From Ignavibacteria bacterium (GTDB taxonomy: Bacteria > Bacteroidota > Ignavibacteria > Tepidaquicellales > OLB5), in contig JAUQWS010000135.1 in the NCBI GenBank assembly GCA_030835025.1, forward strand, positions 1 to 39,422: 39,422 nt of DNA, in the 5' to 3' direction. Shown here in pieces: positions 1-39,422 of this stretch (position 1 is the stretch's first letter; every line of letters starts with the position of its first letter). The position numbers and the translations under genes are program-made. The notes under the pieces were generated by a model, which saw nothing but the letters and a program-made list of their open reading frames with translations, had not been told where the DNA came from and did no database searches.

Positions 1-143
1 CTGTTAGATGATGAATAGCTAAGCTCTCCAAGGCCGAAAATAGAGTATATTGAACCCCCGTTCTTATCAAACTGCGAAAAGACACTGGTAGGTGAAAGTA
101 CAATTACTAAAGTTAATATTCCTGCGGCTAGTTTTATTTTCAT
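1..143 (-). CDS. Outer-membrane protein, N-terminal part only (runs off the window)
   Basis: On the minus strand an ATG at 143 opens a frame that stays open to the window edge (47 codons). It begins MKIKLAAGILTLVIVLSP and continues through a hydrophobic segment to VFSQFDKNGGSIYSIFGLGEL, which reads as a cleavable Sec signal peptide followed by a mature start. The 'YSIFGLGEL' stretch resembles the N-terminus of Bacteroidota outer-membrane barrel proteins that begin with PYSRYGIGD-like residues; this is an impression, not a family assignment. The start codon shares one base with the stop of the upstream lipoprotein gene (TAATG), so the two are probably translationally coupled and co-transcribed. 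The function cannot be stated from 47 residues. Confidence 0.6.
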   Translation of the reverse strand, partial: MKIKLAAGILTLVIVLSPTSVFSQFDKNGGSIYSIFGLGELSYSSSN

Positions 144-1348
144 TATGGGATAATCCTGGGAGTGTATTTAATTTTTACTCGTGGACGCTTATTAGGGTCA
201 GTACATGTTTCTTTGTAAAAAACGTATCTATCCAGATTTACAGTCTGTTTACCCGCAAATATCATAATTCCGTAATTTGTTTGCCCCAAAAGCCACCTCT
301 GGAAAGGTGAAGGCGCCTGGTTGCTCACAAGCCTTATCACATACTGTCCCCCCGATGTTTGTGCACCGTTAAAGGGAAACGTCTCGGTTTTCAAACCGGC
401 AGTATCGCTGACATACTGAGAAACGATGCTGAAAGAAGACTGATTTGAAAAAACCGAATTTGCAGAATCCAGTGTTAAGTATAACTGGACATCGTTTATT
501 GTAGCTGTGGAGGGTATTTTACTCAGGTCAAACTTCATAACCTGAACATAGCTAACTCCCGCCTGAAGGCTGAACGTTTCTGTGTTGGGAGTTATGCTGG
601 TATTGGAAAGCGATACCGAAGCAGTACTGTTATATGATAGGGTATCTGTAACATTGTTCTTTGTATAGATGATCTGCAGTGAGGGCCTAAGTTCTTCGTT
701 GGAAGAATAAAAAGACTTAATTACATTTGATGCATTTCCGGGAGAAAATACGATACCGTAGTTCTTATTTGAATATGATGTATCAGCTGCATACTCAAGC
801 CAGTCTTTAACCATCGCCGTGTTTAAAGTGATATCAACCTCCTGCGAATCTGATGTCGGTGAGCCGGTATAATTTCCTTTTGATACGTTCCCGAAAGTTG
901 TTGAGTTAACAGAATCAAGAGTGACCGTAGAAAAACTGAGCGGCTGTTCTATTTCATAAATATCAAACGATATCTGGCCGAGAGAATCTGAAGCAGATGA
1001 AGGGAAGTAGTAATTTCTGTATTTTAGTTTTAGAGTGGCTGAATTAACAACAGCGCTGTCGTAATCATCATCAATATTGCTGAAGATCAAAAGCCCTTTG
1101 CTTTCGTAACTTCCGTTTTTACCTACCAGCAGATTAGTTGAGCCTGAAGTATTTACGTAGTACCTGTGGTTTCCCGAAGTGATCACCATGGTGTCAATAT
1201 AAGAATCAAACTCTCTTAATCCTGTTGTATCAGGTATGAAAGGAAGGCCTAAAGAAGAAGGATCATCAGCACAGCCAATTGTATAAAGGGATAAAGTAAT
1301 AACAGCAAAAATACAATAGAGTGAGGCTTTGAACGAATTGTTTTTCAT
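143..1348 (-). CDS. Secreted lipoprotein, possible DNRLRE-like beta domains
   Basis: About 401 aa from the ATG at 1348. A longer frame would need a TTG ten codons upstream and would spoil the signal peptide, so I chose the ATG. The N-terminus MKNNSFKASLYC...LYTIGC has a lipobox-like end at the Cys, which predicts an outer-membrane or periplasmic lipoprotein. The mature part is rich in Ser, Thr and Asn and contains two halves with beta-strand-like text such as VNSATLKLKYRNYYFP and INDVQLYLTL. This resembles DNRLRE/disaggregatase-type beta-sandwich domains, where a 'v.sA.L.l' strand is typical. No catalytic motif is visible. It overlaps the next gene by one base. The neighbouring barrel protein suggests a surface complex, but that is inference. 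Confidence 0.65.
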   Translation of the reverse strand: MKNNSFKASLYCIFAVITLSLYTIGCADDPSSLGLPFIPDTTGLREFDSYIDTMVITSGNHRYYVNTSGSTNLLVGKNGSYESKGLLIFSNIDDDYDSAVVNSATLKLKYRNYYFPSSASDSLGQISFDIYEIEQPLSFSTVTLDSVNSTTFGNVSKGNYTGSPTSDSQEVDITLNTAMVKDWLEYAADTSYSNKNYGIVFSPGNASNVIKSFYSSNEELRPSLQIIYTKNNVTDTLSYNSTASVSLSNTSITPNTETFSLQAGVSYVQVMKFDLSKIPSTATINDVQLYLTLDSANSVFSNQSSFSIVSQYVSDTAGLKTETFPFNGAQTSGGQYVIRLVSNQAPSPFQRWLLGQTNYGIMIFAGKQTVNLDRYVFYKETCTDPNKRPRVKIKYTPRIIP

Positions 1349-1445
1349 TTTTATGTTTTTGCAGCTCCAGTCAGGCAATCGTCTTCAAATTTGGTCATTT
1401 TCAGATTATTTTAATAAACAATTAAGCAGTAGACGTAAGAATTCC

Positions 1446-2084
1446 TCAATTTTGGCTCATTTTTTCAATATGCTTAACTGCATCCAGCAAATCTGATGCA
1501 ATAAAGTCAATTTTTAGTTTTTCATCAAGACATTTCTTATATGCCATTTTTCCGTAACCTGTTTCAACAAGGATATTGTAAAGCCCTGCATTTATGCCGC
1601 ATTCCACATCACTGCAGGCATCGCCTATCATAAATGATGAACTTAAGTCTATATCCAGATCCTTTTTAGCGTCCAATATCATGCCAATATCCGGTTTACG
1701 GGAGCTATGCTCTATCGAATATTCTTTTAATGTTCCGTCTTTATGAAATGGAGAGAAATATAGGGCATCTATAAGTGCATTTGGATCTGCATCCTTCAGT
1801 AGGTCATACATTCTTCTGTTTATCCGGTCCAGCTCGCTTTTGGTAAGCCATCCCCGCGCAATTGCAGATTGGTTCGTAATAATGATTATCTTATATCCTA
1901 ATTTACGGGCAAGTGCAATGGCTTCTGCAGAACCCTCGATCAGCTTTACATCTTCAACACGGGTAAGGTATCCCAAAGTTTCAGGCGCAGAGCCTTCAAC
2001 TTCCTTCAGGATAGTGCCGTCTCTATCCAAAAACAGAGCCTTGTTCAAAATATCTTGATAATAAATGTTGTTATTTAAAAACAA
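1446..2084 (-). CDS. HAD-IIIA phosphatase, GmhB/HisB-N-like
   Basis: About 212 aa. All four HAD motifs are visible: DRDGT near residue 20 (nucleophile Asp and acid/base Asp), TNQSA near 70, the RKP lysine near 130, and GDACSDVECG near 152. The closest families are D-glycero-D-manno-heptose-1,7-bisphosphate 7-phosphatase (GmhB, lipopolysaccharide heptose synthesis) and the histidinol-phosphatase half of HisB. The zinc loop that in those families carries Cys-Pro-His-His and Cys-x-Cys-Arg-Lys-Pro reads SPFH and HSSRKP here, so the zinc cysteines are missing and substrate assignment is unsafe. No ATG lies near the N-terminus; the candidates are TTG at 2084 or TTG at 2048. It lies 55 bp downstream of glgA on the same strand, with a hairpin between. 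Confidence 0.75.
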   Translation of the reverse strand: MFLNNNIYYQDILNKALFLDRDGTILKEVEGSAPETLGYLTRVEDVKLIEGSAEAIALARKLGYKIIIITNQSAIARGWLTKSELDRINRRMYDLLKDADPNALIDALYFSPFHKDGTLKEYSIEHSSRKPDIGMILDAKKDLDIDLSSSFMIGDACSDVECGINAGLYNILVETGYGKMAYKKCLDEKLKIDFIASDLLDAVKHIEKMSQN

Positions 2085-2086
2085 GA

Positions 2087-2110
2087 CGGAATGAATTAAT
2101 ACTCATTCCG
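2087..2110 (-). terminator. Hairpin between glgA and the HAD gene
   Basis: An 8-bp perfect inverted repeat (CGGAATGA / TCATTCCG) with an 8-nt loop is followed on the minus strand by a T-rich stretch (2086-2071). It could be a weak terminator or attenuator after glgA. It also sits right at the candidate TTG start of the HAD gene, so it might affect that gene's translation instead. Confidence 0.35.
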
Positions 2111-2139
2111 CCGCTAAAAAAAAATCTTTCCTATACCGC

Positions 2140-3621
2140 TTAGCTCTTTTTCATTATGGACCTGTATAGATCGACATATTTCTTTGCAGATACCTCCCAT
2201 GAATAATCATATGACATTGCTATTCTGATAAGCTTTATCCATTCTTCCCTGTTTTGGAAAAGTTTCAAAGCCCTCTTAACAGCTTTCATAAGTTCCGGAG
2301 CTTCGTATTTCTCAAATACAAATCCATTGCCTTTGCCGTTTTTAAATTCAGAGATTGTATCAGCCAGTCCGCCGGTTGCCCTTACAATAGGTATTGTTCC
2401 GTACTTAAGGCTGTACATCTGGTTTAATCCGCAGGGCTCGTATTTTGAAGGCATCAGGAACATATCTGAACCGGCTTCAATCAAATGAGCAAGTTCTTCT
2501 GAAAATCCGAAATGCAGTCCGACTTTCTTCGGATATTTCTTCTTTACGCCTTCAAAGAATTTCTGGAACACCTTATCACCTGAGCCTAAGAGAACGAACT
2601 GTATATTCTCTTTCATAAGCTCAGGCATTGCCTTCTGTATAAGATCAAAACCTTTCTGGTCCGATAGCCTTGAGATAATACCAATCATCGGCGTTTCTGC
2701 GCTGAACTCAAGACCGAAATGTTTGCACAGAGATTTCTTATCTTCCCTCTTTAAAGGGAGTTCCTTAGATGTGTACCTGAAAGGGATCAGGCTGTCACGT
2801 TCGGGATTCCATACTGTGTAATCTACACCGTTTAATATACCGTAAAGATCTTTTTTCCTTTTCTTCAGTAATCCTTCAAATCCCATGCCGTACTCATGCG
2901 TGGTTGCAATTTCCTTTGCATAGTTTTCGCTTACGGTTGTAACGGCATCGGAGTAAACAAGCCCGCTTTTAAGGAAACTGAACTTATCGTAATATTCAAC
3001 ACCCTCTTCATTATAGATATTTTCAGGGAGACCGCTCTTAAGGAAAGATTCCTTTGGGAATAATCCCTGGAAAGCAATGTTATGTATCGTGAACAGGCTT
3101 TTTACATTCTGAAGCAGCGAATCCTTAGCGTATATGGTTTTAATATATGCAGGTATTAATCCTGTCTGCCAGTCATTGCAGTGAATTATATCCGGCTGCC
3201 AGCCTAGCAGGCCAAGCACCTGAACAACTGCCCTGTTGAAGAAAATGAACCGCTCGTCATTATTGGGATAATCTTTGCCGGATTTTGCATCGACATAAGG
3301 ACTCTCTTTTCCGAAGTATTCTTCATTTTCGATGAGGAATACCTGGACTTTTCCCTTCGGGGAAACTATAAAAGACGACTTAATATTGCAGATAGCTATC
3401 TTGTCCCCGATCGGTACTTCAATATTGGTCAGGCGCTTAATTTCATAAATTCTAAGCCTTCTTTCATCCAGCGGACCGTATTTAGGGGTAATTATCCTTA
3501 CTGCGTGGCCTGCTGCATTAAGCTCCTGGGGTAATGAGTTGGAAACATCGGCTAAGCCGCCTGTTTTGCTATAGGGCGTAACTTCACTCGTGCAAAAAAG
3601 TATATTTAAGCCTTTGCTCAT
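2140..3621 (-). CDS. glgA: Glycogen synthase (ADP-glucose), GT5 family
   Basis: 493 aa, the usual length for bacterial GlgA. It transfers glucose from ADP-glucose to the non-reducing end of alpha-1,4-glucan in the cytoplasm. The N-terminal ADP-glucose-binding signature KTGGLADV is at residues 19-26. The GT5 catalytic domain covers about 1-245. The C-terminal GT-B domain holds GIISRLSDQKGFDLI near 315 and the nucleotide-sugar/catalytic region EPCGLNQMYSLKYGTIPIV near 395, with the conserved TGGLADT after it. The ATG at 3621 begins directly before the first beta strand (LNILFCTSEVTP). It is divergent from the S8 protease gene, with a TAnnTTTG box upstream at 3650-3657. No other glycogen gene is adjacent. 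Confidence 0.95.
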   Translation of the reverse strand: MSKGLNILFCTSEVTPYSKTGGLADVSNSLPQELNAAGHAVRIITPKYGPLDERRLRIYEIKRLTNIEVPIGDKIAICNIKSSFIVSPKGKVQVFLIENEEYFGKESPYVDAKSGKDYPNNDERFIFFNRAVVQVLGLLGWQPDIIHCNDWQTGLIPAYIKTIYAKDSLLQNVKSLFTIHNIAFQGLFPKESFLKSGLPENIYNEEGVEYYDKFSFLKSGLVYSDAVTTVSENYAKEIATTHEYGMGFEGLLKKRKKDLYGILNGVDYTVWNPERDSLIPFRYTSKELPLKREDKKSLCKHFGLEFSAETPMIGIISRLSDQKGFDLIQKAMPELMKENIQFVLLGSGDKVFQKFFEGVKKKYPKKVGLHFGFSEELAHLIEAGSDMFLMPSKYEPCGLNQMYSLKYGTIPIVRATGGLADTISEFKNGKGNGFVFEKYEAPELMKAVKRALKLFQNREEWIKLIRIAMSYDYSWEVSAKKYVDLYRSIMKKS

Positions 3622-3649
3622 TCGGTTGGTCTTAATTAGTTGTAATTTA

Positions 3650-3657
3650 CAAAATTA
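3650..3657 (-). promoter_or_regulatory. Candidate Bacteroidota-type -7 box for glgA
   Basis: TAATTTTG on the minus strand matches TAnnTTTG and lies 29 nt upstream of the glgA ATG. A TTG triplet lies about 20 nt further upstream. Seen by eye only. Confidence 0.35.
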
Positions 3658-3836
3658 CTGAAAATACTTTTTTACTGCAATGAAATAAGGAGGGTATAGC
3701 TTAACAAGCCCCAAAATCGGCAAAAACCATAGCGTTATTCATTAGCTTCTTATACTAATTTTCAAAAGATTTATATCATATTTTCTAACTTTTTTTTGAT
3801 ATAATTTGTATTAAAATATTAACTTAAATAGATGTC

Positions 3837-5996
3837 ATGAAGAGATATTTCTCATTGCTGGTTGTTCTTGTAGTCTTAAGTGTTTTAACCTTTTCGTTCA
3901 GAACAAACACTTCAAAATTCGGGCCGCAGTTAAGCTCTGTAATGCAAAAAACCACAGATAATAATTTCGTAGTTTGGGTTTACCTTAAAGATAAGGGACC
4001 GTCTGCTGTACAGCAGTTATCAAATCCGCTTTCACTGGTTACTCAAAGATCGCTTGATAGAAGGTCTAAAGTCAGGCAGCAAAACGCATTGGTCGATTAC
4101 ACTGATATTCCAGTATATAACGAATATGTCTCAAGGGTATCAGAGAATGTTAATAAGCTGAGGCACAGAATCAAATGGCTTAACATGCTGAGTGTTGAAG
4201 TGAGCCGCGAACAGCTTAACACGCTATCAGGTTTTGATTTTGTAAGCAAGATAGAACTTGTCGAAAGGTTCAAAGTTAATAACAAGGATAATGAGTATTC
4301 TTCAAACGATAGCCCGGTATTTGAAAAACAATATTATGATGATCCGCTTGTTGATACGTTAAGTTATGGGACCGGCAATGCAGTAACGCAAATTACTCAG
4401 ATCAAAGTGAACCTTGTTCATAACCAGGGTATTTACGGGCAGGGTGTTATGATAGCAAGTTTTGATGCAGGATTTTCGAACCTTACACACGAAGCCTTCA
4501 CAACATTTCCTATGAGAATACAATCAACATATGACTTTCAGAATCATACAGTGAATCTTACCGGACACTCACACGGTACTGCCACACTTTGCCTGGTTGG
4601 CGGATATAAACCGGGAAAAATGGTTGGACCGGCATACGGCTCTACATTTATCCTCGGCAGAACTGAAGTTGACCCGACCGAGAGGCCGGTTGAAATGGAT
4701 AACTGGATAGCGGCTGCCGAATGGGCAGATTCTTTGGGGGCAGATGTGATTACAAGTTCGCTCGGTTACCTGACATTCGATGCAGGTTATACTTCATACA
4801 CCTGGCAGGATATGAACGGAAATACACTACCTATAACAATTGCCGCTGATCTCGCAGTGAATAAAGGAATAATAGTAAGCAATTCCGCAGGAAATAACGG
4901 CAGCTCTACTCACAATACACTTGGCGGACCCGCTGATGGTGACAGCGTTCTGACGGTGGGCGCAGTTACATCAAGCGGAGTGAGGTCGAGCTTCAGCTCC
5001 ATAGGACCGACAACTGATAATCCGCCAAGAATAAAGCCCGATGTTATGGCAATGGGAAGCAGCAATTACTATGCAAGTACAACAGGCAATAATTATACCA
5101 GCGGAAGCGGGACATCTTTTTCCTGTCCGCTTACCTCGGGTGTTTGCGCGCTAGTGCTTTCGTCAAATAAAGACCTTACACCATTGCAGTTAATGGGGAT
5201 TCTGAAGAAGTTTGCCAGCAATTCAAACTCACCCAATAACCAGATGGGTTGGGGAATCATTGATGCATCGCTTGCAGTTGATTCAGCCAGAAAGCTTGAT
5301 AACACGGCGCCATTGATACTGCATACCCAGCCGTTCACAATGACAATGGATACCGGTGTTATAACAATGAAAGCCAAGATAACCGATAACGGGATAATCA
5401 GAAACTGGACAAACGAAGCACCGCTTCTTTATTACAGAAAGAGTTTAAACGGCGGGAGCAACTGGACAAGCTATGCTGCTCTTAATTACAGCTCTAAGAA
5501 TCTTGATACATTCTCATTCCGCATACCGGGAAGCGGTCCTGCTACGGTTGTACAGTATTATTTTGCTGCGCAGGATATAGCTCTTCCTGCACCAAGAATG
5601 TCAACTTTACCTTCAGGAGGGAGCGGAGTGAATCCACCGGGTACTACACCCCCTTCGACAGCATTCCAGTACGTAGTTGCTATACTGGGAATTACACCAT
5701 TGGGAAATGAAATACCGGACAGATTTAACCTTTATGCAAACTATCCAAACCCGTTTAATCCGGTGACTAAGATAAGGTTTGATATTCCGGCAAATTCCAA
5801 AGCTCAAATGTCAAATGTCAAACTGATAATTTATGACATACTTGGAAAAGAAAGTGCTGTTCTTGTGAATGGTGATTTAAGAGCCGGCAGGTATGAAGTT
5901 ACATTTGACGCTTCAACGGTATCAAGCGGAGTATATTTCTACAAGCTTGTAACAAGTGATTTTGTTGATACAAAGAAGATGCTGGTAATAAAGTAA
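3837..5996 (+). CDS. Subtilisin-like serine protease (S8) with T9SS sorting domain
   Basis: 719 aa. The signal peptide is at residues 1-20 (MKRYFSLLVVLVVLSVLTFS). A propeptide-like region (about 30-150) precedes the peptidase S8 domain. The catalytic triad is visible as Asp210 (VMIASFDAG), His246 (GHSHGT) and Ser427 (GSGTSFSCP), with the oxyanion Asn353 in NSAGNNG. After about residue 490 comes a beta-rich spacer. A type A T9SS C-terminal sorting domain follows, with NLYANYPNPFNPVTKIRF near 635, YDILGKE, SSGVYFYKL and the terminal KKMLVIK. It is expected to cross the outer membrane by the type IX system and be surface-attached or released, degrading external protein. A TATAAT at 3800-3805 is a possible -10. 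The gene ends 30 bp before a strong terminator. Confidence 0.93.
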   Translation: MKRYFSLLVVLVVLSVLTFSFRTNTSKFGPQLSSVMQKTTDNNFVVWVYLKDKGPSAVQQLSNPLSLVTQRSLDRRSKVRQQNALVDYTDIPVYNEYVSRVSENVNKLRHRIKWLNMLSVEVSREQLNTLSGFDFVSKIELVERFKVNNKDNEYSSNDSPVFEKQYYDDPLVDTLSYGTGNAVTQITQIKVNLVHNQGIYGQGVMIASFDAGFSNLTHEAFTTFPMRIQSTYDFQNHTVNLTGHSHGTATLCLVGGYKPGKMVGPAYGSTFILGRTEVDPTERPVEMDNWIAAAEWADSLGADVITSSLGYLTFDAGYTSYTWQDMNGNTLPITIAADLAVNKGIIVSNSAGNNGSSTHNTLGGPADGDSVLTVGAVTSSGVRSSFSSIGPTTDNPPRIKPDVMAMGSSNYYASTTGNNYTSGSGTSFSCPLTSGVCALVLSSNKDLTPLQLMGILKKFASNSNSPNNQMGWGIIDASLAVDSARKLDNTAPLILHTQPFTMTMDTGVITMKAKITDNGIIRNWTNEAPLLYYRKSLNGGSNWTSYAALNYSSKNLDTFSFRIPGSGPATVVQYYFAAQDIALPAPRMSTLPSGGSGVNPPGTTPPSTAFQYVVAILGITPLGNEIPDRFNLYANYPNPFNPVTKIRFDIPANSKAQMSNVKLIIYDILGKESAVLVNGDLRAGRYEVTFDASTVSSGVYFYKLVTSDFVDTKKMLVIK

Positions 5997-6026
5997 AAAG
6001 GCAAAAGTAAAAAAGCAAAAATTATC

Positions 6027-6057
6027 AAAAAAAACCCCGCAAGCTGCGGGGTTTTTT
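6027..6057. terminator. Bidirectional Rho-independent terminator
   Basis: Stem CCCCGC / GCGGGG (6035-6040 and 6046-6051) with loop AAGCT is flanked by eight A on the left and six T on the right. It serves both the S8 protease gene (plus) and the convergent lipoprotein gene (minus). Confidence 0.92.
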
Positions 6058-6077
6058 GTTTTCATACTTATCAGCGG

Positions 6078-6596
6078 CTATCTGGGAGGAAAAGCACCCT
6101 GTCCTGATCTTACAACTATTCCGTCTCTTGTTGCCTGCCATGTGTAATCCCACCACTGCCTTGGGTTTTTCTTTGTCAGGCCGGTGAATTTTATCTGAAC
6201 ACCAAGCGGTATACCAACTCCGCCCATCGGAAGAATAGGCTGTCCCTGCGGACCCTTTTTAACTCCAATTTTGCCTTTTGCTGTATCGGTTGTTGCCTGG
6301 TCTATCTGCCAGCCGAGCATGGTAACCCAGCCGATTATCTTAACTGTTGAATCGAACTGAACATGGAAATCATTAACTAATGTATCAGTTGAATTGTTCC
6401 TTAGCCTGAAAACCAGAACATTGCCTTCCCAATACGGCTCAATTGTTATGGAAGCCGGCGGAAGCTCTGATGAATGAAACTCCTGCATTGATGATGGTGA
6501 AAGAATATTATCTTCACTGCATGCTGAAAAGAAAACGGTGATACCGAAAAGAACTGCAACGATGATCTTGCTGAAGCTGTTTTTTGAATTTTTCAT
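6078..6596 (-). CDS. Small lipoprotein of unknown function
   Basis: 172 aa. The N-terminus MKNSKNSFSKIIVAVLFGITVFFSAC is a lipoprotein signal with the lipobox FSAC (Cys26). The mature part is a single beta-rich domain with two Trp-rich stretches (WVTMLGWQID and RQWWDYTWQATRDG), which looks like a small immunoglobulin- or beta-sandwich-like fold. I do not recognise the family. The start is set by a perfect Shine-Dalgarno AAGGAGG (6605-6611) eight bases upstream of the ATG. It is transcribed alone, convergent with the S8 protease and divergent from hutI. A TAnnTTTG box lies upstream at 6642-6649. Confidence 0.75.
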   Translation of the reverse strand: MKNSKNSFSKIIVAVLFGITVFFSACSEDNILSPSSMQEFHSSELPPASITIEPYWEGNVLVFRLRNNSTDTLVNDFHVQFDSTVKIIGWVTMLGWQIDQATTDTAKGKIGVKKGPQGQPILPMGGVGIPLGVQIKFTGLTKKNPRQWWDYTWQATRDGIVVRSGQGAFPPR

Positions 6597-6641
6597 TTTA
6601 CTATCCTCCTTAGGATAATTGATTGATTGTTTTACTTATTA

Positions 6642-6649
6642 CAAATCTA
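6642..6649 (-). promoter_or_regulatory. Candidate -7 box for the lipoprotein gene
   Basis: The minus strand reads TAGATTTG, matching TAnnTTTG, 46 nt upstream of the ATG at 6596. No convincing TTTG -33 partner. Confidence 0.3.
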
Positions 6650-6695
6650 AATTTATACCTTATCGGAACCTTAGCAGAAACCTTATCAACCCTAT

Positions 6696-6731
6696 TTTGC
6701 CTTAAATAAGAGTAAAAACTGCGTATATTTG
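6696..6731 (+). promoter_or_regulatory. Candidate promoter of hutI, implying a leaderless or near-leaderless mRNA
   Basis: TATATTTG at 6724-6731 matches the TAnnTTTG -7 box. TTTG at 6696-6699 could be the -33 element, but the 24-nt spacing is longer than the usual 19-21. The hutI ATG (6736) follows only four bases later, so if this box is used the transcript would begin at or near the start codon. Confidence 0.35.
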
Positions 6732-6735
6732 TAGT

Positions 6736-7968
6736 ATGGATCTACTTATAGAAAATGCAGAACAGATAGTAACCTGCCATACAAGGGGCAGGAAATTCAA
6801 AGCAGGTAAGCACCAGTCAGAAATTGGTCTGCTGAAAAAATCGAGTATTCTGGTTGAAAACGGCAAAATAAGCTGGGTGGGGAAGAAACTGCCACGCGGC
6901 ATACTCAGGAAAAATCTTTTGAAAATAGATGCGCGCGGCAAATGTGTGCTGCCTGGGTTCATTGATTCGCATACACATAGTGTTTTTGCGGGTGATAGAG
7001 CTGATGAATACTCAATGCGCATTAAAGGCAGCACATACGAAGAAATTGCAGCATCGGGCGGGGGAATCAGAAGCACTGTAAAAGCCGTCAGAAAGGCCTC
7101 AAAAAAAGAACTAAAGGACCTTGCAGGAAGAAGGATCCTGACCTCGATGTGTTTTGGTGTAACAACAATTGAAGCAAAATCAGGATACGGTTTAAGCGCC
7201 GCCGCTGAAATTAAAATGCTTGAAGTAATCAGTGAACTTAGAAAAGAATTGCCGGTTGATATATACGCAACCTTTCTTGGTGCACACGCATTCCCTGACG
7301 AAAAGACCCGCGAAGATTACATAGATGAAATAATGTTCAGGATGATCCCCGCCATAACAGAGAAGAAATTGGCAGTATTTATTGATGCATTCTGTGAGAA
7401 GAATTACTTTTCAGTAAATGAAACAAAAGGAATATTTCTGCAGGGAGTCAAATACGGCCTCACTCCAAAACTTCATACCAATCAGTTCTATTCAATCGGC
7501 GGGATTAAAGCCGCAATAGAGTGCGGCGCGATTTCAGTCGATCACCTTGAAGTGATGAAGCCGTCAGACGTTTCAGCATTGAAGGATAGCGGAACTATTG
7601 CATGCCTGCTGCCGGCAGTTTCATATTTTCTTGATATCCCCTATGCACCGGCAAGAAAACTTATCGAAAGTAAAATACCTGTTGCGCTTGCTACTGATTT
7701 CAATCCGGGAAGCGCAATGAGCGAGAATATTCAGTTGACAATGAGCTTGGCTGTTCAGCTTCTGAAGATGAATATCGAAGAAACCTTCAACGCCGTTACA
7801 ATAAATGCCGCTGCAGCGCTTGGTGTTTCAGATAGGATCGGCAGCATCGAAACCGGTAAACAGGGTGACCTGCTCATTTTTGATACTCCGGCTTACAGCG
7901 ATATCCTTTATCACTTCGGGGTTAACCAACTGTGGAAAGTTATAAAAAGAGGAAGAGTTATCTGTTAA
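6736..7968 (+). CDS. hutI: Imidazolonepropionase
   Basis: 410 aa, the normal family length. It hydrolyses 4-imidazolone-5-propionate to N-formimino-L-glutamate, the third step of histidine degradation, in the cytoplasm. It belongs to the amidohydrolase superfamily: the metal-binding DSHTH (His79, His81) follows VLPGFI, and the family-specific GDRADEYSMRIKGSTYEEIAASGGGI comes next. HTNQF near 252, VDHLEVM near 272 and the metal/catalytic Asp in LATDFNPGS near 317 are present. The C-terminal small domain contains GSIETGKQGDLLIFD. No Shine-Dalgarno is visible, and a -7 box lies just before the ATG. The next pathway enzyme, ftcD, lies 1.3 kb downstream. hutH and hutU are not in the window. Confidence 0.95.
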   Translation: MDLLIENAEQIVTCHTRGRKFKAGKHQSEIGLLKKSSILVENGKISWVGKKLPRGILRKNLLKIDARGKCVLPGFIDSHTHSVFAGDRADEYSMRIKGSTYEEIAASGGGIRSTVKAVRKASKKELKDLAGRRILTSMCFGVTTIEAKSGYGLSAAAEIKMLEVISELRKELPVDIYATFLGAHAFPDEKTREDYIDEIMFRMIPAITEKKLAVFIDAFCEKNYFSVNETKGIFLQGVKYGLTPKLHTNQFYSIGGIKAAIECGAISVDHLEVMKPSDVSALKDSGTIACLLPAVSYFLDIPYAPARKLIESKIPVALATDFNPGSAMSENIQLTMSLAVQLLKMNIEETFNAVTINAAAALGVSDRIGSIETGKQGDLLIFDTPAYSDILYHFGVNQLWKVIKRGRVIC

Positions 7969-8162
7969 TCAGTTGAACTGTTAAATAGTAAAAACAGTTG
8001 ATTAGTTGAACAGTTGATCAACTAATACTCAATAATTGCCCTCATTCAGATAAACTAGCAGAGATACAACTTTTTTGGAAAAAATCCGCAAAATAGCGTT
8101 AAATTTTTGCGGATTTCTGACTTCAGTCCTTCATCGGCTTTAAATTTATGGCCAAATTCGCT
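7969..8162. other. Intergenic stretch after hutI with two inverted repeats
   Basis: The gene-poor gap after hutI spans 7969-8236. It opens with a cluster of AGTTGA direct repeats. ATTAGTTGA (8001-8009) and TCAACTAAT (8018-8026) form a 9-bp stem around an 8-nt loop. AAATCCGCAAAA (8082-8093) and TTTTGCGGATTT (8105-8116) form a 12-bp stem with an 11-nt loop. Neither has a clean T tract after it, so they are poor intrinsic terminators. They could stabilise the hutI 3' end or block read-through toward the next promoter. No gene is visible here. Confidence 0.5.
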
Positions 8163-8193
8163 TTTGCCCTGCGCTCATTGAATACTATATTTG
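8163..8193 (+). promoter_or_regulatory. Near-perfect Bacteroidota promoter (TTTG-N19-TAnnTTTG)
   Basis: TTTG at 8163-8166 and TATATTTG at 8186-8193 are separated by exactly 19 nt, the arrangement known for the Bacteroidota housekeeping sigma factor. The predicted start is near 8200, about 37 nt before a 22-codon micro-ORF (8237) and 177 nt before the reductase gene (8377). It is the best promoter in the window. Confidence 0.6.
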
Positions 8194-8236
8194 TTCATCA
8201 AAGTAATTAATTCAATAATTATAAAGAAAGAAAACA

Positions 8237-8305
8237 ATGAACAGCACACTTAAGATCGTATTGATCGGAAATCTGCTTTTGATTGCAATTGCAATTTTAG
8301 GCTAA
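8237..8305 (+). CDS. Micro-ORF: 22-aa hydrophobic membrane peptide
   Basis: ATG at 8237 to TAA at 8303-8305 encodes MNSTLKIVLIGNLLLIAIAI followed by LG. It is one uninterrupted hydrophobic helix after a short polar N-terminus with one Lys, as in small inner-membrane peptides. A purine-rich stretch (AAAGAAAGAAAA) precedes the ATG, but there is no classical Shine-Dalgarno. A near-perfect promoter lies 44-74 nt upstream, and the reductase gene starts 71 nt downstream. It may be a real small membrane protein, a leader peptide for the next gene, or chance. I do not recognise a family. Confidence 0.4.
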   Translation: MNSTLKIVLIGNLLLIAIAILG

Positions 8306-8376
8306 GAAAGAGTTTTTTTTCAAATAACAAAATGCTGAATTACATTTTGGAATTAGCAGAGAAAATAGAAAAGAAC

Positions 8377-8901
8377 ATGAGCAAAAACGTTATTCTGTAC
8401 ATTGCGTCAAGCCTTGACGGTTTTATAGCCAAAAAGGACAATGACATTTCCTGGCTGTTTACCGATGAATCGTATGGTTGGGAAGAATTTGAGAAGAGGT
8501 TTGAAACTGCAATTATGGGGAGGAAGACTTATGAATACTCCCGGCAGTTTTCGGACCCGCCATTCAAAGGTAAAAAGAACATTATTGTCACCTCCGTAAA
8601 AGAGCTGCATAAAAGCTCAACCGAAGATGTCATATTCTGCAGCCTGGATGATATGAAGAAGTATGTTGCGGAGGACCAAAAGACAGAAGGGATATTCCTT
8701 GTTGGCGGGACTGAGCTTATTGCGGAATTCATTAATAACGACCTGCTTGATGAATTAATAGTCTCGTTTCACCCTATAATGCTGGGAGAGGGAATACCGC
8801 TCTTTGAAGGTGTTACCAAAGAGGTAAATCTAGAATTTACAGGCTCAGAGGAGTATCCGAGCGGCCTCATAAAGCTTAAATATAAGGTAGTTAAGGGGTA
8901 A
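8377..8901 (+). CDS. DHFR/RibD C-terminal-like reductase
   Basis: 174 aa from the ATG at 8377. A frame extension to 8332 adds a charged segment the family does not have, so I rejected it. It starts MSKNVILYIASSLDGFIAKK, the hallmark of RibD_C/dihydrofolate-reductase-like proteins of the YyaP/YwjB type. The second conserved block is AIMGRKTYEYSR near 48, then KNIIVTS near 66, the NADPH-binding IFLVGGTELIAEFINNDLLDELIVSFHPIMLGEGIPLF near 108-145, and LIKLKYKV at the end. It probably reduces a pterin-like or ribitylaminopyrimidine-like substrate with NADPH; the true substrate is unknown for this subgroup. It follows the micro-ORF and its promoter. Confidence 0.85.
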   Translation: MSKNVILYIASSLDGFIAKKDNDISWLFTDESYGWEEFEKRFETAIMGRKTYEYSRQFSDPPFKGKKNIIVTSVKELHKSSTEDVIFCSLDDMKKYVAEDQKTEGIFLVGGTELIAEFINNDLLDELIVSFHPIMLGEGIPLFEGVTKEVNLEFTGSEEYPSGLIKLKYKVVKG

Positions 8902-9198
8902 TTCCCCTGTTTACGGTATTTACTGAAAAAGTTTAAAGACATAACTTTGAATGAGCAGCGATCCTTAATTAAACTAAATTTGAAACATCTGCAATTTGTC
9001 AGTTCAATAAGTTCCTTAAGTACAGAAGGAGTACCTTGTTGGACTTTTTTTATATAACAGGTTTCCTGTCTTCCCAATGATAAAAAGACAGGAATGTGAA
9101 AACCTTATTTTTCATTGTTTCTCCCCAAGCCCTGGTATGAATGTATCGGGGCTTTTAGTTTCCCGCTTTTGAACAGGATTCAATCAAAAAATCTTACA
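8902..9198. other. Intergenic stretch between the reductase gene and ftcD
   Basis: This non-coding gap (to 9257) carries two hairpins and no gene that I trust. CCTGTCTT (9065-9072) and AAGACAGG (9085-9092) form an 8-bp stem with a 12-nt loop. AAGCCC (9127-9132) and GGGCTT (9148-9153) form a weaker stem followed by TTTTAG on the plus strand, a possible terminator for the reductase transcript. The rest is AT-rich, up to the ftcD promoter. Confidence 0.5.
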
Positions 9199-9229
9199 TT
9201 TAAACATTCATTTTTTAATACTAACTTTG
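9199..9229 (+). promoter_or_regulatory. Candidate promoter of ftcD
   Basis: TAACTTTG (9222-9229) matches TAnnTTTG, with TTTA (9199-9202, three of four bases of TTTG) exactly 19 nt upstream. The ATG follows 28 nt after the box. Confidence 0.45.
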
Positions 9230-9257
9230 TGGATAATTACCATAATTTCTATGACTT

Positions 9258-10877
9258 ATGAGAAAAATTGTTGAATGTGTACCAAATATTTCCGAAGGAA
9301 GAGACGAAAGTATCATAAACGCCTGTGCCGATGCTGTTCGCGGGGTTGAAGGTGCTACATTGCTGGATGTTGATCCCGGAAAATCCACAAACAGAACCGT
9401 TTTCACATTCGTAGGCGACCCTGATTCAATTGTAGAAGCAGCTTTTCAGTTTGCAAAGATGGCTTACAGCTTAATAGATATGACAAAGCACTCCGGTGCA
9501 CATCCAAGAATGGGCGCTGTTGATGTTGTTCCCTTTGTACCTGTTGCAGGAGTGACCACTGCAGATTGCGTTGAATGTTCAAAACGTTTCGGGAAACGAG
9601 TAGGCGAAGAGCTTGGCGTACCCGTTTATCTATATGAAGAGGCATCAACAAATCCCGACAGGAAAGCTCTGAAGCAGATAAGAGCAGGCGAATATGAAGG
9701 AATAAAAAACAAAATTATTAAACCTGAATGGAAACCAGATTACGGGCCGCAGGAATTTGTTCCAAGATCCGGCGCTACCGTAACCGGCTCGAGATTTTTT
9801 CTCATTGCTTACAATGTAAATATCTTAGGCACTAAGGAGCAGGCTCACAGGATCGCGCTCAATATCCGTGAACAGGGCAGAAGCGCTGATGAACCCGGAC
9901 GATTAAAAGCTATTAAGGCTATTGGATGGTATGTTGATGAATACAATATGGCGCAGGTTTCGATCAATCTGGATAATTACAAAATCACTCCGCCGCATAT
10001 TGTATTTGAAGAGTGTGTAAAAGACGCCGGGGAAATGAATCTTGCTGCAGCGGGCAGTGAGCTGGTGGGACTTATTCCGCTTGAAGCAATGCTTATGGCG
10101 GCTGATTATTATATTCAAAAGGAAAACCTGTTCATAATTGACGAGAAACAGAAAATAAGGCTTGTTGTTGAGAGGCTTGGACTCAGTTCAGTATCACCGT
10201 TTATTCCCGAAAAACGAATTATCGAATATATGATAGGCACAAAAAGAAATGAACCTTTGGCCAGCCTGACTGTCAGGGAATTCATTGAGCTGGTCGGAGC
10301 GCGTACATCAGCACCCGGAGGAGGAAGTGTTTCGGCTTTGATAGCTTCTCTTGGGGCAGCGCTTGGAGCAATGATGGGATGGATGAGCTATGGAAGCAAG
10401 AAGTTTGAACATCTTGATAAGGATATGAGAAGACTTATTCCGCCGCTGCATGAAAACATGGAGAAGCTTATACCAATGATAGATGCAGATACGAATGCTT
10501 TTAATGACTATATGAATGCCATGAAGCTACCCAAAAATACCGACGCTGAAAAGAAAATAAGGAATGAAAAAATGCAGGATGGCTTAAAGAAGGCTATCAA
10601 TGTTCCGCTCGGAGTGATGCGGATTGCAGATCTGTGCTGGCCGGAAATGAAGGAGCTTGCTAAGTTGGGTAACGCTAATTCAGCCAGTGACCTTGCCGTT
10701 GGGGCGAAATCTCTTGAAACCGGAATATGGGGCGCAAAGAAAAATGTTGAAATAAACCTTGTGCAGATAACAGATGAGAATTTCAAGAAAGATGTTGTAA
10801 AGGAAGCTGATGAAATAATGAATCGGGCAGTTATGAATCTGGCTGAAATAGAGAAAATACTGGAGGGAAGGAAATAA
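9258..10877 (+). CDS. ftcD: Bifunctional glutamate formimidoyltransferase / formimido-THF cyclodeaminase
   Basis: 539 aa, the size of a fused FTCD. The N-terminal transferase (about 1-300) starts MRKIVECVPNISEGRD and contains STNRTVFTFVG, AKMAYSLIDMTKHSGAHPRMGAVDVVPFVP (catalytic His and folate-contact region) and RSADEPGRLKAIKAIGW. A linker leads to the cyclodeaminase (about 335-535), recognised by VREFIELVGARTSAPGGGSVSALIASLGAALGAMMG. It moves the formimino group from formiminoglutamate to tetrahydrofolate and then releases ammonia to give methenyl-THF. It works directly after HutI in histidine breakdown. It has its own promoter candidate. A G/C-rich hairpin follows about 20 bp after the stop. 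Confidence 0.95.
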   Translation: MRKIVECVPNISEGRDESIINACADAVRGVEGATLLDVDPGKSTNRTVFTFVGDPDSIVEAAFQFAKMAYSLIDMTKHSGAHPRMGAVDVVPFVPVAGVTTADCVECSKRFGKRVGEELGVPVYLYEEASTNPDRKALKQIRAGEYEGIKNKIIKPEWKPDYGPQEFVPRSGATVTGSRFFLIAYNVNILGTKEQAHRIALNIREQGRSADEPGRLKAIKAIGWYVDEYNMAQVSINLDNYKITPPHIVFEECVKDAGEMNLAAAGSELVGLIPLEAMLMAADYYIQKENLFIIDEKQKIRLVVERLGLSSVSPFIPEKRIIEYMIGTKRNEPLASLTVREFIELVGARTSAPGGGSVSALIASLGAALGAMMGWMSYGSKKFEHLDKDMRRLIPPLHENMEKLIPMIDADTNAFNDYMNAMKLPKNTDAEKKIRNEKMQDGLKKAINVPLGVMRIADLCWPEMKELAKLGNANSASDLAVGAKSLETGIWGAKKNVEINLVQITDENFKKDVVKEADEIMNRAVMNLAEIEKILEGRK

Positions 10878-10899
10878 GAAGACGGATGAGCCTTTTAAA

Positions 10900-11098
10900 A
10901 TCCCCCTTAAAAAGGGGGATGAAAATTCTGAACATAGATTATGTTTAGATAGTCCGTTAGTTTGTTCACATCGTAAATCTTAACGGGGATTTTGCTCCTA
11001 AATCCCCATCCATAATTATCGAAGGAGAAACATATTTTATCTATTGTAAATTTCTTAACGTTGCTAAGATCCCGTCCCCCTTTACAAGGGGGATTTTT
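10900..11098. repeat. About 200-bp segment bounded by inverted copies of a C5/G5 palindrome
   Basis: Left hairpin: ATCCCCCTT (10900-10908) / AAGGGGGAT (10912-10920). Right hairpin: TCCCCCTT (11075-11082) / AAGGGGGA (11086-11093), followed by TTTTTAT. Read on the minus strand the right copy is nearly the same as the left (AAAATCCCCCTT, two variable bases, AAAGGGGGA). In the middle GGGGATTT (10985-10992) and AAATCCCC (11000-11007) form another perfect 8-bp stem. The right hairpin with its T tract is a plausible terminator for ftcD transcription. The paired arrangement also resembles a small non-autonomous (MITE-like) or REP-type element. Confidence 0.5.
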
Positions 11099-11114
11099 AT
11101 TTAGGCCACGAACT

Positions 11115-11651
11115 TCAAACCTTTCGCTTATAACTTATCTTCCACAGCAGTGTCCATGTTTTTCCGTCATCGGCTGATGATTCCCAGTTCCACATAAGCC
11201 TGTTACCGGTGATATCATAAAAAACCATTCTCTGAATTTGCTCATTCCCTTTTTTATCGATAACTCTCCTTGAGAACATTACTGAGTCTACGTGTTTGCC
11301 GCCCGTGAAATCCAGGTAAGCTCCCGAATTATCCACCCACGTTTGTTTCCAGATAAGCTTCCTGGTATCAAATACCGAAACACTTTTGCCTTGGAACGAA
11401 CCGTCTTCAGTCGAGAAATTTTCTTCAATTACACAGCTTCCGAGTATCTTGTTTATTGTGTTGCTCCCTTTTTCTGTTTTTCCTTCTGCATTAGTCCATT
11501 CAAGCTCCCAATTACCCACCCAGAAATCAAGCATTGATGACTCGGGTGCTGAGCAGGGGATTGTGTTTTCCTGTGAATAAGCAATTGAGTAAGTCAACGG
11601 CAGAACCGATATGAATAACATCAACAGTGATATCTTATGCAATATGTCCAT
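11115..11651 (-). CDS. Secreted DUF1579-like protein
   Basis: 178 aa from the ATG at 11651. A longer frame to 11690 would run into the structured element upstream and displaces the signal peptide. Residues 1-27 (MDILHKISLLMLFISVLPLT to SIAYSQ) form a Sec signal. The mature domain starts with MLDFWVGNWELEWTNAEGK, characteristic of DUF1579-type small beta-barrels. It continues with repeated strand pairs ending in RLMWNWESSADDGKTWTLLWKISYKRK. The family is thought to bind small ligands in a calycin-like barrel; the function is unknown. It lies downstream of the FG-GAP gene on the same strand, with a 73-nt structured element between them. Confidence 0.7.
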   Translation of the reverse strand: MDILHKISLLMLFISVLPLTYSIAYSQENTIPCSAPESSMLDFWVGNWELEWTNAEGKTEKGSNTINKILGSCVIEENFSTEDGSFQGKSVSVFDTRKLIWKQTWVDNSGAYLDFTGGKHVDSVMFSRRVIDKKGNEQIQRMVFYDITGNRLMWNWESSADDGKTWTLLWKISYKRKV

Positions 11652-11671
11652 TTCATTTTTCGATAAATTAA

Positions 11672-11744
11672 GGCGCCTGCTCAAAACCAAAGCCGGTCCT
11701 TTTAGACACGCTTTGGTCGCCCTCGTTTTGCTGAAACAGGCGCC
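11672..11744 (-). other. 73-nt structured element in the gap before the DUF1579-like gene
   Basis: Both ends carry GGCGCC (11672-11677 and 11739-11744), extended to GGCGCCTG / CAGGCGCC. Inside, ACCAAAGC and GCTTTGGT form a second stem around a loop of about 16 nt, with an internal bulge between the stems. The whole can fold as one long hairpin. It is far more GC-rich than its surroundings and ends about 21 nt upstream of the chosen ATG at 11651. It could be a REP-like repeat, an mRNA leader structure or a processing site between two co-transcribed genes. It matches no riboswitch I know. Confidence 0.5.
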
Positions 11745-11753
11745 CGAAATAAG

Positions 11754-13583
11754 TTATTTAAGGAGAATCAACTTTTTTGTTTCGCTGAAACTGCCCGAAC
11801 TGAGTTTATAGAAATACACTCCGCTAGAAAAATGTGCTGAATTCCATTCGGTTTCATATTCCCCGGCAGAAAGCTCACTGTTAAACAGTTCTGTAACCTG
11901 CCTTCCGAGCGCATCGTATATAAGCAGCTTTGTAATATGTCTGCCTGAAGGAACGCTGAACCTTATTTTGGTGACAGGATTAAACGGATTCGGGTAGTTC
12001 TGCCCAAGACTGAAGCTTGACGGAACTGTGCTGCTCAACTGGTTCACTCCGATTATCACTTCACTTAATCCCTGTCCTTCAATAGCTTTATAGAATTTGT
12101 TTATCGGCACGTTTGTATAGACCTGAACCAAACCTCTTGGCCATTTTATTACCAATGAATCTATTACACCTGTATTGCCTAGTCCGAAATGAACATTCAG
12201 CATGTTCATCGAATTAAAGCTGTTCTGTGCGTTTATCTCGCGGATCTGCCAAACCGGATTTCCGTTAATCAGAGATTTGATCTTAATAATTGTACCCAGT
12301 GCGGAGCGGTTAGAAAAATTATTTGCCGGGCCTGAGCCGATGCATCTGATATTAACCCATTTATTATTGTTGTTTGTCTCGTTGCGGTACAGGCCTTTGG
12401 TGGAGTTATTTCCGGCGACGAACATATCAAGATCACCGTCACTATCGTAATCTCCAATAGTGGCACCGTAAGTCGGCCCTATTGTTATCAGTGCCAGTGT
12501 GTCTATCCTTGTGAAAAATCCGCTCCCGTTATTTGAATAGTACTTGCATTGCCCGGCATCATTGGTTATGAAACAATCAAGGTCTCCGTCATTATCAAAA
12601 TCGCCCCATGAATTTCCGAGCCATAGACCTGCATCCGTAACAATAGTGCCGGCTTCAGCTGAAGTCATCCTGATGTAATATCCCGGACCATCACACCTGT
12701 ACAGCCTGTTATTAATGTTTACGGAATAGTTGGTTAAAAAACCGTCAAGGTCGCCGTCATTATCTACATCAATCCAGTTCCAGTTCTGACCGTCAACGAT
12801 ATCTGTCCCTATTATACCTGTATCAATTCTGTTGAAATAATACGAAGTATTCTGCTCTTTCTGAAGATTCTTGTACAGGTAATCCCTTCCGCCGATGTTG
12901 TTTGCTGGGCCTGTTCCGATAAACAGATCTATATCGCCATCCTGGTCAAAATCAGAGAACATTGGTACAGTAAAAGCATCAATGGAATCTGTAACGTCTG
13001 TTGTATCGATTCTCGTGAAAGTGCCGTCGCCGTTATTGTAAAATAGCCTGTTTGCATGATTCACACCGCTGAATCCGGATGCTGCAGCAAGAATGAGGTC
13101 CGCGTAACTATCGTTATTGATATCACCCCAAACACAGCCCCAGCCTGAATTGTTGACAGAATCTGCAATTGGCCCGGAAAGGACCCTTGTGAAACTTCCG
13201 TTCCCTTCATTTCTGAACAAGTGCGATGTTGGATTAGCCTGAATTGTTGAAATGACGAAGACATCAATATCACCGTCATTATCATAATCAGCCCAGGAAT
13301 TACCGATCACCGGACCCTGAAGCGGGATGGAGTTTGCAAGTTTCACAAAACTGCCGTTGCCGAGATTCCGGAAAATGTCTTTCCTTGCAATGAAAAGATC
13401 AAGCCTCTCGTCGTTATCAATATCTACCCAGGCTGCACCAATGTAATTACCCGCAAGGCTTTCCATAACTATAGGGTTACCGGGATCAGTAACTTTGACA
13501 AAGAATTGTGAAAACGTGTTTGAAACAGTGAGGATCATAAATAGTGTTGAAAGGCTGAGAAAACGGTCAAACCGCAGTTTCAT
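11754..13583 (-). CDS. FG-GAP/VCBS repeat protein with ASPIC/UnbV and T9SS sorting domain
   Basis: 609 aa from the ATG at 13583. It is set by a strong Shine-Dalgarno AAGGAGG (13593-13599) nine bases upstream; the preceding TTG is not needed. The signal peptide (about 1-25) is followed by at least eight FG-GAP/VCBS units of the form 'W.D.DNDGDLDLF', for example AWVDIDNDERLDLFIA, SWADYDNDGDIDVFV, WNWIDVDNDGDLDGFLT and DYDSDGDLDMFVAG. These should fold as a calcium-binding beta-propeller. An ASPIC/UnbV domain follows (NKWVNIRCIG to VIDSLVIKWPRGLVQ, about 420-510). A T9SS sorting domain closes it (LGQNYPNPFNPVTKIRF, SSGVYFYKL, KKLILLK). It is expected to be a surface adhesin-like or binding protein; the ligand is unknown. 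Confidence 0.9.
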   Translation of the reverse strand: MKLRFDRFLSLSTLFMILTVSNTFSQFFVKVTDPGNPIVMESLAGNYIGAAWVDIDNDERLDLFIARKDIFRNLGNGSFVKLANSIPLQGPVIGNSWADYDNDGDIDVFVISTIQANPTSHLFRNEGNGSFTRVLSGPIADSVNNSGWGCVWGDINNDSYADLILAAASGFSGVNHANRLFYNNGDGTFTRIDTTDVTDSIDAFTVPMFSDFDQDGDIDLFIGTGPANNIGGRDYLYKNLQKEQNTSYYFNRIDTGIIGTDIVDGQNWNWIDVDNDGDLDGFLTNYSVNINNRLYRCDGPGYYIRMTSAEAGTIVTDAGLWLGNSWGDFDNDGDLDCFITNDAGQCKYYSNNGSGFFTRIDTLALITIGPTYGATIGDYDSDGDLDMFVAGNNSTKGLYRNETNNNNKWVNIRCIGSGPANNFSNRSALGTIIKIKSLINGNPVWQIREINAQNSFNSMNMLNVHFGLGNTGVIDSLVIKWPRGLVQVYTNVPINKFYKAIEGQGLSEVIIGVNQLSSTVPSSFSLGQNYPNPFNPVTKIRFSVPSGRHITKLLIYDALGRQVTELFNSELSAGEYETEWNSAHFSSGVYFYKLSSGSFSETKKLILLK

Positions 13584-13610
13584 CAAAAAAGACCTCCTTT
13601 TAAATTTTCA

Positions 13611-13618
13611 CAAATTTA
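13611..13618 (-). promoter_or_regulatory. Candidate -7 box for the FG-GAP gene
   Basis: The minus strand reads TAAATTTG, matching TAnnTTTG, 28 nt upstream of the ATG at 13583 and just past the end of the AraC-type gene. No clear -33 element. Confidence 0.3.
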
Positions 13619-13633
13619 AGCTAATGGAGTCTA

Positions 13634-14581
13634 TCAGGCTATTTGAAAATTGACTTTTTTACGATGCAGTTTTCGGTGAGTTTCAGGGGAGTTTCTGTAG
13701 TGTTTCTTGAAAAGCTCGCTGAATGAGCTCAGTGATTCATAACCGGCATTAAAACAGATCTCAGTTATCGGGATTCCGGTTGATTCAACCTGTTTTTTTG
13801 CATTTTCGAGTCTGACTGATGTTAAATATTGGTGGGGAGTGGTACCGAAATGTGATTTGAATTTCCTTAATAAATGATGAGGACACATGCAGGAAACCAA
13901 AGAGAGTTTTTCAAGATCAACCGCTTCCCGGTAATTTGAATGAATGAAATCTTTTGCAACATTAAGCCTTTTATAAAGCTCGTATCTGGTAGAACGTTTT
14001 GCAGAACTGATCGTATCCGCCTCGATCGAAGCATTCAGCTGAAGCCTGAAAATGTGTTCAAGTATCAAGTGCATTATCTCATTCACACCGGCCTGTTCAT
14101 ATTCCTGCGAAGAGATCAATCTCTTAAGGGAATGGATATGCTTCATAATTACAGAGTCGTGGGGATAGAGTTTCTGGAAGAAGTTGACCGGATAGCGGTC
14201 GCGAAGCTCAGGATAGCTCAACAGGTAATCATCACGGTTGAACGAGGAATAGAAAACCTCATCAACAAATCCCGATGTAAAATTCAACGTAAATGATTCA
14301 ACTTGCTTATCGGAATCTATCAGGCTTTCATAAATGGTATCACGATTTAATATCAGGTAAGTATTATCATCAACCCTGTATCTCATCTTATCGAATATAT
14401 ATTCTTCACAGCCGCCAAATGCGAATTTCAGTGAAAGAGTCGTCCAGTGTGCGGGGTAATACAGCTGAGAATATCTTCCGTTCAATATTACGTTATGCTC
14501 AATGAATTGCCTGTTCCACTCCCTGTAGTTATAAGTGAAATCTTCAACATCAGGAAATTTTTTGATTACCTTAACACTCAT
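13634..14581 (-). CDS. AraC-family transcriptional regulator
   Basis: 315 aa. The C-terminal 100 residues carry the double helix-turn-helix of AraC/XylS proteins. LEKLSLVSCMCPHHLLRKFKSHFGTTPHQYLTSVRLENAK is the first motif and ITEICFNAGYESLSSFSELFKKHYRNSPETHRK is the second, matching the family signature G(Y/F).s.s.Fs..FK...g.sP. The N-terminal 200 residues (ligand-sensing or dimerisation) contain the cupin-like text YRVDDNTYLILNRDTIYES. No membrane segment is seen. It sits between the S9 peptidase gene (upstream, 49 bp) and the FG-GAP T9SS gene (downstream, 47 bp), which are candidate targets. Its own -7 box lies at 14626-14633. Confidence 0.9.
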   Translation of the reverse strand: MSVKVIKKFPDVEDFTYNYREWNRQFIEHNVILNGRYSQLYYPAHWTTLSLKFAFGGCEEYIFDKMRYRVDDNTYLILNRDTIYESLIDSDKQVESFTLNFTSGFVDEVFYSSFNRDDYLLSYPELRDRYPVNFFQKLYPHDSVIMKHIHSLKRLISSQEYEQAGVNEIMHLILEHIFRLQLNASIEADTISSAKRSTRYELYKRLNVAKDFIHSNYREAVDLEKLSLVSCMCPHHLLRKFKSHFGTTPHQYLTSVRLENAKKQVESTGIPITEICFNAGYESLSSFSELFKKHYRNSPETHRKLHRKKVNFQIA

Positions 14582-14625
14582 ACCGTTAAATTATTGAAGA
14601 TAAACAGAAGGGCTGTTTAATGGAG

Positions 14626-14633
14626 CAAATTTA
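14626..14633 (-). promoter_or_regulatory. Candidate -7 box for the AraC-type gene
   Basis: The minus strand reads TAAATTTG, matching TAnnTTTG, 45 nt upstream of the ATG at 14581. It overlaps the stop codon of the S9 peptidase gene. Confidence 0.3.
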
Positions 14634-16793
14634 GGGATTTTTCAAATTCTTTGCAAAGAATTTCCAAATCCTCTTGTACTGATCAAGCCAGCTTGATTGC
14701 CGGAAGAAATTATGGCCTTCTTTGGGGTAATACATGATCTCAAAGTCCTTCTTGAGGTCAATAAGCTTTTGGTTAAGCTGCACTGATTGCTGGAAGAAGA
14801 CATTATCATCAAGCATACCGTGAAGCAGAAGCAGCGGACCCTGCAGATCTTCTGCGTATGTTATTGGAGAAGATATTCGGTAATTCTCTTTGTCTTCCTC
14901 AAGCGCAAAATCTCCCAGCCGCCCCAGTGTGAACCATTTATTAGCGTAATAGTAGTTTTTCCAGTCTGATACCGCTCTTAGCGCAGCACCGCAGATGAAA
15001 ACATCGTTCCGCCGGAACATTGACATTAGAGTTATAAATCCGCCGTAGCTGCCGCCATAGATCCCGACTTTTTCTCCGTTAACATATCCCAGTGATTTCA
15101 AATGGTTTACTCCGCTCACATAATCCGATACTTCCCAATAACCAAGATTGTGGTAAGTTTTATTGCGGAATTCTTTACCGTAACCCATACTGCCGCGGAA
15201 ATCGATATCAAGTATAACAAATCCTTGTTGTGTTAAGAAAGTATTCACCATGAAATTATCGCGGTAAGGTGAAAAGCCGTAGGTCACATTCTGCAGATAG
15301 CCGGAGCCGTGCGCAAAACATATCAAAGGGTATTTTTTCTTCGGATTGAAGTTTTGCGGTTTATAAACAAATGCGTGAATCAACTGACCATCTTCTTCAT
15401 TCCGGAATGTGATCAGCTCAGGTAATGCCCAATCTACACTGCTGAATTTTGGTGAAGCCGTGTTTGTTATCTGCTCAGAGCGGTAGCCGTCAAGCTCTAA
15501 ACAGTGAAGTTCATCAGGCTTAGTTAAGTATGACTGTAAATAGAACAGATATTTTCCGTTGCCCGAGAGCCTTAGGTCTTTAACGTCACCCCTTTCGAAT
15601 GTTATTTGCTTTGGTTCAGCTCCTGCCAGATCCGTTTCGTAAATAAAATATTCATACGGCTCTTCAATATTAGCTGAGAAGTATACTTTCTTGTTTTTGT
15701 TATCAGTTTCACATTCAAGTATAGTATAATTCCCGCCGGCAATTTTTGTAAAGCCCGTTCCGTCAGTTCTGATCCTATACAGATTGTTGTAACCTGATAC
15801 TTCTGATTCAAAAAGAATTTCTTCATTATTCAGGAACGAGGTTGAGTAAGTGTGCCTTTCGTACCAGGCTGCATCCGTTTCGCTGTATATTTCTTTTATC
15901 TGTTTTGACGAAATATCATAAATGAAGAGTTTTCTGTTGTGCCTGTCGAGGGTTTCTGCATCAAATAATATGCTGAATCCGTCAGGGGAATAAGACGTAA
16001 TAGAAGTTGAGTACCTAGTCGAATCAGGATATTTAATTTCAGTTACTTTCTTATATAATGAATCTTTGCTGCCCCAGCGTATGTCATACTCAAGCAGATT
16101 AACAGTTGAATATCCGCGCTTTTGTTTCTCTGCCTTAACAAATTCGTCATTGAAATTAGGAAAGATGAGCTCTTTTTTTGAGGCATTGTTATACCGCGCA
16201 AACAGCATTCTAAGAAGTGTGCCTGAAAAATCAGAATATTTTCGAGTAAAAGCAATAGGCTGGTAAGCAATTGAATCAGATTCATCACTCGTCAGCTCAA
16301 GCTCTTTTGTTACTGCTTTAGCAGAATCAAATACCCTCAGGTAATAATTCCCTGCTCTTCTGTATATTGCTATGTTATCAATAACCTGCGGCGAGTATTC
16401 ATATTTATCAGTCTCGGTGAGCTGTACATCCTTGTTGAATATTCGCTTTGTCGCGAAATCCCTGGAAACGTATACTTCTCCTTTTATAACACACAGAGCA
16501 TCACCACTGGGCATAATGACATATTCGGATGCATCCAGAGCTGAATCGATATACTTATAATTTTCTTTTGTGACATAATCATAATCAAACAGGTTCAGGC
16601 TGCCGTCATAATCATCATCAGCATAATAATACACTTTATTGCTGTTTGGGTTTATGAATTTAAGCGAGGGGCGTGGATTGACTATGTTCGTATCCTGGAA
16701 AATATATTCCAGCGAAATTTCCTGTGAGCGTGCGCTGGAATAAAAAAGGAACAGAAGCAGAAAGACAGCTGTTCCTTTTGATAATTTAATCAT
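14631..16793 (-). CDS. S9 prolyl-oligopeptidase-family peptidase (DPP IV-like), exported
   Basis: 720 aa. The signal peptide MIKLSKGTAVFLLLFLFYSSARSQ is followed by a beta-propeller (about 40-450) and a C-terminal alpha/beta-hydrolase domain. The nucleophile elbow GGSYGG puts Ser at 582. The acid is in HGMLDDNV at about 662-663 and the catalytic His is in EGHNFF at 694. The oxyanion region FAHGSGYLQNVTYG and the FRGSMGYGKEF motif are typical of S9B/S9C enzymes. It should cleave dipeptides or short peptides in the periplasm. It starts 13 bp after the lysA stop, so the two are probably one transcript. The pairing with lysA may be incidental. Confidence 0.92.
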   Translation of the reverse strand: MIKLSKGTAVFLLLFLFYSSARSQEISLEYIFQDTNIVNPRPSLKFINPNSNKVYYYADDDYDGSLNLFDYDYVTKENYKYIDSALDASEYVIMPSGDALCVIKGEVYVSRDFATKRIFNKDVQLTETDKYEYSPQVIDNIAIYRRAGNYYLRVFDSAKAVTKELELTSDESDSIAYQPIAFTRKYSDFSGTLLRMLFARYNNASKKELIFPNFNDEFVKAEKQKRGYSTVNLLEYDIRWGSKDSLYKKVTEIKYPDSTRYSTSITSYSPDGFSILFDAETLDRHNRKLFIYDISSKQIKEIYSETDAAWYERHTYSTSFLNNEEILFESEVSGYNNLYRIRTDGTGFTKIAGGNYTILECETDNKNKKVYFSANIEEPYEYFIYETDLAGAEPKQITFERGDVKDLRLSGNGKYLFYLQSYLTKPDELHCLELDGYRSEQITNTASPKFSSVDWALPELITFRNEEDGQLIHAFVYKPQNFNPKKKYPLICFAHGSGYLQNVTYGFSPYRDNFMVNTFLTQQGFVILDIDFRGSMGYGKEFRNKTYHNLGYWEVSDYVSGVNHLKSLGYVNGEKVGIYGGSYGGFITLMSMFRRNDVFICGAALRAVSDWKNYYYANKWFTLGRLGDFALEEDKENYRISSPITYAEDLQGPLLLLHGMLDDNVFFQQSVQLNQKLIDLKKDFEIMYYPKEGHNFFRQSSWLDQYKRIWKFFAKNLKNP

Positions 16794-16806
16794 TTCTTAT
16801 ATCAGA

Positions 16807-18084
16807 TCAATAATGAAGCTCTTCGACTTTTTCACGTTCGCGTATTTTGTAATACTTATCTCCGTCAACAAGCACTTCAGCAGGCCTAAGGCGTGCGTTA
16901 TAATTCGAAGAAAGCGAATAGCCGTAAGCACCCGTTGTCATAACTGCGAACTTATCCCCGCGCTCAAGCTTCTGAATGCTTCGTTTTGTTGCAAGGAAAT
17001 CTGACGTTTCGCAAACGGGTCCCACAATATCAACTGTCTCAAATCCGGTATCCTTCAGTTCAAGAGGCACAACCTGGTGATAAGCCTGGTACAGGCATGG
17101 CCGCATAAGGTCGTTCATACCGGTATCGGTGATAATGAACTTTTTGAACTCTCCCTGTTTGGTATAGAGCACTTTCCCGACAAGTATTCCCGCGTTTGCG
17201 ACAAGTGACCTGCCCGGTTCTATAACCAGCTTTTTGTTATATGTACTCAGCAGCTTTATTACTGATTCTACATGGTCACCAAGTGATGCATACTTTTCTG
17301 TTTCATCTTCTTCCTGGGGAATATACCTGTGAGTTACGATGTTCTTATATTTTACTCCGAAACCGCCTCCGAAATTCAGGTAACGGATATTTATGCCCAT
17401 TTTTTCAACTTTCTCAATCAAGTCACCAAGGTATTTGACAGCCTGAATATAGGGATCAACTTCGGTAATCTGCGAGCCAATGTGCGAGTGAATTCCTATA
17501 ACATCAATGTTCGGAAGTTCATTTGCAGTACGGAATACATCCATAATATCTTTGCTGTCTATGCCGAACTTATTCTCCTTCATTCCTGTAGTTATATAAG
17601 GATGTGTCTTAGCGTCAATATCGGGATTGACCCTGATAGAGACCCTTGCTATTACTCCAAGAGTGTGTGCAATGCCGGAAATTACCTTAACCTCCTGCAA
17701 TGATTCAACAGTGAAGTTAAAAATATTCTCTCTGAGAGCATATTCAATTTCTTCGTCAGTCTTTCCGACTCCCGTAAAAGTGATCTTATTTCTCAGGTAT
17801 CCGAACTTGAGCGCAAGGTATAATTCGCCCCCGGATGCAATTTCAGCACCTGCGCCTTCTTCAGCCAGCAGCTTAAGAATTTCGGGATTTGAGTTGGCTT
17901 TTATTGCGTAACAGTTTATGAAATCCAGCTTAGAATTAACAAGCGGCTGATTGATCTCTCGGTAATTCCGGAGGATCTGGTTCTTGCTGTAAAGATACAG
18001 CGGTGTTCCGAATTCATTTGCCAGGTCATCAACAAGAAAATTTTCAGCATAAAGCCTGTTATCCTTCACATAAAAATGGTTCAT
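16807..18084 (-). CDS. lysA: Diaminopimelate decarboxylase
   Basis: 425 aa, the normal length. This PLP enzyme of fold type III converts meso-diaminopimelate to L-lysine, the last step of lysine synthesis. The PLP lysine is K62 in NCYAIKANSNPEIL. The (beta/alpha)8 barrel continues through GVGKTDEEIEYAL, VRVNPDIDAKTHPYITTGMKENKFGID and YLNFGGGFGVKY (PLP phosphate-binding glycines). The C-terminal beta domain has VIEPGRSLVANAG, DTGMNDLMRPCLYQAYH, the active-site Cys in GPVCETSDFLA, and AGAYG-like TTGAYGYSLSSNYN. The ATG at 18084 gives MNHFYVKDNRLYAENF, a standard LysA N-terminus. It is first in a run of minus-strand genes with the S9 peptidase. Confidence 0.95.
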   Translation of the reverse strand: MNHFYVKDNRLYAENFLVDDLANEFGTPLYLYSKNQILRNYREINQPLVNSKLDFINCYAIKANSNPEILKLLAEEGAGAEIASGGELYLALKFGYLRNKITFTGVGKTDEEIEYALRENIFNFTVESLQEVKVISGIAHTLGVIARVSIRVNPDIDAKTHPYITTGMKENKFGIDSKDIMDVFRTANELPNIDVIGIHSHIGSQITEVDPYIQAVKYLGDLIEKVEKMGINIRYLNFGGGFGVKYKNIVTHRYIPQEEDETEKYASLGDHVESVIKLLSTYNKKLVIEPGRSLVANAGILVGKVLYTKQGEFKKFIITDTGMNDLMRPCLYQAYHQVVPLELKDTGFETVDIVGPVCETSDFLATKRSIQKLERGDKFAVMTTGAYGYSLSSNYNARLRPAEVLVDGDKYYKIREREKVEELHY

Positions 18085-18204
18085 ATAAATGATTTATTTC
18101 CTGAATAATAGCCGTAAAAATATGATTTTACTTTCATTAATGAAATGTAAAAAGTTCTGTAAGAGTAATTTTGATGTTTGCCGGTTGGTTAACGCCTAAA
18201 CGAA

Positions 18205-18230
18205 CAAAGGCAGCCTTGTGGCTGCCTTTG
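18205..18230. terminator. Strong hairpin, probable terminator after the RsbRD-N-like gene
   Basis: CAAAGGCAGCC (18205-18215) and GGCTGCCTTTG (18220-18230) form a perfect 11-bp stem with loop TTGT. On the minus strand it follows the gene ending at 18276 and leads into TTCGTTT, a short T-rich tail. It lies about 120 bp before the lysA start. Confidence 0.6.
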
Positions 18231-18275
18231 AATTCTTAACTGATCTTTTGTGCCCGACAAATAAATTTGCGAGGC

Positions 18276-18692
18276 TTACTCTGACAAATACTCAGTGCTT
18301 AAAAGAGAGTATTCGTTAGCGAGAGCTTCTTTTGCTTTAGCAAGAATACATGTTACCTGTTTCATTGCACTGATCTGCTGGTCTCTGTAAACGAATTCAG
18401 CGATCTTTTTCCACAGGCATTCTTCCATAATATTCACAGCGGTCTGAACTTCATGAAGCTCGTATCCTGATTCAAATCTCTCATCGGATGTCTTTTCCAT
18501 GAAACTGGTAATTGAGTCGCATGAATTTGCTTCCAGGGATTTTACCAATGCCTGGAACAGCCTTAATAGTCTTAATCTGAGTTTCTCAGGTGTAAGATGT
18601 TTGTAGTGTTCAAGTTGAGCCCTTACCAGGCTGTTTGTAGAATCGAGCAGAATCAGATCAGGTTTGTTATAACATAATTCCAATAGTGTCAT
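18276..18692 (-). CDS. Helical protein resembling an RsbRD N-terminal sensor domain
   Basis: 138 aa from the ATG at 18692. It is fixed by the Shine-Dalgarno AAGGAG nine to ten bases upstream; a longer frame has no such site. It is predicted to be all helical: LVRAQLEHYKHLTPEKLRLRLLRLFQALVKSL, then ITSFMEKTSDERFESGYELHEVQTAVNIMEECLWKKIAEF, then a C-terminal helix. This layout ('LTpEeLR.Rl..ll.alv' followed by 'f..ik..s.eR...G..l.Ev..al..l...lw') fits the RsbT co-antagonist RsbRD N-terminal family. There it is usually fused to an STAS domain or kinase. Here it stands alone with no partner nearby, so any role in stress signalling is inference. Confidence 0.6.
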   Translation of the reverse strand: MTLLELCYNKPDLILLDSTNSLVRAQLEHYKHLTPEKLRLRLLRLFQALVKSLEANSCDSITSFMEKTSDERFESGYELHEVQTAVNIMEECLWKKIAEFVYRDQQISAMKQVTCILAKAKEALANEYSLLSTEYLSE

Positions 18693-18934
18693 TACCCGGA
18701 TCTCCTTAGTAATATTTCTTTGATACAGTGTAAAAATAATCAAAAAAAGATACTAAGAAAATGCATTTTTTAGCCTTTTTATGCCGTTTAAACGGTTTAA
18801 ATCGGGTGTTGAAACCTCGGGATTTCCGGAAAATCAGCTGAGTTGAGCCGGGGGTCATTTATATAACTAACTCGAAGTTTTAAACTTCTTTTTTTATATT
18901 CCGCTTACAAACTAAAATAAACCGGAGTGATAAA

Positions 18935-19396
18935 ATGAAGAAGATATTTCTTGCTGTAATGGTACTGTTAACATTTGAAATATATTCACAGGATAAGGGT
19001 TTCGGAATGGGAATAATTATTGGAGAGCCGACCGGACTCAGCCTCAAAGGCTGGATCTCACCAACATCTGCAGTTGATGCTGGGCTTGCCTGGTCGTTTG
19101 TAAACGAAGGATCACTTCACGTACATGTTGATTATCTGTATCACATGTTTAATGTAATTGATGTTTCATCGGGAAAAATGCCGCTGTATGTCGGAGTAGG
19201 CGGAAGGATAAAGATAAAAGATAATAAACATAATCCGGATAACAGGGTTGGTATAAGAGTACCTTTTGGTTTTGCCTATATGTTCTCAGGTGCGCCTGTT
19301 GATATATTTCTTGAAATTGCTCCTGTTCTTGATTTGACACCCAAAACAGATGTAAATGTAAACGGGGGAGTCGGGTTCAGGTATTTCTTCAAATAA
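18935..19396 (+). CDS. Small outer-membrane beta-barrel protein (DUF3996-like)
   Basis: 153 aa. The signal peptide MKKIFLAVMVLLTFEIYSQ is followed by alternating beta strands rich in Gly and aromatics. These begin GMGIIIGEPTGLSLKGWISPTSAVDAGLAWSF and end GGVGFRYFFK with a terminal aromatic, as in barrel proteins inserted by BamA. 'GEPTGLSLKGW' and 'PLYVGVGGRIK' recall the DUF3996/BAPKO_0422 group of small barrels. The start is supported by GGAGTG seven to eight bases upstream. Its terminator is shared with the convergent TonB-dependent receptor gene. Function unknown. Confidence 0.75.
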   Translation: MKKIFLAVMVLLTFEIYSQDKGFGMGIIIGEPTGLSLKGWISPTSAVDAGLAWSFVNEGSLHVHVDYLYHMFNVIDVSSGKMPLYVGVGGRIKIKDNKHNPDNRVGIRVPFGFAYMFSGAPVDIFLEIAPVLDLTPKTDVNVNGGVGFRYFFK

Positions 19397-19415
19397 GAAT
19401 AAAGCACAATAAAAC

Positions 19416-19455
19416 AAAAAAGGCTGTCAATGCGGATTGAATGACAGCCTTTTTT
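19416..19455. terminator. Bidirectional Rho-independent terminator
   Basis: AAAAAAGGCTGTCA (19416-19429) pairs with TGACAGCCTTTTTT (19442-19455) around a 12-nt loop. It lies between two convergent genes and has A and T tracts on either side, so it can stop transcription from both. Confidence 0.93.
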
Positions 19456-19474
19456 GAAAATATTTCATTTCAGA

Positions 19475-21958
19475 TCAGAAGTCGAATCCGTCATCTTCAT
19501 TATTATCGTTATTCTCATTCCTTTTTTTTCTATCCTGTTTCTTTTCCTGCTGGCCGAACTTGTACGTTATGTTCAGAAAGACATTCCTTGAATCTCTTGT
19601 TCTTTCGAATACCTGCGAGAAATTTTCTCCGAAAATATTTGCACTGAATTTTCCTGTATTCAATATATCACTCACTCTTAGAGTAACGCTAAGCTTTTTA
19701 TCAAAGAGATCCTTCTTCAGTCCGGCATCGAGCATCTGCATAGGTTCAAAAGTTCCCTGAGCAGAGATCCTTTTACCGTGGTACATATAGGATAATTGCA
19801 GGCTGAACTCCTGAGGGAGTATAAGGTTTGAAGAAGCCCTTGCTGACCAGGAGTAACCGCTGTTTTTCAGACCCGAGCCGAGGTTTGTTGCATCTACTTC
19901 CGATTTATAATAGCTGAATGTTCCGTTCAGGCTCCAGAATTTGAATGGCTGTGAAGTTAAAAGTAATTCTCCGCCATAGGAACGCGAACTGTTGTAGTTG
20001 ACAAACGAAGTCAATGTGGTTACACTATCAATAAGTTCAATAGATCTTGCTATCTCATCCTTGGTTTCTCTGAGGAATATGCTTGGTGTTACAGTTGCAA
20101 ACGGCAGGTTATGAATATAGCTGAATTCGTAAGAATCCGTGAATTCAGGATTAAGATCCGGATTTCCCTGGCTTAAACTGTTTGAACCACCCATCATGGA
20201 TACTGATACAAACGGATTCAGCTGCCTGAGCCTTGGCCTGTTCACTCTTCTTGCATAGCTTAACTGAAGCTCGCTTGTTTTGGAAAGCTTTTGCGAGATG
20301 CTTGCTGAAGGGAAAAAGTCTATGTAGCTTCTTTTGAATAACCGGCTTGGATTTACAAGCTCTCCATTTACTATCGTTTGTTCCGCTCTTGTTCCAAGAG
20401 AGAATCCAAAACTCCCCAGCTGCTGGGTATAAATTGCATAAACTCCATGGATCTGTTCCTTATAAATAAACCTGTTTGAGTAGTTATAGTCAGTTACATA
20501 CTGGTTCAGGTTATAGTCAAGTTCCTCTACCCTGAAATCGTCATCTCTTTTTTTGTAGGTGCCCCTGTACCCTGTTTCAAGCTTAATATCTTTCGTAAAC
20601 GGATGGACATAATCTACCTGGGCAGAATATGAATCATCGGTCTCGTTCTCGATCTCATTCCTGTTTGATGGGGTCAGATTAACCGGTGTGTAATATGTAT
20701 CAAACGTATTTGTGAAGTCTTCATCTTTATCCCTGGAAAAAGTAACTTCAGCACTCAAGACCTGCTGCGGTCTTTTGAAGCGAAGCATGTAATTTGCACT
20801 AATATCATAATTGAAGCCGTCATCATCAGAGTTCACTGTATTGAAATAGTGCGATATCAGGCTTCCCGAAGGGTCATATTCCATTGAAGTACCAAGATCG
20901 GACCTGCCCCGTTTTGAATCCCTGAACGAAAACAACAAACCGATCGTATTATGTTTATCAACAAAATAATCAAGTCCAAGCTTAACCATATGCCCCTGCA
21001 TTTTTCTTCTGCCGGAATTTGTTACATCGGTGAAATAAGCATCGTTACTGATGTAATTGTATCGCTGGTCAAATCCGCCTGAGCTAAACTGTCTTGAGTT
21101 GTAATTGTAATTGCCGTAAATGTTTACTTTATTATTCTTCAGGCTGAGACTGAACTGACCGTTATATTTATCTTTTGTTCCCAGATTTAATCCAACTGTA
21201 CCGTGATACCCAAAACCCGTATTTTCGCTTTTCTTCAAAATAATATTAATTATGCCGGAAGAACCTTCGGCTTCGTATTTTGCTGATGGATTTGTAACAA
21301 GCTCTATGCTTTCAACTTCACTTGCAGGTATCTGCTCAAGTATCGCAGTTCGGTTTGAACCTTCAAGACCCGAAGTTCTTCCGTCTATCATTATCTTTAC
21401 ACCTTCGCTTCCCCGAAGGCTGACATTATTATCCTGGTCAACTGTTACCGCAGGTATCTCTTTAAGCAGATCGATAAGGGTTCCTCCCTGGCTGGTCATA
21501 TTCTTTGAAACGTTGAAAACTTTCTTATCAGGGCGGAATTCTATCATGCTCTTTTCACCTTCTACCAGGATCTCTTCTGTTGTGGCGTTCCCTGTAGTAA
21601 GACTTATTGGGTCCAAGGAAACATTTGTGTTATTTGCATTGATAACAATACCGCTTACTGATGCGAAGTTATAACCGATGAGATTTGCCCGCAGGTAATA
21701 TCTCCCGAAAGGAATTTCAATTGTAAAACTGCCATTTGCATCAGTTGATGTTCCCTTAGCAAGAGAAGAATCCCTAATCCTGTAAACAGTAACATCAGCT
21801 CCTTCAATGGGCGCACCGGATTTTTTATCAACAACAGTGCCGGATAGTGAACCTGATCTATCCTGCGAATATATATCGGCGGAAAAAAACCCGCAAATTA
21901 CCATGCTCATCGTTGCAAAAGTGATGAAGAAAGCTGTTTCCCTTAACAATTTTGTCAT
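19475..21958 (-). CDS. TonB-dependent outer-membrane receptor
   Basis: 827 aa from the ATG at 21958. The longer frame (to 21994) would lie over the promoter element, so I rejected it. A signal peptide ends near IYSQ. A carboxypeptidase-regulatory-like domain follows (SGTVVDKKSGAPIEGADVTVYR to GYNFASVSGIVI, about 35-120), then a plug domain (LIDLLKEIPAVTVDQDNNVSLRGSEGVKIMIDGRTS and AILEQIPASEVESIELVTNPSAKYEAEGSSGIINIILKK, about 160-255). The rest is a 22-strand barrel of the outer-membrane beta-barrel family 3 type. The C-terminal tail is unusual: a charged Lys/Asn/Asp run (EKKQDRKKRNENNDNNEDDG) after the last strand. It would import a large substrate using TonB energy; no SusD partner is adjacent and the substrate is unknown. 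Confidence 0.9.
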   Translation of the reverse strand: MTKLLRETAFFITFATMSMVICGFFSADIYSQDRSGSLSGTVVDKKSGAPIEGADVTVYRIRDSSLAKGTSTDANGSFTIEIPFGRYYLRANLIGYNFASVSGIVINANNTNVSLDPISLTTGNATTEEILVEGEKSMIEFRPDKKVFNVSKNMTSQGGTLIDLLKEIPAVTVDQDNNVSLRGSEGVKIMIDGRTSGLEGSNRTAILEQIPASEVESIELVTNPSAKYEAEGSSGIINIILKKSENTGFGYHGTVGLNLGTKDKYNGQFSLSLKNNKVNIYGNYNYNSRQFSSGGFDQRYNYISNDAYFTDVTNSGRRKMQGHMVKLGLDYFVDKHNTIGLLFSFRDSKRGRSDLGTSMEYDPSGSLISHYFNTVNSDDDGFNYDISANYMLRFKRPQQVLSAEVTFSRDKDEDFTNTFDTYYTPVNLTPSNRNEIENETDDSYSAQVDYVHPFTKDIKLETGYRGTYKKRDDDFRVEELDYNLNQYVTDYNYSNRFIYKEQIHGVYAIYTQQLGSFGFSLGTRAEQTIVNGELVNPSRLFKRSYIDFFPSASISQKLSKTSELQLSYARRVNRPRLRQLNPFVSVSMMGGSNSLSQGNPDLNPEFTDSYEFSYIHNLPFATVTPSIFLRETKDEIARSIELIDSVTTLTSFVNYNSSRSYGGELLLTSQPFKFWSLNGTFSYYKSEVDATNLGSGLKNSGYSWSARASSNLILPQEFSLQLSYMYHGKRISAQGTFEPMQMLDAGLKKDLFDKKLSVTLRVSDILNTGKFSANIFGENFSQVFERTRDSRNVFLNITYKFGQQEKKQDRKKRNENNDNNEDDGFDF

Positions 21959-21996
21959 ATCTTTAATATTGGCTGCATACTTAATTAATAACAATA

Positions 21997-22004
21997 CAAA
22001 GATA
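21997..22004 (-). promoter_or_regulatory. Candidate -7 box for the TonB-dependent receptor
   Basis: The minus strand reads TATCTTTG, matching TAnnTTTG, 39 nt upstream of the ATG at 21958. The -33 element is not clear. Confidence 0.35.
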
Positions 22005-22134
22005 ATACAGGCTCCCTGATAATGCTGTAAAATTATGTAACCTTTGAGTATTTAGATGTAAGTTTTTCTCAAAAAAGAGCCTTGAAAATGGCAATACCGG
22101 CTTATATACGGGTGCTTTGAAATTCAGGCAAATT

Positions 22135-23289
22135 TCAGTCGGGCTTAAGATTTACAGAACTGCAGCCTGAAAACACAGCAAGTTCCTTCAGCTTTTTCTC
22201 CAGCCTTCTTTTGATGGTGTTGTTTATTTTGACACTTTCTTCCGGAAAGAACCTTATTACATTCAGCACACCGCTTTTTCTATCGGCTTTTGCGTCAAGC
22301 CTGCCAATGAACTTTGTACCATCCAGAACAGGAAGACAATAATACCCGTACTTCCTTTTATGCGCGGGAACGTAGCACTCTATTACATAATCAAATCCAA
22401 ACAGCCTGCTCAATCGCTTCCTTTGTATTACCAAATTGTCAAAAGGAGAAAGTATATGAAGGGATCCGGGTTCTTTTAACGTGTCAAGTGAGCTCAGGTT
22501 ATCCGGATACGTATAATTGACTCCGGATCCCGTTTCTTCAATTTCAATCGGGACAATGGAACTCTCTTCAAGAAGTTCGTTCAGTAACCTTCGGGTTGAC
22601 TTACTGTTATGATGCCTTAAATATGTGATCTCTTTTTCGGAAGCAAAACCATGAGAGTCAATGGCTTTTGTAATAAGGTGCCTTGACATTTCCGCATCAG
22701 TGGGAGTGCTTGTATCTATGCTGGCCGGAATGACTCTTTCTGTAAGGTCATAAACCTTCTGAAAATTTCTCCGTGCTTTTGCTGAAAGCCTTCCGGTGTG
22801 GAATAGGAATTCCAGTGCTTCTTTTGCAGGTTTCCAGTCCCACCATAACCCTCGCTTTTTGGATTCTTCAAAATCTCTCGATTGAAGCGGTCCCTCCCGG
22901 GTAATTCTATCTACTGCATAATTCAGGATTTTCTTGTTTTGTTTCTCCCAGTCTTTGTACTTCTTTCTGTACATTTCTTTTCTTGGGAGAGTATATCTGT
23001 AATGACTCATCGGCATATAAGATGCTGCGTGGTCCCAAAACTCAAATACTTTCTTATCTTTATCGATAAGCTCATCAAGCATTTCGTTCCTGTAGTTCGG
23101 GAATCGGGTCCACAAGATATGTTTATGGGCGCGCTCTACTACAGAAATTGTATCGATCTGCACATAACCAAGCTTTTCTATTATTCTGTACAGGTCATTC
23201 TTGCTTTCTGAACTGTGAGAGTTTGACAAAAGCAGATTATTAAGCGTGAGTTTTCGGGCTTCACGGAGCGTTAGCTTTTCGGATCTCAT
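22135..23289 (-). CDS. YcaQ/AlkX-type winged-helix DNA glycosylase
   Basis: 384 aa, the size of HTH_42 (YcaQ) proteins. The signature YVQIDTISVVERAHKHILWTRFPNY is near residues 45-70; its QxD pair is the catalytic motif of the YcaQ/AlkX branch, which unhooks DNA interstrand crosslinks. AlkZ enzymes have QxQ instead. Other conserved blocks are VFEFWDHAASYMPMSHYRYTLPR near 90, ESKKRGLWWDWKPAKEALEFLFHTGRLSAKAR near 140, LSPFDNLVIQRKRLSRLFGFDYVIECYVPAHKRKYGYYCLPVL near 280, and GRLDAKADRKSGVLNV near 330. A cytoplasmic repair role is expected. It is monocistronic or followed only by intergenic DNA before the TonB gene. Confidence 0.85.
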   Translation of the reverse strand: MRSEKLTLREARKLTLNNLLLSNSHSSESKNDLYRIIEKLGYVQIDTISVVERAHKHILWTRFPNYRNEMLDELIDKDKKVFEFWDHAASYMPMSHYRYTLPRKEMYRKKYKDWEKQNKKILNYAVDRITREGPLQSRDFEESKKRGLWWDWKPAKEALEFLFHTGRLSAKARRNFQKVYDLTERVIPASIDTSTPTDAEMSRHLITKAIDSHGFASEKEITYLRHHNSKSTRRLLNELLEESSIVPIEIEETGSGVNYTYPDNLSSLDTLKEPGSLHILSPFDNLVIQRKRLSRLFGFDYVIECYVPAHKRKYGYYCLPVLDGTKFIGRLDAKADRKSGVLNVIRFFPEESVKINNTIKRRLEKKLKELAVFSGCSSVNLKPD

Positions 23290-23351
23290 TTCAAATATTT
23301 AAACATAAGTTTATGCGGCAGGAGTAACATATCTGCTTTGTATTAGCAGGA

Positions 23352-23660
23352 TTATCGTTCAATTCTAAGTTTGGCTAATAATTCCGGCGATAATTCACCT
23401 GAGTATGCTCCGAATGCATCAACAAGTACACCCCTGGTTCCGTCCTTTGATTCAATTGCATAAACAACTTCCTCATCACCCGGATCTGTATTGCCTTCGA
23501 AGCGGTAATATTCAACTATCTCAAAATCCTCCGCTTTGAAAGATCTTTCGGGATCCCTGCATTCAATGCAATCGGACTTAAGTTCAAAATTGTTTGTGAA
23601 TCCCCTGGCAGCAAGATCTGCCAAAGCTTCTGATAATGTCTCGTATGAGTAAGTACTCAT
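23352..23660 (-). CDS. Small conserved cytoplasmic protein
   Basis: 102 aa, acidic (many Glu and Asp), no signal or membrane segment. It starts MSTYSYETLSEALADLAARGFTNNFELKSDCIEC and ends VVYAIESKDGTRGVLVDAFGAYSGELSPELLAKL. Similar small proteins are common in Bacteroidota genomes, where databases often give them the name 'phosphoribosylpyrophosphate synthetase' without a visible PRPP synthetase motif. I see no such motif here either and assign no function. A TAnnTTTG box lies 40 nt upstream of the ATG. Confidence 0.75.
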   Translation of the reverse strand: MSTYSYETLSEALADLAARGFTNNFELKSDCIECRDPERSFKAEDFEIVEYYRFEGNTDPGDEEVVYAIESKDGTRGVLVDAFGAYSGELSPELLAKLRIER

Positions 23661-23699
23661 ATTCTGCGCTCCGATGAATGGATGAAAAACTTAACTCTG

Positions 23700-23707
23700 C
23701 AAATATA
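23700..23707 (-). promoter_or_regulatory. Candidate -7 box for the small conserved gene
   Basis: The minus strand reads TATATTTG, matching TAnnTTTG, 40 nt upstream of the ATG at 23660. It lies between this gene and the deacetylase gene. Confidence 0.35.
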
Positions 23708-23719
23708 GCTATTAAATAC

Positions 23720-24664
23720 TTATTTAGATTTGAAAGAGCTAAGGTATGAATTAAGTTTTCCTTCTTCGTATTCTGAGTCTTCTCCGGGGTACCTCAATAT
23801 ATTCTCGTATTTACCGGATTGTTTCGCCAGACCCCAGATAAGGCTTTCCCCGGCCGGAAGTACATCAGTTACTTCGCTGAAAACCGGGTCTTCGAAAGCA
23901 TTTTTCGCATCAACAAGCTTCCAGCCTTTTTCTATGAACATGGCAAGCAGGTCACCAAGGAAAAGCATGTTAAGTTTGTTGTAATGCAATAGAAGCGTGT
24001 GTTTGATATGCCTGCCTGTCAGTTTAAATGCCAGTTCCTCATAAAACACAGCCCGCTCAAAGATATGCAGGAGATAAAATTCCCTGAACGGAGCGAGATC
24101 TGCATTCGGATTTTCCTTAAGCGTATCGTTAATTCTCTGATCTATATACCAATCAGATGCATCAATTGTGACACTACCGTTTTTGTAACCCAGCCCGCTC
24201 AGAAATTCCCTGAACCCGTCGCGTTTTTCAAGTGTATTCCCTTCCTTCAAATAAGGATAGCGGAAGAGTCTTGTGTAATTTGAATGATCCTTTATAAGAG
24301 AATCACACCTGAGCATATCCTTTTCGTAATCTTCAAGCGAGATCTTATTTGAATGGAAATAACTGTGGGAATATGAATGGTTGCATATCAGATGACCCTT
24401 CTTATCCCATTTCTTCAGAAGTTCTCTACCGGCAGGTGAATTAACACGTTTGCCGCAGACAAATAAAGCAGATTTGATACCGAACCTTTCCAGCGTTTTC
24501 AAAATTTCATCGTATTCATCGGGACCTGTTGGAGTAGTTGCGGAATCAGTCACAGGGTCATCAAATGTGAACGAAATTTGAGGAACAGTTTCCTGGGAAA
24601 ATAAACTGAAAGAGAGTATTGAAATTTTTAACAGACAAAATATAAATACTTTGAGAAGATTCAT
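23720..24664 (-). CDS. Exported polysaccharide deacetylase (NodB domain)
   Basis: 314 aa. An N-terminal hydrophobic signal (MNLLKVFIFCLLKISILSFS to FSQ) precedes a NodB/CE4 domain. Motif 1 is ISFTFDDP near 30-37 (catalytic base Asp and metal Asp) and motif 2 is HLICNHSYSHSYF near 92-104 (metal-binding His pair). RLFRYPYLKEGN near 134 is motif 3, which in the family is RxPxG and here has YPYL instead. VTIDASDWYID near 160 is motif 4. TLLLHYNKLNMLFL near 222 takes the place of the last His motif. It should remove N- or O-acetyl groups from a glycan in the envelope. It lies upstream of the small conserved gene on the same strand. Confidence 0.88.
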   Translation of the reverse strand: MNLLKVFIFCLLKISILSFSLFSQETVPQISFTFDDPVTDSATTPTGPDEYDEILKTLERFGIKSALFVCGKRVNSPAGRELLKKWDKKGHLICNHSYSHSYFHSNKISLEDYEKDMLRCDSLIKDHSNYTRLFRYPYLKEGNTLEKRDGFREFLSGLGYKNGSVTIDASDWYIDQRINDTLKENPNADLAPFREFYLLHIFERAVFYEELAFKLTGRHIKHTLLLHYNKLNMLFLGDLLAMFIEKGWKLVDAKNAFEDPVFSEVTDVLPAGESLIWGLAKQSGKYENILRYPGEDSEYEEGKLNSYLSSFKSK

Positions 24665-24730
24665 TGCTGCTGGTCCTTTTTCGGTTTTAAGTGTGCAAAT
24701 TAAATAATATTAACGTCCTAAAAAGGTCAA

Positions 24731-24761
24731 TTTCATTTAACTTCAATATTGGTTATGTTTG
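24731..24761 (+). promoter_or_regulatory. Candidate promoter of the fahA operon
   Basis: TATGTTTG (24754-24761) matches TAnnTTTG, with TTTC (three of four TTTG bases) at 24731-24734, exactly 19 nt upstream. The first gene of the group starts 54 nt after the box. Confidence 0.45.
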
Positions 24762-24815
24762 CCTATCGTTTCTTACATTCAATCAAAATACTGATTAACC
24801 TCGATATATAATTAA

Positions 24816-25790
24816 ATGACAACCGCCCGTTCTGAACCTGTTCTCAGCCTGAAGGTATTCACATCTTCGATGATAGATTACGCCGGACTATTTCCCCCGG
24901 CAAGCCTCAGCCTGCAGCAGGCATTTCATAATTTTGTATTTTACAGGCAGTCACAAAACAGCTGGATGCTGAATAAATTCATTATACCTGCCGGAAAACT
25001 CGGTGAACTCTCCGATATTCTTAAAGGAATGGAAATTGATGATGTTATTCCGCTTTCTGTCTTAGGAACAGGCGGGGAAACATTGGCAAAGTTTCAGGAG
25101 AATCTGAAAAGTGATATTGAAAACATTAAGAAGATACTCAGCACTAATTCAGATGTCCTGGTTTTTGATGTACTGGAAGTGAGGCTGCCAAAGGATCTGT
25201 TTGAAAAGGATAACGACGACGATCTGCTTGATCTTATGATAAGCGTATCCGCTGACTTTGAAAAAGCTTTCGGAAGAAATATACCTGTTTTTTATGAGAC
25301 AACACTTGATGATGATTATGAAAATACTATAATAAGGACCGTGGAATCGATAGCGAGTCTTGATAAGAACTGCGGCTTTAAGCTCAGGACAGGAGGAGTG
25401 GTCCCTTCAGCGTTTCCGCCTGCCGGGCAGATTGCATTTGCAATTATGACCTGCTGCGAGTTTGGTGTACCGATGAAATGCACAGCTGGGCTTCACCATC
25501 CTATAAAGCATTATGATGAAGGCGTGAATTCATACATGCATGGATTCTTTAATGTTTTCGGGGCAGGGATACTTGCATATACAAATAATCTGGATGAAGA
25601 AGAGCTGCTTGAAGTACTTAACGATGAAGACCCGTATGAATTTGTTTTTAAGGATAGCGGGCTTGAGTATAATGAGATAGAAATATCCAATGCGCAGATC
25701 AAAGAAGCGAGGGAAAAATTTATCGTCTCTTACGGAAGCTGCAGCTTTGATGAACCCATCGAAGACCTAAAAACTATGGAGCTGCTATGA
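24816..25790 (+). CDS. Uncharacterised conserved protein overlapping fahA
   Basis: 324 aa, soluble, no signal peptide. I do not recognise a characterised family. Conserved-looking blocks are SSMIDYAGLFPPASLSLQQAFHNFVFYR near 17-44 and FKLRTGGVVPSAFPPAGQIAFAIMTCCEFGVPMKCTAGLHHPI near 188-230. Alternating strand/helix text such as DVLVFDVLEVRLP and GRNIPVFYETTLDD suggests a TIM-barrel-like fold, and the Arg-Thr-Gly-Gly, Thr-Ala-Gly and His-His residues could form an anion or metal site. Its last four bases overlap the fahA start (ATGA), so the two proteins are probably made together. A role in aromatic amino-acid breakdown, or use of the fumarylacetoacetate or acetoacetate product, is suggested by context only. 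Confidence 0.8.
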   Translation: MTTARSEPVLSLKVFTSSMIDYAGLFPPASLSLQQAFHNFVFYRQSQNSWMLNKFIIPAGKLGELSDILKGMEIDDVIPLSVLGTGGETLAKFQENLKSDIENIKKILSTNSDVLVFDVLEVRLPKDLFEKDNDDDLLDLMISVSADFEKAFGRNIPVFYETTLDDDYENTIIRTVESIASLDKNCGFKLRTGGVVPSAFPPAGQIAFAIMTCCEFGVPMKCTAGLHHPIKHYDEGVNSYMHGFFNVFGAGILAYTNNLDEEELLEVLNDEDPYEFVFKDSGLEYNEIEISNAQIKEAREKFIVSYGSCSFDEPIEDLKTMELL

Positions 25791-27052
25791 ATATGAGATC
25801 ATTTATAGATGTAAAACCGGATTCACATTTCCCTATACAGAATCTTCCATACGGTGTTTTCAAGCTGAAAGTAGGTTCTAAACCTGTTTGCGGTGTTGCG
25901 ATCGGTGACTATGTACTTGATCTTTCGATGCTTGAAGAAAAAGGGTTTTTCAATAAGACAGATCTTGGAAGTGAAGTAGTGTTCGAAACGCCAAGTCTGA
26001 ATAAATTCATGTCCAGGGGAAGAGAGGCCTGGAAGCAGGTCAGAGCAATTCTGCAGATGGCGCTGAGTGACGAAAATCCTATTTTGCGTGATGACTCTGA
26101 TCTTAAAAAGATCTCTCTTATTCCGATGAAAGATGTTGTTATGTGCCTTCCTGTTGAAATTGGTGATTATACGGATTTCTATTCTTCAAAAGAGCACGCT
26201 ACAAATGTCGGCATAATGTTCCGGGGGAAAGACAATGCGCTTATGCCGAACTGGCTGCATATGCCGATTGCGTATCACGGCAGGGCAAGCTCAATAGTTA
26301 TCAGCGGAACAGATATCACCAGACCCAAAGGCCAGAGAAAACCGGCGGATTCAGATAATCCTTTGTTTGGCCCCACAAATCTGCTTGATTTTGAGCTTGA
26401 AATGGGATTTCTTATCGGACCCGGTAATAAATTGGGAACTCCTATTGCTATAGAGAACACTTATGACCATATTTTCGGAATGGTGCTGGTTAATGACTGG
26501 AGCGCACGGGATATTCAAACGTGGGAATACCAGCCGCTCGGTCCGTTCTTAGCGAAGAATTTTGCGACTTCAATTTCACCGTGGGTTGTAACTATGGAAG
26601 CACTTGAGCCGTTCAGAGTCAGCGGCCCGAAACAGGAGCCTGAACCATTGCCTTATCTTAAGATAGGCGGGGACTGGTCATATGACATAAACCTTGAAGT
26701 ATCTATCAGGGCAGAGGGGCAAAAAGAAGATTTTATTATATCAAAAAGTAATTTCAAATACCTGTACTGGAACATCTGCCAGCAGCTTGCTCACCATACT
26801 GTAAACGGCTGTAATACAAAGACGGGTGATATGATGGCATCAGGCACAATAAGCGGGCCTGAAAAAAATTCATACGGCTCGATGCTTGAGCTCACATGGC
26901 GCGGCGAGAATCCCGTAAAACTGCCAAACGGCCGGGAAAGAAAATTTATCGAAGATGGCGATACGCTGAGGATCAGCGGCTATTGCCGGGGTAACGGATA
27001 CAAAATAGGATTCGGAGAAGTCTCAGGCAGGATACTGCCTTCATCTAAATAA
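25787..27052 (+). CDS. fahA: Fumarylacetoacetase
   Basis: 421 aa, close to the eukaryotic and bacterial FAH length. It hydrolyses 4-fumarylacetoacetate to fumarate and acetoacetate, the last step of the homogentisate route for Tyr and Phe. The N-terminal SH3-like domain (about 15-110) starts PYGVFKLKVGSKPVCGVAIGD. The catalytic domain has the metal and active-site residues: DYTDFYSSKEHATNVG near 126, AYHGRASSIVISGTDITRPKGQ near 163, GPTNLLDFELEMGF near 198 (two metal Glu), and VLVNDWSARDIQTWEYQPLGPFLAKNFATSISPWVV near 233 (metal Asp, catalytic Lys). TGDMMASGTISGPEKNSYGS near 347 is also diagnostic. It overlaps the upstream gene by four bases. Other genes of the pathway (hppD, hmgA, maiA) are not here. 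Confidence 0.96.
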   Translation: MNMRSFIDVKPDSHFPIQNLPYGVFKLKVGSKPVCGVAIGDYVLDLSMLEEKGFFNKTDLGSEVVFETPSLNKFMSRGREAWKQVRAILQMALSDENPILRDDSDLKKISLIPMKDVVMCLPVEIGDYTDFYSSKEHATNVGIMFRGKDNALMPNWLHMPIAYHGRASSIVISGTDITRPKGQRKPADSDNPLFGPTNLLDFELEMGFLIGPGNKLGTPIAIENTYDHIFGMVLVNDWSARDIQTWEYQPLGPFLAKNFATSISPWVVTMEALEPFRVSGPKQEPEPLPYLKIGGDWSYDINLEVSIRAEGQKEDFIISKSNFKYLYWNICQQLAHHTVNGCNTKTGDMMASGTISGPEKNSYGSMLELTWRGENPVKLPNGRERKFIEDGDTLRISGYCRGNGYKIGFGEVSGRILPSSK

Positions 27053-27057
27053 AAAAT

Positions 27058-27165
27058 ATGTTTGAGTACGTTGTTTACGCACTGGCAGCAGTGTTTTTAC
27101 TATTATTTGTTTTTGCGATCTTAAAATTTGCAATTGCATACCTCTTCAGCAAAAATGCCGGATGA
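27058..27165 (+). CDS. 35-aa single-pass membrane protein
   Basis: ATG at 27058, five bases after the fahA stop, to TGA at 27163-27165. It encodes MFEYVVYALAAVFLLLFVFA followed by ILKFAIAYLFSKNAG: one long hydrophobic helix with acidic N-terminus and Lys-rich C-terminus, so it probably inserts N-out/C-in. The last 11 bases overlap the start of the esterase gene in another frame, which fits a coupled operon of fahA, this protein and the esterase. No Shine-Dalgarno is visible, so translation may be by re-initiation after fahA. I know no named family for it. Confidence 0.55.
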   Translation: MFEYVVYALAAVFLLLFVFAILKFAIAYLFSKNAG

Positions 27166-27805
27166 ACATCACATTCCCGTAACACGGAGTGCAAGGTACT
27201 TTACCCTTGGGGAATTAAACGGGAATACAAAAGAGATCTGGATCCTGATACACGGGCACAGGCAGCTTGCGCGCGATTTCATCGTACAGTTCAGAGAACT
27301 TGCAGGTTCAGGGTGTTTCCTTATCGCTCCCGAAGGATTAATGCGGCTATATGTTAAGGGTGATTTTGGCGATGTTGGAGCCTCGTGGATGACAAAAGAA
27401 GACAGGGAAAGTGATATCAGGGATTATGTTAACTATCTTGATAAGCTGTTTTTTGATGAGATAGAACCAAAAGCAAAAATCCATTCAATTAAGATAAACG
27501 CACTCGGTTTTTCTCAGGGGGCAGCAACACTTTCGCGGTGGCTAACGCTTGGCAAAGCAAAGGTTACAAGGGCAGTCTTTTGGTGCGGAAACCTTGCACA
27601 TGATATTGATTATTCCGGGTACCCTCATTTAAAGAATACGAAACTCGAGCTGGTTTTTGCCTCTGATGACCCCTATTATAATGATGACTTCCCAAAGCTG
27701 CAAACCGAACTTCTGACATCTGCGGGTATTTCGCCTCACACGCATACATTTAAAGGCGGACATGAGATTCGTGTTGAGCTCATGAAAGAAGCCGGGCTTA
27801 TTTAA
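27155..27805 (+). CDS. Alpha/beta-hydrolase esterase (YpfH/phospholipase-carboxylesterase-like)
   Basis: 216 aa from the ATG at 27155. A TTG nine codons upstream lies inside the small membrane gene and is less likely. The hydrolase fold starts KEIWILIHGHRQLARDFIVQF (HG oxyanion region). The nucleophile elbow is GFSQGAATLSRW (Ser near 124). The acid is probably the Asp in LVFASDDPYYNDD near 168-173, and the base is His in KGGHEIR near 202. Size and order match carboxylesterase/phospholipase type 2 or predicted esterase YpfH proteins. There is no signal peptide, so it is cytoplasmic. The substrate is unknown; sitting after fahA it might hydrolyse an ester from aromatic breakdown, but this is inference. 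Confidence 0.88.
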   Translation: MPDEHHIPVTRSARYFTLGELNGNTKEIWILIHGHRQLARDFIVQFRELAGSGCFLIAPEGLMRLYVKGDFGDVGASWMTKEDRESDIRDYVNYLDKLFFDEIEPKAKIHSIKINALGFSQGAATLSRWLTLGKAKVTRAVFWCGNLAHDIDYSGYPHLKNTKLELVFASDDPYYNDDFPKLQTELLTSAGISPHTHTFKGGHEIRVELMKEAGLI

Positions 27806-27834
27806 CCCTTGCTGTGTGATTTTCAGTTTTTCGA

Positions 27835-27879
27835 TATGATTAATATCATAATTTAGGGATTTTATTATCCTTAATTTTG
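27835..27879 (+). promoter_or_regulatory. Candidate promoter and operator-like palindrome before tnaA
   Basis: TAATTTTG (27872-27879) matches TAnnTTTG and lies 31 nt before the tnaA ATG. TATGAT (27835-27840) and ATCATA (27845-27850) form a 6-bp inverted repeat around TAAT, just upstream of where the -33 element should be. That suggests a regulator site. No tnaC-like leader peptide is present. Confidence 0.3.
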
Positions 27880-27910
27880 TGTGTATTTGATAAGTTATCT
27901 CCATAAGAAA

Positions 27911-29287
27911 ATGACATTTAAGACCATAATCGAACCCTTTAAGATCAAAGAAATAGAGCCCATTAACGTCACAACAGAAGAAGAACGCGTAAAGTATCTT
28001 AAAGATGCTTTTTACAATCCTTTCAAGCTTAAGTCTGAACATGTGCTGATAGATTTCCTGACAGATAGCGGAACATCTGCGATGAGCTCGCGTCAATGGG
28101 CTGCAATGATGGAAGGTGACGAGGCCTACGCCGGCTCAAGAAGCTGGCTGAAAATGGAAGCAGTGATAAAAGACCTTACGGGTTTTGAACATATTCTCCC
28201 GACACACCAGGGAAGAGCTGCAGAAAGGATCCTGTACGGCTACCTTGGGGGTAAAGGAAAAGTCTTTATAAGTAACACTCACTTTGATACTACAAGGGCT
28301 AACATTGAGTTCAGCGGCGCCGAAGCAATTGATATTCCGGTTGAGGAAGCAAAACACCCGATGCTTGACCATCCTTTCAAAGGCAACATGGATGTTAAAG
28401 AGCTTGAGAGACTGATAAATCACTATGGTCCTGAAAATATCGGAGGGGTTATCCTTACTGTCACAAACAACAGCGGCGGGGGCCAGCCTGTAAGCATGAA
28501 GAATGCAAAAGATGTAAAACAGGTCTGCAATAAATACAAAGTGAATTACTTCCTTGATTGCTGCCGTATAGCTGAGAATGCTTATTTTATAAATCACCGC
28601 GAAACCGGATACGAAAAGAAAACCTATAAGGAAATTGCACAGGAAATGTTCTCGCTTTCTGACGGATGCGTAATGAGTGCGAAAAAAGACGGACTTGTAA
28701 ACATGGGCGGCTTCCTTGCAGTTAAGGATAAAGCGCTATCTGATGCCTGTACAAATCTATTGATAATTACTGAGGGTTTTGCAACCTATGGGGGACTCTC
28801 GGGGAGAAGCATGGAAGCTATTGCAGTCGGGCTTGAAGAAGTCTTTGAGCCCGATTACTTAAAGTATAGAATACGCAGCACTGCATACCTTGGCGAGAAG
28901 CTCTATAAAATGGGTGTTCCCTTAATATACCCTATCGGCGGGCATGCAGTATATATAGATGCAAGAGCATTCTATCCGCAGATCCCCGTGGAGCAATATC
29001 CCGGGCAGGCTATGGTTTGTGAGCTTTACTTAAAGGGCGGGATACGTTCTGTGGAGATCGGTTCAGTAATGTTCGGGAAAAAAGATAAAGACGGCAAGTT
29101 TATCCCTGCACCAAATGAACTTGTAAGGCTTGCTATACCGCGCAGGGTATACACGCAAAGCCATATAGAGTATGTGATAGAAGTATTCGAAAAGATGTTT
29201 GAAGGAAAAGAAAATGTTAAGGGAATGAAGATAATTGAGGAACCGGAATTCCTGAGGCATTTTACCGCAAAATTTGAAAGATTGTAA
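27911..29287 (+). CDS. tnaA: Tryptophanase (tryptophan indole-lyase)
   Basis: 458 aa from the ATG at 27911; the GTG ten codons upstream is not needed. This PLP beta-eliminating lyase splits tryptophan to indole, pyruvate and ammonia. Family blocks: DFLTDSGTSAMSSRQWAAMMEGDEAYAGSRSW near 48-79, LPTHQGRAAER near 96, NNSGGGQPVSM near 186, and the PLP lysine K259 in MSAKKDGLVNMGG. It must be told from tyrosine phenol-lyase. Three positions that differ between the two enzymes look tryptophanase-like: HFDTT (Asp126, Thr in phenol-lyases), EIGS (not ERGI), and the late LRHFTA His (Phe in phenol-lyases). Some other stretches (TSAMSSRQWAAMM) read more like phenol-lyase, so a mixed specificity is possible. 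It follows the fahA group but has its own promoter candidate. Confidence 0.9.
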   Translation: MTFKTIIEPFKIKEIEPINVTTEEERVKYLKDAFYNPFKLKSEHVLIDFLTDSGTSAMSSRQWAAMMEGDEAYAGSRSWLKMEAVIKDLTGFEHILPTHQGRAAERILYGYLGGKGKVFISNTHFDTTRANIEFSGAEAIDIPVEEAKHPMLDHPFKGNMDVKELERLINHYGPENIGGVILTVTNNSGGGQPVSMKNAKDVKQVCNKYKVNYFLDCCRIAENAYFINHRETGYEKKTYKEIAQEMFSLSDGCVMSAKKDGLVNMGGFLAVKDKALSDACTNLLIITEGFATYGGLSGRSMEAIAVGLEEVFEPDYLKYRIRSTAYLGEKLYKMGVPLIYPIGGHAVYIDARAFYPQIPVEQYPGQAMVCELYLKGGIRSVEIGSVMFGKKDKDGKFIPAPNELVRLAIPRRVYTQSHIEYVIEVFEKMFEGKENVKGMKIIEEPEFLRHFTAKFERL

Positions 29288-29340
29288 GCGGATTATCCTG
29301 AAAAAGGGATAACAAAAGTGATGCACAGGGTCAGAAGAAT

Positions 29341-30780
29341 TCAGGAACCTTTATCAAGTTCTTCAATTTTTTCAAGGACCCATTCCTTACTGATAAGGTC
29401 AGAACGCCTAATTATTTTTTCCTTCACAACAGCAAGATCATCCCGGGGCTTCTGTTTGAATTTCATCAAATAGTTGATGTAAAATATAAAATTCCTTGTG
29501 TTCCCGATATACCTTCCGAGTATTTTTTCATGCCTCCTTAAGTAATGTTTCATGGCATCTATTACGTAGATCAATGCTTCCAGCTCATTCATTTCATAAT
29601 ATATCTTCGCTGTTAAAACTTTGATCCTTAAGTAGAAATAATAATTATCGTAATTAAGATTGTTAAGATACCCAAGAGCCGACCTGTAATTCTTCTTAAA
29701 GAACTCCATTTCTGCATTTACAAGATTCAAAGTAATATTCCTGAAATCTTTGGGGAGCTTGTTTTTATAAAGATTTATGAACTTCTGCGCCCACCGGTGG
29801 TTTCCAAGCAGCAAACCGGTAGTTACTGTATTCAGAAAATCGAAATGATTGATGAAACTCTGGTTTCTAAAATAGCGTCTTTTTTCCAGTATCGTATATA
29901 TCTCAAATACTTCACGTACATAGTTCTCGCGGTTTACCTTTACCATACTGTCCGCGTAATTTTCCATTTCGATCAATATCTCCCATAGCAATTTCTCTTC
30001 GATCTTCCCTGCGTTCAACAGAACATAATCTTTTAGTTCAGCATAATTTTCCTGTCTCATCGGATTTTCGAGAGTAAGAATTATAAGGTAATAGCAGTAC
30101 AAAACCGGATGTTTCCTCTTAATTTCTGTAATATTTTGTTTTACAAAATAAATAATTTCACGCAGGAAACGCAGTTCGTATTTCAGTTCGCTGCCCACTT
30201 CGTTCTTATGGTTCAATATAAAAACCGCCTGCGTAAGTTTTTTTAAGATGAAGTAATAATCGAGGTTATCTATGGAATTCTGGTAACTTGTGTTTTTACT
30301 TAAGAAAAACTTATACTGATCTGATATTATTATCTCCTGCTCCGTGAGGCTCAGGTTCAGATAATCTTCGATATTCCTTGCTTTCTTATTCATCAGAATT
30401 TTTCTCAGTTTTCCGGCTTCACTGTTGAAATTCTTGGTGAGTTTCTTTTCTCTCAGCTTGCGTATCATGGCAAGCTTCATTACTGTATCATCTTTATTAA
30501 TGAAGTTTAATGCAAGGAAAAGATTTGATTTCTTTACAAATCCTGATATAAGTAGCTCCAGCTTTTTGAGGCTGAATTTCTCGCCGGGGAAAACCTTTGC
30601 AAAAAGTTTTTCTTTGGATAATGAAAGTACAGAATTTGCTTTCACATTTTTTTTCAGAATATCATACAGCTGTAATATCTTTGTGTTATTGTTAAAGTAT
30701 GGTGAGCCTAAAAACTTTCCCAGCTCATTCAGCTCCTTTGAGCTGAAGCTGTTCAGGATCTCAGCTAGTTTTGTATTCAT
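29341..30780 (-). CDS. Helical-repeat protein of unknown function
   Basis: 479 aa, very rich in Lys, Leu, Asn and Tyr, no signal peptide, predicted nearly all helical. The N-terminus MNTKLAEILNSFSSKELNELGKFLGSPYFN is a conserved-looking cap seen in uncharacterised Bacteroidota proteins. The remainder reads as tandem helix pairs of the TPR/HAT type, for example NAEMEFFKKNYRSALGYLNNLNYDNYYFYLRIKVLTAKIYYEMNELEALIYVIDAMKHYLRR near 365-430. It is probably a cytoplasmic scaffold or regulatory protein. It is convergent with tnaA and has a good -7 box upstream at 30815-30822. Confidence 0.75.
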   Translation of the reverse strand: MNTKLAEILNSFSSKELNELGKFLGSPYFNNNTKILQLYDILKKNVKANSVLSLSKEKLFAKVFPGEKFSLKKLELLISGFVKKSNLFLALNFINKDDTVMKLAMIRKLREKKLTKNFNSEAGKLRKILMNKKARNIEDYLNLSLTEQEIIISDQYKFFLSKNTSYQNSIDNLDYYFILKKLTQAVFILNHKNEVGSELKYELRFLREIIYFVKQNITEIKRKHPVLYCYYLIILTLENPMRQENYAELKDYVLLNAGKIEEKLLWEILIEMENYADSMVKVNRENYVREVFEIYTILEKRRYFRNQSFINHFDFLNTVTTGLLLGNHRWAQKFINLYKNKLPKDFRNITLNLVNAEMEFFKKNYRSALGYLNNLNYDNYYFYLRIKVLTAKIYYEMNELEALIYVIDAMKHYLRRHEKILGRYIGNTRNFIFYINYLMKFKQKPRDDLAVVKEKIIRRSDLISKEWVLEKIEELDKGS

Positions 30781-30814
30781 AACAGTATGAGTAATAAATC
30801 CTGCATTTGATGAT

Positions 30815-30845
30815 CAAATATAACTCATTGATTAAGAACTAAAAA
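30815..30845 (-). promoter_or_regulatory. Candidate promoter of the helical-repeat gene
   Basis: TATATTTG on the minus strand (30815-30822) matches TAnnTTTG, 34 nt before the ATG at 30780. A T-rich TTTT (30842-30845) lies exactly 19 nt upstream of it. Confidence 0.4.
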
Positions 30846-31055
30846 TATCCGGATAAATTAGCAAATCTCATATCAATATTAAATCATTATTGAGTCTTAC
30901 GATATTTCCTCTTTTCTTTCATAATTACGGGAAAATAGCGCATTTAACTGATTGGATCACTGACGCAATGCGCTGTGTCACTGTTAGTTTGCAGCGTAAA
31001 AATCTTTGTTTTACGGCCGGTGACAGGCTATTTTTGTATTAAGGAGATACTGAAA

Positions 31056-32759
31056 ATGATAACCCTGAATCCAAAAATACTATTACTTGCGTCTTTAATC
31101 GGGCTCTTCATTCAGAACTATTGGACACAGTCTCAAGGAAGGGATAACATTTTATCACTCGATACAAATGGTGCCATTCCCGGAATGACCCAGTATTATG
31201 ATCATGTTACAAACGGCAACAACCTCAGGAAGATAATCGTTTTAGGCGATACTGTAATTGTTGCCTGTGATTATACTGATTCTTTGAATTCACAAAATGC
31301 TTCGGCAAGAAGAACATATTATCAAATTTCGTATGACGGCGGGGATTTTTGGGAGAGTTCCGGTTTACCGGTTTCAAACAATTATACGGCATACCCTGAT
31401 ATTGTACCAATAAGAACTGGCGGTGACAGAACCATAGCAGTATCCGGACTAGGTTCACCAACCGGAGCTTATATCGGAGTTGATGTATTGCTTGGCGCAG
31501 GTTCGTTCACGATCTATAGTGCGGGACCTGTTGGACCATATTTTCCTGCCGTATCGACTGCTCTATTAAACCCTAATGTTGGCTACGCATTTATGAAAGC
31601 TGACACTCTTCTATACAGGAGTATCAATTGCCAGAACGGCAGTTATTCATTTATTACTATTATTACAATTCTTCCTCCAAATTCAAGATATTACATTGCT
31701 TCAAACCAGTTAGGTACGCATGTATTTGTTATGTGGTGGAACAGCCAGACGCATGAAATAAAAGGCAGGCGATCAACAAACAGCGGTAATTCTTTCGATA
31801 CCATAAATACGGTTTGTCCATCTTTGGTTAATATTAACGGAGACATGGTAACACCTACATATGCGGCAGATGTTATCTATAAACCCGGAACAACAACACT
31901 TTATGCAGCATTCAGCACTTTGGCTCCTGGTATGTTTCCAACAGCAAAGGGCTCAAAGGTTCTCCTGTGGTCTCCTGCTGTAAACGGGGGAGTGCCGGTA
32001 AAAATTGCGGACTGGAGAAACATAAACTCGGGCTTCATTAACGATACCGTGTACTTCAACAGTAACCTTAAAAGACTGCAGACAGGATTAACACCTGTTT
32101 CGCATCCGTCAATAGCATTTTCTTCAAACGGGCTGAGATTGGTTTGTGCTTTTTCCACTCCTTTAAGGGATACAACCTCTTATGGCTATCATTATAACAA
32201 TGTATTCGGAAATTATTCCGAAGATGGCGGTCAGAACTGGACACCTGCCTACTCAATTGCCTGCATCATATCGGAACAGCTTTCAATAAATCCGGGTAAT
32301 GATGAGATCTTTCCGACAGTTTCAAAAACGGGCAATTCTCTGAATAGATTTTATGTGACTTATTCTCTTTCAGCTTTTCCGGGAAGTGCAAGCTTTGGTG
32401 ATGCAGGAACACCTGTTGGAAAAGTGTACCAGATATTCAAGGTTTATTGTCCGACAGTTGAAGGTTCAGTAACTGTTGTTTCTACTGAGATACCATCATC
32501 ATATTCGGTTGCGCAGAACTTTCCCAATCCCTTCAATCCGAACACTGTGATAAAGTTTGATGTTATGAAAAGATCGTTTGTAAAGATAATTGTGTATGAT
32601 ATCACAGGCAGGGAAATAAAACGGCTTGTTGATGAGGATCTTAACGCTGGTAAATACAGCGTTAACTTCGAAGGCGGGAATCTCGCAAGCGGGATTTACT
32701 TCTATTCACTCTTGGCAGGCGATTTTGCAGAAACGAAAAAGATGATATTTGTTAAGTGA
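31056..32759 (+). CDS. Secreted Asp-box beta-propeller protein with T9SS sorting domain
   Basis: 567 aa from the ATG at 31056. The start is fixed by the Shine-Dalgarno AAGGAG (31041-31046) nine bases upstream and by the signal peptide MITLNPKILLLASLIGLF to TQSQ. A longer frame from 30975 has neither. The body has Asp-box/BNR-like turns (SYDGGDFW, STNSGNSFD, SEDGGQNW) at roughly 80-140-residue spacing, as in sialidase-type propellers, but I see no sialidase Arg triad or other catalytic set. The C-terminus is a T9SS type A domain: SYSVAQNFPNPFNPNTVIKF, YDITGREIKRLVDEDLNAGKYSV, ASGIYFYSL, KKMIFVK. It is expected to be a surface or secreted binding protein, with a terminator directly after it. 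Confidence 0.88.
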   Translation: MITLNPKILLLASLIGLFIQNYWTQSQGRDNILSLDTNGAIPGMTQYYDHVTNGNNLRKIIVLGDTVIVACDYTDSLNSQNASARRTYYQISYDGGDFWESSGLPVSNNYTAYPDIVPIRTGGDRTIAVSGLGSPTGAYIGVDVLLGAGSFTIYSAGPVGPYFPAVSTALLNPNVGYAFMKADTLLYRSINCQNGSYSFITIITILPPNSRYYIASNQLGTHVFVMWWNSQTHEIKGRRSTNSGNSFDTINTVCPSLVNINGDMVTPTYAADVIYKPGTTTLYAAFSTLAPGMFPTAKGSKVLLWSPAVNGGVPVKIADWRNINSGFINDTVYFNSNLKRLQTGLTPVSHPSIAFSSNGLRLVCAFSTPLRDTTSYGYHYNNVFGNYSEDGGQNWTPAYSIACIISEQLSINPGNDEIFPTVSKTGNSLNRFYVTYSLSAFPGSASFGDAGTPVGKVYQIFKVYCPTVEGSVTVVSTEIPSSYSVAQNFPNPFNPNTVIKFDVMKRSFVKIIVYDITGREIKRLVDEDLNAGKYSVNFEGGNLASGIYFYSLLAGDFAETKKMIFVK

Positions 32760-32800
32760 TCTTTTGATTTTCGATTAAATAAATCAAAGTACAAATATAA

Positions 32801-32849
32801 ACCCGGCAGTTTTGAATCCGCTGTGGCGGACTGCCGGGTCTAATTTTTT
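32801..32849 (+). terminator. Rho-independent terminator after the Asp-box gene
   Basis: ACCCGGCAGT (32801-32810) pairs with ACTGCCGGGT (32830-32839). CCGC (32818-32821) and GCGG (32826-32829) make a nested stem. TTTTTT follows at 32844-32849. It ends transcription of the plus-strand T9SS gene. Confidence 0.85.
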
Positions 32850-32901
32850 CACGTAAATCTGTAACTATACTGTTAATCTTGTGCCATGCCGGTCTCCAGA
32901 A

Positions 32902-32933
32902 TCTCGTTCCCAAGCTCGAGCTTGGGAACGAGA
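32902..32933. repeat. 32-bp perfect palindrome (REP-like)
   Basis: The left arm TCTCGTTCCCAAGCTC (32902-32917) is the exact reverse complement of 32918-32933, with no loop spacer. A core like CGTTCCCAAGCT...AGCTTGGGAACG turns up as a dispersed repeat in many unrelated bacteria as far as I remember, so this is likely a REP or MITE end. It lies 9 bp beyond the stop of the oxidoreductase gene, between convergent genes. Confidence 0.8.
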
Positions 32934-32942
32934 AAAGGACTG

Positions 32943-34553
32943 CTAAACAGTCATTTTTGCCCCAGCCTGTTTGAACAGGTGGTCCATATAGAACTTCGTC
33001 AGTTTTTCCAGAACTGTATTGTTCTTTAAGCGGGTATTCAGGTTATTGAAATCAACTTTGTTCATATCCTGGTCCTGGTTAAAGCATGTGAATACAAATG
33101 ACTCCTCGCCTGTCTTGGGATCAACATGGCGCTGCAGGCACTGTGCGCAAACTTCCTTCATCATGCACTGCATCGGGGAGTTTATACTTGCAATTGCAAC
33201 GTGCTCAGGATTCAGGTATTTTTTAAGTATTGTAAACCTTGCTTCCTGGATTGCCTTCATCATCCTGTCACTGCCGATCGCAATTATCCTGTCAACTTTC
33301 CTCAGGTCAAACATCGGCGGCCCGCCATCCGGCTCAAGCTTGCCTTCGGCATATGCGATCATAGCCTGAACTATATTGGCAGTTATCGCTCTATCCTGCC
33401 TGCGCCTTGGTTTGATAGTATCGCCGAAATCATTTGACCAGATCACCTGGTTTGTTCCTTCTTCAACTTCGTCCTGTTTAAAAAGATCTGTTGTGTTCCT
33501 GTAACCGGCAAAATATATTACTTTATTGCCGTTATCTTTCATTGCCTTTGCAACAGAAAATAATACAGCATTTCCCAATCCGCCGCCTGCAAGAAGGACG
33601 GTTTCGCCTTTGGGTATTTCTGTCGGTGTACCGGTCGGACCCATCACAACTACACGCTCACCCTTTTTAAGGAAACGGCAGAGCCTTGAGCTTCCCCACA
33701 TTTCCAGAATTATCACGCTGAGCAGGCCTTTGCCCTTATTTACCCACGCACCTGTCAAAGCAAGTCCTTCCATCATCATCTTGGTTCCGTTTACATCTAC
33801 AGAAGTTGTCTCATAGTTCTGCAGCCTGTAAAACTGGCCGGGGTGGAATTTCCTTGCCTGAAGCGGAGCGCGCATAACTACCTCAACAATGGTCGGGGTT
33901 AGTATATTCACTTCTTCTACATATGCAACAAACTCCCCGTCAAGACGTTTGGCAAACTCATCGTACTTTGCTTCAAGCAAAGACTGGTCTTCCTTATGCA
34001 GCTGCCCTTCGAAAATTCTCACAACATGTTCGTATCCGTCCTTGGATGATGCCATGGCTTTAACAACATTGCCTGCATACCGAGGATGGTTATCGCCATA
34101 GACCGTTATGTATTTGCCGAACTTGTTATAGGATGTGAAGAATCCTGTTTCATTCTTTTCAGCTTTTACGAGCTTCCTGTTTTCATTCATTTTGAAAGTC
34201 TGGAAGAAATGTTTCCGCTCATCAAGCTCAAATGTACCGGGATGCTCACGCTCGTAAATAACATTCGGTGATGTTCCTGCTGCAACGATCACGGTCTTTG
34301 CAGGTATAGTAATGGTTTCATCGCTTTCAGTATACTTGCCGTCGGCATTTCTGATCTGTTTTCTGAAGACCATTTCTTTAATAGCCCCGAATTCATTCTG
34401 TATTGCTTCTTCGGGACTTATCATCTCCCAGTAATAGATTCCCTCTTCAAGCGATTTTATTATTTCTTCGTGGTTAAGCCTGTATGCGGGTGAATCGGTA
34501 ATGGATTTTCTGTAACACAAAGTCACTCCGCCCCATTTCCTTACATACGGCAC
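32943..34553 (-). CDS. 3' part of the disrupted NfnBA-like oxidoreductase gene
   Basis: 536 codons are open, but the first codon is GTG inside a conserved coding stretch and no start or Shine-Dalgarno precedes it. This is therefore the distal half of the gene that begins at 37261. It first repeats about 190 aa of the flavin domain (PYVRKWGGVTLCYRKS to VRIFEGQL). It then continues HKEDQSLLEAKYDEF into an FAD-binding FR-type/NAD-binding reductase (ARKFHPGQFYRLQNYE and VVVMGPTGTPTEIPKGETVLLAGGGLGNAVLFSVAKAM). It ends with a [2Fe-2S]-type cluster motif CMMKEVCAQCLQRHV...FTC (C-x5-C-x2-C-x17-C) as in PyrK/NfnA. In an intact copy it would pass electrons between NAD(P)H, FAD and an Fe-S cluster. It is broken from the 5' half by the 578-bp repeat. 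Confidence 0.8.
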   Translation of the reverse strand: MPYVRKWGGVTLCYRKSITDSPAYRLNHEEIIKSLEEGIYYWEMISPEEAIQNEFGAIKEMVFRKQIRNADGKYTESDETITIPAKTVIVAAGTSPNVIYEREHPGTFELDERKHFFQTFKMNENRKLVKAEKNETGFFTSYNKFGKYITVYGDNHPRYAGNVVKAMASSKDGYEHVVRIFEGQLHKEDQSLLEAKYDEFAKRLDGEFVAYVEEVNILTPTIVEVVMRAPLQARKFHPGQFYRLQNYETTSVDVNGTKMMMEGLALTGAWVNKGKGLLSVIILEMWGSSRLCRFLKKGERVVVMGPTGTPTEIPKGETVLLAGGGLGNAVLFSVAKAMKDNGNKVIYFAGYRNTTDLFKQDEVEEGTNQVIWSNDFGDTIKPRRRQDRAITANIVQAMIAYAEGKLEPDGGPPMFDLRKVDRIIAIGSDRMMKAIQEARFTILKKYLNPEHVAIASINSPMQCMMKEVCAQCLQRHVDPKTGEESFVFTCFNQDQDMNKVDFNNLNTRLKNNTVLEKLTKFYMDHLFKQAGAKMTV

Positions 34554-35153
34554 AAAATCAGGTTCTTCGCCGGCTGCAGCTGCCCTTCGAAAATTCTTAC
34601 AACATGCTCGTATCCGTTCTTAGATGATGCCATGGCTTTAACAACATTGCCTGCATACCGAGGATGGTTATCACCATAGACCGTTATGTATTTGCCGAAC
34701 TTGTTATAGGATGTGAAGAATCCTGTTTCATTCTTTTCAGCTTTTACGAGCTTCCTGTTTTCATCCATTTTGAATGTCTGGAAGAAATGTTTCCGCTCAT
34801 CAAGCTCAAATGTACCGGGATGCTCACGCTCGTAAATAACATTCGGTGATGTTCCTGCTGCAACTATCACGGTCTTTGCAGGTATGGTAATGGTTTCATC
34901 GCTTTCAGTATACATGCCGTCGGCATTTCTGATCTGTTTTCTGAAGACCATTTCTTTAATAGCGCCGAATTCATTCTGTATGGCTTCTTCGGGACTGATC
35001 ATCTCCCAGTAATAGATTCCCTCTTCCAGCGATTTTATTATTTCTTCGTGGTTAAGCCTGTATGCGGGTGAATCGGTTATGGATTTTCTGTAACACAAAG
35101 TCACTCCGCCCCATTTCCTTACATACGGCACAAAATCAGGCTCCTCGCCGGCT
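33998..35153. repeat. 578-bp direct tandem repeat (two units) inside the oxidoreductase gene
   Basis: Unit 1 is 33998-34575 and unit 2 is 34576-35153, in direct contact with a period of exactly 578 bp. The units are about 97% identical: I count about 18 differences, of which three change the protein (K/M, N/D, D/N) and the others are silent. 578 is not a multiple of three, so the frame is lost at the join; the 5' half then reads QPAKNLILCRM and stops. The join lies in a GC-rich GCTGC run (GCAGCTGC at the junction, GCGGCTGC at the far end), which could be microhomology. Confidence 0.95.
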
Positions 35154-37261
35154 GCGGCTGCACGCTTTCTTTCAGCGCGAATTTCTTTTCCGTGTTCAAG
35201 GAATGTCTTTGCAATCCCTTTCTCTTCTTCATCATATATCGCCCAGATAGCCTCTTCGCCGAAATCTGCAACTGCAATTTCGTAGCGGTCGAGGAATTTT
35301 TCAACCTGTATAGGGTAATATGCAAATGCTTCTGTAGTAGTATCAATTGCAGTCAGTCCGCCGCCGATGACAACAGCGGGGAGCTGCAGCATAAGGTTGG
35401 CAAGCGAATCTTTCTTTGCTGCGCCTGTTAACTGCAAAGACATAAGGAAGTCCGAAGCCTGGCGGATACCGCGGATCATGTTGTTTTTGATGTTCACCAT
35501 TGTCGGTTTACCGGCTCCGGTGGTGATGGCGATATGGTCAAAACCCATATCCCATGCGTCTTCTATCTCAACTGTGCCGCCGAATCTTACGCCGTCGTAA
35601 ACCGCAAAATGTTTTCTTCTGGCAAGCGTCATATAAACAACCTTAAGGAAATTCTTATCCCACCTGACGGTAATGCCGTATTCGGATACTCCGCCAAATC
35701 CTAAAAAAACCCTCTTATCAAGCTCATCCCTTACGGTTTTATAATCATATAACGGCTTGGGCGGATAGTATTTACCCTCTCTATCCCTGTAGCCTGTAAT
35801 ATCTTTGTGAACATGCTCCAGCTTAAGCCCGTCAATTCCAACCACTGCAAAACCTTCGTTAAGCAGGTATTGAGAGAGCGTGTAACCTGCGGGACCCATA
35901 CCGACAACCATTACATTTTTGCCGTTGTACGGAAGTTCATAAGGACGCTTTACGTTTACCGGATTCCACCTTGTAAGGAGTGAATAGATCTCAAATCCCC
36001 ACGGCAGATCCAAAACTTCAGTCAAAACCCTTGTTTCAATCTGGGGGATATTGACAGGTTCCTGCTTCTGGTATATGCATGCCTTCATACAGTCATTGCA
36101 TATCCTGTGGCCTGTACCCGGGCACATTGGGTTGTCTATCATTATCAGCGAAAGGGCACCGATTGATCTTCCTTCATACTTAAGGTAATGCATTTCAGAA
36201 ATCTTTTCACAAAGCGGGCAGCCGTTCAGAGGAATTCCGAGAGGATTCCTTTTGGACGCACCGTCTTTTTCCCTCATTCCTTTTGAGCATGAGTCTTTTG
36301 CCCTTTCGTGGCAGAACACACAGTATTCAACCTCACCCATTATCTGGCGGTTATCGTACCTCTTATCGGTTAGCTTGAAGCCGTCTCTTCTTCTTAATGA
36401 TTCTTCATCGCCGTAGATCTTTTCAGGAATGCCCGGCGTTTCAACTTCGTTATGTACAAGATCGTTGTAATCTACATTTGCCGGCTGTCTTAAAAGAACC
36501 CAATCATGTGTAACATGTTTCCTGTGATGATTATACATTCCGGAAAAACACCATTCCTGTATTACATCAAGGACTTTCTTCAGGCTCTCAAAAGCAGTCT
36601 TTTGATTCTGCTCAGCAGCAGTGTTCTTATACTGTTTATCTTCTGCCGGAGCAGAAAGAAATTCCAGCTTCTCATAGAGCTTAAGCTGATTCATGTATTT
36701 TTCTGACTTTGCGCTGAGTTCTGCATCCAGCACAAATCCCTGCGGCATTATCTCAAGGTGATTCCTTAGATTCTGTTCCTGTTCGGCAAGATCTCTTATC
36801 ATGAAAGCGGTTGCCTTTTCTTCATCTTCTTTCCACGGGTAATCAGCGTAGAGTATTTCTTTAATAACTTTCACCTTTTCATTCAGCTCATCAAAATCCA
36901 TCTGCTCAAGGTCAGCCACTTTGTACTTCTTGAAGACGCGCTTCATCATGAAATCGCTTCTTACCTTCAGTATCTCTTTTTCGGTTATGTTGGAATCCTT
37001 AAGTACTTCCGCTTCAGAGGAAAGCCCGAACAGCTCAACTATGAACCTGTCAAGAAATCTGCCTGACTCTATGAGTATCTTTGAAATGTCAATTTCGGAG
37101 TAACCTTCGCCAAGGGAATCCCTGTATTTCTTGAATCTCTCAAACGAATCCTTATCAGTTGTTTCATAGAATCCGTAGAATTTTTCAGTCAACTCTTTAA
37201 GTTTCCCTGATTCAAAAAGGTCTTCAAATTTGAAACCAAAATTCAGTTTTAGCTCATTCAT
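34541..37261 (-). CDS. 5' part of an NfnB/GltD-like FAD and Fe-S oxidoreductase, truncated by the repeat
   Basis: 906 aa from the ATG at 37261, chosen because AAGGAG precedes it by 12 bases; the ATG at 37321 has none. Residues 1-310 are a helical domain I do not recognise. A Cys-rich segment (CVFC near 314, GCPLC near 348, MCPGTGHRICNDCMKAC near 380-395) looks like the Fe-S domain of GltD/NfnB/dihydropyrimidine-dehydrogenase-type enzymes. A Rossmann FAD motif VMVVGMGPAGYTLSQYL follows near 450. A second dinucleotide motif VVIGGGLTAIDT and the flavin domain TVIVAAGTSPNVIYE come further on. The last 11 residues (QPAKNLILCRM) are out-of-frame readings of the repeated DNA. With one 578-bp unit removed the gene would be 1246 codons and end at 32943. 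Likely an NAD(P)H-linked electron-transfer enzyme; the partners are unknown. Confidence 0.85.
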   Translation of the reverse strand: MNELKLNFGFKFEDLFESGKLKELTEKFYGFYETTDKDSFERFKKYRDSLGEGYSEIDISKILIESGRFLDRFIVELFGLSSEAEVLKDSNITEKEILKVRSDFMMKRVFKKYKVADLEQMDFDELNEKVKVIKEILYADYPWKEDEEKATAFMIRDLAEQEQNLRNHLEIMPQGFVLDAELSAKSEKYMNQLKLYEKLEFLSAPAEDKQYKNTAAEQNQKTAFESLKKVLDVIQEWCFSGMYNHHRKHVTHDWVLLRQPANVDYNDLVHNEVETPGIPEKIYGDEESLRRRDGFKLTDKRYDNRQIMGEVEYCVFCHERAKDSCSKGMREKDGASKRNPLGIPLNGCPLCEKISEMHYLKYEGRSIGALSLIMIDNPMCPGTGHRICNDCMKACIYQKQEPVNIPQIETRVLTEVLDLPWGFEIYSLLTRWNPVNVKRPYELPYNGKNVMVVGMGPAGYTLSQYLLNEGFAVVGIDGLKLEHVHKDITGYRDREGKYYPPKPLYDYKTVRDELDKRVFLGFGGVSEYGITVRWDKNFLKVVYMTLARRKHFAVYDGVRFGGTVEIEDAWDMGFDHIAITTGAGKPTMVNIKNNMIRGIRQASDFLMSLQLTGAAKKDSLANLMLQLPAVVIGGGLTAIDTTTEAFAYYPIQVEKFLDRYEIAVADFGEEAIWAIYDEEEKGIAKTFLEHGKEIRAERKRAAAAGEEPDFVPYVRKWGGVTLCYRKSITDSPAYRLNHEEIIKSLEEGIYYWEMISPEEAIQNEFGAIKEMVFRKQIRNADGMYTESDETITIPAKTVIVAAGTSPNVIYEREHPGTFELDERKHFFQTFKMDENRKLVKAEKNETGFFTSYNKFGKYITVYGDNHPRYAGNVVKAMASSKNGYEHVVRIFEGQLQPAKNLILCRM

Positions 37262-37321
37262 CTTTCTTAAATGCTCCTTAAAATTAACATCCCGTTGATT
37301 CAAACAAGTAAGAGGGGTCAT

Positions 37322-37572
37322 GAAAACATCTTACTAATGCCCAAAACAGGCGGGAAATGCGAATTAGTCATAAAAAAATATGACGCGTATATCAAAAATC
37401 AGTTCCAAAATTATGAATAATATAGCTCGAATTCAATGATTTATGTCATTAAATGAACTTGCACTGAGCAAAATTTCTCAGCAGTGTTCCGCTAAAAATT
37501 ATAAGTGCCTGCATTTCATATCAATGAAATCAAGTGAGTTTCAATTCAATTGATTTATGGCGTTAATAAGGT
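37322..37572. other. Gap between the oxidoreductase and helicase genes
   Basis: This is the divergent intergenic DNA, AT-rich with no gene. ATTCAATGATTTATG followed by TCATTAA (37431-37452) and ATTCAATTGATTTATG followed by GCGTTAA (37544-37566) are imperfect direct repeats about 113 bp apart, and TTTCAT/ATGAAA repeats lie between. They could be operator sites for either gene. Nothing else is evident. Confidence 0.4.
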
Positions 37573-37580
37573 TATTTTTG
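37573..37580 (+). promoter_or_regulatory. Candidate -7 box for the helicase gene
   Basis: TATTTTTG matches TAnnTTTG, 58 nt upstream of the TTG start at 37639. A TTGA lies 19 nt upstream of it (37550-37553). Confidence 0.3.
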
Positions 37581-37638
37581 TTGGACTTTTCAGAAATTCC
37601 GCCTTTTCCGCGCGGAGATTAATTGACCCGGAGAAATT

Positions 37639-39422
37639 TTGGATTTAGAACGCGAGCTTAATCAAGAGCAAAGGAAAGCTGTTGAACAGATTGACGGACC
37701 GTGCATGATTGTTGCAGGTGCAGGCAGCGGCAAGACAAGGGTCCTGACCTATAAAATAGCATATCTTATAGAATCCGGGATAAATCCCTTCGAGATTCTT
37801 GCACTTACCTTTACAAATAAGGCTGCCAATGAAATGAAGCAAAGGATTTCAAAACTTGTTGGTGCATCTGCCGAAAGCATCTGGATGGGGACGTTTCATT
37901 CAGTCTTTGCACGAATTCTCAGAATTGAGGCACAGCACATAGGCTTTGACCGGAATTTCACTATATATGACGATGATGACAGCGAAAAGCTGGTTGAAAA
38001 TATAATGAAAGAGCTTGGGTTTGCTACCGATAATCCAAAACCAAGGGCTGTCAACAGTCACATTAAAGGGTTGAAAAACAAGCTGATATTACCCGATGAA
38101 TATGTTAATATCACTAATCCGTTCGAAAGGATTGTAGCAGCGGTCTACAGGGAATATCAGAACAGGCTGCTGAAAAATAATGCAATGGATTTTGATGACC
38201 TTCTGATAAATCCGATACTGCTGTTCAAAGGGAATCCCGATGTACTCCAAAAATACCAGAGGCGGTTTAAGTTCATACTTGTTGATGAATACCAGGATAC
38301 TAACCGCGCGCAGTACGAAATTGTGAAAATGCTTGCAGACGGACACGGCAATATTTCAGTTGTAGGCGATGATGCTCAAAGCATTTACCGGTGGAGAGGT
38401 GCAGAAATTGAGAATATCCTGAAATTTGAATCAGATTTTGCTGAATGCAAAGTGTTTAAGCTTGAACAGAATTACCGCTCCACAAAAAATATACTTTCAC
38501 TTGCTGATGAAGTCATTAAGAACAATAAGCGGCAGATAAAGAAAACGCTTTTCACCGAAAACCACGAAGGCGAAAAAGTTACTTTAAGCGAGGTGTTCAG
38601 CGATAGAGATGAGGGGCTTAATGTTGTCAAGGAGATAATGAACGAAATCCAGGCAAGAAAGCTGAATTTCAGTGATTTTGTGATACTGTACAGGACAAAT
38701 GCCCAGTCGCGTGTAATTGAAGATGCGCTAAGAACGAATTCAATTCCGTACATAATAGTAGGCGGAGTCAAATTCTACCAGAGAAAAGAGATCAAGGATG
38801 TTTTGGCTTATCTTAAAGTTCTTGTGAACCATAAAGATGATGAGGCTATGACACGGATACTTAAGTTAAGAGATGGTATTGGCGACCAGACAATTGAAAA
38901 ACTCAAGAATGCTGCAAAAGAAATAGCGAAATCGATAGCTGAAGTGCTTTTGGCTATGCTTGATGAGCGGGAAGGACAGCAGAAACGCCAGACAAGAATA
39001 GAAGCCGAGCTCTTGCGCGTTGCAGGACTCTTAAAAAAATATAATGAAGTCAAAGGTGACTTCTCACCGAGCGAGCTTGCAAGAAGCATCGTAGATGAAA
39101 TTGGTATCATTAGGCAGCTGCGCAATGAGGGCACCGAAGAATCAATGGACAGAATGTATAATGTACAGGAACTGCTCTCCGGAATTTCAGAATATACTGA
39201 TAGCACTGACGGCGCAACCCTTGAAGGATTCCTGCAGGAAGTGAGCCTTGTTACTGATATTGATAAGTATGATGACCAGAAAAATGCCGTAACACTTATG
39301 ACAACCCATTCATCCAAAGGGCTTGAGTTTCCGGTTGTATTCATAACCGGACTTGAGGACGGGATTTTTCCGCTATCAAGCTCGATGCTTGAGCAGGAAG
39401 AAATGGAGGAAGAGCGCAGGCT
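37639..39422 (+). CDS. UvrD/PcrA-type DNA helicase (3' end outside the window)
   Basis: The frame is open from TTG at 37639 to the window edge (594 codons) and the product is a superfamily 1A 3'-5' helicase acting in repair and replication. The motifs appear in order: Walker A GAGSGKTR near 27, TFTNKAANEM (Ia) near 58, Walker B VDEYQDTN near 215 (Tyr where most have Phe), VVGDDAQSIYRWRGA (III) near 241, LEQNYRS (IV) near 275, VTLMTTHSSKGLEFPVVFITGLEDGIFP (V) near 552-579, and EERR (start of VI) at the edge. The start is TTG, with GGAG five bases before it and MDLERELNQEQRKAVEQ as the expected UvrD N-terminus. No ATG fits. The missing part would be about 150 aa. Confidence 0.9.
   Translation, partial: MDLERELNQEQRKAVEQIDGPCMIVAGAGSGKTRVLTYKIAYLIESGINPFEILALTFTNKAANEMKQRISKLVGASAESIWMGTFHSVFARILRIEAQHIGFDRNFTIYDDDDSEKLVENIMKELGFATDNPKPRAVNSHIKGLKNKLILPDEYVNITNPFERIVAAVYREYQNRLLKNNAMDFDDLLINPILLFKGNPDVLQKYQRRFKFILVDEYQDTNRAQYEIVKMLADGHGNISVVGDDAQSIYRWRGAEIENILKFESDFAECKVFKLEQNYRSTKNILSLADEVIKNNKRQIKKTLFTENHEGEKVTLSEVFSDRDEGLNVVKEIMNEIQARKLNFSDFVILYRTNAQSRVIEDALRTNSIPYIIVGGVKFYQRKEIKDVLAYLKVLVNHKDDEAMTRILKLRDGIGDQTIEKLKNAAKEIAKSIAEVLLAMLDEREGQQKRQTRIEAELLRVAGLLKKYNEVKGDFSPSELARSIVDEIGIIRQLRNEGTEESMDRMYNVQELLSGISEYTDSTDGATLEGFLQEVSLVTDIDKYDDQKNAVTLMTTHSSKGLEFPVVFITGLEDGIFPLSSSMLEQEEMEEERR

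Follow-up and report, generated by a model that had tools for sequence, protein, structure and literature searches.

Metagenome-assembled genomes are known to carry errors of local assembly, wrong repeat numbers and duplicate sequence where scaffolds were joined, and the available part of one such account also describes a "seemingly rare" artificial concatenation of sequences hundreds of bases long (PMC7111523). Homology-facilitated illegitimate recombination, reported from three competent species and from E. coli conjugation in the portion of the source available to us (PMC3240628), would likewise place two diverged alleles side by side, with one of the joins at short homology, but it is a rare process. 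The protein concerned resembles the bifunctional glutamate synthase beta-like oxidoreductases of the NCBIfam family NF005128 (PRK06567), annotated as putative bifunctional glutamate synthase subunit beta/2-polyprenylphenol hydroxylase.

The window, that is, the whole stretch of DNA analysed, is an entire contig (C72) of 39,422 bp from a 136-contig draft Ignavibacteria genome of 3,025,921 bases (94.95% complete, 0.55% contamination). Within it, a minus-strand gene is interrupted by a directly abutting repeat of two 578-bp units, which shifts the reading frame and leaves two open reading frames (ORFs) of 906 and 536 amino acids. The features of the locus are as follows.

33998..34575, minus strand: unit 1 (allele 1), 578 bp; on the coding strand it is the 3' copy and runs on into the 3' half of the gene.
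34576..35153, minus strand: unit 2 (allele 2), 578 bp, differing from unit 1 at 17 sites; on the coding strand it is the 5' copy and follows on without a break from the 5' half of the gene.
34575..34583, no strand assigned: unit junction, 9 bp identical to the left edge at 33997-34005 and matching the right edge at 35153-35161 at 8 of 9 positions.
34541..37261, minus strand: ORF1, 906 amino acids from the ATG at 37261; the N-terminal part and an FAD/NAD(P)H glutamate-synthase-beta-like module.
32943..34553, minus strand: ORF2, 536 amino acids; the end of the glutamate-synthase-beta-like module and a dihydroorotate-dehydrogenase electron-transfer-like module.

The tandem repeat is present in the deposited sequence. 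Its units are identical at 561 of 578 positions without gaps, and at 578 bp and 97% identity the resemblance is far beyond chance. The first-pass annotation had counted about 18 differing sites, which agrees with our figures: 17 lie within the units, and 18 are reached once the site just past the edge is included, as in the BLAST match between the units (587 columns, 18 mismatches, arms overlapping by 9 bp). A search of the genome with unit 1 returned two matches, both at the repeat locus. Tandem Repeats Finder missed the 578-bp repeat because the longest period that it considers is 500.

The frame reconstruction proposed in the first-pass annotation is also reproduced, as a matter of arithmetic only: the ATG at 37261 and the stop at 32943 span 4319 bp, and subtraction of 578 leaves 3741 bp, or 1247 codons. 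An in-frame ATG upstream, at 37321, would extend ORF1 to 926 amino acids, and the frames of relatives align to the gene from about 37261. ORF1 and ORF2 resemble NF005128 in covering consecutive, overlapping parts of the 1031-position model (1-768 and 621-925, respectively), but, scored as separate pieces, they reach 460 and 235 bits, each under the cut-off of 1072 bits set for the whole protein. ORF1 also matches glutamate-synthase models and Pfam Pyr_redox_2, with a Fer4_20 match under its cut-off, and ORF2 matches dihydroorotate dehydrogenase electron-transfer models; a Pfam search of ORF2 gave no match. Elsewhere in the window, a fusion-like ORF (9258-10877) joins a glutamate formimidoyltransferase to a methenyltetrahydrofolate cyclohydrolase-like part.

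The differences between the units are those expected of alleles of an intact gene. Fourteen of the 17 are synonymous third-position changes, and the remaining three, as the first-pass annotation had listed them, exchange M/K, D/N and N/D. Between the units pS is 0.117 and dS 0.127, pN and dN are both 0.0066, and dN/dS is about 0.05. Changes fall on both units: at the 17 sites, the majority base of 11 relatives is found in the 5' unit at three, in the 3' unit at eight and in neither at six, and of the three amino acid sites, two differ from the relatives in the 5' unit and one in the 3' unit. In a neutral simulation, 12.9 of 17 differences were expected to be nonsynonymous, and none of 20,000 runs gave three or fewer. 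The earlier proposal that the units diverged under purifying selection is thus upheld. Tandem duplication within one cell, after which the copies in the broken gene diverged neutrally, would account for the short homology at the join, a common feature of tandem duplications. That history is nevertheless extremely improbable given the simulation, and we reject neutral divergence after duplication on the substitution pattern. The selection pattern shows that the units did not diverge side by side in a broken gene; the scarcity of nonsynonymous differences, together with the presence of changes on both units, means that they diverged within intact genes of separate lineages. We take both units to be alleles of a functional gene whose two lineages lie about 3% apart, as strains do. 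A difference of 3% is typical between strains of one species.

In the relatives examined the unit is single. A comparison of the repeat DNA with 59 genomes gave matches in 25, including its own, and hence in 24 of 58 others. These include 10 of 12 genomes of the same genus and one of two of the same family, each with one match of about one unit; there was no match to the repeat DNA in G001 and G003 (same genus) or in G014 (same family). Three of the matching genomes (G028, G037 and G053) have two listed matches each, with a spacing that fits two pieces of one unit. In each of the 11 matching genomes of the genus or family, both pieces of the gene lie in one frame, although some loci cut the gene short. 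A wider scan confirmed at least 578 candidates, of which the best 80 were kept as loci, four of them from same-genus genomes; the best named relatives among these 80 are Ignavibacteria metagenome-assembled genomes (MAGs) at 69-75% identity, which suggests that the draft too belongs to the Ignavibacteria. The unit is encoded once in 79 of the best 80 loci, and the contig of the other (L011) ends before the unit. In 60 loci the frame is closed and spans 1150 codons or more, while 16 run off the locus and three (L037, L049 and L059) are shorter. When 20 chosen loci were compared with the two gene pieces, both pieces fell on one open frame in 19. These 19 include the 11 distinct genus- or family-level genomes (L084-L094), in which the open frame extends beyond the sequence retrieved; judged by length, L003-L006 are the same contigs as four of these. 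A duplication common to the lineage was rejected, the unit being single in the relatives examined.

The twentieth locus (L037, 4866-8827, from the Chlorobiota MAG contig JAQBOZ010000027.1) has the gene split over two overlapping frames of 858 and 627 codons, stop to stop. It lacks a repeated unit, so its split is probably a frameshift.

The same comparison bears on an older duplication, a gene fission with domain overlap, in which the two halves would function independently as proteins and selection would maintain the copy of the shared segment in each. The length of both ORFs, their overlapping ranges on NF005128 and the selection on the units are in keeping with such a history. It is very improbable, however: the arrangement is present in no relative examined, the final residues of ORF1 are out of frame with relatives and do not align to them, the listed start of ORF2 is a GTG inside unit 1, and a divergence of 3% is of strain level within one species.

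The draft itself has a signature of short-read assembly. Among 100 sampled contig ends that are not N, all seven exact overlaps of at least 16 bp are exactly 141 bp long. Such overlaps equal the maximum k in MEGAHIT and metaSPAdes and the maximum k minus 1 in IDBA_UD, and the maxima used, in the part of the study available to us, were 99 or 141, 99 or 127, and 100 or 140, respectively (PMC10914622). The draft was therefore most likely assembled with MEGAHIT, at k values up to 141, from reads of about 150 bases, the assembler and read length being deduced from this signature. The longest identical run between the units is 91 bp, shorter than the k of 141 given by the end overlaps, so the two alleles would form separate paths at k of 99 and above.

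The tandem repeat probably arose when the assembly joined the alleles that two co-occurring strains carry of one gene; in the living organism that gene is probably uninterrupted. Two strains about 3% apart in this region, sequenced by short reads in a metagenome, would have given separate paths at large k; the path of one allele would have ended just past the right edge of the unit and that of the other begun at its left edge, and instead of being collapsed the two may have been bridged by a short string that they share almost exactly (TGCAGCTGC / TGCGGCTGC). A near-match of 9 bp with one mismatch is reached by 0.12% of random pairs in the window, and the true overlap at the junction could be longer, since the contig lacks the flank to the right of allele 1 and that to the left of allele 2. 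An overlap of 9 bp would not suffice for a plain de Bruijn join at k=21 and calls for a low-k local-assembly or gap-closing step. Local assembly in MEGAHIT begins at a k of about 11, and a low-k local-assembly step could join on a string such as this. We infer the presence of two strains in the sample, the name of the assembler and the software step behind the join.

This reading is close to the errors of PMC7111523 in its duplicate sequence at joins and its artificial concatenation. It differs in that the concatenation described there, in the part of the text available, is of identical sequence, whereas the copies here are 97% identical, and that part names no strain-allele tandem. Among the listed papers on assembly errors and false duplication, titles and opening abstract lines likewise showed no allele-tandem join of exactly this kind.

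Besides the shortness of the overlap, an assembly join of strain alleles has against it the low contamination of the bin and the lack of strain redundancy elsewhere in a sample of the same genome (861,593 of the 3,025,921 bases, on 64 sequence-bearing contigs including the window; 16 further contigs consist only of N). That sample held no second abutting pair reaching 90% identity and 60 bp, nor any match between contigs of 60 bp or more at 88-99% identity; contigs of a minor strain may have been left unbinned. The nearest cases in it are non-abutting direct repeats of 63 bp (92%, L150), 119 bp (90%, L161) and 196 bp (94%, L190), the last at 13981-14176 and 15603-15798 of its locus on contig C80, 1.4 kb apart. 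A further locus (L138, 192-7486, contig C27) may be an array of paralogous genes, as its several diverged direct repeats are up to 1.7 kb long and 71-85% identical. Among the 80 control loci (827,542 bases), abutting pairs were found at L059 (5403-5561; 81 bp, 93%) and L077 (2890-3109; 112 bp, 86%), with none of at least 200 bp at 90%; given such short pairs, only the length and identity of the 578-bp pair are unusual. The L059 pair lies outside the oxidoreductase gene, in a Bacteroidetes MAG.

The same data could also reflect a real, recent tandem duplication by inter-strain recombination, with the gene disrupted and two alleles in one chromosome. One end of a homologous fragment from a strain diverged by 3% would have paired with the gene, and its other end would have been joined at a short near-match, the course of homology-facilitated illegitimate recombination. 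This would account for the low dN/dS, the presence of changes in each unit and the edge homology of 9 bp. Of the two joins expected, one homologous and one at short homology, the 9-bp near-match at the junction would be the second; placing the first would take the donor sequence. We regard such an event as unlikely, while giving it some weight because it predicts the same substitution pattern and short homology. It requires a rare event, one of low efficiency as the title of PMC3240628 states, caught before decay of the gene; no such product was seen in the relatives examined, and the sole known copy sits in a fragmented draft with a signature of short-read type. The first-pass annotation had left the choice between an assembly join and recent recombination of diverged alleles, and the balance tilts to the assembly join because of the fragmented draft with its 141-bp, MEGAHIT-type overlaps, the single unit in the relatives examined and the 9-bp near-match.

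Taken at face value, the record describes a broken gene and two false proteins of 906 and 536 amino acids. The pattern does offer a cheap flag, drawn from sequence only, for joins of strain alleles in draft genomes: abutting copies of about 97% identity with differences that are nearly all synonymous, a unit length that is not a multiple of three, and full-length relatives. If the junction were real in the cell, it would be a tandem of alleles from two strains, caught in a natural Ignavibacteria population before decay or collapse.
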